In this document: positions 1-44,993 of the stretch, in pieces
How positions within the stretch are numbered: the stretch's first letter is position 1
How the letters are laid out: the number at the start of each line of letters is the position of its first letter
NCBI GenBank assembly: GCA_016790435.1
Contig: JAEUPE010000279.1
Location: forward strand, 1-44,993
Direction: 5' to 3'
DNA length: 44,993 bases
From: Rubrivivax sp.
GTDB lineage: Bacteria > Pseudomonadota > Gammaproteobacteria > Burkholderiales > Burkholderiaceae_C
Made by a program: the position numbers and the translations under genes
Notes under the pieces: model-generated
What the model was told of the DNA's origin: nothing
Databases searched by the model: none
The model's input: the letters and a program-made list of their open reading frames with translations, nothing else

Positions 1-386
1 GCGGTGTGCGTGTCGTGGCCGCAGGCGTGCATCACGCCCACCTGCTCGCCGTTGTATTCGGTGCGCACCTTGCTCGCGAAGGGCACGTCCACCTGCTCGG
101 CCACCGGCAGCGCGTCCATGTCGGCGCGCAGCGCCACCACCGGGCCCGGGCGGGCGCCCTTGAGCAGGCCGACGACCCCCGTGTGCGCCACGCCCGTGCG
201 CACCTCGTCCAGGCCGAGCGACCGCAGGTGCTCGGCGACGATGCCCGCGGTGCGGAACTCGCGGTTGCCGAGCTCCGGGTGCTCGTGCAGGTCGCGGCGC
301 CAGGCAACGAGCCTGGGCGTGAGCTCGGCCACGGCGCGGTCGATCTCGCTGGCAAGTGAATTGGCAGGCAGGGCCGTGGCGGTCAT
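1..386 (-). CDS. M20 family amidohydrolase (hippurate hydrolase-like), 5' part only
   Basis: The first 128 codons of a metal-dependent amidohydrolase that would cleave N-acyl amino acids or similar amides in the cytoplasm. Read from the ATG at 386-384 the protein starts MTATALPANS and contains the family hallmarks RRDLHEHPELG (about residue 29), then the block around ALRADMDALPV (about 90), and near the window edge ACGHDTH, whose His and Asp are metal ligands in M20 enzymes. The remaining two thirds, including the lid domain, lies outside the window. The gene is transcribed away from ompW. Substrate cannot be told from this part; hippurate, N-acetyl amino acid or carbamoyl amino acid hydrolases all share these motifs. 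Confidence 0.85.
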   Translation of the reverse strand, partial: MTATALPANSLASEIDRAVAELTPRLVAWRRDLHEHPELGNREFRTAGIVAEHLRSLGLDEVRTGVAHTGVVGLLKGARPGPVVALRADMDALPVAEQVDVPFASKVRTEYNGEQVGVMHACGHDTHT

Positions 387-658
387 GGGTGGGGTTCCTG
401 AGCGTCGATGCGTGTGGCAACGATGCTCGCAGATCGCCGCGCAACGCGACAGCGGGCGACCCCTCTGTCGCCGAGACGACAAAAGGCCGAACACGCCGTG
501 GGGCCGATGAGACACAGGGTCTTGAGCGTGATCAAGGCGCGAGCGCCGAACACGCCCCCGGCGGGCGCCGCACCACATGGATCAAGCGCCGGCCCTTGCA
601 CGCGGCGCTCAATGGCGGCAGCCGCAAGGCTGAATCTCATTCACCCATGGAGGATTTG
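387..658. other. Divergent intergenic region between amidohydrolase and ompW
   Basis: No gene seen. It separates two divergently transcribed genes, so it must hold both promoters. The only clear element is the FNR-like half-site pair at 522-535. No convincing -10/-35 pair could be assigned. Confidence 0.5.
522..535 (+). promoter_or_regulatory. FNR/Anr-like binding site upstream of ompW
   Basis: The sequence TTGAGCGTGATCAA matches the FNR consensus TTGAT-N4-ATCAA at nine of ten defined positions (G instead of T at the end of the left half). It lies 124 bases before the ompW start codon, so a site centred at -41.5 would put the transcription start near 570. OmpW genes of enteric bacteria are known FNR targets, which makes the position meaningful; use of the site here is inferred. 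Confidence 0.45.
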
Positions 659-1252
659 ATGAAGAAGTTTCTCGGGCTCGCCGCACTCGCCTTGGCCGTT
701 GCCGCCCCGGCCGCCATTGCCCAGGACACGGGCAACTGGCTCGTGCGTGCCCGCGCATTGCGTCTGGACTCGGCGAACAAGGATTCCACCGGTCTGGGCC
801 TCACGATCGACAACAAGACCTTCCCCGAAGTCGACATCAGCTACTTCCTGTCGCCGAACCTCGCGCTCGAGTTGATCCTGACCTACCCGCAGAAGCAGAA
901 GGTCTTCCTGAACGGCGGCGAGATCGGCAGCTTCAAGCACCTGCCGCCGACGCTGACGGCGCAGTACCACTTCACCGGCCTGCCGGGTTTCCGGCCCTAC
1001 GTGGGCGCCGGCGTGAACTACACCAACATCAGCGACGTCAACATCCTCAACGGCGCCGTCGGCCTGAAGCACAACAGCTACGGCCTCGCGGCGCAGGTGG
1101 GTGCGGACATCCCGGTGGGCAGTGGCTGGCTCATCAACGTCGACGTGAAGAAGGTGCAGATCAAGACCAACGTCTACCTGAACAGCGTGGACCGGGGCGA
1201 GTTCAAGGTCGATCCGGTGCTGTTCAGCATCGGCTTCGGCAAGCGCTTCTGA
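659..1252 (+). CDS. ompW: OmpW family outer membrane protein
   Basis: A 197-residue eight-stranded beta-barrel porin of the outer membrane, the normal length for OmpW. Residues 1-22 form a signal peptide (MKK, hydrophobic core, cleavage after AIAQ). The mature part shows OmpW traits: alternating beta-strand pattern, the block PTLTAQYHF near residue 100, then YVGAGVNYTN, and a C-terminal aromatic residue (GFGKRF) as recognised by the BAM machinery. The ATG at 659 is preferred because GGAGG sits 5 bases before it; an in-frame ATG at 647 would put that GGAGG inside the gene. Family members are linked to passage of small hydrophobic compounds and to stress and oxygen response. An FNR-like site lies upstream. 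Confidence 0.93.
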   Translation: MKKFLGLAALALAVAAPAAIAQDTGNWLVRARALRLDSANKDSTGLGLTIDNKTFPEVDISYFLSPNLALELILTYPQKQKVFLNGGEIGSFKHLPPTLTAQYHFTGLPGFRPYVGAGVNYTNISDVNILNGAVGLKHNSYGLAAQVGADIPVGSGWLINVDVKKVQIKTNVYLNSVDRGEFKVDPVLFSIGFGKRF

Positions 1253-1274
1253 TCGCGCTCGGCCGTTGAGCGGG

Positions 1275-1303
1275 CTGACGGGCGGCGCTCGCCGCCAGGT
1301 CAG
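1275..1303. terminator. Hairpin between two convergent genes
   Basis: An inverted repeat with outer arms CTGAC/GTCAG and inner arms GGCGGC/GCCGCC around a GCTC loop lies just after ompW and includes the stop codon of the convergent reductase gene. There is no T tract, so it is at best an atypical, possibly two-way terminator. Confidence 0.4.
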
Positions 1304-1857
1304 CGCGCGCGCCGGTAGTGCATGGCGACCGCGCCGTAGCGCAGCGGCTTCGCCGAGACCAGCTCGAGCCGTCGCGTGCTGGGCAGCCCGCCCTGGTACA
1401 GCGTCGGGCCGTGGCCGGCGATCCTGGGGTGGACGAGGAACCGGTACTCGTCGATCAGGTCCAGCCGGTCCAGCTCGGCGGCGAGTTGGCCGCTACCGAG
1501 CAGCACGCCGGCCGGGGTCGTGTCCTTAAGGTTCTGCACGCCCGTGCGCAGGTCGCCGGTGAGGTGGTGGCTGTGGGTCCACGGGAAGTGCATTCGCGTC
1601 GACGACACCACGTACTTCGGCTTGGCCTCCAGCTTGACCGCCCAATCGCGCATCGCCGGCGGCGCCTCCGTTTCACCGCGGGCGACCGCCGGCCAGTGGC
1701 TCTCCATCATCTCGTAGGTGACGCGGCCCCACAGCATGGCCCCGGCTTCGTCCAGGAGGCGGGTGAAGAAGGCGTGCGTCTCGTCATCGGCGATGCCCTC
1801 CTGGTGGTCGATGCAGCCGTCCAGGGTGACGTTGATGCTGAAGGTCAGGAGTCCCAT
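1300..1857 (-). CDS. Dihydrofolate reductase family protein (RibD C-terminal type)
   Basis: A 185-residue cytoplasmic protein of the RibD C-terminal/DHFR-like fold. It opens with a beta strand and the block SINVTLDGCIDH, typical of this family, followed by AMLWGRVTYEMM (NADPH-side motif of the DHFR fold), KYVVSST in the central sheet, and GVLLGSGQLAAEL and GPTLYQGG near the C terminus. It is full length. Such stand-alone proteins are common in bacteria and mostly uncharacterised; they are neither true folate reductases nor part of riboflavin operons, and no riboflavin gene is nearby. It converges with ompW. Confidence 0.88.
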   Translation of the reverse strand: MGLLTFSINVTLDGCIDHQEGIADDETHAFFTRLLDEAGAMLWGRVTYEMMESHWPAVARGETEAPPAMRDWAVKLEAKPKYVVSSTRMHFPWTHSHHLTGDLRTGVQNLKDTTPAGVLLGSGQLAAELDRLDLIDEYRFLVHPRIAGHGPTLYQGGLPSTRRLELVSAKPLRYGAVAMHYRRAR

Positions 1858-2495
1858 GAGGCGATGCTAGACCGGGCGATCGCTCACGCCCGTCCCCCGA
1901 CAGAGCGGAACGCTCAAAGTCCGCCGCCGGTCGCGCGGCCAACGCACCATCGCGTCAGCTCGGGGCGCGCTGTCACGAGCCGATGCAAGGTAGTCGAGGT
2001 GGCCGGCGGAGGGCCGCTTTGCAGCGGTTGCAGCCGGTCGTCGCCGCAACCTCGATGCGCGGTGTCTGCTACGTAGCAGTCATCGGCTCGGCGTCGGTAG
2101 CGCCCGCTTAATGGCTGGTCCAGGATGTGCAGTTGGCAGTGCGAGTTCGGAGGCCCTTGGTCGACGCCCGGACGACCGATGTCGCTAGCGGAGACCCAGG
2201 TCGGGACCGCCGACGGTCTCGAGTAGAAGCGGTCGCTCGGGGACCTGTCATGCGCGGCCACGCTCGGGCGACCGGTCAGGAAGGCGTAGCGGTCTTCCGA
2301 CGGTGGTTTACCGCCATACAGCGGAGAGACTTCTCGTTGCCAACGCGCGGAGCCGGGACCAACCCGCAGCGCCCGGCAGCCGGCCCCACTCGCAGCGAAC
2401 ACGTCGGCAGAGGACTGCCGGAAGGTGGTACACACGCCGTAGGAGTCAGGCGGGCTTGCGTTTCGGGCGCATGATCGTGGCTGGAGAAACGGCCC
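1858..2495. other. Long gene-poor stretch
   Basis: About 640 bases without a recognisable gene. Open frames exist on both strands but none has a plausible start with a ribosome binding site or a protein-like composition. A perfect 12-bp palindrome, TGCTACGTAGCA, lies at 2067-2078. Codon-position bias is lost compared with the flanking genes, which suggests decayed or never-coding DNA. The last bases must hold the promoter of the serine hydrolase gene; none could be defined. Confidence 0.5.
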
Positions 2496-3539
2496 ATGGC
2501 AGACACCTCTTGCACCACCCGGCGGACCGCGTTGACCGCGCTGGCCACCGCTGCTTTCGTCACTGTTACACGAAGCCAGCCCGCCTGGAACGCCGAACGC
2601 ATCCAGGCCCTGGAAGCGCAGTTGCGCGCCGCACCCCATGTGCGCGCCCTGCTGATGGAGCGCCGCGGCGCCAGCTTCGCGTACTACCAGCAGGGCATCA
2701 CCGGCTCGAGCCGCATGAACGTCGCGTCGGTGACGAAATCGGTCGTGTCGCTGCTGGTCGGCATCGCCCTGGAGCGCGGGGCGATCGCGAGCGTCGAGGA
2801 GCCTCTGGCCGCCTTCTTTCCCGAGCACGCGCAAGGCCCGGGCGCCGCGGCGTTGCAACGCGTCACGCTGCGGCATCTGCTCACCATGTCCTCGGGATTC
2901 GGCCGTGCAACCACCTACGACGACTACATCGACCTCTCGCGCCGGCTGTATGCGCCTGGCTTTCTGGCGTATGCGCTTGCTCGGCCACTCGCGTACGAGC
3001 CCGGCAGCCGCTTTCAGTACGACAGCACCGATACGCACCTGCTCGCGCTGGCGCTCGCGCGCCGGCTCAAGGTACCGCTGATGGAGTTCGCTCAGGAAGC
3101 GCTGTTCCGTCCGCTGGGCATCGACGGCGCGGAATGGTCGGCGGGGCAGGACGGCGTTCCGATCGGTGCGGCGGAGTTGCGCTTGACCGCGCCGGAGATG
3201 CTGCGGATCGGCCAGATGATGCGCGCCGGCGGCAGCTGGCAGGGTCGCCAGGTGGTGCCGGCGGCGTACGTGCGCGAGGCGACCGCACGCAAGATCGCGA
3301 GCGACATCCCGCCGCGCGGCCGCCCGGAGCTATGGGGCTACGGTTACCTGTGGTGGCTGTCGTCCACGCCCGGCGACGAATTGCCGGCATACAACGCGTC
3401 GGGTTTCGGCGGGCAGTTCATTTACGTCGTGCCTGCGCTCGAGGTGGTCGTGGTGGCGCTGACAGAGCAGATTTCTCGTGCGGTGGCGATCCAGACCGCG
3501 ACGATTATTCGCGAAGCAGCGCTGCCAGCGGCGCGCTGA
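2496..3539 (+). CDS. Serine hydrolase, class C beta-lactamase/penicillin-binding protein family
   Basis: A 347-residue protein of the beta-lactamase-related serine hydrolase family. The N terminus has twin Arg followed by a hydrophobic stretch (RRTALTALATAAFV), consistent with export, perhaps by Tat. The catalytic SxxK motif is SVTK at residues 78-81; the second motif is YDS (about 175-177) where class C enzymes have YxN; a Gly-rich strand GFGGQ near residue 310 occupies the place of the KTG-like motif. GGAG lies nine bases before the ATG. The family includes esterases, D-amino peptidases and beta-lactamases, so the substrate is open. The gene ends directly against a convergent regulator remnant. 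Confidence 0.85.
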   Translation: MADTSCTTRRTALTALATAAFVTVTRSQPAWNAERIQALEAQLRAAPHVRALLMERRGASFAYYQQGITGSSRMNVASVTKSVVSLLVGIALERGAIASVEEPLAAFFPEHAQGPGAAALQRVTLRHLLTMSSGFGRATTYDDYIDLSRRLYAPGFLAYALARPLAYEPGSRFQYDSTDTHLLALALARRLKVPLMEFAQEALFRPLGIDGAEWSAGQDGVPIGAAELRLTAPEMLRIGQMMRAGGSWQGRQVVPAAYVREATARKIASDIPPRGRPELWGYGYLWWLSSTPGDELPAYNASGFGGQFIYVVPALEVVVVALTEQISRAVAIQTATIIREAALPAAR

Positions 3540-4145
3540 CTAACGATGCACCTTGCGATACACCGTGGTCCGGCTGATGCCGAGCGCTTTCGCGGCCTGC
3601 GCGTCGTTGCCGCGCGCTTGCTGCGTCACTGCGTCGCGGATCGCGGCGTCTTCCAGCTCGCTCAGGGGGATGCGGCCGCGGCGCCGGTGGGCGCTTCGCC
3701 GGCGCGGTGTGCGAGCGCATGCAATCGCAGCGCTGACCACAGCGGCAGCTCGACCGGTTCGGCGACGCTGCACGCCGCGCGGTCGAACAGCTGCTCCCAC
3801 GGCATCGCGAACAGATCGCCGCAATGCGGCGCCGGGCCGGCAGAAGCGAGCGTCGGCGACATCTGGCGTGCCGCCGAGTTGCGGCCGGTGACGAAGCCTT
3901 CGTCGTCCACGCGCACCAACCCCGCTGGCATCGTCGCCGCTGTCGCTGTCAGGCCAGGAAAGGCGCAGCACCAGCGCGTGCCGCGTCGCCATGGCGAACG
4001 CGTTCTCGATGCTGTGCGCGGACTACGCCACCAGGTGCCGCAGCGCGGGCCGCCCAGGGCGTCGATGCCGGCTCGCAGAAATCGAGCAATACGCCGGATG
4101 GCGGCGGGGAATGATCGAGGGGCACAACGACGGCCTGTCTGGTCA
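3540..4145 (-). pseudogene. Decayed AcoR/Fis-type transcriptional regulator
   Basis: Pieces of one regulator lie in order but in different frames. First comes the end of a GAF-like domain (VVVPLDHS...SGVLLDF, about 4130-4070). Next is SAHSIENAFAMATRHALVLRLS (about 4025-3960), preceded by an in-frame TAG. Then a sensor segment (VRVDDEGFVTGRNSAA, about 3920-3870). Last is a Fis-type helix-turn-helix, LEDAAIRDAV...AAKALGISRTTVYRKVHR, ending at 3540. The last switch falls in a run of five C near 3670. The sigma-54 AAA+ domain normally found before the Fis helix in AcoR proteins is absent. At least two frameshifts and one nonsense codon make it a pseudogene. It may once have controlled a neighbouring catabolic gene. 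Confidence 0.7.
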
Positions 4146-4374
4146 AGCGAGATGCCCGTAAGCTAACTGCCGCGAGCGGTGTTTGATGGCCGACATTAGC
4201 CGGGGCAGCCGCAAGAAGCAGACGGTCGAATCGCCAACGCGGTGACCGTCCGCTTCCACAAGGAGCGGTCATCAAGCGTTCGAGGACGATGGACCGCTTT
4301 CAGTCTGAAGCAGGCCATTGGGCGACGCGCGCCAAGCATCGGCGCAGACTCAGGCCAACCGCAATACGCCCGTC
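4146..4374. other. Gene-poor spacer between two regulator remnants
   Basis: No gene, repeat or promoter could be supported. It lies between the decayed AcoR-like gene and the truncated LysR gene. Confidence 0.4.
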
Positions 4375-5106
4375 TCAGGCAGCCGCCTGCGCCTGCCGCC
4401 GCAGATGCTCCATCAACTTTCGCGCGCTCGCCCCCAGGGTGCCTTCACCGCGCGCCACCACGACAAACCGCCGCCCGGCCCACGCATCCGCCAGCGGCAC
4501 CATCGCCAGGCCGGCCGATTGCGCGAACGGCGCCGTCGCCTCGCGCGGCAGGATCGCCAGGCCCAGGCCCGCGGCCACGATGCGGCAGGCCGAGTCGAAG
4601 CTCGCGATCTGGATGCGGTAGGCGAGCGTGGTGCCCAGGCGCGCCGCCTCGCGCTTGAGCAGCAGGTCCATCATGCCGCCCGGCGCGACGCCGATCGCCG
4701 GATGCGCCAGCGTCTGCTCGAAGTGCAGGCGGCGGCGCCTGGCCAGCGGGTGCGTCGGATGCAGCACCACGCACAGCCGGTCATGGCGGTAGGGCACGGC
4801 GAGCAGGCCCTCAGTCTCGCTGGCGTCCCACAACACGCCGATGTCGGCGGCACCTTCGCGCACGCTGCGCAAGATCTCGCTGCTGACCCGTTCGTCCAGC
4901 GTCACGCGCACCTTCTCGTGCTGCGCCAGGAAGGCGGCGATGTCGTCGGGCAGCTGCTCCGCCAGCGCCGAGACGCTGGCCAGCACGCGCACGCTGCGCT
5001 GCAGGCCGGCCGCGAACTCGGTCAGCTCGGCCTCGGTGCGCGCCAGCGCCGAGAGCACCTCGCGCGCCTGGCGCAGGAGCATGCCGCCGATTGTGGCGGC
5101 GGCCAC
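4375..5106 (-). pseudogene. LysR-type regulator lacking its DNA-binding domain
   Basis: About 243 residues matching only the linker helix and effector-binding domain of a LysR regulator. After the remnant ALTGQAAG (the region that in intact members ends the winged helix, usually LTPAG) come the linker helix LLRQAREVLSALARTEAEL and the substrate-binding blocks VRVTLDERVSSEILRSVREGAADIGVL, HPLARRRRLHFEQTLAHPAIGV and VAAGLGLAILPREA. The roughly 60-residue N-terminal helix-turn-helix is missing: an in-frame TGA lies a few codons upstream and the next gene follows. The listed start is a GTG without a clear ribosome site. Unless a small protein is still made as a decoy, this is a broken gene. It may be the lost regulator of the catabolic operon at 13.6-17 kb, which lacks an intact one. 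Confidence 0.75.
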
Positions 5107-5186
5107 GCCTGCAGCCTGGCCGGTGAGGGCCGCGTGTCAGGCCCGAAAGGTTGCAGGCCGCCAGCCTGCGTGCCACCGTGGACGGG

Positions 5187-8100
5187 TCACTTGCCTGTGC
5201 ACACTTCCTCCAGCAGGAGGTTCGTGGGCGCCGCCTGGAGCACGAGGTCGCCCAGCGTCTTGGGTGAGTTGGGCTCGCCCACGGCAGTCGCCTTGTTGTT
5301 GCTGCCGAGGTAGCAGGTCGCGGCGCCCTTCGGGCACCCGGTGTTCGTGCTGAACTGGAACTGTGCCTTGCCGGTGTTCGTCAGCGTCCAGGCGTGTTCC
5401 GTGCTCGTGCGCCGGAGGTACAGAAGCATCGGGTCTCCCGCCGTCGGCGCGCCCAGCCGCGTGCAATAGCCGGCCGGGGCCGCGGAGCAGTCCCGCACGG
5501 TCTCGATGTAGTACTGGCTCGCGCTGCCCGGCACCTGGCGCAGGCGCAATACGAGGTCCCACATCGGGAGCCGGCCCGCCGTTGTGCTGGCATGCAGTTT
5601 CTTGTCCAAGAAGTACAGCTGCGCGTTGTTGCCGAGCTCCGCGTTCAGCACGTTCGGCGTCGAGACGTAGTCGAACGCATCGCCACCCGCCGCCTTCGGC
5701 CGCGCGATGCGAACGGTCGCGCCCGCCAGGTTCTTCAGCGCGCCGCACGCGGCATCGACCAGGATGACGATCGACTTGGAGGTCGACCCGGCATAGGCCC
5801 CGTCGCCCTGGTACTCGGCCTGGAAGATGTTGGTGCCCGGCTCCAGCTTCAACACATACGCACCGCCGTCTTCGGCGCGCGTGCTGCAGCCGCTGCCTGC
5901 CGGCGCAGGGAACCGCACCACGTTGGTGGCGTTGTTGCAGTTGCCCTTCTGGTTGAGTTCGGTGCTGCTCGCCACCTTCACGCGCTTGTCGTCCTTGCCC
6001 ACGCGGTACAGAGTCAGGGTGCCGCCCGGTTGGATGGCGCCGCCAGACTCCTGCCGCACCAGGTCGCTCGCCACCTTGGCCGTCAAGGTGAAGAGGCCGT
6101 CCTTGCCCTCCCAGCTGAGCGCCGTGGCCGTCGGCAGCCTGGGCACGGTCTCGGGCGGCCGAAGGCCGGCGTAGCCGGTGGCCACGGCATCCGAAAGCGT
6201 GTCGTAGCCACCGCCCTTGCCGGAGGAGGGTGCCACCGACTTGCCCAGATTCACCGCAAACTTCTGGTTCAGGACGGTGGGCGCGAGAGCAGCGTTGATC
6301 GGCCTCGGGTCGAGCTTCACATCCACGGCCAGCGTGCCGTTGCCCTGCCTGAGCAGGCCGTCGAAGGCCACGCGGTCGACGGACACGATCGATGCGGCGC
6401 CGGAAACATCCTTGACCACGTTCTCGAGTTGCGTGAGGAAGCCGTTCCAAAGATCTTCCGAGGCCTTGCCGGCTTGTTCGGCGGCGGCCAGCGTCGCCCA
6501 CTTCGCTTCGGCGCGCCCCCACCTCTCGATGTCGCCGGCCATGGCCTTCAACCGGTCGGCGGCGCTGGCCAGTTCCTCGGCCGCCTTCGCCGCACCGCCG
6601 GCCAGCCGCCTGCACGCCGGGTCGCTGCCTTGCAGGCAGGCTTCGGCATTGCTCACCACCTGCAGCAGGCCGCGGTAGGCTTCGCCGACATCCTTGTTCA
6701 GCTTGTCCGCTTCGGCCTGGGCGTCGGCCAGTGCCTTCTGCGAGGGCCGTTTGGCATTGGCCTCGGCGCGCCGGGTCCTGGCCTTGGGCTGCAGGGCCAC
6801 GGCCAGGCCCTTAAGGATCTCCTTCCTGAGAGCCGCCGTGTCGGCGCTGGCCGCCAGGCTCAGCTTGAAGTCGGCCGTGTCGGCCAAGGTGGCCGTCGGG
6901 TTGCCTCTTGCACCCACCGACGCGGCCTGCAGGCGGGCCTTGAAGAAGTCCGAGAGCGCTGCATCGGCGTCGAACCGAACGCCGTCCTTGCTGAAGTTGA
7001 CGACGAGGTCGCCCTCGGCGAAAGCAAGCTTCGCGCCGCCATTGATCCTGAATCGCGTGCTTGCGATGTTCTCCGGGCTGGTCGGCATCGGCGCGGCCAC
7101 GTCGACCTTGGCACTGTTCAGGCTGAAGACGTTGCCGAAGTTGAAGCTCTGGATGTTGCCGCCCAGCCAGAACCCCTTGTCCAGGTTGAAGCCGCTGTCG
7201 GTGGCGGCGAGCAACTGGCCCATGAAGCTCACCGCCCCGGCCAGCGCCGCGCCCATGCCGGCGTTGGCCGGCAGGTCGCAGGTGAGCCCGGGGGTGACCA
7301 GGTAGAACCGGGCCCGGTCCACCGTGGGCAGAGGCACGCCGGTGAGGGCCTCACCGACCACCTTGCCCTTGAGCGCCCCGATCGGTTGGCCACCCGAGGC
7401 CAGCTTGCTCATCGCACTGCCGGCCGGGCTGTTGGCCGCGAACTGGACGAGGCCGTTCACGAGCCTCAGCACCACGGCGGGGTCGAGCGTATCGGCTTCG
7501 AAGCGCAGCCCTGCGGCGTCGATGACCGGCACGCCGGTTCCCAGCGTCGCGTTGATGCACAGGAGCGTGTTCTTGAAGGCCGTCGCACCGTTCACCGCCA
7601 GCCCACCCTGAACGCCCAGCCCGAGGCTCGAATTGGTGTCGATGGACATGGTGATGCCGCTGCCCTGCTTCAGCGAGGCCCCCTGCAGCGTGAGCGGGTT
7701 GACCCATGGCTTCTCTAGCGTGCCCGTCATCGCGAGCGCGCCGGTCTGGGTTTCGATGGCGAGCTTGCCCTTGAAGGCCTGCGCTTCCTGGCCGTCCAGC
7801 GGCACGTCGATCGACGCATCCACGCCCAGTTGCAGCCCCTCCGCCGACCTGTAGCTGAAGTAGAATGAAGAATCCCTGAACTTCCAGTTGGCCAACCGCA
7901 GTGCCGTGCCGTCGAGAGCCGCCGCCAGAGCCAGCGACTCGGCGGTGAATTCGCCGCCGAGCAGCATGTCCGGCAGCCTCAGGGGCGAATCCTTGTGGAT
8001 GCCGAGGTCCCTCGCCGACACTTTCGACCAGATGCCCAGGCCTTGGCCGACGGGGAAACTGTCGGGCAGCTTCAGACCCTCCGCCAGGCGGCTGAACATC

Positions 8101-8795
8101 TGCTGCACGGGCTGCGGCTGATCTGCCAGTCTGGCGGTGGCCACGGCCCCAGTGCCACTGTTGAACACGAGCACGGGTTGTCGCAACGTGGGCAGCCTGG
8201 TCGGCGACTTCGGATTGACCAGTTTCTGCAGATCGACTTCGCCGGTCTGCACGAAAACCGTGACGCGGGTGTTGGCCGTCGTGACCACCGCATTGCCGCT
8301 CCATGCCGGAGTGCCCTGCGAAGCGCCTTGGCCCGAGACATAGGCGAGCTTCGTGCCGGGCCGGTAGCCGAGTCTCGGGCGGCTCAAATGCAGGTTGTCC
8401 AGTCCCTTGGGCATGCCACCGACCAACGTGCCGGCATTGAGCGCGGCGCCGAGCTCGAGCCACACCTCTTCCAGGCCGGCACCGTCGCCCTTCGAACCCA
8501 GGGTGCCCGAAGCGGCTTGGCCACCGACCGTGAGATCGGCGGTGATCGCACCGGTGGGCTTGCCATCCACGCCCACAGCGACGCTCAGGCGGTTCACGGC
8601 GAGACCCTTCAAGCCGAAGGCGTCGGCCTTGTTGAGGGTCATCTGCAGCCGGGCAGGGTTCGATCCCTGCACCTTGATCCATGGGGGGGTCTGGATGCCC
8701 AGGGCCTGGGTCAACGCCGTCCCCGCGTCGGCGGCCAGCGCCGGGGGCAGGAACAGGCACATCGCGACAGCGGCGAAGAATCGACGTAGGGCCAT
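5187..8795 (-). CDS. Large exported protein with coiled coil and Ig-like domain, function unknown
   Basis: A 1202-residue protein from the ATG at 8795 (an in-frame GTG lies three codons earlier). Residues 1-21 are a signal peptide ending ALA, so it is exported. Residues 25-660 form many short amphipathic beta-strand segments rich in Gly, Ala, Leu and Thr, suggesting repeated beta-structure. Residues 670-800 are strongly helical and Ala/Glu/Lys-rich, likely a coiled coil. About 890-1015 resembles a bacterial Ig-like domain (ATALSWEGKDGLFTLTAKV...FQAEYQGDGAYAGSTSKSIVI). Residues 1020-1202 contain WTLTN-type segments and several Cys, perhaps a beta-trefoil-like module. No enzyme motif was seen. 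It could be a surface, adhesion or lipid-transfer protein. It stands alone with its own upstream region. Confidence 0.75.
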   Translation of the reverse strand: MALRRFFAAVAMCLFLPPALAADAGTALTQALGIQTPPWIKVQGSNPARLQMTLNKADAFGLKGLAVNRLSVAVGVDGKPTGAITADLTVGGQAASGTLGSKGDGAGLEEVWLELGAALNAGTLVGGMPKGLDNLHLSRPRLGYRPGTKLAYVSGQGASQGTPAWSGNAVVTTANTRVTVFVQTGEVDLQKLVNPKSPTRLPTLRQPVLVFNSGTGAVATARLADQPQPVQQMFSRLAEGLKLPDSFPVGQGLGIWSKVSARDLGIHKDSPLRLPDMLLGGEFTAESLALAAALDGTALRLANWKFRDSSFYFSYRSAEGLQLGVDASIDVPLDGQEAQAFKGKLAIETQTGALAMTGTLEKPWVNPLTLQGASLKQGSGITMSIDTNSSLGLGVQGGLAVNGATAFKNTLLCINATLGTGVPVIDAAGLRFEADTLDPAVVLRLVNGLVQFAANSPAGSAMSKLASGGQPIGALKGKVVGEALTGVPLPTVDRARFYLVTPGLTCDLPANAGMGAALAGAVSFMGQLLAATDSGFNLDKGFWLGGNIQSFNFGNVFSLNSAKVDVAAPMPTSPENIASTRFRINGGAKLAFAEGDLVVNFSKDGVRFDADAALSDFFKARLQAASVGARGNPTATLADTADFKLSLAASADTAALRKEILKGLAVALQPKARTRRAEANAKRPSQKALADAQAEADKLNKDVGEAYRGLLQVVSNAEACLQGSDPACRRLAGGAAKAAEELASAADRLKAMAGDIERWGRAEAKWATLAAAEQAGKASEDLWNGFLTQLENVVKDVSGAASIVSVDRVAFDGLLRQGNGTLAVDVKLDPRPINAALAPTVLNQKFAVNLGKSVAPSSGKGGGYDTLSDAVATGYAGLRPPETVPRLPTATALSWEGKDGLFTLTAKVASDLVRQESGGAIQPGGTLTLYRVGKDDKRVKVASSTELNQKGNCNNATNVVRFPAPAGSGCSTRAEDGGAYVLKLEPGTNIFQAEYQGDGAYAGSTSKSIVILVDAACGALKNLAGATVRIARPKAAGGDAFDYVSTPNVLNAELGNNAQLYFLDKKLHASTTAGRLPMWDLVLRLRQVPGSASQYYIETVRDCSAAPAGYCTRLGAPTAGDPMLLYLRRTSTEHAWTLTNTGKAQFQFSTNTGCPKGAATCYLGSNNKATAVGEPNSPKTLGDLVLQAAPTNLLLEEVCTGK

Positions 8796-9352
8796 GGGTG
8801 CCACCGTAACGGCTGCAGGCCTGGGCGTCTATCGGGCGCCTAGCCCGAGCCCTGGTCCCGGGACCCTTGTCGGGACCGGGGTGTCGCCGGTCATGGCCGA
8901 CGAGTTGCGCCGCCAGCGCGAACACGAAGTGGATGCCGCGCAGGCGGCAAGGGCCGGCTCATCCGGCCCAACGTTGGCGAGGGCTGCGTGAGGCCGAGGC
9001 AGCAGCCCTCTCCCCCGCTACGGGTGCGCGGCGCGGTACTCCGAGCGTTTCGCGCGGTGCGCCACGACGCGTTCTGCCGCGCCGACTACGCCGCGCTTCT
9101 GGTCGCGCAGCGCCCGCTTCAGGCGATCGCGCAGGACATGAAGCCGGGTCCGGTGCTTGTGAGCGGCGATGGCGTTGGACATGCAGGCCTTGGAAAGAGT
9201 GGAAGGAAGTGCAGTCTTCCCACCGGCGCACGCGTTCGTCTGTGCGCTACCGCGCACAAGCGCTGGAAAGGCCCCAGCCCGTTGTCATCAGGCGCGGATG
9301 CGGCCAAGCGAGGCCTGAGGAGCAGGCTGACGCGCAGCGCTTGGAGACGTCT
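8796..9352. other. Intergenic region with inverted repeats
   Basis: About 550 bases with no well-supported gene. Next to the start of the large exported protein, 8854-8865 is a perfect palindrome GGTCCCGGGACC, and its left arm also pairs with CGGGACC at 8871-8877. The region must carry the promoter of the exported protein gene. A doubtful small reading frame is listed separately. Confidence 0.45.
9018..9182 (-). CDS. Possible small basic protein, doubtful
   Basis: A 54-codon frame from ATG 9182 giving MSNAIAAHKHRTRLHVLRDRL and continuing as a very Arg/Lys/Ala-rich peptide. No family is recognised and there is no good ribosome binding site. It is the only short frame in this spacer with an ATG start and protein-like N terminus, but high GC makes chance frames common. 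Confidence 0.2.
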   Translation of the reverse strand: MSNAIAAHKHRTRLHVLRDRLKRALRDQKRGVVGAAERVVAHRAKRSEYRAAHP

Positions 9353-11002
9353 CTAGGGCTTCGGCGTCGGCGAGGCCACGGCGATGTGGGCGAGCAAGGC
9401 GTCGTAGAAGTGCAGGTGCTTCAGGCGCTCGGGCGGCGGCGGAATGGGCGGGCCCTCGATCGGCACCGGCGCGATGTCGGGTGGCCGATCGGCCTCGCCG
9501 CGCTTCAGCGCCAGCGCATAGTCGATCTCCTTGGCCACCCAGGGCGAAGCCGCGGCCGCGGTCGACCAGAACAGCAGCACCACGTCGCAGTGGTCGATCT
9601 CGCGGTACAGTTCCTTCTCCCAGCGCTGGCCGGGTTCCAGGTCGAGCACGTCCTGGAACACCGAGATGCCGGCGATGCGAAACGCCTGCACCCGCCGCAG
9701 CACCTCGGCGCGGTCTTTCGAGGAGTAGGAGACGAAGGCGCGGTGGTAGCGCTTCACCTCCGCGCCGGCGTCGCGCGCCGGCTGAGTGTCGGCCGCGTCC
9801 GCCGCCACGGCCACCTGGAAGCGCAACGTGCCGATGGGCACGCCGGCCACGGCAAGTCGCACGCGACCGATGGTGTTGCCCAGCGGCGCGGTCGCGGGCA
9901 CGGTGACCTCGAACTGCGCCGCACAGGTGCGGCCCGTCCACACCAGCGCCGCATCGGGTTCTTGCACCTGCAGCGTCATCTCGAGGTTCAGGTCGATGCG
10001 CGTGCCGAGCGGCAGGTCTGGTGGCAGGGCCAACACGCCCCGGCGCTGTGCCGCGGCGTCGGCCTCCAGCGCGCGCTCCCGGGCCTCGGCGGCGCGCTCG
10101 GGTTCGTGGAGGAACACCTGCACCAGGAAAGCCGTGGCGCGGGCGACGACGGGCGGGCAGAAGACCGCAGCGTCTCCGGGCACGGTGCCGGGCACCGCCG
10201 CGGGGGCGGAGGCAGGCGCGGCAGCCAGCGGAGCGGGCAGGCCGGCCTCGGGCGGCGTTGGCGGTTGCCCCGCACCGGGCGAGGGGATCGACAGGGTGTC
10301 GGGCCCGGCGCTCGCCTCGGGGGGCGGCTCGGCACCCGCCGCAGGCGCTTCGTCCTCGATGAGCTCGCTGCGATAGGTCGACCCGCCGCGCTCTGCGGCA
10401 TGGTCGGCGCACAGCACTGCGATCTGCAGCACGCGCAGGCGTTCGGCCGCCGCTCGCATGGGCGGCACCAGCAGCGACACCAACTCGCCGATCCAGCGCG
10501 ACGGCGGCGTGCGCGAGATCACCCAGGCCATCTGTGCATCGTCCAGCACCGAGTGCCCGGTGCGCACGGCGGCGAATGCCTCGTCGACCTCTTGCGGCGA
10601 AGGTGCTGACGGCTCCTCGTCGGCGGGGCCGGCCGGCGGCAGGCCCTCGGCATGGGCGGGCAGGCGGCCGGTCTGCGATGGGTCGCCCGCGAGCGCCAGG
10701 GCATCGGACACGGCGGCACAGGCGGGGTCGCCGGCGTCGGCCGCGATGGCGCGCAGGGCGAGGCGCGTCGACTTCAGCGGCACCCGCGTCGCCAGCGCCA
10801 GCAGCCCGGCGCGCTCCGGCGACTCACGGGCGAGCGACGAGGCCGCCGCACCGAGGGCATCGCCCACGCTGCGCCAGGCTTCCTCGCTCAGTGTCAGGCG
10901 AGTGGCCACGTCGAAGGCGGCATGGCGCACGGCGGCATCGGGGTCGGTACGGGCCACCTCGAGCAGGGGCGCGAGGGTGCCGCTGTTGACGCGCTTCTTC
11001 AT
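9353..11002 (-). CDS. TIR-domain protein with helical N-terminal and beta-sandwich-like central region
   Basis: A 549-residue protein with three parts. Residues 1-200 are helical and HEAT-repeat-like (PDAAVRHAAFDVATRL; later PSRWIGELVSLLVPPMRAA). A Pro/Ala-rich linker spans 210-275. Residues 277-402 form a beta-rich module (VFCPPVVARATAFLVQVFLHEP through VTVPATAPLGNTIGRVRLAV). Residues 418-545 are a TIR domain with box 1 FVSYSSKD (423-430), ISVFQD, CDVVLLFWS and SPWVAKEID, whose Glu492 is at the position of the catalytic Glu of TIR NAD-hydrolases. No membrane segment is seen, so it should be cytoplasmic. It starts four bases after the stop of the CHAT gene, so the two are co-translated. NAD cleavage or signalling upon a trigger is the likely role; this is inferred. 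Confidence 0.85.
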   Translation of the reverse strand: MKKRVNSGTLAPLLEVARTDPDAAVRHAAFDVATRLTLSEEAWRSVGDALGAAASSLARESPERAGLLALATRVPLKSTRLALRAIAADAGDPACAAVSDALALAGDPSQTGRLPAHAEGLPPAGPADEEPSAPSPQEVDEAFAAVRTGHSVLDDAQMAWVISRTPPSRWIGELVSLLVPPMRAAAERLRVLQIAVLCADHAAERGGSTYRSELIEDEAPAAGAEPPPEASAGPDTLSIPSPGAGQPPTPPEAGLPAPLAAAPASAPAAVPGTVPGDAAVFCPPVVARATAFLVQVFLHEPERAAEARERALEADAAAQRRGVLALPPDLPLGTRIDLNLEMTLQVQEPDAALVWTGRTCAAQFEVTVPATAPLGNTIGRVRLAVAGVPIGTLRFQVAVAADAADTQPARDAGAEVKRYHRAFVSYSSKDRAEVLRRVQAFRIAGISVFQDVLDLEPGQRWEKELYREIDHCDVVLLFWSTAAAASPWVAKEIDYALALKRGEADRPPDIAPVPIEGPPIPPPPERLKHLHFYDALLAHIAVASPTPKP

Positions 11003-11006
11003 GGTC

Positions 11007-13364
11007 TCACCGAAAGTCGCCGGTGAGGCTGAACGCCGCCCATTGCTGCAGCGAACCGGCGCTGTGGTCGCCGTGCAGCAGCTCGAGCATCGTGTCGCGG
11101 AACGCGGCGGCGCGAGGCTGCTCGTCGTCGATCCAGCGGCTGTAGAAGCGCGAGAAGAACCGCGCCGCGGCCGAGGCGCTGACTTCCCAGTGGGTCGAGA
11201 TGAGGCTGGTGGCGCCGGCCTGGATGAACGCCCAGTCGAGCCCGAGCGTGTCGCCGGCGATGCCTTCCCGGGCCAGTCCGCTGACGCAGGCCATCATGGA
11301 GACGTGGCTGCCCGCCAGGTCGAGTCCGGCCTCGAGGATGCCGGCCGGCGTGAGCTTGCCAGCGTGCTGGCCGCGCTCCAGCCGCAACGGTTCGGGCAGG
11401 CCGTGATCGTCCGCCAGCAGCAGGAACGACTCGCGGTATGGGTTGCCGCCCTGCGGCGGGAACCACCCATGCGTCGAGAAGTGCACGACGCGACGGGCGA
11501 GCGCCTCGCCGGCCAAGCGTGCCGGCGTGGCCTCAGCCAGGCGGATCGACCGGCCGTCCAGCCCGTGATCGGCCAGCCACTTCGGTGGCGCGTCCAGGTT
11601 CTTCAGGAAGGCTTCGGCACCGGGACCCTGCAGGTCGCCCTGCATCGGCACCACGACGCCAATGAACGCGGCGGGCGCAGCGGTCGGTGCGCGGTCGAGC
11701 AGGCGCTGGAGGTGAAACGCCGAGTGCACACGGGAGACGGAGAAGTGATCGAGCAGGATGCCGCTGCCGAACGCCAGATAGTGCAGCGGCACGTTGCTGA
11801 AGTCGTCATCGGACGAATAGCACAGGTGATCGCCGTCCTCGACCACGCCCTGCGCGCGCAGCTCCGCGAGCCAGGCCACCATCGGCGCGAGCTGCGTCGG
11901 CGGCGTGGGGGCGCCGGCCTTCCATGCCGCCGGCCCCACGCGGGCGGCGGCCGCGCGCAGGTCGGTGTCGCTGATCGGCACCGGCGCCGGGGTGTGCAGC
12001 GTTCCCTGCTTGCTCACCAGCACGGCGTAGGCGCAGGACTCGTCGACGAAGAACGTGAGGTAGTGGAAGCGCTCGCGCCGGGTGAGCTCGGGCAGCCGCG
12101 CCACGTCGCGGTAGGTGGCCGCATCGTCCATCACCTGGCCCGATGCGGCGGTGAGGCGGTCGGCGATGACGCGACCCTTCGAGGACTCGACGGCCTCGAG
12201 CAGCTCGGCGGTGCGACCGCTCTTGTGCAGCTGCTCGCACAGCGCGTTGAACAGGTAGCGGTAGGCGCTGAAAACGCCGCCGCGCCGCATGGGGTCGCTG
12301 ATGCCGCGGCGCAGGCGCTCGAGGCCGCCGCGCAGCGCGATCAGCGCATCGGCCGCCAGCCCCGCCTGCCCGAGGCGGTTGTTGCACAGGTAGATGCCCC
12401 ACAGCGCGTCGTGCTCGTGCTCGGCGATGCCCGCCTTCCGGGCCTCGGCGAGGCTGGCCTCGAGCTCGCCGAGCGACCGTCGGATCGTGTTCGCGTCCGG
12501 CTTGCCGTGCACGAAGATGGCCGTCGCGTTGCGGATGCGGGCGCGCAGCGCGATCTCGGAGCCACCGCCGGCGCCGCGCATCAGCAGCTGCTCGCCCTGG
12601 CTCAGCAGGTCGAGCAGGCGCTTGTGTTGTGCGGGGTCGGCGGGGTCGAGGCGGTTGGCGGGGTCGAGCTGCTGGCGCACCGCGGCGCCCAGTTCGCCCA
12701 TGCCGCCGAGCTCGAGCACCTTGTTCAGCATCGCCTGCATGCTCGACGCCGACGGCCCGGCGGGCGCGGGTTGCCACTCGGCGCGGGTCTGCGTGGCGTC
12801 GGCGCGGTACTGGTCGACCCAGCGCTTGAGGCGCTGCGCCTCCATGCCGTTGACCGGGTCGTCGAGCAGCGCCTGGTCCTTCAGCGCCGCCTCGGCCTCG
12901 TCGGCTCGACCGAGGTTGACCAGGGCGTCGACCCGCAACACCTTCAACGTCGAGAGGTTCTCGCGCTCGTTCATCTGCTCGTAGAGCGGCAGGTATCGGG
13001 CCGTGGCAGCCAGCACCTCGGCCGAGCGCCCGAGCTGCGCCAGTGCGCGCACGTGATGGCAGGCCAGGCCCGACAGCGTCGTCGGCAGCAGGCCGTGGTC
13101 GGGAACCGTGCGCGCGATCTCGAGGGCCCGCTCGTGCGCCGCATCGGCCAGCACGGCACCGAGTTCGGGGTGGCTGCCGAAGCAGTATTCCTGGATCAGC
13201 GGCGTGATGGCCACGACCACCATGCCCGGATTGCCGGAGCCGAACAGGCCCGCCGCACTGTCCTTGAAGCTGGCTGGGGGCAGCTGGGCCAGGAACGCCG
13301 CGCGTTCGGCAGGAGTTCCACTCCTCAGCAGCCCCAGCACCTGCTCTTTGGTGGGCGGCGCCAT
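11007..13364 (-). CDS. TPR-CHAT protein (caspase-like protease)
   Basis: A 785-residue protein. Residues 1-400 are alpha-helical with TPR-like pairs (ALEIARTVPDHGLLPTTLSG, RVDALVNLGRADEAEAAL, LWGIYLCNNRLGQAGLAADAL). About 430-785 is a CHAT (clan CD, caspase-like) domain: FHYLTFFVDESCAYAVLV, then VVHFSTHGWF with His632 and SHVSMMACVSG with Cys693 forming the expected His/Cys dyad, then the usual end SLISTHWEVSASAAARFFSRFY. AAGGA lies seven bases before the ATG at 13364, which fixes this start. The frame stays open upstream to a TTG at 13502, adding a hydrophobic stretch. First gene of a two-gene operon with the TIR protein. The likely role is a protease activated by a signal sensed through the TPR part; the target is unknown. 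Confidence 0.88.
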   Translation of the reverse strand: MAPPTKEQVLGLLRSGTPAERAAFLAQLPPASFKDSAAGLFGSGNPGMVVVAITPLIQEYCFGSHPELGAVLADAAHERALEIARTVPDHGLLPTTLSGLACHHVRALAQLGRSAEVLAATARYLPLYEQMNERENLSTLKVLRVDALVNLGRADEAEAALKDQALLDDPVNGMEAQRLKRWVDQYRADATQTRAEWQPAPAGPSASSMQAMLNKVLELGGMGELGAAVRQQLDPANRLDPADPAQHKRLLDLLSQGEQLLMRGAGGGSEIALRARIRNATAIFVHGKPDANTIRRSLGELEASLAEARKAGIAEHEHDALWGIYLCNNRLGQAGLAADALIALRGGLERLRRGISDPMRRGGVFSAYRYLFNALCEQLHKSGRTAELLEAVESSKGRVIADRLTAASGQVMDDAATYRDVARLPELTRRERFHYLTFFVDESCAYAVLVSKQGTLHTPAPVPISDTDLRAAAARVGPAAWKAGAPTPPTQLAPMVAWLAELRAQGVVEDGDHLCYSSDDDFSNVPLHYLAFGSGILLDHFSVSRVHSAFHLQRLLDRAPTAAPAAFIGVVVPMQGDLQGPGAEAFLKNLDAPPKWLADHGLDGRSIRLAEATPARLAGEALARRVVHFSTHGWFPPQGGNPYRESFLLLADDHGLPEPLRLERGQHAGKLTPAGILEAGLDLAGSHVSMMACVSGLAREGIAGDTLGLDWAFIQAGATSLISTHWEVSASAAARFFSRFYSRWIDDEQPRAAAFRDTMLELLHGDHSAGSLQQWAAFSLTGDFR

Positions 13365-13632
13365 CTTCGGTTCCTTCGAGTAAGGGTCAGCCTCGCAGAC
13401 CTGTGTGGTGCAACGGACCGCCGCACTTTGCCCTCGGGAGATGGGACAGGCAAGAGTCAAAGTGAGGACGAGCGCGGCCCCAATTGAGCAGGCGCAGCGC
13501 AAGCGGGTCGAGATGGCACAAGAACATGGCAGGCATTGTGGCGCCGCCCGGCCGCAGCCGTGACGGATTGGAACGACGCCGGTTCCGAAATGGCGCTGGC
13601 GCGCCGGCGCGGAATGGCTGAAGCTGCGGGCC
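13365..13632. other. Divergent promoter region of CHAT-TIR and catabolic operons
   Basis: The only spacer from which both divergent operons can be transcribed. On the minus strand it also contains an open extension of the CHAT frame (13365-13502) coding for a Cys-rich hydrophobic peptide. No consensus promoter was recognised. Confidence 0.45.
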
Positions 13633-14427
13633 ATGGAGACCCTCAGCACGATGGCCAGCACCCTGGCGGGCACGATGACAAGCACCCCCCGCGCCAGCGT
13701 GCGCGAGGTGGGCCTGCGCGACGGGCTGCAGAGCATCGCGCGCACGCTGCCCACCGAGATCAAGCTGCAGTGGCTGCGCGCCGCACACGCAGCGGGCCTC
13801 AACGAGATCGAGGTCGGCTCGTTCGTGCCGCCGCGCCTGCTGCCGCAGCTGGCCGACACGGCCGAGCTGGTGCGCGAGGCGCTGGCGCTGCCCGGGCTCA
13901 CGGTCTCGGTGCTGGTGCCCAACCTGAAGGGCGCCGAACGCGCCATCGAAAGCGGCGCGCACGCGATGCTGCTGCCGCTTTCGGCCAGCCACGCGCACAG
14001 CGTGGCCAACCTGCGCAAGGCGCCGGACGACGTGGTGCGCGAGATGGGCGAGATCCGCCGCCTGCGTGATGCTTCGGGCTCGCGCTGCCTGCTCGAGGTG
14101 GGCCTGAGCACCGCCTTTCGGCTGCACGATCCAGGGCCGCGTGGAGCCCGCCGAGGTGCTGCGCCTCCTTCGCGCCGTGCTCGACGCCGGTGCCGAGCGC
14201 GTGGGCCTGGCCGACACCGTGGGCTACGCCGACCCGCGCCAGGTGCGCGAGCTCTTCGAGCGGGCCTTCGAGGTCGCCGCGCCCTTCGGCGCCTCGACTT
14301 CGACGCGCTGATGGCCCTGCGCACGTCGGTGGCCGGCTGGCTGGAAGGCGAGCCACTGCACGGGCACATCTGGCGCGCCGGGTTGCCGAAGACGATGCGG
14401 CTGGCGCCGGCACGGGAGGCCGCATGA
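13633..14427 (+). pseudogene. HMG-CoA lyase-like enzyme with frameshift and internal deletion
   Basis: The first 160 codons read as a normal HMG-CoA lyase-family protein: VREVGLRDGLQS (catalytic Arg and metal-binding Asp), NEIEVGSFVPPRLLPQLADT, VLVPNLKGAERAIESGAHAM and CLLEVGLSTAF. At about 14117 one extra T shifts the frame; the next stretch, in another frame, still reads GCTIQGRVEPAEVLRLLRAV and ERVGLADTVGYADPRQV. Near 14285 about 65-70 residues are missing, including the HxH metal site and the GGCP catalytic-Cys loop, after which the C terminus LDFDALMALRTSVAGWLEG resumes in the first frame. The product cannot be an active lyase. In context the ancestor may have cleaved citramalyl-CoA or a similar CoA ester. 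Its stop overlaps the next start (ATGA). Confidence 0.85.
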
Positions 14428-15514
14428 ACGGCACCGCCGCGCCGCAGCCACTGGCCGGCCTGCCGCATCAGGAGAGCGCAGTCCAGCCGCTGGCCGGGCT
14501 GCGCGTCATCGAGTTCACCCACATGGTCATGGGCCCCACCTGCGGCATGGTGCTGGCCGACCTCGGCGCCGAGGTCATCAAGGTCGAGCCGCTCGAGGGC
14601 GAAGGCACGCGCCGCCTGCTCGGCGCGGGCGCAGGCTTCTTTCCGATGTTCAACCGCAACAAGAAGAGCATCGCCATCGACCTGCACCAGCCCGAAGGTG
14701 CGGCCACGGCGCGCAGGCTGGCGGCCGGCGCCGACGTGGTGATCGAGAAGGCGGCCTCGCCTACATGACCGGCCGCCCGGGCGACCCGCTGCGCGCCGGC
14801 ACCAGCATCAACGACATCATGGGTGGCCTGTTCGGCGCCATCGCCGTGCTCGGCGCGCTCATCCAGCGCGGCATCAGCGGCCGCGGCATGGAGGTGCAGA
14901 GCGCCCTCTTCGAGAACAACGTCTTCCTCGTTGGCCAGCACATGCTGCAGTACGCCGTCACCGGCAAGGCCGCGCAGCCGATGCCGGCGCGCGACAACCC
15001 CTGGGCCGTGTACGACGTGTTCACGGTGAAGGGCGGCGAGCAGATCTTCCTCGCCGCCGTGAGCGACGCGCAGTGGAAGACCTTCTGCGACGTACTGGAC
15101 CTGCCCGACCTGAAGGCCGACCCGGCGCTGGCCACCAACAACGACCGGGTGCGCGTGCGTGCGCGGCTGCTGGCCACGCTGCGCGAACGCCTCGCACCCC
15201 GCACGGCGGCGGAGCTCACGTCCATCATGGAGCGCGCCGGCCTGCCGTACGCGCTCATCCGCAAGCCCGAGGACCTCTACGACGACCCGCACCTGCAGGC
15301 CACCGGTGGCCTGGCCGACGTCACCGTGCCCGACGGCGAGCGTGCCGGGCAAACGGTGAAGACGACGCTCTTCCCTATCACGCTGGCCAGCCAGCGTCTC
15401 GGGGTACGCTTGCACCCGCCGCGCAAGGGCGAGCACACGCTGGTGCTGCTCGCAGGCCTGGGCCTGGCGCCGCAGGAGATCGAAAGGCTCGTCGCGCAGG
15501 GCGTGGTGGCCTGA
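14424..15514 (+). pseudogene. Family III CoA-transferase with internal deletion
   Basis: The N-terminal part is typical of CaiB/BaiF (class III) CoA-transferases: GLRVIEFTHMVMGPTCGMVLADLGAEVIKVEP, FFPMFNRNKKSIAIDL and a Rossmann-like start. At 14750/14751 the sequence jumps from ADVVIEK to what should be GGLAYMTGRPGDPLRAGTS in another frame. About 50-60 residues, holding ENFRPG and the region up to the conserved ALDEV segment, are gone, and the first frame ends at a TGA in the jump. From 14765 the rest (SINDIMGGLFGAIAVLGAL, RGMEVQSALFEN, LPYALIRKPEDLYDDPHL) is intact to the end. Not functional as one chain. The ancestor would have moved CoA between a dicarboxylate and succinyl-CoA or a similar donor, feeding the lyase upstream. 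Confidence 0.85.
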
Positions 15515-15630
15515 CGGCTGCCCTACTCGCCCTGGCCCGGCCTGCACCCACGCCCGCACCCGCACCGGGTTGCGGCCCGGCCGCCCACCTGACCGCACCG
15601 AGCACTCACGACCGTTCCTCACCCCACTCG

Positions 15631-16623
15631 ATGATGGAGACAACGTTGAAGAAGACCCCCGCCCTCGCACGCCGCACACTCCTCGCCGCCGCGGCCGGCA
15701 CGCTGGCGCTGCCGGCCTTCGCGCAGCAGGCCGGCGACAAGGCCGTGCGCTTCGTGCTGCCCAATGCCACCGGCTCGGGCGTCGACGCCATCACGCGCGC
15801 CGCGCAGCCGGCGCTGGCCAAGGCGCTCGGTTTGCCGGTGGTGGTGGAGAACCAGCCCGGCGCGGGCGGCGTCGTCGGCCTCTCGACGCTGGCCCGCTCG
15901 GCGCCCGACGGCATGACGCTGTCGGTGGTGTCGAACAACGTCGTCATCTTCCCGAGCGTCATCAAGCAACTGCCCTTCGACATGCCGGGTGACTTCACGC
16001 CCATCGCCGTCGTCGGCGCCACGCCCATCGTGCTCGTCACCAACGCCAAGGTGCCGGCCAACAACAGCAAGGAGCTCATCGCGCTGCTGAAGAGCAAGCC
16101 CGACGGCCTCAACTACGCCTCCGGCGGCATCGGCACCATCCTGCACCTGGCGACCGCGATGTTCCTCGACGAGGCCGGCGTCACCGCCAAGCACATCCCG
16201 TACAAGGGCGTGGGGCCGATGGTCACCGACCTCATCGGCGGCCAGGTGGAGTTCGCCACTGCGGCGCTGCCCAGCGTGCAGGCGCACCTGAAGAGCGGCG
16301 CGCTCAAGGCCATCGGCGTCGGCACGCGCCAGCGAGTGGCCGCGGCACCAGAGATCCCCACCTTCGTCGAGCAGGGCCTGCCCGGCTACGTGGTCGAGGC
16401 GTGGTTTGCCGTCATTGGGCCCAAGGGCATGTCCGCCGCCGACGTGAAGCGCGCGCACGACGCCGTCGTTGCCGCATTCGCCGACCCGGCCGTGAAGGAC
16501 ACGATGGCCAAGCAGGGCAACACCATCAACATCAGCACGCCGGCCGAGGCCGCAGCCGCCTTCCGCAGCGAACTGCAGAAGTACGCGACGCTGGCGAAGA
16601 AGGTGGGCCTGGAGGCCCAGTGA
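15631..16623 (+). CDS. Bug family tripartite tricarboxylate transporter substrate-binding protein
   Basis: A 330-residue periplasmic binding protein of the Bug/TctC family, intact and of normal length. The signal peptide includes ARRTLLAAAAGTLALPAFA. Family hallmarks are RFVLPNATGSGVDAITRAAQPAL, VVENQPGAGGVVGLSTLARSAPDG, HIPYKGVGPMVTDLIGGQVEF, LKAIGVGTRQR and a Pro-rich EIPTFVEQGLPGY. Start choice is uncertain: ATG 15631 is listed, but GGAGA sits five bases before an in-frame TTG at 15646, giving MKKTPALARR, which looks more native. No TctA/TctB membrane genes are nearby, which is usual for Bug genes in Burkholderiales. It lies between broken enzyme genes, so it is probably the only functional member left of a carboxylate uptake and degradation operon. 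Confidence 0.92.
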   Translation: MMETTLKKTPALARRTLLAAAAGTLALPAFAQQAGDKAVRFVLPNATGSGVDAITRAAQPALAKALGLPVVVENQPGAGGVVGLSTLARSAPDGMTLSVVSNNVVIFPSVIKQLPFDMPGDFTPIAVVGATPIVLVTNAKVPANNSKELIALLKSKPDGLNYASGGIGTILHLATAMFLDEAGVTAKHIPYKGVGPMVTDLIGGQVEFATAALPSVQAHLKSGALKAIGVGTRQRVAAAPEIPTFVEQGLPGYVVEAWFAVIGPKGMSAADVKRAHDAVVAAFADPAVKDTMAKQGNTINISTPAEAAAAFRSELQKYATLAKKVGLEAQ

Positions 16624-16707
16624 CGGGCGCAGCGCCGGAGCCGGCCGCAGCGGCCGACACGGCCGAGGCGCCCCGGACGTCGCGCACGTCCGCGCCGACC
16701 CCTGCAC

Positions 16708-17032
16708 CTGACGGGCCGGGTGCTCTTCCTCTGCGACGATGCCGGGCGCATCGAACGCCAGCTCGCCGGCGCCGACCTGACGTTGGCCGAGGCCGGCGCG
16801 CTGCGCGACGACATCTCCACCGACGAGATCACGCCGCTGGCCACGATGACGGTGTGGGACGAGCGGCTCGGCCGCGTGCCCTACACAGGCCTGAAGGCGA
16901 GCGGCCGGCTGCCCATCGGCCGCGACGTGGTGAAGGCGGGCGGCTTCAGCGTCGCCGTCGCCGGCCGCCGCCGCGAGCGCCATCGTCGTGACGTTCGCCG
17001 AACTGCAGCAGCGGTTTGCGGCAACGGCCTGA
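16708..17032 (+). pseudogene. Aconitase-like hydratase remnant, most of the gene deleted
   Basis: The first about 85 codons match the start of an aconitase/isopropylmalate dehydratase-type hydratase seen in Burkholderiales operons: LTGRVLFLCDDAGRIERQLAG, LRDDISTDEITPLATMTVWD, LPIGRDVVKAGGFSVAVAGRR. Intact relatives continue with GKGSSRE. Here the frame jumps near 16970 to a short tail, ASAIVVTFAELQQRFAATA and a TGA, in another frame, which looks like the natural C terminus. The iron-sulphur cluster Cys residues and the main catalytic domains are missing; the loss would be around 1.5 kb if the ancestor had the usual size. A GTG at 16720 is the only start visible in frame. Non-functional. With the CoA-transferase and lyase it suggests a former itaconate/citraconate/citramalate-type pathway. 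Confidence 0.75.
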
Positions 17033-17074
17033 AGAAGATCTCCCGACCCGGCTGCCTCGCGCACAAAGGCCGGA

Positions 17075-18115
17075 TCAGGTCACCCACCCGTTGGCAATGG
17101 CGGTGTCGATCAATTCCTGGCAGATCACCGCAAACCAGTAGCCCGAATAGACCTGCCAGAAAGTGGCGCCGCAGGTCTCGGTGACGCACTTGTAGTTGCA
17201 GGGAAAGCGCTCGTTGGCCGCGTACAGGTTGATCAGGTGGATCCACATCAGCACGTCCACGATGCTCTCGATGTCGCCGACGAAGAACGTCCACCACTTG
17301 ATCCTGATGAGGTTCCCGGCGTACGTCATGGCATCGTTCAGGAACTGGTCCGACAGCACGTCGCACTGAGTCCCGCACGCGCCGAGTTTCGTCTGCGCGT
17401 CCAGCAGGTAGGCGGCCTGGCCGCGCTTGAACAGCTCCAGGAAACCGTTGCGGAAAGCGAGCAGGGAGGTCCGGTTGGGGGACAGCTGTCCGAACTCCGA
17501 CCGCGCGGCGATGCGCGCCAGTTCGGCGGTGGCAGCGGCCGAGATGCCAGCGCCGAACTTCGCGTCGACGACCTGCCTCAAGTAGACCTCCGGGACCTCG
17601 CTCATCACGATCTTGCCCCAGGCGAAGTAGTCGTGATAGGTGGTCGCAACCGACATCCTGGCGGAGCCGGCGGCGTCACGCGTGAAGAGGTCCGGCGCCA
17701 GCAGTTGCCACTTGTCGGCGGCCGCGACGTAGCCGAACAGGCACGCGAGTTCGCCCGCCGCGATCGCCATGGACCCCAGCGGGGCGTGCACGGTCATCGC
17801 CAGGTCGTACGGCGTGGGGCCGCCCGTCCTCAGGCCGACGACGCCCCCGGCGTAGCGATGGAAGCCCGTGCTCGGCAGGGTGGGTGAGTAGGCGGTCTGG
17901 AAGCCGTCGATCACGATGGACCGGCGCTCGGTCAGCGCGCCGGCCGGTATCACGACCTTGAAGCCGTAGGCGGGGTCGTTCGGATCGACCGCCAGTTCGC
18001 CCCCCTCGGGCCCGACGCTGGAATCGGGCGGGCTCGAGTCGCCACCGCCGCCGCACGACCACAACTGAGGGAAGAGAAGCAGCAGCGCGAGCCGCGATCG
18101 ATAGGTCAGTCCCAT
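17075..18115 (-). CDS. Lipoprotein with ZU5-like N-terminal domain
   Basis: A 346-residue predicted lipoprotein. A short hydrophobic signal ends in the lipobox-like LWSC with Cys21, followed by Gly and Asp/Ser/Pro residues as in a flexible tether. About residues 35-165 look like a ZU5-type beta domain of secreted bacterial proteins (EGGELAVDPND...GFKVVIPAGAL, later a PYDLAMTVHAPLG strand). The C-terminal half is helical and contains several Cys (CGTQCDV, CNYKCVTETCG), probably forming disulphides. Function unknown. It lies downstream of the MABP-like lipoprotein on the same strand with 108 bases between, and both start their mature part with CGGGGD, so they may act together on the cell surface. 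Confidence 0.78.
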   Translation of the reverse strand: MGLTYRSRLALLLLFPQLWSCGGGGDSSPPDSSVGPEGGELAVDPNDPAYGFKVVIPAGALTERRSIVIDGFQTAYSPTLPSTGFHRYAGGVVGLRTGGPTPYDLAMTVHAPLGSMAIAAGELACLFGYVAAADKWQLLAPDLFTRDAAGSARMSVATTYHDYFAWGKIVMSEVPEVYLRQVVDAKFGAGISAAATAELARIAARSEFGQLSPNRTSLLAFRNGFLELFKRGQAAYLLDAQTKLGACGTQCDVLSDQFLNDAMTYAGNLIRIKWWTFFVGDIESIVDVLMWIHLINLYAANERFPCNYKCVTETCGATFWQVYSGYWFAVICQELIDTAIANGWVT

Positions 18116-18223
18116 GGTGCCGATCTCCTCACGGCCTGCATCCTGTCGACCGCTGGCTGCCGGGCAAGCGATCGAGGGACTTGCGTGTCACACCGCGGGT
18201 CCCCGCTCGCTGGCCTTTGGTCG

Positions 18224-18892
18224 CTAGTCCTTGCAGTAGCCGATGTAGACGTAGTCGCTGATGAAGAAGAAGGGAATGGACTCCCCTTCGTTCAGATCCT
18301 GGGCGTCCCGCGGGAGGTCCGAGTAGGGCGGATTCCATTGGTCCGGCACCAACTCCTGGACCCACTCGATCTGGTACCTTCCCGCCGCCTCCGGGGGGCC
18401 GTACACCCGCTTGCCCTTGGTTCGGTTGTCGACCACGACACACCGGGCGACCGGCCCGTTCGAATTGACCACGTAGAGCCACAGCGGCAAGCCTCCCACC
18501 ACCGGGCTGCCGGCATTCAGGTCGACCGGCAGCTTCACGCCTCCCTGGGGCGTCTCGTTGTCGTGTTCGTCCACCGTGTAGATGCGGCTGACCGGCTGCC
18601 CTTCCGTGCCGTCGGCCTTGCCGGTGCGGTAGTACAGCCAGACGTAGTTCCCGCCGCTTCCCTCGTTCAGGTCGATGTTCATCAACCTGAACCCCGCCGG
18701 CGGCGCGGGTGGCACGTCGTTGCGGCCACCATCGACGAGCTGGATCTCGACGATCGCCTCACCCGTGAGGTCTGCGGGCGGTGTCACGTCGTCGCCACCA
18801 CCTCCGCAACTCCCCTGAAGCAGGCTGAACACGAGCGCCAGGGCGAGCCCACGGAAAGGCCGGGGCCTGGTTCGCCTCATCACGCTACCCAT
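18224..18892 (-). CDS. Lipoprotein resembling a MABP beta-prism domain
   Basis: A 222-residue predicted lipoprotein with lipobox LQGSC (Cys29) followed by GGGGDD. The rest contains three copies of DLN(E/A)G at residues 74, 124 and 199, each followed by an aromatic strand (NYVWLYY, LPLWLYVV, DYVYIGY). This DLNxG...YxYLYY pattern is the mark of the MABP domain, a three-sided beta-prism known mainly from eukaryotic membrane-trafficking proteins and from some bacterial toxins, where it binds membranes. The assignment is by eye. GAAAGG directly before ATG 18892 is close; an in-frame ATG at 18880 has a better distance. It may be the first gene of a pair with the ZU5-like lipoprotein. Confidence 0.75.
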   Translation of the reverse strand: MGSVMRRTRPRPFRGLALALVFSLLQGSCGGGGDDVTPPADLTGEAIVEIQLVDGGRNDVPPAPPAGFRLMNIDLNEGSGGNYVWLYYRTGKADGTEGQPVSRIYTVDEHDNETPQGGVKLPVDLNAGSPVVGGLPLWLYVVNSNGPVARCVVVDNRTKGKRVYGPPEAAGRYQIEWVQELVPDQWNPPYSDLPRDAQDLNEGESIPFFFISDYVYIGYCKD

Positions 18893-19055
18893 CCTTTCAG
18901 TTCAAGACCAACGCTCACGGCGCCACTCGCAGGGCCAGCAACGCGTCTGCATTCTTGAAGGTGGTACGCGGCTCACGTTGAGCAGGCTCAAGCACGGATG
19001 GTCCGCGCGCGGCAAATCATTCCATTCACGGCCAGTGCGCCGGCGTCATGGCGTC

Positions 19056-19075
19056 ATCTTGATGGGATCTTGATG
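19056..19075 (+). promoter_or_regulatory. Direct repeat upstream of the kdp operon, candidate KdpE site
   Basis: ATCTTGATG occurs twice with an 11-base period (19056-19064 and 19067-19075), the arrangement that OmpR-family regulators such as KdpE bind as a head-to-tail dimer. A partial tandem GGCGTCAT copy precedes it. A possible -10, TAGCAT, lies at 19118-19123 with no good -35, which fits an activator-dependent promoter. The link to KdpE is inferred from position, since kdpE is the last gene of this operon. Confidence 0.5.
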
Positions 19076-19150
19076 CGCCGAGTCCAAGTTTTTGCACCGA
19101 CTTGACGCGCCGCTTCCTAGCATCCCGCTCACTCATCGAAGGAGGATGCT

Positions 19151-19252
19151 TTGGACATCACCTACCTGCTTCTGGCGGCGGTCCTCGTCGTCGTGACGGC
19201 GCTCGCCGCCTTCGGGCTGGCGCGCCTGGCACCCCGCGGAGGTTCGCGATGA
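19151..19252 (+). CDS. Small membrane protein at the head of the kdp operon
   Basis: A 33-codon frame starting at TTG 19151, [20 protein letters not shown] and ending [16 protein letters not shown] lies at 19141-19145, about five bases before the TTG. It has one clear membrane segment with a positively charged C-terminal tail. Its stop overlaps the kdpF start in ATGA, so it is translationally coupled to the operon. It is distinct from KdpF, which follows. No name can be given; it may be a second small stabilising subunit of the Kdp complex. Confidence 0.55.
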
Positions 19253-19341
19253 GCGCTTTCGCCTGGGTCGCGGGCAGCCTCGCGGTCGCCCTGGCCGTGT
19301 ACCTCTTCGCCGTGCTGCTGTTTCCGGAGAAATTCTCGTGA
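19249..19341 (+). CDS. kdpF: KdpF, small subunit of the K+-transporting ATPase
   Basis: A 30-residue single-span membrane peptide ([20 protein letters not shown], ending LLFPEKFS). The hydrophobic helix followed by a short PE(K/R)F tail just before kdpA is characteristic of KdpF, which stabilises the KdpABC complex. It overlaps the preceding small frame (ATGA) and kdpA (GTGA). Confidence 0.88.
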
Positions 19342-21152
19342 ACGCTTCTGGCTGGATTCAACTGATCGCCTACCTCGCCGTGCTGCTGGCGCTGGCGTGG
19401 CCGCTCGCGACGTGGATCACGCGCGTGATGGACGGCCGCTTCGCACTCGGCCGGCGCATCGAGGCACCGCTGCTGCGCGCCGCCGGCGTGCAGGGGCCTG
19501 ACGGCACGGTGGCCGAGCAGGGCTGGCTCGCCTACGCGCTGGGTCTGCTGTTGTTCAACGGGCTCGGCGTGCTCGCCGTCTATGCGTTGCAGCGCCTGCA
19601 GGCGGTGCTGCCGCTCAATCCGCAGGGCATGGCGGCCGTCAGCCCGGACTCGTCATTCAACACCGCCATCAGCTTCGTCACCAACACGAACTGGCAAGGC
19701 TACGGCGGCGAGGCGACGATGAGCTACCTCACGCAGATGCTGGCGCTGACGGTGCAGAACTTCCTGTCCGCGGCCACCGGCATCGTCGTCGTGATCGCCC
19801 TGGTGCGCGGCTTCGCGCGGCACGTGTCGCTGCGTGGCGCGATCGGCAATGTCTGGGCCGACCTGACTCGCGTGACGCTGTGGGTGTTGCTGCCGCTGTC
19901 GCTCGTGTTCGCGCTGGTGATGGTCGCCGGCGGCATGATCCAGAACTTCAAGCCCTACGAGACCGTGCAGGCGGTCGAGGCCATGACCTGGCAGGAGCCC
20001 AAGCTCGGCGCCGATGGTCAACCCCTCCAGGATGCCAAGGGCCAGCCGGTGATGGAGGACAAGAAGGGCCGGTCGCAGACGCTGGCCATGGGCCCGGTCG
20101 CCTCGCAGCTGGCGATCAAGATGCTCGGCACCAACGGCGGCGGCTTCTTCAACGCCAACTCGGCGCACCCGTACGAGAACCCGACGGCGGTCACCAACTT
20201 CGGGCAGATGCTGGCGATCTTCGTCATCCCGGCGGCGCTGTGCTTCGTCTTCGGCCGCATGGTCGGTGACGCGCGCCAGGGCGTGGCGGTGCTGGCCGCG
20301 ATGACGGCGATCTTCGTGGTTGCGGTGATTGCCGTCACGGCCTTCGAACAGCAGGGCAACCCGCTTCTCACCGCGCTCGGCGCCGACCAGGTCGCGAGCG
20401 CGACGCAGGCCGGCGGCAACATGGAAGGCAAGGAAGTGCGCTTCGGCATCCGTGCCTCCACACTCTTCGCCGCCATCACCACGGCGGCCAGTTGCGGCGC
20501 GGTGATCTCGATGCACGACAGCTTCACGCCGCTCGGCGGCGCGGTGCCGATGGTCCTGATGCAGCTGGGCGAGGTGGTCTTCGGCGGCGTCGGCTCGGGC
20601 CTGTACGGCATGCTCGTCTTCGCCGTGATGGCCGTCTTCATCGCCGGGCTGATGATCGGCCGCACGCCCGAGTACCTCGGCAAGAAGATCGAGGCGCACG
20701 AGATGAAGATGGTCTCGCTCGCCATCCTGATCGGGCCGCTGCTCGTGCTCGGCGGCACCGCCTTCGCGGTGATGACGGAGCCCGGGCGCACCGGCCTGCT
20801 CAACCCGGGCCCGCACGGCTTCTCGGAGGCGCTGTATGCCCTGAGCTCCGCCGCCAACAACAACGGCAGCGCCTTTGCGGGCCTGTCGGCGAACACGCCC
20901 TTCTACAACGTGCTGCTCGGCCTGGCGATGTGGCTCGGGCGCTTCGGTGTCATCGTGCCGGTGCTGGCCATGGCCGGCTCGCTGGCGGTGAAGAAGCGCG
21001 CTGCCGCCACCGAGGGCACTCTGCCCACGCATGGCCCGCTCTTCATCGTGCTGCTCATCGGCACCGTGTTGCTCGTGGGCCTGCTGAACTACGTGCCGGC
21101 GCTGGCCCTCGGGCCGGTGGTCGAGCACCTGATGCTCTGGAGTGCGAAATGA
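19338..21152 (+). CDS. kdpA: Potassium-transporting ATPase subunit KdpA
   Basis: A 604-residue integral membrane protein that forms the K+-selective pore of the KdpFABC pump. It begins with a GTG overlapping the kdpF stop. About ten membrane segments are visible, together with the four Gly-containing selectivity loops, for example the conserved stretches [31 protein letters not shown] and [13 protein letters not shown]. The length is slightly above the 557 residues of E. coli KdpA; the extra residues lie mostly in a loop around 200-235 ([16 protein letters not shown]). The gene ends in an ATGA overlap with kdpB. Confidence 0.98.
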
Positions 21153-23260
21153 GCCTGACGAACCGGAAGGCCCTGACCCTTTTCGACCCGGCGCTGGTGC
21201 GCCCCGCCATCGCGGACTCCTTCCGCAAGCTCGCCCCGCGCCAGCAGTTCCGCAACCCGGTGATGTTCGTCGTCTATATCGGCAGCGCGCTCACCACGGC
21301 GCTGGCCCTGGCGACGCCGAGCGGCTTCACCATCGCGGTGGCGCTGTGGCTGTGGTTCACGGTGCTGTTCGCCAACTTCGCCGAGGCGATGGCCGAGGGC
21401 CGCAGCAAGGCGCAGGCGGCCAGCCTGCGCGGGCTGAAGAAGAAGACCTGGGCGAAGAAGCTGGAGGGTGAATACCGCCACGGCGAGCCGCTCACTGCGA
21501 TCAGGACGGCGATGAAATGGCACCCGATCGAGGCCGACAGCCTGCGCAAGGGCGATGTCGTGCTCATCGAGGCCGGCGACGTGATCCCCGCCGACGGCGA
21601 GGTGATCGACGGTGTCGCCTCGGTCGACGAGAGCGCCATCACCGGCGAGTCGGCGCCCGTCATCCGCGAATCGGGCGGCGACTTCTCGGCCATCACCGGC
21701 GGCACGCGCGTGCTGTCGGACTGGGTGGTCGCGCGCGTGTCGGTCAACCCGGGCGAGACCTTCGTCGACCGCATGATCGCGATGGTCGAGAACGCCAAGC
21801 GCCAGAAGACGCCGAACGAGATCGCGCTGACGATCCTGCTCGTGGCGCTGACGATCGTCTTCCTCGGCGTCGTCGCGACACTGCTGCCGTTCTCGATCTT
21901 CGGCGTCACCGCCACGGGTGCGGGGCAGCCGGTGAGCCTGGTCGTGCTCGTGGCGCTGCTCGTGTGCCTGATCCCGACCACCATCGCCGGGCTGCTCTCG
22001 GCCATCGGCGTGGCCGGCATGAGCCGCATGATGCAGGCCAACGTCATCGCCACCTCGGGCCGCGCGGTGGAGGCCGCGGGCGACGTCGACGTGCTGCTGC
22101 TCGACAAGACCGGCACCATCACGCTCGGCAACCGCCAGGCGAGTGCCTTCCTGCCCGCGCCCGGCGTCACCGAGGCCGAGCTGGCCGATGCCGCGCAGCT
22201 GGCGTCGCTGGCCGACGAGACGCCCGAGGGCCGCAGCATCGTCGTGCTGGCCAAGCAGAAGTTCAAGCTGCGCGAGCGCGACGTGGCGGCGCTCGGCGCG
22301 CACTTCGTGCACTTCACGGCCGCCTCGCGCATGAGCGGGGTGGACCTGCCCGCCAAGGCAGACAACGCGGCAGGCGCCACGCGTGCCGTGCGCAAGGGCG
22401 CCGCCGACGCCATCCGCAAGCACGTCGAGGCGCTGGGCGGCAGCTTCCCGCAGGCCTTGCAGACGCAGGTGGACGACGTGGCACGCCGCGGCAGCACGCC
22501 GCTCGTCGTCGCCGACGGCAAGAAGGCTCTCGGCGTCGTCGAGCTCAAGGACATCGTCAAGGGCGGCATCAAGGAGCGCTTCGCCGAGCTGCGCCGCATG
22601 GGCATCAAGACGGTGATGGTGACCGGCGACAACCGCCTCACCGCCGCCGCCATTGCTGCCGAGGCGGGGGTCGACGACTTCCTCGCCGAGGCCACGCCCG
22701 AGGCCAAGCTCAAGCTCATCCGCGAGCACCAGGCCGCCGGCCGCCTCGTCGCCATGACCGGCGACGGCACCAACGACGCGCCGGCGCTGGCGCAGGCCGA
22801 TGTCGCGGTGGCGATGAACACGGGCACGCAGGCGGCCAAGGAAGCCGGCAACATGGTCGACCTCGACAGCAACCCCACGAAGCTGATCGAGATCGTCGAG
22901 ACCGGCAAGCAGATGCTGATGACGCGCGGCTCGCTGACGACCTTCAGCATCGCCAACGACGTGGCGAAGTACTTCGCCATCGTGCCGGCGGCCTTCGTCA
23001 CCACCTACCCGCAGCTCGGCGCGCTGAACGTGATGCAGCTCGCCAGCCCCAACTCGGCCATCCTGTCGGCGGTGGTGTTCAACGCGCTCATCATCATCGC
23101 GCTCATCCCGCTGGCGCTGAAGGGTGTGCCTTACCGCGCCGTCAGTGCAGCGGCGCTGTTGCGGCGCAACCTCGCTCTCTACGGGCTGGGCGGCATCGTC
23201 GTGCCGTTCATCGGCATCAAGGTGATCGACATGCTGATCGCCGCGGCCGGCCTGGCCTGA
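21149..23260 (+). CDS. kdpB: Potassium-transporting ATPase ATP-binding subunit KdpB
   Basis: A 703-residue P-type ATPase that energises K+ uptake. It has the actuator loop ITGESAP (the TGES motif), the phosphorylation site DKTGT with Asp319, the nucleotide-domain motif KGA, and the hinge [17 protein letters not shown]. The membrane segment [15 protein letters not shown] carries the Pro-containing helix 4 typical of KdpB. Nearest relatives have 680-700 residues, so it is full length. It overlaps kdpA by four bases and is followed 49 bases later by kdpC. Confidence 0.98.
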
Positions 23261-23309
23261 TCTCGCCGCGTTGCGTCCCACTGCCTCCGACTGTTCCGAG
23301 GATCCGATC

Positions 23310-23939
23310 ATGTCCACTGTCCCTGTCCCCGTCTCCACTCCCGCGGCCGGGCCGTCGGCCCTGCGCGGGCTGCTGCGCCCGGCGGTCGTGCTCTTCGTCG
23401 GCCTCTCGCTGCTGACGGGGCTCGTCTATCCGCTGCTCGTCACCGGCCTGGCCCAGGCGGTGTTCCCGCATGCGGCCAACGGCAGCCTCTTCGTGCAAGG
23501 CGGCCAGGTGGTCGGCTCCGAGTTGATCGGGCAGCCGTTCGCCGACCCGAAGCACTTCTGGAGCCGCCCGTCGGCCACCGGGCCGATGGCCTACAACGCC
23601 GGCGCGTCGAGCGGCTCCAACCTGGGGCCGACGAACCCCGCGCTGGCCGACGCGGTGAAGGGGCGCATCGAGGCGCTGCGCGCGGCCGATCCGGGCAACA
23701 GCGCACCCGTGCCGGTGGACCTGGTGACGGCCTCGGCCAGCGGCCTCGACCCGCACATCAGCCGCGCCGCCGCCGACTACCAGCTGAAGCGTGTCGCACG
23801 CGCCCGCAACCTGCCCGAGGCCGACGTGCGCTCGCTCGTCGACCAGCACACCGAAGGCCGCCTGCTCGGCTTCATCGGCGAGGCGCGCGTCAACGTCTTG
23901 GCGCTGAACCTGGCGCTGGACGCCCGCGGCGCGCGCTGA
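23310..23939 (+). CDS. kdpC: Potassium-transporting ATPase subunit KdpC
   Basis: A 209-residue protein with one N-terminal membrane segment (about 17-45) and a periplasmic domain carrying the family block [20 protein letters not shown] followed by [10 protein letters not shown]. It caps the pump and increases its affinity. GAGGAT lies just before ATG 23310. The C-terminal region [20 protein letters not shown] and VLALNLALD are also typical. Confidence 0.97.
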
Positions 23940-23964
23940 ATCCCCAGGGCCGGCGGCACCGATC

Positions 23965-24117
23965 GTGGGCGACTTCGGAGACATCGCGCTGGCGCTGCTG
24001 GCCGTCGCCGCGCCGCTGCTGCTGGCCGGCTGGCTGCTCGGCCGCAAGGCGCGTGGTGGGCCGCCGGACCGTGCCGCGCGCGACGCCCGGCCGAGGCGTG
24101 ACAACATGGCACCCTGA
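23965..24117 (+). CDS. Possible small membrane protein between kdpC and corA
   Basis: A 50-codon frame from GTG 23965: VGDFGDIALALLAVAAPLLL then AGWLLGRKARGG and a basic, Asp/Arg-rich tail. One membrane helix with positive residues after it would put the tail in the cytoplasm. The gene lies 25 bases after kdpC and 21 bases before corA, so it sits in the operon line. There is no strong ribosome site and the start is a GTG, so the call is weak. Confidence 0.35.
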   Translation: MGDFGDIALALLAVAAPLLLAGWLLGRKARGGPPDRAARDARPRRDNMAP

Positions 24118-24138
24118 TCCACTCGTCATCCGAACGGC

Positions 24139-25104
24139 ATGCTGATCAACTGTGTCGCCTACCAGGAGGGCCGCAAGCTCGCCGACATCCCCGTGGAAGA
24201 GATCGGCGCCACCTTGCGCCGCACGGGCACCTTCGTCTGGGTGGCGCTGCGCGACGCCACCGAGGCCGAGATGGCGCAGATGCAGCGCGAGTTCGACCTG
24301 CACGAGCTGGCCGTCGAGGACGCGCTCAAGGGCCACCAGCGGCCCAAGCTCGAGGAGTTCGGCGACACCCTGTTCGCGGTGCTGCACCTGATCGAGCCCG
24401 AACGCGGCGAGTGGCACGTGGGCGAAGTGGCCGTCTTCGTCGGCCGCAACTTCGTGCTCTCGGTGCGCAACCGCAGCCAGCAGCACTTCCTCGGCGTGCG
24501 CGAACGCTGCGAGCGCGAGCCCGAACTGCTGCGCTTCGGTGCCGGCTTCGTCTTCTATGCGCTGATGGACGCGGTGGTCGACCGCTACTTCCCGCTGCTC
24601 GACGGCCTGGAGACCGAGCTCGAGAAGATCGAGGAGCAGATCTTCGAGCACGGCGCAGCACGCGTGAACATCGAGCGGCTCTATGCGCTCAAGCGCCGCG
24701 CCACGCAGCTGCGGCATGCCGCCGCGCCGCTGCTGGAGGTGACCGACAAGCTGCACGGCGGCCGCGTGCCGCCGGTCTGCACCGGCGTGCAGGACTACTT
24801 CCGCGACGTGCAAGACCACCTGGTGCGCATCAACAGCGGCATCGACACGATGCGCGACACCATCGGCACCGCCATCCAGGTCAACGTGTCGATGGTCGCC
24901 ATCGAGCAGGGCGAAACGACCAAGCGGCTGGCGGCCTGGGCCGCCGTGTTCGCGGTCTGCACGGCGCTGGTCGGCGTGTGGGGCATGAACTTCGAGCACA
25001 TGCCCGAGCTGAAGTGGCGCTACGGCTATGCGATGGCGCTCGGCGCCATCGTCACCGCGGCGGTGGCGATGTACTGGCGCTTCCGCCGCGCCGGCTGGTT
25101 GTGA
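24139..25104 (+). CDS. corA: CorA family divalent cation channel
   Basis: A 321-residue CorA-type Mg2+/Co2+ channel of the inner membrane. The large cytoplasmic N-terminal domain includes HELAVEDALKGHQRPKLEEFGD and FAVLHLIEPERGEW; the long stalk helix follows; two C-terminal membrane segments flank the signature GMN (about residues 281-283, VWGMNFEHMPE). The start MLINCVAYQEG is an ATG; there is no other sensible start. It lies between kdpC and kdpD on the same strand, 35 bases before kdpD, so it is very likely co-transcribed with the K+ pump. Confidence 0.93.
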   Translation: MLINCVAYQEGRKLADIPVEEIGATLRRTGTFVWVALRDATEAEMAQMQREFDLHELAVEDALKGHQRPKLEEFGDTLFAVLHLIEPERGEWHVGEVAVFVGRNFVLSVRNRSQQHFLGVRERCEREPELLRFGAGFVFYALMDAVVDRYFPLLDGLETELEKIEEQIFEHGAARVNIERLYALKRRATQLRHAAAPLLEVTDKLHGGRVPPVCTGVQDYFRDVQDHLVRINSGIDTMRDTIGTAIQVNVSMVAIEQGETTKRLAAWAAVFAVCTALVGVWGMNFEHMPELKWRYGYAMALGAIVTAAVAMYWRFRRAGWL

Positions 25105-25139
25105 CCCGCGCGGGCTGAGACGAGACGCGCCACGCAGCG

Positions 25140-27935
25140 ATGGCCGAAGAGCAGCGCCCCGATCCCGACGCGTTGCTGGCGCGCGTGCAGGCCGACGAGG
25201 CCAAGGCGCGGCGCGGCCGGCTGAAGATCTTCTTCGGCGCCTCGGCTGGCGTCGGCAAGACCTTCGCCATGCTCGCCGCGGCGCGCGCCGCAGTCGCTCA
25301 GGGCCGGCCGGTGCTGGTGGGCGTGGTCGAGACGCACGGCCGAAGCGAAACCGAGGCCATGGCGCGTGACCTGCCGCGCCTGCCGCCGAAGGAAGTGCCC
25401 TACCGTGGCCGCGTGCTGAAGGAGTTCGACCTCGACGCGGCACTCGCCTGGGAGCGCGACCACACAGAGGGCGTGCTGCTGCTCGACGAATTGGCGCACA
25501 GCAACGTGCCCGGTGACACCGGCCAGGCGAGCCGCCACCCCAAGCGCTGGCAGGACGTGGAAGAGCTGCTCGCTGCCGGCGTCGACGTCTGGACGACGGT
25601 GAACGTGCAGCACCTGGAGAGCCTGAACGACATCGTCAGCGGCATCACAGGCGTGCGCGTGTGGGAGACGGTGCCCGACCGCCTCTTCGACGAGGCCGAC
25701 GAGGTCGTGGTCGTCGACCTGCCGCCCGACGAGCTGCTGCTGCGCCTGCGCCAGGGCAAGGTCTATCTTCCTCAGCAAGCCGAGCGCGCCGCCGCCAACT
25801 TCTTCAGGAAGGGCAACCTGCTCGCGCTGCGCGAGCTGGCGTTGCGCCGCACCGCCGACCGTGTCGACGAGGAGATGCAGGCCTACCGCAGGCACAGCGC
25901 CGTGCAGGCGGTGTGGCCGAATCGCGAATCGCTGCTCGCCTGTGTCGGCCCCGGCGAGCATGGCGAAAAGGTGGTGCGCAGCTGCGCCCGCCTGGCCGCG
26001 CAGCTCGACGTGCCCTGGCATGCCGTGCACGTGCAGACCCCTTCGACACGCTCGCTGCGCGACGCCGAGCGGCAGCAGATGCTGCACGTGCTGAAGCTGG
26101 CCGCCGAGCTCGGCGCCACCGTGGCCACGCTGTCGGCGCCGACGACCTCGGACGTGGCGCCGGCGCTGGCGCGTTACGCGCGCGAGCACAACCTCTCGCG
26201 GCTCGTGCTTGGCCGGCGCGACCGCCACTGGCGCTGGCCGCCCGGCCGGCGTGCGTTGGCCGACCGCCTGGTGGCGCTCGCCGACGACCTCGACGTGCTG
26301 CAGGTGGCGCTGCCCACAGCCTCACGCGGCGCGGCCGGGCCCGAACCGACCCACGTGCGAGCCGGCAGCTGGCGCGGCTACGTCGCCGCGCCCATCGTCT
26401 GCGCGCTCACCACCGGTGCCGCGCTGCCGCTGGCCGGCGTGCTCGAGCTGAGCAACATCGTCATGCTGTTCCTGCTCGCGGTGGTGGGCGTGGCGCTCGC
26501 CTTCGGCCGCGGGCCGGCGGTGCTGGCCGCCTTTCTCGGCGTCGCCGCGTTCGACTTCTTCTTCGTGCCGCCGCAGCTCTCGTTCGCGGTGAGCGACGTG
26601 CAGTACCTGCTCACCTTCGCGGTGATGCTGGCGGTGGCGCTGGTGATCGGCCAGCTCACCGCCGGGCTCAAGGGCCAGGCCGCGGCGGCCAACGAGCGCG
26701 AGCGGCGCGTGCGCAGCCTGTACGAGATGTCGCGCGACCTTGGCAGTGCCTTGATGGTCGAGCAGGTGGCCGAGATCGGCGCGCGCTTCCTCGTCGCCGA
26801 GTTCGGCGCGCGCTACGCCCTGCGTGTCGCCGACGCTGATGACCGCCTGCACGAGCTGCCCGGCGCCACGGCGAAGGCCGATCCCGGTGTCGCGCAATGG
26901 GCCTACGACCACGCGCAGGCGGCCGGCCGCGGCACCGACACGCTGCCGGCCGGCAACTGCCTGATGCTGCCGCTGAAGGCACCGATGCGGCTGCGTGGCG
27001 TGCTCGCCGTGGAGCCGGTCGCGCCGGTCCACCCGGCGAGTGCGGGCGGGGCCGCCGCCTCGGCCAGCGCCGTGCCCTGGTCGCCCGAGGACCGGCAGTT
27101 GCTCGACACCTGCGCCTCGCTGCTGGCCAACTCGCTCGAGCGCATCCACTACATCGAGGTGGCGCAGGCCAGCACGCTGCAGATGGAGAGTGAGCGGTTG
27201 CGCAACTCGCTGCTGTCGGCGATCTCGCACGACCTGCGCACGCCGCTGGCCTCGCTCGTCGGCCTGGCCGATGCGCTGCGGCTGACGCACCCGCGGCTGT
27301 CGGCCCAGCAGGACGAAGTGGTCGGCGCGATGAAGGACTCCGCGCTGCGCATGAATGCGCTCGTCAACAACCTGCTCGACATGGCGCGGCTGGAGGCGGG
27401 TGCCGTGCAGATCAATCGGCAGTGGCAGCCACTGGAAGAGGTGGTGGGCGCCGCGCTCGCCGCCTGCGCGCCGGCGCTGGCCGGCCGGCCGGTGCAGGTG
27501 CAGCTGCCCGAGGACCTGCCACTGCTGCACCTGGACGCGGTGCTCATCGATCGCGTGCTCGCCAACCTGCTCGAGAACGCCGCCAAGTTCACGCCGCCGG
27601 GCACGCCGGTCATCGTGCGTGCGACTGCGCGCTCCGACAGCGTCGACCTGATCGTCGAGGATCGCGGGCCCGGCCTGCCGCCCGGCAAGGAGGAGCTGCT
27701 GTTCGAGAAGTTCGAGCGCGGCCGCAAGGAGAGCGCGACGCCGGGCGTGGGCCTGGGCCTGGCCATCTGCCGCGCCATCGTGCAGGCGCACGGCGGCACG
27801 ATCCGGGCCGAGAACGTCGCCCAGGGCGCGGGCGAAAACGGCGCGCGCTTCGTGCTGACGCTGCCGCGCGGCACACCGCCTTCGGACACCGGCAGCGATG
27901 GGGTCGCCGCCGCAGCCGCCCTGGAAGGCTCATGA
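25140..27935 (+). CDS. kdpD: Sensor histidine kinase KdpD
   Basis: A 931-residue membrane sensor that controls kdp through KdpE. Domains in order: KdpD N-terminal domain with Walker A GASAGVGKT (33-41) and the Walker B-like LLLDELAHSNVPG (113-125); a universal-stress-protein-like domain (about 255-395, ending with SRLVLGRRDRHW); four membrane helices (about 410-510, DUF4118); a GAF-like domain (about 530-675); the dimerisation domain with phospho-acceptor His697 in ISHDLRTP; and the ATPase domain with NLLENAAKF and VGLGLAIC. It therefore contains all the parts of E. coli KdpD. The stop overlaps the kdpE start (ATGA). Confidence 0.97.
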   Translation: MAEEQRPDPDALLARVQADEAKARRGRLKIFFGASAGVGKTFAMLAAARAAVAQGRPVLVGVVETHGRSETEAMARDLPRLPPKEVPYRGRVLKEFDLDAALAWERDHTEGVLLLDELAHSNVPGDTGQASRHPKRWQDVEELLAAGVDVWTTVNVQHLESLNDIVSGITGVRVWETVPDRLFDEADEVVVVDLPPDELLLRLRQGKVYLPQQAERAAANFFRKGNLLALRELALRRTADRVDEEMQAYRRHSAVQAVWPNRESLLACVGPGEHGEKVVRSCARLAAQLDVPWHAVHVQTPSTRSLRDAERQQMLHVLKLAAELGATVATLSAPTTSDVAPALARYAREHNLSRLVLGRRDRHWRWPPGRRALADRLVALADDLDVLQVALPTASRGAAGPEPTHVRAGSWRGYVAAPIVCALTTGAALPLAGVLELSNIVMLFLLAVVGVALAFGRGPAVLAAFLGVAAFDFFFVPPQLSFAVSDVQYLLTFAVMLAVALVIGQLTAGLKGQAAAANERERRVRSLYEMSRDLGSALMVEQVAEIGARFLVAEFGARYALRVADADDRLHELPGATAKADPGVAQWAYDHAQAAGRGTDTLPAGNCLMLPLKAPMRLRGVLAVEPVAPVHPASAGGAAASASAVPWSPEDRQLLDTCASLLANSLERIHYIEVAQASTLQMESERLRNSLLSAISHDLRTPLASLVGLADALRLTHPRLSAQQDEVVGAMKDSALRMNALVNNLLDMARLEAGAVQINRQWQPLEEVVGAALAACAPALAGRPVQVQLPEDLPLLHLDAVLIDRVLANLLENAAKFTPPGTPVIVRATARSDSVDLIVEDRGPGLPPGKEELLFEKFERGRKESATPGVGLGLAICRAIVQAHGGTIRAENVAQGAGENGARFVLTLPRGTPPSDTGSDGVAAAAALEGS

Positions 27936-28627
27936 CCGGGCTGCGCGCCAGGGTGCTCGTGGTCGAGGACGAGGCCGAGATCCGGCGCTTCGTGCGCCTG
28001 GCGCTCGAGTCCGAAGGCCACGAGGTGCACGAGACCGAGACGCTGTCGCGTGCGCTCATCGAGGCCGGCACGCGCCGCCCCGACCTCGTCGTGCTCGACC
28101 TCGGCCTGCCCGACGGCGACGGCGTGGACTTCATTCGCGGCTTTCGCGGCTGGTCGGCCTCGCCGGTGATCGTGCTCTCGGCGCGCGCGGCCGAGGCCGA
28201 GAAGATCGCCGCGCTCGACGCCGGCGCCGACGACTACCTCGTCAAGCCCTTCGGCGTCGGCGAGTTGCTGGCACGCGTGCGGGCGCAGTTGCGCCGCCGC
28301 TTCGTCGCCGAGGGCGAGGCCGAGAGCGTGGTCGAGTTCGACGACGTGAAGGTCGACCGCGCCCGCCGCCTCGTCGAGCGTGGCGGCCAACCGCTGCACC
28401 TGACGCCGATCGAATACCGGCTGCTGACGCTGCTGCTCGCCCAGCCCGGCCGCGTGCTGACGCATGGTCACCTGCTGAAGGAAGTGTGGGGGCCCGGCCA
28501 TGCCGAGGACGTGCACTACGTGCGCGTGCACATGGGCAACCTGCGCAAGAAGATCGAGGCCGACCCTTCGCAACCGCGCTGGCTGCTCACCGAGGCTGGC
28601 GTCGGCTACCGATTCGCCTCGCGCTGA
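27932..28627 (+). CDS. kdpE: Response regulator KdpE
   Basis: A 231-residue OmpR-family regulator. The receiver domain has the acidic pair EDE near residue 12, the phosphorylation site Asp56 in VVLDLGLPDGDG, and the conserved Lys in LVKPFGVGELLAR. The winged-helix domain includes HLTPIEYRLLTLLLAQPGRV and YVRVHMGNLRKKIE, ending GVGYRF. It is coupled to kdpD by overlap and is the last gene of the operon, followed by a GC hairpin. Confidence 0.97.
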   Translation: MTGLRARVLVVEDEAEIRRFVRLALESEGHEVHETETLSRALIEAGTRRPDLVVLDLGLPDGDGVDFIRGFRGWSASPVIVLSARAAEAEKIAALDAGADDYLVKPFGVGELLARVRAQLRRRFVAEGEAESVVEFDDVKVDRARRLVERGGQPLHLTPIEYRLLTLLLAQPGRVLTHGHLLKEVWGPGHAEDVHYVRVHMGNLRKKIEADPSQPRWLLTEAGVGYRFASR

Positions 28628-28632
28628 CGACC

Positions 28633-28655
28633 GCGGCCGGGCCTGCCCCGGCCGC
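28633..28655 (+). terminator. GC-rich hairpin after kdpE
   Basis: Arms GCGGCCGGG and CCCGGCCGC form a perfect nine-base-pair stem with a five-base loop, starting five bases after the kdpE stop. There is no T run, so it is either a non-canonical terminator or an mRNA 3'-end stabiliser. Confidence 0.5.
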
Positions 28656-28764
28656 TGCCCTGCCGCCGGCGGAACAGGCGCAAGAAGCCCCGGCTTATCC
28701 ACCGATGGTTCGCCGCCGGCATGCCGATATGCCTTTCATCCTCTCCCCATCAAGGGACCATGGC

Positions 28765-29136
28765 ATGGAAGGCTGGATCATCGGTTTGCACCTCCTGAGC
28801 GCCCACTTCGGCGATCTGGACCCCGGGGCGCACCCACGCCGCGTCACGCCCGGCATCTACGCCGTGGCCCCAAGCGGCGCCACGGCGGGCGCCTACCGGA
28901 ACTCGATCGACCGCGACACCGTGTACGCCGGCTGGACCTGGCGCACCGGCTGGAACGCGGGACCCTTGACCGACATCACGCTGACGGCCGCCGCCGCCAC
29001 CGGGTACTCGGAGGCCAAGATCGTGCCGCTGGTGGCCGTGGCCGCCACCATTGGCGACGGCAACTACGCGCCGCGCATCTTGTGGGTGCCGCACCGCACG
29101 CAGCCGGTGTCGCTGGCCATCGAGCGGCGGTTCTAG
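28765..29136 (+). CDS. Small protein of unknown function
   Basis: A 123-residue protein from ATG 28765, chosen because AAGGGA lies about seven bases before it; an in-frame ATG at 28729 would add 12 residues. The sequence MEGWIIGLHLLSAHF, PGIYAVAPSGATAGAYRNS, TVYAGWTWRTGW, DITLTAAAATGY and the end LAIERRF reads like a compact beta-rich globular protein, with a pattern known to me from uncharacterised Burkholderiales and phage proteins. No catalytic motif or signal peptide is visible. It lies alone between kdpE and the xdhC-like gene. Confidence 0.75.
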   Translation: MEGWIIGLHLLSAHFGDLDPGAHPRRVTPGIYAVAPSGATAGAYRNSIDRDTVYAGWTWRTGWNAGPLTDITLTAAAATGYSEAKIVPLVAVAATIGDGNYAPRILWVPHRTQPVSLAIERRF

Positions 29137-29272
29137 GGCCACCGCGCGGCGTTTCGGCCCCTCCGGCCCTCTCCGCAGCCGCGGCATCTGCTTCGGCGGG
29201 CGCGGGGCACAATGTCGTCCCTGAGGCCGCCGGCCTCCTGCCGCGGCGGCCGCGTCACTCACCCGAGGCGCC

Positions 29273-30277
29273 ATGGACAACGTCGACCACCAGATCCTCG
29301 AGCAGATCACCCAGTGGGTGGCCAGCGGCCACCGTGTCGCGCTCGGCACCATCGTGCGCACCTGGGGCTCGGCGCCGCGGCCCCCGGGTTCGGCCGTCGC
29401 CATCCGCGACGACGGGCTCGTGGCCGGCAGCGTCTCCGGCGGCTGCATCGAAGATGACCTCGTCGACAAGGCACGCGCCGGCACGCTCGCCACGCAGCGG
29501 CCGCAGGTGGTGCGCTACGGCATCGATGCCGACGCCGCCCATCGCTTCGGCCTGCCCTGCGGCGGGCTCATCGAGCTCGTGCTCGAGGCGGTGGCGCCGC
29601 ACTCGCAATTGCCGCTGCTGCTCGAGCGCCTGAAGCGCGGCGAGCGCGTGCGGCGGCGGCTGAATCTCAGCACCGGCGTCGTCACGCTGGAGGCGGGCAA
29701 CGCCAGCGACGAGCTATCGCTCTCCGACAGCGAGCTCATCACCCACCACGGCCCGAGCTGGCGCATGCTCGTCATCGGCGCCGGGCCGCTGACGCAGTAC
29801 CTGGCGCCGATGGCGCACGCGCTCGGCTACCAGGTCATCGTGTGCGACCCGCGCGCCGAGTACGCCGAGGGCTTCCAGGTCGAAGGCGCCACGCTCGTAC
29901 GCACCATGCCCGACGACACCGTGCGCGAGCTGCAGCCCGACGGCCACCTCGCCATCGTCGCGCTCACGCACGACCCCAAGCTCGACGACATGGCGCTCAT
30001 GGAGGCGCTGGCGAGCCCGGCCTTCTACATCGGCGCCATCGGCTCGCGCGCCAACCAGTCCAAGCGCAAGGAGCGGCTGAAGGAACACTTCGGCCTCACC
30101 GACGAGGCACTGGCGCGGCTGCACGGCCCGGTGGGGCTGAAGAACGGCGCGCGCACGCCGCCGGAGATCGCGGTGAGCATCCTCGCCGAGATCACCGCGG
30201 TGCGCTACGGCTACGTCATCCCCGAGCCGGTGGCCACGGCCGCCGCTTCGACCCTGCCGGCGGGCTGCGTGGCCTGA
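29273..30277 (+). CDS. XdhC/CoxI family molybdenum-cofactor insertion factor
   Basis: A 334-residue protein of the XdhC/CoxI family, which handles sulphurated molybdenum cofactor for xanthine dehydrogenase and related enzymes. The N-terminal part has VALGTIVRTWGSAPRPPGS and the family signature GSVSGGCIEDDL, with a conserved Cys; the C-terminal part is a Rossmann-like XdhC_C domain (RMLVIGAGPLTQYLAPMA, YIGAIGSRANQSKRKERL). No molybdenum hydroxylase gene is in the window, so its partner enzyme is encoded elsewhere. It converges with copA. Confidence 0.92.
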   Translation: MDNVDHQILEQITQWVASGHRVALGTIVRTWGSAPRPPGSAVAIRDDGLVAGSVSGGCIEDDLVDKARAGTLATQRPQVVRYGIDADAAHRFGLPCGGLIELVLEAVAPHSQLPLLLERLKRGERVRRRLNLSTGVVTLEAGNASDELSLSDSELITHHGPSWRMLVIGAGPLTQYLAPMAHALGYQVIVCDPRAEYAEGFQVEGATLVRTMPDDTVRELQPDGHLAIVALTHDPKLDDMALMEALASPAFYIGAIGSRANQSKRKERLKEHFGLTDEALARLHGPVGLKNGARTPPEIAVSILAEITAVRYGYVIPEPVATAAASTLPAGCVA

Positions 30278-30310
30278 GCGGGCGGCGCTGCGGCGCTGCG
30301 GCGCGCCGGC

Positions 30311-32884
30311 TCAGCGCCCGCGCCAGCGCTGCAGCAGCAGCGCGTTGCTCACCACGAAGAAGCTGCTGAAGGCCATCGCGCCGCCGGCAATCACCGGGCT
30401 GAGCAGGCCGAGCGCCGCGGCGGGAATGCCAACGGCGTTGAAGACGAAGGCCCAGAAGAGGTTCTGGCGAATCTTGCGCGTCGTGCGGCGCGAGATGTCG
30501 ATGGCGTCGGCGACGAGCGAGATGTCGCCGCGCATCAGCGTGATGCCGGCGGCGTGCATCGCCACGTCGGTGCCCGTGGCCATGGCGATGCCCACGTCGG
30601 CGGCGGCGAGCGCTGGCGCGTCGTTGATGCCGTCGCCGACCATGGCCACGCGGCGCGGCCGTGGTGAACCTGGGCCCGCGCCAGGGCCCGATCCATGAAG
30701 CGCCGTCTTCAGCTCGGTGACGATGCGCGCCTTGTCTTCGGGCAGCACCTCCGAGCGCACTTCGGTGATGCCGAGTTCCCGCGCCACCGCGCCGGCGCTG
30801 CCGGGGTTGTCGCCGGAGACAAGCACGCAGACCAGGCCCATGGCCTGCAGCTGGGCCACCGCCTTCGCGGCCTCGGGCTTCGGCGTGTCGCCGAAGGCCA
30901 GCAGAGCCAAGGGCCGGGGCGGGGAGGCGCCGTCGCCCGCCACCTGCGCCAGCCAGGAGACGGTGTGCCCCTGGCGTTGCAGGGCCTCGGCATCGGCCAG
31001 CGCAGAGGTCAGCGGCACGCCGAGTTCCTGCATCCAGCGCGCACTGCCCAGGCGCAGCGCGCGGCCCTGCACGGTACCGGCGACACCGCGGCCCGGCACG
31101 GCTTTCAGGTCGGTGGCGTTGGCCTGTGAAGCCAGGCCTTTCGTCGCACCCGCGGCCTCGCGCACGGCGCGCGCCAGCGGATGCTCGCTGCCCGACATCA
31201 GCGCCGCGGCCTGGGCCAGGGCGACCGCGCGGGCACCGTCATCCCCTCCGTCATCGGCGCCCCCCAGCGGTCGCAGTTCCACCAGCCGCGGCCTCCCCTC
31301 GGTGAGCGTGCCGGTCTTGTCGAAGGCAATCACCTGCAGCCCATGCGCCAACTCCAGCGCCTCGGCGTCCTTGATGAGGATGCCGCGCCGCGCCGCCACA
31401 CCGGTGCCGGCCATGATGGCGGCCGGTGTCGCCAGGCCCAGCGCGCAGGGGCAGGCGATGACGAGCACGGCCACGGCATTGAGCCAGCCCTCGGTCCAGC
31501 GGCCGGCGCCGAAACCCCAGCCGAGCAGCGTCGCGAGTGCGACCGCCAGCACCACCGGCACGAAGACGGCGCTGACCTGGTCGACAAGACGCTGCACCGG
31601 CGCCTTCTTCGCCTGCGCCGACTCGACACCGCGCACGATGCGCGCGAGCATGGTCTCGGCGCCCACGGCGGTGGTGCGCAGCACGAGCAGGCCTTCGCCG
31701 TTGAGCGCACCGCCAGCCAGCCGGTCGCCTTCACCCCGCGCCACGGGCAGGCTCTCGCCGGTGAGCATCGACTCGTCGACATGGCTGGCGCCCTGCACCA
31801 CCACGCCGTCCACCGGCACGCGCTCGCCCGGGCGCACGACGACCTCGTCGCCGACCTGCACCTGCGCCAGCGGCAGCTCGCTCTCGATGCCGGCACGGCG
31901 CACGCGCGCCGACTCGGGCTTCAGCGACTCCAGCGCCCGCAACGCCTCGGTGGTGCGGCGCTTGGCGCGCGCCTCCAGCCACTTGCCCAGCAGCACGAGC
32001 GTGATGACGACGGCCGAGCCCTCGAAGTACAGCGGCAGGTGCGCGTCGAGCCCCCGGAGCCCGCCGGGCCCACCAAGACCGGCGCGCCACAACGTGGCCA
32101 GGCTCAGGCCGTAGGCGGCGCTCGTGCCCAGCGCCACGAGCAGGTCCATGTTGCCGGCGCCGGCCCGCACGGCCTTCCAGCCGGCGCGGTAGAAGCGCGC
32201 GCCGAGCCAGAACTGCACCGGCGTGGCGAGCGCCCACTGCCACAGCGGGCCCGGCATCCAGTGCACGCCGAGCGGCATCAGCACCATCGGCACGAGCAGT
32301 GGCGCCGACAGCAGCGCCGCGAGCACGACGCGTGTGCCTTCGCCGAGCCGCCACCCCGGCGCCGGCGGCGCGGCCGGCGCCGAAGTGCCGCCGGCCTGAT
32401 CCAACCCAGCCGCCTCGTAACCGGCCTTCGCCACAGCGGCCACCAACGCCGCCTGCACGGTGGCGCGGCCGGCACCGCGCCCGGCCCAGGTGATCTCGGC
32501 CGTTTCGGTGGCGAGGTTCACGCTCGCGGAAAGCACGCCGGGCACGCGCGCCAGCGCCTTCTCGACGCGGCCGACGCAGGAAGCGCAGGTCATGCCCACG
32601 ATGCGCAGGCGCGCGGCCTGTCGGGGCACCTCGTAGCCGGCCTCCTCCACCGCGCGCACCACGCGCTCGGCACTGATGGCAGCCTGGAGATCGGACGTGA
32701 CAGCGCCGGGCGTCAGCTGCGCCGTCTCGGTGGCGAGGTTCACGCTAGCCCCGCCGACGCCGGGCACCTTGCCGAGCGCTTTCTCCACTCGCGACACGCA
32801 AGAAGCGCAGGTCATGCCGTCGATCGGCAGCGCCCAGCCGGGGCTGGACGACACGGGAGACAGGGCAGGCGCCGACACGGACAT
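30311..32884 (-). CDS. copA: Copper-exporting P-type ATPase CopA
   Basis: An 857-residue P1B-type ATPase that pumps Cu+ out of the cytoplasm. Two N-terminal metal-binding domains each carry GMTCASC (residues 23-29 and 97-103). Membrane motif CPC is at 478-480, the actuator loop has TGES, the phosphorylation site is Asp522 in [11 protein letters not shown], the nucleotide domain has SEHPLARAV (HP motif), and the hinge is [18 protein letters not shown]. Eight membrane helices fit the sequence, and the C-terminal helix has the NALLL end. It is full length, with an ATG start. It diverges from a CopZ-like gene, the usual arrangement for copper resistance. Confidence 0.95.
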
Positions 32885-32905
32885 GGGTCAAGCGTAACGG
32901 CGAAT

Positions 32906-32923
32906 GTCGGGTGCAGACCCGAC
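32906..32923. promoter_or_regulatory. Inverted repeat between copA and the CopZ-like gene
   Basis: A perfect seven-base inverted repeat, GTCGGGT and ACCCGAC, with a four-base loop lies 21 bases upstream of the copA start in the divergent spacer. It does not look like a MerR/CueR operator. It may be an operator for another copper regulator or a hairpin in the copA leader. Confidence 0.3.
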
Positions 32924-32999
32924 CCAGCGCAATGAAGGCGCGGCCGCGCCGGCGGCAATTGGATCATCATTGCGCCTTTCCGCCTTCGTGTACCCCGCC

Positions 33000-33197
33000 A
33001 TGCTCGATCTGCAGATTCCCAACATGACCTGCGGCCACTGTGTCCGCGCCGTGACCGAGGCGGTGAAGTCCGCCGACCCTGAGGCCACCGTGGTGATCGA
33101 CCTGCCCACGCACAAGGTGCAGATCGAGACGCAGGCGCCGCGAGCGGCGGTGCTCGCCAAGCTGGCCGAAGCCGGCTACGCACCGGCCGGCGCCTAG
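33000..33197 (+). CDS. CopZ-like heavy-metal-associated domain protein
   Basis: A 65-residue HMA-fold copper chaperone from ATG 33000. The metal site is MTCGHC near residues 9-14, followed by the family pattern CVRAVTEAV and TVVIDLPTHKVQIET, ending with LAEAGYAPA. Its size and site match CopZ-type proteins that carry Cu+ to CopA. It diverges from copA across 115 bases, so both probably answer to copper. Confidence 0.9.
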   Translation: MLDLQIPNMTCGHCVRAVTEAVKSADPEATVVIDLPTHKVQIETQAPRAAVLAKLAEAGYAPAGA

Positions 33198-33315
33198 GCT
33201 AGGGCGCTAGGGCGCGCGCTCCTTTCGGCGCCCTTCAGCGCCAATCAGCGCGCTCACTCCACCCCACCCCGTTCCAACGGCGGCCCGCGCTCGGCGCGCG
33301 GCCGCCGCATCGTCC

Positions 33316-33783
33316 ATGGCCGGCATCCACATCACCGACATCGAAGCGGCCATCAACTGGTGGCGCGAGCGCTCGCCCTCACCCGACGGCATCAGCGCCT
33401 GCGCCGAGGTGCGCGCGCTGGCCGAGGTGTACGCGCTGATGGTCTACTACCGCGAGCCGATGGCCGACGAAGCGAGCATGCCCGCCGCCGCACGCGCGGC
33501 CTGGCTCGCCTGGTACGCGAGCACGCCCGACGCGCCTTGCATCGCCATCTGCTCCACGAGCCAGGGTGACCCGTTGTGCAAGGGCTGCGGCCGCAGCTTC
33601 GAGGAAGTGCAGGGCTGGCCCGGGTTCAGTCCCGCCGAGAAGCGGGTGGTGTGGCGGCGCATCACGCAGGAAGGCACGGCCTGGCGCTTCACCCGCTATG
33701 CCGAGCGGGCGCGCCTGGCCAGCGGCGAAGACCACCCCGACCCGCGCGTCTTCGTGGCGGCCGCCAGCGGGAAGGCCGCTTGA
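33316..33783 (+). CDS. DUF3717-DUF1289 fusion protein
   Basis: A 155-residue protein of two small uncharacterised domains. Residues 1-65 (ITDIEAAINWWRERSPS...AEVYALMVYYRE) match the pattern of DUF3717, a short helical domain of betaproteobacteria. Residues 75-130 match DUF1289: APCIAICSTSQGDPLCKGCGRSFEEVQGW, whose four Cys look like a zinc or iron-sulphur site. It is followed by the MATE gene with overlap (TTGA), so the two may be co-translated. Function unknown. Confidence 0.82.
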   Translation: MAGIHITDIEAAINWWRERSPSPDGISACAEVRALAEVYALMVYYREPMADEASMPAAARAAWLAWYASTPDAPCIAICSTSQGDPLCKGCGRSFEEVQGWPGFSPAEKRVVWRRITQEGTAWRFTRYAERARLASGEDHPDPRVFVAAASGKAA

Positions 33784-35180
33784 GCGCCGCGGTTGCCGGC
33801 CCCGTGCCGACGCTGGGCGAGAGCACGCGCCGCATCGCGCCGCTGGCGTGGCCGGTCTTCATCGGCCAGATCTCGGTGCTCGCCTTCAGCACCATCGACA
33901 CCATGCTGGTGGCGCGCCAGGGTGCTGTCGACCTGGCGGCGCTGTCGGTGGGCGCGGCGGCCTACGTGACGGTGTTCATCGGCCTCATGGGCGTGGTGCT
34001 GGCGCTGTCGCCGATTGCCGGGCGCCTGTACGGCGCGCGCGACCTCGAGGGCGCCGGCCGGCAGGTGCACCAGTCGTTGTGGATCGTGTTCGTGGCGGCC
34101 GCGCTCGGCAGCCTGCTGCTGGCCTTTCCGCACCCCTTCCTCTGGATCGCGCAGGCGGGGCCGGAGGTGGAAGGCAAGGTGCGGGGCTACCTGCTGGCGC
34201 TCGCGTTCTCGTTGCCGGCCTCGCTGCTGTTCACCGTGTACCGCGGCTTCAACACCGCGGTGTCGCGGCCGAAGGCGGTGATGGCGCTGCAGATCGGCGG
34301 GTTGGCGCTGAAGGTGCCGCTGTCGACGATGCTGGTCTTCGGCTGGCCGGCGCTCGGCGTGCCGGCGCTCGGGGCGGTGGGCTGCGCCATCGCCACGGCC
34401 GTCGTCATGTGGTCGCAGGTGGGGCTGGCGCTTGCCGTGCTGAAGCGCGATGCGTTCTACGCCCCGTTTCGCCTGTTCGGGCGCGGCCTCGACAAGCCCG
34501 ACCGCGCGGCCATCGGCGGCCTGCTCAAGCTCGGCCTGCCCATGGGCGCGACCATCCTCATCGAGGTCACCGGCTTCAGCTTCATGGCCCTGTTCATCGC
34601 CCGCACGGGCACGACGGCGGTGGCGGGGCACCAGATTGCGGCCAACCTCGTCTCGCTGATGTTCATGATGCCGATGGCGATGGCCAGCGCCACCGGCACG
34701 CTGGTGGCGCAGAGCATCGGCGCGCGACGGCACGACGAGGCCGTGCGCCTCGGCTGGCATGGCCTGTGGCTGGCCTGCGGGCTCTCCACGCTGCTTGGCG
34801 GCACCGTCTTCATGCTGCGGGAGGAGGTGGCGCGCCTGTACAGCCCGGACGCCGCCGTCGTCGCCGCGGCGCTGCCGCTGCTGGCCTGGGTGGCCATCTT
34901 CCACTTCGCCGATGCGGTGCAGGCCATCGTCGCCTTCGTGCTGCGCGCCTGGCACATCGCCACCGCGCCGATGGTCGTCTATGCGCTGTCGATCTGGGGC
35001 CTCGGGCTGGGCGGCGGCTACGTGCTCGGTTTCGACCCGCTGGGCGTCGTGCCGCTGTCGCTGCAGGGTGCGCGCGGGTTCTGGGTCGCCGCCACCGTGT
35101 CGCTGGTGGCTGCGGGCATCGCCCTGGTGGCCCTGCTGGCGTGGACCACCTCGCTGCGTCGGCGCGAGGCCACGGCCTAG
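33780..35180 (+). CDS. MATE family efflux transporter
   Basis: A 466-residue multidrug/toxin extrusion protein of the inner membrane with twelve membrane segments in two related halves. Typical blocks are PVFIGQISVLAFSTIDTMLVAR at the start of the first half, VYRGFNTAVSRPK, and GLPMGATILIEVTGFSFMALFIAR at the start of the second. It is NorM-like and would use a Na+ or H+ gradient. The start is uncertain: TTG 33780 overlaps the previous stop; GTG 33804 is an alternative. It converges with the histidine kinase gene. Confidence 0.92.
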   Translation: MSAAVAGPVPTLGESTRRIAPLAWPVFIGQISVLAFSTIDTMLVARQGAVDLAALSVGAAAYVTVFIGLMGVVLALSPIAGRLYGARDLEGAGRQVHQSLWIVFVAAALGSLLLAFPHPFLWIAQAGPEVEGKVRGYLLALAFSLPASLLFTVYRGFNTAVSRPKAVMALQIGGLALKVPLSTMLVFGWPALGVPALGAVGCAIATAVVMWSQVGLALAVLKRDAFYAPFRLFGRGLDKPDRAAIGGLLKLGLPMGATILIEVTGFSFMALFIARTGTTAVAGHQIAANLVSLMFMMPMAMASATGTLVAQSIGARRHDEAVRLGWHGLWLACGLSTLLGGTVFMLREEVARLYSPDAAVVAAALPLLAWVAIFHFADAVQAIVAFVLRAWHIATAPMVVYALSIWGLGLGGGYVLGFDPLGVVPLSLQGARGFWVAATVSLVAAGIALVALLAWTTSLRRREATA

Positions 35181-35220
35181 CTTCGGCGCGCGCGACAAAT
35201 CGCGCCGCCGGCGACGCAAC

Positions 35221-36567
35221 CTAGGCCAGCGGCAGCGTCAGCACGAAGCAGCTGCCGCCGCCCTCGCGCGGCTCGCACGACACGTGGCCGCCATGGCGCT
35301 CGGCGATCTGCCGTACGAGAGCCAGGCCGAGGCCGACGCCGCCGGCGCGCTCGGCATGGCCGGGCAGGCGGAAGAAGGCCTCGAAGATGCGCTCGCGATA
35401 GGCCTCGGGCACGCCGGGGCCGCGGTCGCAGACGCGCACCTCGGCCTGCGGGCCGCGGCGGGTGAGCGTCACCTCGACCTCGTTGCCGCCGTAGCGGCGC
35501 CCGTTCTCGAGCAGGTTGCGCAGCGCGCGGCGCAGCAGGCGCTCGTCGCCGCGCACCTGCAGCGCCTCGCCGCTCGCCTCGGCCCCCACGCGCGCCGCTT
35601 CCTCGGCAGCGAGCGGCAGCAGCGCGACGGCTTCGGCGGCGTCGAGCGCGCCCTTGGCATCGAGCCGGCTGGACATCAGCACCTCCTCGACGAGCGCGTC
35701 GAGCTCGCCGATGTTGGCGTCGATCTCGCGCTTGAGCGCCGCACGTTGCGCAGGCCCGGATTCCTCGATCATGGCCAGCGCCATCTTCAGCCGCGCCAGC
35801 GGCGAACGCAGCTCGTGGCTGGCATTGGCGAGCAGGCTCTTGTGCGCGCCCAGCAGCGCCTCCACGCGCGTGGCGGCGCGGTTGAAGCTGGCAGCCACCG
35901 CCGCCACTTCGTCGCGCCCTTCCTCGGACACGCGCTGGTGCAGCGCACCGGCGCCGAAGGCCTCGACGCCCTGCTTCAACGCCTCGAGCCGGCGCGTGAG
36001 GCGGCGCACCACCGGCCAGGCGCCACCCGCCACGGCCAGGAAGAGCACGGCCAGCAAGGCCGCCAGGCCCAGGCCCTCAGGCATGCCCGGTGCGGGCGGC
36101 AGCCCGGGCCAGCGCGCCTCGGCCATGCGGGCGGCGCCCGGCGGCCCGCCAGGGCCGCCAGCCCGATCGGTGCGCCCCAGGGGCCGAGGCACGCGCAACA
36201 GGCGGCCATCGTCGAGCCGGATGGTCTGCACGCGTTCGGTGAAGCCGGGCCGGCCGTCGGCCTCACGGCGCGCGAACATCTCGGAGGCACCGATGCGGCG
36301 CCCGTCGGCATCGTCCAGCGCCAGCGGCAGGCGCAGGCGCTGCGACCACTCGCGCAGCGCCGCCGCCTGCTCTTCCTGCGGCGCGTCGGCGCTCGGCAAC
36401 GAGCGCTGCAGCAGGTCGGCCCAGGCCGACATGCGCTCGCGCTGCGCGCTCTCGACGCGCACGCGCTGCTCCTCGAGCGTGCGCTGCACGACCCAGCCCG
36501 ACACCACGGCGAACAGCGCCAGTGCCGCCACCACGGTGAGGTAGATGCGCAGGTACAGCGAGCGCAT
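35221..36567 (-). CDS. Sensor histidine kinase (RstB/CpxA-like)
   Basis: A 448-residue membrane kinase: one membrane helix at 8-28, a periplasmic part of about 135 residues, a second helix at 166-184, HAMP region 185-240, the dimerisation domain with phospho-acceptor His251 in ASHELRSPLARL, and an ATPase domain with NLLENGRRYGG, DRGPGVP and GGVGLGLALV. It follows the response regulator by 11 bases, so the two form a pair. With the Spy/CpxP-like gene at the head of the operon it probably senses envelope or metal stress. The periplasmic sensor is Pro/Gly-rich and not assignable to a known type. Confidence 0.92.
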   Translation of the reverse strand: MRSLYLRIYLTVVAALALFAVVSGWVVQRTLEEQRVRVESAQRERMSAWADLLQRSLPSADAPQEEQAAALREWSQRLRLPLALDDADGRRIGASEMFARREADGRPGFTERVQTIRLDDGRLLRVPRPLGRTDRAGGPGGPPGAARMAEARWPGLPPAPGMPEGLGLAALLAVLFLAVAGGAWPVVRRLTRRLEALKQGVEAFGAGALHQRVSEEGRDEVAAVAASFNRAATRVEALLGAHKSLLANASHELRSPLARLKMALAMIEESGPAQRAALKREIDANIGELDALVEEVLMSSRLDAKGALDAAEAVALLPLAAEEAARVGAEASGEALQVRGDERLLRRALRNLLENGRRYGGNEVEVTLTRRGPQAEVRVCDRGPGVPEAYRERIFEAFFRLPGHAERAGGVGLGLALVRQIAERHGGHVSCEPREGGGSCFVLTLPLA

Positions 36568-36578
36568 CGGAGGCTCGT

Positions 36579-37277
36579 TCAGTCCTGCTTGCGCGCGAAG
36601 ACGTAGCCGGCGCCACGCACCGTGAGCACGCGCCGCGGGTTCTTGGGGTCGTCCTCGATGACGGCGCGGATGCGCGAGATGTGCACGTCGATGCTGCGGT
36701 CGAAGGCCTCCAGCGGGTGGCCTTTCAGCGAGTCCATGATCTGGTCACGTGACAGCACGCGGCCGGGCGACTGGGCCAGCACCGTGAGCAGCTCGAACTG
36801 GTGGCCGGTGAGCTCGCAGACCTTGCCGTCCAGGCGCGCCTGGCGCGCACCGAGGTCGATCTCCAGGCGCCCGAAGGCGAGCACCTCGTCCTCGCCCGCT
36901 TCGGGCGCGGCGCGGCGCAGCAGGGCCTTGATGCGCGCCAGCAACTCGCGCGGCTCGAAGGGCTTGCCGAGGTAGTCGTCGGCGCCCAGCTCGAGGCCGA
37001 CGACGCGGTCGGTGGGCTCGCCACGGGCCGTGAGCATCAGCAGCGGCAGCCGCCGCGTGCGCGGCCCCTGGCGCAGCTCGCGCGTGAAGTCAAGGCCGTC
37101 GCCATCGGGCAGCATGAGGTCGAGCACGAGCGCGTCGGGCAGTGCCTCGGCCAGCTGCCGCCGCCCGTCGGCGAGCGAGCCTGCCACCTCCACCACGAAG
37201 CCTTGCCGGCGGAGGTAGTCGCCCACCATGTCGGTGAGCCGGGTGTCGTCGTCGATGAGCAGCAGTCTGGGCGTCAT
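36579..37277 (-). CDS. OmpR family response regulator
   Basis: A 232-residue regulator. The receiver has LLLIDDDTRL, phosphorylation site Asp53 in ALVLDLMLPDGDG, and the conserved Lys in YLGKPFEPRELLARI. The DNA-binding domain shows LTGHQFELLTVLAQSPGRVLSR and DVHISRIRAVIEDDP with the end VRGAGYVF. Best resemblance is the RstA/CpxR type. It is the middle gene of an operon between a Spy/CpxP-like gene (32-base gap) and its kinase. Confidence 0.93.
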   Translation of the reverse strand: MTPRLLLIDDDTRLTDMVGDYLRRQGFVVEVAGSLADGRRQLAEALPDALVLDLMLPDGDGLDFTRELRQGPRTRRLPLLMLTARGEPTDRVVGLELGADDYLGKPFEPRELLARIKALLRRAAPEAGEDEVLAFGRLEIDLGARQARLDGKVCELTGHQFELLTVLAQSPGRVLSRDQIMDSLKGHPLEAFDRSIDVHISRIRAVIEDDPKNPRRVLTVRGAGYVFARKQD

Positions 37278-37309
37278 TCAGGTCGGCGGATCCTTGGTTC
37301 GCGGTGGCC

Positions 37310-37930
37310 TCAGCGCGGGGCCGACGCCGCACCGGGCTGCAGCGACTGGCGCTCGGCGCGGTGCCTTTGCATCATGCCTCGCCGCTGCTCCGAGCGCTCG
37401 GCCATCTGCTTGCGCTGCTCGGGCGCGAGCACGCGGCTCGCGTCGAGCATGGCCTGGGTCATGCGCTTGCTGGCCTGCTCGCGGTTGGCCTGCAGTTGCT
37501 GGCGCAGGGCCTCCACGGCGCGGGCGTCGACGGTGGGTTGGGCGAACAGCGCCTGCATCTGGCGGTGCAGGCCCTGCGCGGCCTCGCGCAGCGGCTTCAG
37601 CTCGGTGCGCGCGGTGTCCATGATCTGGCGCAGTTGCGTCTTCTGCTCGGCGGTGGCGCCGACGCTGTCGAGCATGCGCTCGCCGTGGCGGCCGCCCATC
37701 ATGCCGGGGCCGCCGCCCATGCCACCCGCCATGCCGCCATGCATGCCGGCCATGTCACCCATGCCACCCATCTCGCCCATCGGGCCGCCCGCCTTCATGC
37801 CCATGGGGCCGTGGGCGAGGGCCGGCTGGGCCAGGCTGGCGGCAATGGCGAGCAGGCCGGTGCCGGCCAGCAACTTCCAGCCGTGGCGGTTCAGGCGGGT
37901 GCGGGGTGCTTGATTCATCGGGGTTTGCAT
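37310..37930 (-). CDS. Spy/CpxP-like periplasmic protein with a Met/Gly-rich segment
   Basis: A 206-residue periplasmic protein from ATG 37930, preceded by GGAG at seven bases. The signal peptide ends near QPALAHG (residue 40). Residues 41-86 hold twelve Met with Gly and His (GPMGMKAGGPMGEMGGMGDM and onward), a composition seen in copper-binding periplasmic proteins. The helical C-terminal half carries two LTxxQ-like elements (ATAEQKTQL and LAPEQRKQM), as in Spy and CpxP. Such proteins act as periplasmic chaperones or as negative regulators of a linked kinase; here the gene leads the operon with the regulator and kinase. Copper sensing is inferred. Confidence 0.85.
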   Translation of the reverse strand: MQTPMNQAPRTRLNRHGWKLLAGTGLLAIAASLAQPALAHGPMGMKAGGPMGEMGGMGDMAGMHGGMAGGMGGGPGMMGGRHGERMLDSVGATAEQKTQLRQIMDTARTELKPLREAAQGLHRQMQALFAQPTVDARAVEALRQQLQANREQASKRMTQAMLDASRVLAPEQRKQMAERSEQRRGMMQRHRAERQSLQPGAASAPR

Positions 37931-38042
37931 CGTTGGGCTCCTTGCGGGATGCGGGTCATCGGATGCAAGGATGCTCGGCCCGTGCCTTGTCGGGGCTGTG
38001 CAGCCAGGGTAAAGATCTGTGACCGCCCGGGCCGGGCGTGGT

Positions 38043-39059
38043 TCAGCGGGGCTCCACCCGCGCCAGTCGGCGCATGACGCGAAACGGCGGCTGTGCGCTG
38101 CGCAGGTCCAGGCGCAGCAGCACGCCGCTGGCACGGTCGACGACGAGCACGCCGTCCAGCCGCGTCGAGCCCGCGCCGCCGTCGAGCACATCGCCGAAGA
38201 GTTCGAGCACCACGGCGTCGAAGCGCCGCCCGGCCACCATCTGCGGGCCCGTCGCCACCACTTGCGCCCGCACGCGTGCCCGCGCCAGCGGATCGTCGAC
38301 GACCTGGATCTCGCCGGCCATCACCTGGCCGAGCGCGAGATCGCCACGCAGCAGGTTCGGCCACATGAGCATGCCGGGGCCGGCGGCCACGACGTTGCCA
38401 AGGTGGTCGTGGCGCAGGTGGATGGCGCCTTCGACGTCGGCACCCCGCGCGGCGGCCGCGCCAGAGGCAGGCGATGCGCCCGCGCGGCCGGGCAGCAGGG
38501 GCGCGTACTCGATCTCCCCGCGGCGCAGGGCGCGCACGCGCCACGGATGCTCGGTCGCCGCGAGGCGCATGTGCAGCCGCTCCTCGTAGACGAGGCGCTC
38601 TCCGGCCGCCACCGGCAACGCCGCGGCGCGCGCCTGCGGCAGGTCTGTCGAGCGCGGTGGGCACTTCGCCTGAGTCGACGCCTCGCTCAGCGCCTCGAAG
38701 CGACCCTTCAGCTGGGCCAGGTCATCGGCCTCGGGCCCCTGCGGCCGCAACGCGAGCAGGGCCGGCCAGAACACCATGACGCCGACGCCGAGCGCGACGA
38801 TGTTGTTGCCCGAGCGTTCGTCGACGGACCAGGCCAGCTCGGCGGCGCGCCGCTGCACACGCTCGGCCTCGTCGTCGAGACGTTCGCAACTCCAACCCCG
38901 GAACTGCGCCGCGCTCACAGGCAGGGGCGCCACTTCGCCTGAACGGCTGGCGCAGCCGACGACGACCAGCACCGCAGTTAGAACGACACCGAGCACGGCA
39001 CCGCCGGCCGTCGTGCGCGCGGACGGCGGCTTGCGGCTTGGGCGCAGGCGCGACTTCAT
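38043..39059 (-). CDS. Predicted lipoprotein of unknown function
   Basis: A 338-residue protein starting at ATG 39059 (MKSRLRPSRKPPSARTTAGG), with a long signal segment and lipobox VVVGC (Cys36). The mature part begins with Ser/Gly/Pro residues, then a helix (RLDDEAERVQRRAAELAW), a hydrophobic stretch NIVALGVGVMVFWPALLAL that may be a second membrane anchor, and a mostly beta C-terminal domain (RFDAVVLELFGDVLDG...GVLVVDRASGVLLRLDLRS). No family is recognised with confidence. It runs opposite to the methyltransferase gene, with which it shares a short divergent spacer. Confidence 0.75.
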   Translation of the reverse strand: MKSRLRPSRKPPSARTTAGGAVLGVVLTAVLVVVGCASRSGEVAPLPVSAAQFRGWSCERLDDEAERVQRRAAELAWSVDERSGNNIVALGVGVMVFWPALLALRPQGPEADDLAQLKGRFEALSEASTQAKCPPRSTDLPQARAAALPVAAGERLVYEERLHMRLAATEHPWRVRALRRGEIEYAPLLPGRAGASPASGAAAARGADVEGAIHLRHDHLGNVVAAGPGMLMWPNLLRGDLALGQVMAGEIQVVDDPLARARVRAQVVATGPQMVAGRRFDAVVLELFGDVLDGGAGSTRLDGVLVVDRASGVLLRLDLRSAQPPFRVMRRLARVEPR

Positions 39060-39165
39060 CACCGGGGATTGTGCAGCGCCGGGCCTGCGGGGCCGGGCAG
39101 GGTTACACGCAGGCCTGCCCAGGTGGCCGCGAGGGCCGCGAGGGCCGACCCTAGAATGGCCACTC

Positions 39166-39822
39166 ATGTCGGGCTCGTTCCCCATCTTCGATGCCGTGTG
39201 CGAGCACCTCATCGGCGCCATTGCGCCGAGCCGGGCCCTGGACATCGGTGCCGGCGCCGGCAAGTACGGCCGCCTCCTGGCGACGGCGGCGCCGGCCTGC
39301 GGGCGCGTCGCCATCGAGATCGAGGCCGGCCATGTCGAGCGCTTCGGGTTGCGCGAGATCTACCAGCGCGTCGACGTCGCCGATGCGGCGCAATGGTGGC
39401 GCGCGAACACCGACGAGGCCTTCGACCTCGTCATCGCCGGCGACTGCCTGCAGCAACTGCCCAAGAGCGAGGGCCTGGACCTGCTCAATGCGCTCGTCTA
39501 CCGCAGCGCCTGGCTGCTGCTGGTGGCGCCGGAGTTCGTCGTGCAGGGCGCCGTCGAGGGTCTGGCGAGCGCCGTGCACCGCTCGGCCTGGAGCGAGCGC
39601 GACCTGCAGTGGCACGACCTCTGGGCCTGGGACAACACGCGCTCGGTGACCTTCGCGCTGCTGCGCGGCTACCGGCCGGCCGCGGTGACGCTCGAGGCGG
39701 TCGTGCGCCAGGTCAACGAGGCCCACGTGACGCTGCACGACTACGACGGCACCGGCTTCGTGCGCCCGGCCCGCCTGCGCCTGGTGGACCAGTCGCGCGA
39801 GGCGGTGTACCGGCCCCGCTGA
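39166..39822 (+). CDS. SAM-dependent methyltransferase-like protein
   Basis: A 218-residue class I methyltransferase-like protein. Motif I is ALDIGAGAGKYGRLLA (24-39), motif II the acidic end of strand 2 VAIEIEA, and the post-motif region has FDLVIAGDCLQQLPKSEGLDLLNAL, the typical D/GD...LP block. Length and start fit the family. It lies 19 bases before the glycosyltransferase gene on the same strand, so the two probably modify the same glycan or metabolite, though the acceptor is unknown. Confidence 0.85.
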   Translation: MSGSFPIFDAVCEHLIGAIAPSRALDIGAGAGKYGRLLATAAPACGRVAIEIEAGHVERFGLREIYQRVDVADAAQWWRANTDEAFDLVIAGDCLQQLPKSEGLDLLNALVYRSAWLLLVAPEFVVQGAVEGLASAVHRSAWSERDLQWHDLWAWDNTRSVTFALLRGYRPAAVTLEAVVRQVNEAHVTLHDYDGTGFVRPARLRLVDQSREAVYRPR

Positions 39823-39841
39823 GCACGGACCCTGCCTGAAC

Positions 39842-40810
39842 ATGGCCGCGGCCTCGCAAGCGCAGACCATCTTCATCAGCATCGCCGCCTATTGCGACCC
39901 GATGCTGGCCTTCACCATCGCCAGCGCGCGCGCGCAGGCGAGCGACCCTTCGCGCATCTACATCGGCGTCGTCGAGCAGCAGGTGCCGGGGCAGAACCTG
40001 CGCCTGGACGACGAGTGGTCGCGCCAGCACGTGCGCTTCACGCGCATCGACGCGCTCGAGGCGCGCGGCCCGTGCTGGGCGCGGGCCACCGCGATGGGCC
40101 TGTACCAGGGCGAGGACTGGTACCTGCAGGTCGACTCGCACATGTGGTTCGAGCCCGGCTGGGACGAGCAGCTCGTGCAGTGGGGCCGCTGGTGCGAAGA
40201 GCGCAACAGCCGCAGCCTGATCTCCTGCTATCCGAACCCGTTCGAGATGGCGGCCGGCCACCCGGTGGCCAAGCCGGTGACGAACCGCATCCTCGCCTTC
40301 GCCGTGCAGGGCACGAGCGAGTTCGCCGCCGAGCACCCGGTGCTGATGTTCGAGTGCGTCGCCGTCGAGCAGGACGAGCCCGCGCTCGGCATCCATGTCG
40401 GCGGCGGCTGCCTGTTCGCGCCCGGCTACATCGTCGAGGACCTGCCCTACGACCCGCGCCTGTACTTCCACGGCGAGGAGCAGGCCTTCGCGCTGCGCGC
40501 CTGGACACACGGCTGGGACATCTACCAGATCCCGGGCATGCCGATGTACCACCTGTACACGCAGCCTGGCTCTTCGCCGCGGCCGATGCACTGGACGCCG
40601 GAGCAGGACGAGCGGCGCGCCGTGCGCTCGGCGATGCTCGAGAAGGCAGCGCAGATGCGGCTCGCGGCATTGCTGTGGGCCGATGCCGACCTCGGTGCCT
40701 ACGGCCTCGGGCGCGCGCGCTCGCTGGCCGACTACGCGGCGTTCAGCGGCATCGACTACGCGGCGCGCACGATCGGCGCCAACGCGCGCAAGGCGCGCTG
40801 GGGATATTGA
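39842..40810 (+). CDS. GT60-like GlcNAc transferase
   Basis: A 322-residue protein resembling the UDP-GlcNAc glycosyltransferases of the GT60 family (Skp1 GlcNAc-transferase type). Features are the opening IFISIAAYCDP...TIASARAQASDPSRIYIGVVEQ, the metal-binding D-x-H motif DSH at residues 98-100 (LQVDSHMWFEPGWDEQL), and HVGGGCLFAPGYIVEDLPYDPRLYFHGEE, the acceptor-side block. No signal or membrane segment is seen. Bacterial members are little studied. The gene ends in a tandem repeat array shared with the convergent gene. Confidence 0.85.
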   Translation: MAAASQAQTIFISIAAYCDPMLAFTIASARAQASDPSRIYIGVVEQQVPGQNLRLDDEWSRQHVRFTRIDALEARGPCWARATAMGLYQGEDWYLQVDSHMWFEPGWDEQLVQWGRWCEERNSRSLISCYPNPFEMAAGHPVAKPVTNRILAFAVQGTSEFAAEHPVLMFECVAVEQDEPALGIHVGGGCLFAPGYIVEDLPYDPRLYFHGEEQAFALRAWTHGWDIYQIPGMPMYHLYTQPGSSPRPMHWTPEQDERRAVRSAMLEKAAQMRLAALLWADADLGAYGLGRARSLADYAAFSGIDYAARTIGANARKARWGY

Positions 40811-40911
40811 TTGCGCAAGCCGCGCTGGTGCTATTGATGCGCAGGGCGCGCTGGGGCTGCTGAAGCGCGCAAGGCGCAGGGCGGCTGATAGCGCAAGGCG
40901 CGCAAAGGCTA
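40786..40911. repeat. Degenerate tandem repeat, unit about 26 bases, about five copies
   Basis: Imperfect copies of GCGCAAGGCGCGCTGGGGCT followed by ATTGAT run from the last codons of the glycosyltransferase to the stop of the convergent beta-helix gene. The copies begin near 40786, 40813, 40839, 40865 and 40891. Each unit contains an in-frame stop (TGA or TAG). Copies differ by several bases, so it is an old or fast-diverging array. Confidence 0.7.
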
Positions 40912-42498
40912 CTGAGCCGCGCAGGCGGCCGCCGCGCCCGCCCCGGGCTCGGACAACGCGGCGCGCCGACGGCCGCAGAAGTCCAGCGGCACCTCGGCTG
41001 GCGTGGCCACCGGCGCGGGCGCATCGCGCCAGCGGAGGTCCAGCGCATCGGCATCGGCCAACCAGCTCGACAGATCGCCCGTGCGCCGGTTGTCCGCCTC
41101 GGCCGTCACCGTCGTGCCGGCGCGCTGGCGCAGCCGGCTGTCCAGCACGTTGTTCAGCACACGCGCGTCCGAAGGCGGGTTGCGCAGCAGGATGCCCTGC
41201 GTGTTGACGAGCGTGTTGTGCACTACCAGCGCCGCTCGCCCCTTGGCGATGTCGATGCCGGCATCGTTGCAGTGCGCGACGACGTTGTTGGCCACCAGGG
41301 CGCGGTCGTGCTCGAAGTCGCAGCGCTTGTCGCGGCAGTAGGGCGCGCCCGTGCCGCCGTCGCCAATCGAGATGCCCAGCCGCAGGCCGGGCTGGCGCAC
41401 CACGCTCGGCGTGCAGACGACGACGTTGCGCTCGATGCGCCCGCCCTGGCCGGCGCCTTTCATGAACATGCCGTAGGAGACGCCGTCGCCGCCGTCCTTG
41501 ACGAAGCCCTCGACGCGGTTGTCGAGCAGCTGCCAGCCGCTGGCACCGACCAGGTCCACCAGCGCCACCGGCAGGTGCCCCTTGCGCGGCCGCGTGTTGG
41601 CCAGCGTGCTGTACTGCAGCAGCCCATCGTCCGGGAACTGGCCGGAGTGGCCATTGATCTTCAGGTGCGCGCTGAAGTCGGCGAAGTGGTTGTTGCGCAC
41701 CACCGTCGCGCGCGCGCCACCGACGACATGGAAGGCATGCTCGCACTCGTCGTCGGCCCGGCACAGGCCTTTCCAGGCGAGGTTCTCGAAGATCCAGTAG
41801 GGGTGGCTCACGACCACGCCTTCGACCTGGCGGACCTCGAGCGTCACAGTACCCGCCCGGGCCGCGCGCAGCGTGATCGGCGCGTCGGGCCGGCCGCCAG
41901 CGCGCGTTTGCAGCGTGTTGGGCAGGGCATGGCGCCCCGGCGCGATCTCCAGCACATCGCCAGGCTGGGCCGCCGCCACGGCGGCCATAATCTCGGCCGC
42001 GTTGGCGAGCAGCTTCGCCAGGGGCGCAGCGCGCTGGCCGGCCACGCCAAGCGCGGCAGCGCCGCCAGGCAGTGCCGGCAACGGCACGCCGCGTTCGTCG
42101 TAGCGCTGCGGCGTCAGCCCCTGCGGCCGCACGCCCTTGCCGAGATCGCGCAGCGCGCCTGCGGGCTCGCGAACGAACCGGCCATACAGCCAGATCAGCG
42201 GTGGATGCAGCACGCGCTCCAGCCGCGGGTGCCCTTCGAGCCGCCGGAACGCGTGGCCCAGGATCTCGACCGGCCCGCGCTCGTTGAAGGCCTGCAACGC
42301 CTGGCTGGGGCTGTAGCGCAGCACGGCCAGCGCCACGGCGGCGGCCGCAGCCGCAGCGAGAACGCCGACCAGGGTGAGCACGGACAGCCAGCGCAAGGCG
42401 CGGCCGGCCAAGCCCCGCCGCCGCGGCAGGACGGCAGCGGCGCCGTCGCGGGAACGAGTGGCCCCGTCGCCCGCCCCCGACGATCGCCGCCGGCTCAC
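40909..42498 (-). CDS. Membrane-anchored right-handed parallel beta-helix protein
   Basis: A 529-residue protein from GTG 42498, whose start overlaps the stop of the CoA-binding gene. An N-terminal membrane anchor (ALRWLSVLTLVGVLAAAAAAA) is followed by a linker region and, from about residue 170, a parallel beta-helix: EIMAAVAAAQPGDVLEIAPGRHA, then rungs such as GGRIERNVVVCTP, ALVANNVVAHCNDAGIDIA and ALVVHNTLVNTQGILLRN. This looks like the pectate-lyase/chondroitinase B-type fold (right-handed beta-helix region). No catalytic residues could be fixed. It might bind or cut an acidic polysaccharide in the periplasm. Confidence 0.82.
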   Translation of the reverse strand: MSRRRSSGAGDGATRSRDGAAAVLPRRRGLAGRALRWLSVLTLVGVLAAAAAAAVALAVLRYSPSQALQAFNERGPVEILGHAFRRLEGHPRLERVLHPPLIWLYGRFVREPAGALRDLGKGVRPQGLTPQRYDERGVPLPALPGGAAALGVAGQRAAPLAKLLANAAEIMAAVAAAQPGDVLEIAPGRHALPNTLQTRAGGRPDAPITLRAARAGTVTLEVRQVEGVVVSHPYWIFENLAWKGLCRADDECEHAFHVVGGARATVVRNNHFADFSAHLKINGHSGQFPDDGLLQYSTLANTRPRKGHLPVALVDLVGASGWQLLDNRVEGFVKDGGDGVSYGMFMKGAGQGGRIERNVVVCTPSVVRQPGLRLGISIGDGGTGAPYCRDKRCDFEHDRALVANNVVAHCNDAGIDIAKGRAALVVHNTLVNTQGILLRNPPSDARVLNNVLDSRLRQRAGTTVTAEADNRRTGDLSSWLADADALDLRWRDAPAPVATPAEVPLDFCGRRRAALSEPGAGAAAACAAQ

Positions 42499-42956
42499 AC
42501 TGGCCGCCGCGCCGAGATCACGCGCGTGTTGACGCCCACCCAGTGCAGGCCGCCGAAGAGCCGCGCGTGCTCGATCTTCACGCAGCGGTCCATCACCGAG
42601 TCGAGCCCGGCGGCGCGCGCCAGCGCATCGGCCTCGAGGTTCTTCACGCCGATCTGCTGCCAAAGGCACTTCGCGCCGATGGCGATGGCGCTCCTGGCGA
42701 TCGGCAGCACGTCCTCGGTGCGGCGGAAGACGTCGACGAGGTCGACCGGGAACGGGATGTCCTCGAGCTTCGGATAGCAGCGCTCGCCGAGGATCTTCTC
42801 GTAGCGCGGATTCACCGGCACGATGCGGTAACCCTTGGCTTGCATGTAGCTCGCCGCAAAGTAGCTGGGCCGGTGCCATTCGGCCGACAGGCCCACCACG
42901 GCGAGCGTGCGGCCCTCTTTCAGGATGCGGCGCAGGGTCGAGATGTCATCGGCCAT
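42495..42956 (-). CDS. CoA-binding domain protein (YccU type)
   Basis: A 153-residue cytoplasmic protein of the CoA-binding family, with a Rossmann-like fold. It opens ADDISTLRRILKEGRTLAVVGLSAEWHRPSYFAASYMQAKGY shortened here, with the nucleotide-binding VVGLSAEWHRPS loop, then IVPVNPRYEKILGERCYP, VDLVDVFRRTEDV and CLWQQIGVKN, all typical blocks. Members bind CoA and have no known reaction. It overlaps the beta-helix gene at its end. Confidence 0.93.
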   Translation of the reverse strand: MADDISTLRRILKEGRTLAVVGLSAEWHRPSYFAASYMQAKGYRIVPVNPRYEKILGERCYPKLEDIPFPVDLVDVFRRTEDVLPIARSAIAIGAKCLWQQIGVKNLEADALARAAGLDSVMDRCVKIEHARLFGGLHWVGVNTRVISARRPV

Positions 42957-43016
42957 GCGCCGATGCTAGTGCAGGGGCTGCGGCCGACGGCACCCGACAC
43001 GGGGGCCGGGCCACCC

Positions 43017-43571
43017 TCATCGCGGCCCGAACGCCTTGAAGCAGATGCGGTTCTCGTAGGCCCGGTCCTCGAAGACGTAGTCCCAGCGCCCGAGGTCCTG
43101 GTAGCCGGCACGCGCGTAGAAGGCGCGCGCCTTCGTGTTCTCGATCCAGGCGGTGAGCCACAGGCCCGGGCACCCGCGGGCGCCGGCCTGCGCCTCGGCC
43201 CGCCGCAGCAGCGCGCTGCCGACGCCGCGCCCCTGCGCGCCCGGACCGACATAGAGGCGTGCCAGTTCCAGGCAGCCTGCCACGGCCGGCACCGGCACCT
43301 CCGAAGGCCAGGCCGTCTCGGCGAAGCCGAGCAGGTGATCGCCCTCCAGCGCCAGGGTAAAGGCGTGGCCCGAGGCCAGGCGACGCGCGAACTCCGTCAC
43401 CGAATAGGCCGACAGCGCCTCGCGCGCCTGGTCCGGACGCAGGCCCCCCGGGCAGTAGGTGTGCACGAAGACATGGGTGGCCAGCACGCTCAGCTGCGGC
43501 AGGTCGGCGGGGCCGCCTTCGCGCAGGATTAGCGACGGGGTCGAAGGGGTCAAGGAGGTCAATGGGGTCAC
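43017..43571 (-). CDS. GNAT family N-acetyltransferase
   Basis: A 184-residue acetyltransferase using acetyl-CoA. After a short repeated N terminus (MTPLTSLTPSTPS) comes the GNAT core: LILREGGPADLPQL (beta 1), LELARLYVGPGAQGRGVGSALLRRAEAQA with the acetyl-CoA loop QGRGVG, and the end NTKARAFYARAGYQDLGR. The substrate is unknown. The first twelve codons are a nine-base tandem repeat, so the true start may be further in. Confidence 0.88.
   Translation of the reverse strand: MTPLTSLTPSTPSLILREGGPADLPQLSVLATHVFVHTYCPGGLRPDQAREALSAYSVTEFARRLASGHAFTLALEGDHLLGFAETAWPSEVPVPAVAGCLELARLYVGPGAQGRGVGSALLRRAEAQAGARGCPGLWLTAWIENTKARAFYARAGYQDLGRWDYVFEDRAYENRICFKAFGPR
43536..43571 (-). repeat. Nine-base tandem repeat at the start of the GNAT gene
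   Basis: On the coding strand four consecutive units of the type (T/A)TGACCCC(A/T) code for MTP-LTS-LTP-STP. It could be a small variable repeat affecting the N terminus or the distance to the ribosome site. Confidence 0.5.
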
Positions 43572-43617
43572 ACCCCGCCGCGGGCTGCGCGACCGCAGGC
43601 ATCGCGTCGAGCGGCCC

Positions 43618-44643
43618 TCACGACAGGCGCCCCGCGTGCTGTTCGATCAGCGCCTTGCGCGTCTTCGCGCTCTCGAGCTGGTCGACCCACCACGCCAGCG
43701 CCCGCCCGAGGCCGAGCGCGCCGCGTTCGGCGCGCCAGGCGTAGAACAGGCGACCCACGGACGCGGCACGGGCGGTGCGCTTGAGCACGAGGTGCCCGGC
43801 TTCGATGTGCGCGCGCGCCATCGTCTCGGGCACGAAACCGCAGCCCAGGCCACGCAGTTGCGCCTCGAGCTTGCCGCGCATGTGCGGCACCGTGAGCACA
43901 TCCTGCCCTGGCAGCAGGTTCACCGTCAGCGGCGCGAGGCGCTGCGCCGTGTCGGCCACGGCGATGGCCCGGTGGTGCACGAGCACGGCATCGGTCAGCG
44001 GCTCGTCGGCCGTGGCCAGCGGGTGATGCGGCGCGACGCAGAACACGAACGAGACGTCGCCCAGCGGCCGCAGTTCGATGCCGCCCGGGTTGGCGTGTTC
44101 GCCCGAAACGCCGATCGCCAAGTCCACCTGCCCGGTCACCAGCGCCTCCCAGGTGCCCACGAGCACGTCGGTGCGCAGCCGCAGGCGGGTCGCCGGGCCG
44201 CCCTCGGCCCCCGCGTCGGGCGCCAGCTCGCCATCGGCGCCACGCCGCCCCGAGCGCACGGCGCAGAACGACTGCACGAGCTCGAACACGACGGGCATCG
44301 AGAGGATGTCCTCGACGCTGATGGCGAGCTCGGCCTCCCAGCCGCTGGCCACGCGCTTGACGCGATTCGCCACCGCGTCCATCTCCTGCAGCAGCCGGCG
44401 GCCCTCGTGCAGCAGTTCGGAGCCGGCGGCGGTCAGTTGCGCCTGCCGCGAGCTGCGATCGAAGAGCAGCACGTCGAGCGCCTCCTCGAGCTGGCGCACG
44501 CTGTAGGTGAGGGCCGAAGGCACCTTGCCCAGCTCGCGCGCCGCCGCCGCGAAACTGCCCTCGCGCGCGATGGTGTCGATCATCAGCAGCGCATCGGGCG
44601 TGAGGGCGTGGCGGGCGTGGGCGGAAGAAGCCATGGCTTTCAT
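43618..44643 (-). CDS. LysR family transcriptional regulator, pirin-linked
   Basis: A 341-residue LysR regulator with an intact winged helix-turn-helix (about residues 15-75: [21 protein letters not shown], then [32 protein letters not shown]) and an effector-binding domain of usual layout. It is divergent from pirin, 83 bases apart, an arrangement common in proteobacteria where the regulator controls pirin. The predicted operator is the inverted repeat at 44649-44665. Slightly longer than usual because of an Ala/Gly/Glu-rich insert around 205-220. Confidence 0.93.
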
Positions 44644-44648
44644 CTTAT

Positions 44649-44665
44649 TTGAACGGGTGCTTCAA
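44649..44665. promoter_or_regulatory. Inverted repeat in the LysR/pirin spacer
   Basis: TTGAA-N7-TTCAA, a perfect five-base inverted repeat with an AT-rich flank, sits five bases upstream of the LysR start and 61 bases before pirin. LysR-type regulators bind such dyads and often repress their own gene from there. Inferred by position. Confidence 0.45.
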
Positions 44666-44726
44666 GGCCGGTCAGCCACGGATAGGCCCTGGCACCCTAC
44701 AGTCCCGTCTCAACAAGGAGACCTAC

Positions 44727-44993
44727 ATGCTCACGCTGCGCAAGTCTGCCGACCGGGGCTATGCCGACCATGGCTGGCTCAAGAGCTTCCACAGCTTCTC
44801 GTTCGCCGACTACCACGACCCGCGCCACATGGGCGTGGGCAACCTGCGCGTCATCAACGAGGACCGCATCGCCCCGGGCACCGGCTTCGGCACGCACGGC
44901 CACCGCGACATGGAGATCGTCAGCTACGTGCTCGACGGCGCCCTCGCGCACAAGGACAGCATGGGCAACGGCACTGCCGCTGGCGCCCACGCC
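44727..44993 (+). CDS. Pirin family protein, 5' part only
   Basis: The first 89 codons of a pirin (cupin-fold) protein: [20 protein letters not shown], then [24 protein letters not shown], and [19 protein letters not shown], whose His residues and Glu are the metal site of pirins. AAGGAG lies six bases before the ATG. The rest lies beyond the window. Bacterial pirins act as quercetin dioxygenases or as modulators of other enzymes; which applies here is unknown. Confidence 0.95.

Follow-up and report, generated by a model that had tools for sequence, protein, structure and literature searches.

Cell-death executioners include both caspase-fold proteases and TIR enzymes, and the wiring between the two varies among systems. 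Type IV Thoeris, of which Rousset et al. 2025 is reportedly the primary paper, combines the two. As far as the relevant part of a citing description goes (PMC12847820), it comprises a TIR enzyme and a caspase-like protease in an order opposite to protease-to-TIR. In Canu, as outlined in an excerpt of PMC12799240, a nuclease is switched on by a caspase-family protease encoded alongside it, and a passage of PMC10952713 describes a type III-E CHAT protease that cleaves Csx30.

We analyzed a 44,993-nt stretch of Rubrivivax sp. DNA (hereafter, the window), in which a CHAT protease gene (product P0001) adjoins a TIR gene (product P0002). Judged against that citing description, this pair resembles type IV Thoeris in that a TIR enzyme and a caspase-fold protease are encoded together, but differs from it in having a CHAT protease (PF12770), no recognized nucleotide-binding part and a TIR protein with an unnamed module. 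Assignment of P0002 to Thoeris was rejected, with 18.8 bits for ThsB_TIR (cut-off 21.2) and 33.5 for Thoeris_type3_ThcB4 (cut-off 220); PADLOC ThsB models without a cut-off matched its TIR stretch only. With Canu, as excerpted, the pair shares a caspase-fold protease beside a co-encoded effector; however, its effector is a TIR protein instead of a nuclease, its protease is a CHAT protein, and it has two genes compared with three in prototype Canu. Canu membership was also rejected, P0002 being a TIR protein that matched no nuclease family in Pfam. Craspase (Csx29, a type III-E TPR-CHAT protein, with Csx30) likewise shows an N-terminal region followed by CHAT and an adjacent partner gene, whereas no TPR was found in P0001, and Pfam scans found no Cas gene among the window genes covered, neighbors of the pair included. 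The Csx29 NCBIfam model gave an E value of 0.13 and 11.1 bits, far from its cut-off of 300, and membership was rejected here too.

The gene pair and its genomic site

Both genes were confirmed as minus-strand open reading frames, in which GC content by codon position was consistent with coding sequence. The CHAT gene (11007..13364) encodes 785 aa from an ATG preceded by AAGGA, and its CHAT domain (aa 501–783; 11016..11864, minus strand) matched PF12770 with E 4.3e-30 and 105.6 bits (cut-off 24). Four nucleotides (GACC) past its stop codon starts the TIR gene (9353..11002; 549 aa), whose TIR domain (aa 423–534; 9401..9736, minus strand) matched TIR_2 (PF13676) with E 7.6e-22 and 78.5 bits (cut-off 28). 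The catalytic residues named in an earlier, sequence-only reading were found in place: the dyad His632 (VVHFSTHG) and Cys693 (SMMACVSG), and Glu492 (SPWVAKE) at the NADase position. They are also kept in relatives, the His and Cys in 14/14 aligned CHAT rows and the Glu in 18/18 aligned TIR rows. That reading had further described a TPR part in P0001; Pfam gave no TPR family at E values up to 1, and the N-terminal part matched no known family. No PADLOC model matched the CHAT protein.

The pair lies in an 8.4 kb insertion (5090..13485) that also holds a gene for a 1205-aa protein and splits a LysR-type gene. Among nine congeners in which both flanks could be aligned, the same site was empty in eight and held other cargo in one, which supports the variable genome position proposed earlier. 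The surrounding broken genes were likewise borne out: the LysR-type regulator gene (4375..5106, minus strand), a flank and not part of the system, lacks its N-terminal part as judged from a match to PF03466 only and from congener comparison, and compared with three congeners, the HMGL-like gene is shorter by about 200 bp and the CoA-transferase gene by 149 bp. No neighbor of the window pair was recognized as a defence gene. Positions 8976–9270 were considered as a repeat or mobile element and rejected; scoring 18 of 139 candidates from the own genome gave one match. Elsewhere, an 87% copy of this segment occurs at the same site in one genome (G1201) and a partial copy in another (G1169), and of the 41 genomes drawn, 11 others gave nothing longer than short matches.

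The module–TIR core and its linkage to CHAT

Between a Pro/Ala-rich linker (aa 210–275; 10178..10375, minus strand) and the TIR domain, P0002 contains an unnamed module (aa ~270–415; 9758..10195, minus strand), of which residues ~275–405 may form a beta-sandwich, as proposed from the sequence pattern. This module is conserved together with TIR as a C-terminal core, i.e. the last ~270 residues of the protein, and the core defines a family to which P0002 belongs, as judged from alignments A2 and A8 and a tree: its TIR domain comes immediately after the module, at the C-terminal end. TIR stands behind the module in every row seen, most rows having come from queries that include TIR. No significant Pfam family was found for the module among 18 members (best E 0.035), and PDB matches to it were weak (E 0.03–0.2). 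The analysis defines a domain of ~140 residues without significant Pfam coverage. In the order sample, one match, in G177, starts at residue 371, on the module's edge, and the module profile found nothing at that locus (L004).

We searched 81 genomes of the genus with the core, scoring up to 17 candidates in each, and fetched 36 of the 38 non-own matches (G1172:C464 and G1418:C8 were left out). Fifteen core loci were obtained, including the window and one (L207) whose match contains an in-frame stop; further loci may exist, since the searches scored the best candidates only (2, 4, 5, 7, 8 or 17 per genome), and many loci are from draft assemblies. A CHAT domain was present in cis at seven of the 15: the window pair, two single-chain fusions and four TIR/PAS-GAF/CHAT clusters. 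By comparison, it was present at 1/22 loci of TIR genes lacking the module (Fisher p 0.004, shared ancestry ignored), these loci being 6–17 kb and shorter than most core loci. The chance of a CHAT gene within 5 kb on either side is ~1.3% per locus, given that the own assembly, of 5.39 Mb, has seven CHAT matches. Because the CHAT profile was built partly from CHATs of core loci, positives at core loci rest on Pfam; on the TIR-only loci, the profile is an independent screen. It recovered five of six other own-genome CHAT loci fetched and missed the weakest (L238). At L215, the single positive among the TIR-only loci, a lipase-like/CHAT protein adjoins a TIR gene without the module; the protein is 54% and 51% identical to the two fused proteins (L197 and L199, respectively); as a relative of the fused CHAT, it counts as a further CHAT–TIR link and not as background.

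At the remaining 8/15 core loci no CHAT was found, the calls at L198, L204 and L205 (Pfam on part of the neighbors) and at L207–L211 resting on the CHAT profile. The core is also joined to LRR, kinase, FHA-receiver or other N-termini. The core family accordingly does not require CHAT. CHAT linkage occurs in three unlike architectures, namely the window operon, the single frame of LCAT-like region, CHAT, TPR-S and core, and the TIR/PAS-GAF/CHAT cluster. The adjacency raised by the sequence-only reading thus holds in part: the TIR core accompanies some CHAT at six further places in the genus (two in a single frame) and in G016, while homologues of both window genes were nowhere seen adjacent.

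It is very unlikely, in our estimate, that the pair consists of two unrelated accessory genes that became neighbors at the same variable site. For such a coincidence speak the unrelated 1205-aa gene carried by the insertion, the CHAT proteins of different pairs, which are not close relatives of one another (the window CHAT included), and the fact that P0001 had no full-length relative in two overlapping samples of 398 and 200 genomes, in which the best 2 and best 5 candidates per genome were scored. The 4-nt spacing and the repeated linkage of the same TIR core to CHAT, including two single-frame fusions, argue against it. We tentatively regard the module–TIR core as a plug-in executioner that may have been coupled to CHAT several times in one genus: as neighbors, in a PAS/GAF cluster and in a single chain with a lipase-like region.

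Direction of action

Since related bacteria carry both enzyme types close together or fused, a partnership between the CHAT and TIR proteins of the window pair is probable and well supported; its purpose may be cell death or defence. A possible arrangement, put forward with less than even confidence, is a two-enzyme module whose CHAT protease and TIR enzyme would act within the same complex or pathway. A trigger (infection or stress) would be sensed by the variable N-terminal parts; once activated, CHAT would act on the TIR protein encoded beside it, either by cutting it or through an assembly that depends on proteolysis, and the core would be the executioner, hydrolyzing NAD so that growth stops; we infer this protease-to-TIR direction, the NAD cleavage, the growth arrest and an anti-phage purpose. 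The sequence-only reading had the protease cut the Pro/Ala-rich linker, which now becomes one option among several. A comparison of linker composition in 18 relatives showed that Pro-rich linkers lie ahead of the core even where no CHAT was found (L198 and L204), so that the cleavage model gains little and the linker was rejected as a specific protease site; moreover, a known TIR/caspase system, type IV Thoeris, works in the reverse order.

That reverse order, in which the TIR enzyme would sense the trigger and make a nucleotide from NAD, and this messenger would activate CHAT as the executioner, much as in type IV Thoeris, appears rather unlikely here. It is consistent with the invariant TIR Glu and with the TPR-S domain (Tetratricopeptide Repeats-Sensor in Pfam) that lies between CHAT and the TIR core in the fused relatives. 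However, no known nucleotide-binding domain was found in P0001 with Pfam, PADLOC and NCBIfam models, the TIR protein stays below the cut-off of every ThsB or Thoeris model that has one, and a diffusible messenger would be less needed with both enzymes on one chain. If the plug-in reading of the core is correct, a single complex would couple proteolysis to NAD chemistry, making this a recurrent protease–NADase death module. A single TIR core joined to CHAT in three ways (neighbors, PAS/GAF cluster, one chain) also offers a natural series for asking which enzyme acts first.

Related loci

The two fusions carry the LCAT-like region, CHAT, TPR-S and core in one open frame, with cores 57% (L197) and 59% (L199) identical to that of the window. 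They share with the window CHAT and the same C-terminal core in one system, but are single-frame, with a lipase-like region and another CHAT subgroup, and their other regions have no homology to the window. Single-chain fusions of protease and TIR fit either direction of action. A split of a fused ancestor was rejected, since neither P0001 nor P0002 showed homology in its N-terminal part to the stretch that follows CHAT in the fusions (hhalign probability 0.1% each), a weak test because the profile consisted of two sequences.

In the clusters, a Pfam scan identified PAS and GAF in the middle gene of L201, and a similar start after the TIR stop suggests such a gene in L200, L202 and L203; L200, from the complete genome G1402, and L201 lie downstream of oxidoreductase genes. 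The PAS/GAF gene of L201, the GGDEF/histidine-kinase-type, KaiC-type and Crp-type genes next to L204, and a core relative accompanied by FHA and receiver domains plus a LuxR-type regulator (L134) would suit signaling without killing, with the core as an assembly scaffold and CHAT trimming a regulator as part of a circuit for stress or development. We consider this doubtful, as the window copy lies within an insertion at a variable site and a family member near CHAT in G016 has integrase, patatin and DUF4062-STAND genes on the same stretch. Patatin is known in defence. DUF4062 proteins act in phage defence, according to the part of PMC13174449 that treats them.

The TIR protein had no match in phages, and no relative reached E 1e-10 in 198 genomes drawn around a Streptomyces contig, a search without a positive control. 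Among plasmids, one relative was found at E 1e-10, which module-only queries also returned; viral contigs yielded one TIR-only relative.

Gene pair and insertion site

Both genes lie on the minus strand of the window, the CHAT gene (protein P0001) at 11007-13364 and the TIR gene (P0002) at 9353-11002, with the 4-nt spacer GACC between them, as had been read from the sequence alone. Pfam assigned CHAT to P0001 (E = 4.3e-30) and TIR_2 to P0002 (E = 7.6e-22). The proposed catalytic residues, His632 and Cys693 of P0001 and Glu492 of P0002, were verified in the sequence; the TPR part ascribed to the CHAT protein was not borne out, as no Pfam TPR family matched it at E values up to 1. No PADLOC model matched the CHAT protein, and those that matched the TIR protein did so within the TIR stretch only; no NCBIfam match of the pair came close to any cut-off. 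A PDB sequence search yielded no relative of the CHAT protein at E = 0.1 and three weak matches to the TIR stretch of P0002.

The window belongs to a draft assembly (302 contigs, 80.8% complete). We searched congeners with the CoA-transferase gene adjoining the pair, which matched in 24 of 41 genomes drawn (E = 1e-40), and fetched 12 places. The LysR-type and HMGL-like flanks both aligned in nine of these (the LysR match was missing in L169, L171 and L172), and in eight of the nine the flank matches lay only 150-380 bp apart. P0001, P0002 and P0003 had no match in any of the 12 places, which agrees with the variable genome position suggested by the sequence-only reading. In the ninth congener, G1201 (L161, 10250-15400), the flanks were 5.2 kb apart and the cargo was different, comprising EF-hand, two-component (response regulator and histidine kinase) and lipoprotein-like ORFs, as judged by eye.

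Window positions 5090-13485 interrupt the LysR gene; its start region is still present at about 13486-13530, on the strand of the CHAT gene and just upstream of it, and we infer that transcription of the pair may now start from the former LysR promoter. Compared with three congeners, the HMGL-like gene lacks about 200 bp and the CoA-transferase gene about 149 bp (13633-15514), reflecting either decay after insertion or assembly error. A 1205-aa protein (5187-8804, minus strand), whose start resembles a signal peptide and which matches Ig-like domains weakly, is, like the pair, missing from the 12 congener places searched. A 54-codon ORF (MSNAIAAHKHRTRLHVLRDRLKRALRDQ..., 9018-9182, minus strand) lies in a stretch kept at the same site of G1201 with 87% DNA identity, where the CHAT-TIR pair is absent.

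Distribution and architectures of the module-TIR core

The C-terminal ~270 residues of P0002, consisting of an unnamed module (residues ~270-415) and TIR and here called the core, matched an Allocoleopsis plasmid protein at 48.5% and proteins of two genomes outside the genus, G553 (53%) and G016 (31%). Samples of 300 genomes from the order, 349 from the phylum and 321 from the class, in which scoring covered the best 4-8 candidates of each genome, gave no match through the module beyond G553, G016 and the own genome; a match in G177 touched only the module edge, and the module profile found nothing at that place. A search of all 81 available genomes of the genus (E = 0.001) matched 31 including the own, and 36 of 38 non-own places were fetched, 14 with module and TIR and 22 with TIR only. 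With the window counted, this gives 15 core loci in 15 genomes.

N-terminal architectures, assigned by Pfam, were diverse. L197 and L199 encode LCAT-like, CHAT and TPR-S domains, a Pro-rich linker and module-TIR in a single open frame (2307 and 1845 codons from stop to stop, the latter cut by a contig end). L198 and L205 carry LRR, the G016 protein FHA and receiver domains, and L204 (G1436) a protein kinase ahead of module-TIR; genes of GGDEF/histidine-kinase, KaiC and Crp type lie near this L204 gene. The N-termini of L200-L203 and L207-L211 matched no Pfam family, and the start of the latter five (as in MRKEATALYVVPWMPPTLRI, L208) is presumably PilT-like; several of them adjoin a hydantoinase/oxoprolinase-like ORF (by eye). 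By eye, the G553 protein has a hydrophobic segment and the Allocoleopsis protein a TIR-like N-terminus, two TIR_2 stretches being reported in it.

CHAT genes near the core

The sequence-only reading would have been undermined if homologues were never neighbors elsewhere. Taking the core with any CHAT gene, CHAT lies in cis at 7 of the 15 genus loci: the window, the two fusions (L197 and L199) and L200-L203; at the remaining eight, CHAT was not found by profile. In L200-L203, the CHAT gene (Pfam E = 1.4e-17, 1.3e-16, 1e-16 and 4.3e-14, respectively) lies downstream of the TIR gene with one gene between, which carries PAS and GAF domains in L201; the four TIR-to-middle-gene gaps are 10-15 nt. 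Because the L200 genome is one contig, given as 100% complete, its cluster is no draft artefact. Outside the genus, no CHAT was found by profile within 19 kb in G553. In G016, 1.6 kb with ORFs that look transposase-like by eye separates the TIR gene from a small, oppositely oriented CHAT gene; this CHAT gene and the FHA-receiver-module-TIR gene lie on a stretch (L134, G016:C1:5000-24000) that also carries patatin, DUF4062-STAND and integrase genes. On the Allocoleopsis plasmid, two genes bear a caspase-family annotation. The nearer one, whose caspase domain Pfam confirmed, is encoded on the strand opposite to the TIR gene, 0.9 kb downstream of it and beyond two other genes; the phylum of Allocoleopsis is rich in caspase-family genes.

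CHAT occurred at 1 of the 22 TIR-only loci (L215), compared with 7 of 15 core loci (Fisher test, P = 0.004), and 3 of six tree groups of our own definition contained CHAT against 1.3% expected per locus from CHAT density (binomial, P = 4e-5); these statistics are rough, since CHAT density differs among genomes and some groups are less well supported. At the six other CHAT loci fetched from the own genome, the profile detected no TIR gene in the 8.5-12 kb covered. We consider it very improbable that the genes are neighbors merely by chance.

In the core tree, the window, L197, L198, L199, G553, Allocoleopsis and G016 (on a very long branch) form one group (support 91/98) of open internal order; the rows nearest the window by path are L197, L198 and L199. 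Because P0001 matched no other CHAT protein in the fetched genus loci (BLAST, E = 1e-5), and the flanking stretches of the window and fused proteins showed no homology, separate pairing events appear more probable than descent from a single ancestor that split or fused.

In L215 (G1429:C78:24500-38500; 5974-13999, minus strand), a lipase-like/CHAT gene overlaps a TIR-domain gene that is ParA/MinD-like by eye and has no module; the lipase-like/CHAT parts of L197 and L199 share 54% and 51% identity, respectively, with its CHAT protein, and the locus is a further CHAT-TIR arrangement. The plasmid CHAT gene closest to that of P0001 (about 29%; L092, 6861-9799, Rhizobium plasmid NZ_CP016290.1) shares 4 nt with a gene for a 247-aa protein that belongs to no known family, a further CHAT-plus-partner pair, with neighbors annotated as nucleases.

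Order of action and role

Literature searches on CHAT with TIR, TPR-CHAT, TPR-S, and TIR with caspase-like proteins or Thoeris gave nothing on this pair or module among the matches listed, which for some topics were the best 20 of 4,049 or the best 8 of 36,201 and included few subscription papers. A 2020 survey in J. Bacteriol. reportedly described TPR-S and may already contain CHAT-TIR links. TIR/caspase neighborhoods as such are already known, because PMC8195603 describes TIR fused to NPCBM domains in neighborhoods with AP-ATPase and caspase genes.

This analysis establishes the CHAT-TIR linkage and the intact catalytic positions. By analogy, we tentatively place first an order in which the protease would act on its TIR partner, because a type III-E CHAT protease cuts Csx30 (PMC10952713) and Canu follows a caspase-to-nuclease logic (PMC12799240). 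The reverse order, in which a TIR product would switch on the protease, is possible though doubtful; it has a precedent in type IV Thoeris (as described in PMC12847820), and a Pfam TPR-S domain adjoins CHAT in the fused proteins. A non-lethal role, to which the signalling-type neighbor genes would point, seems unlikely.
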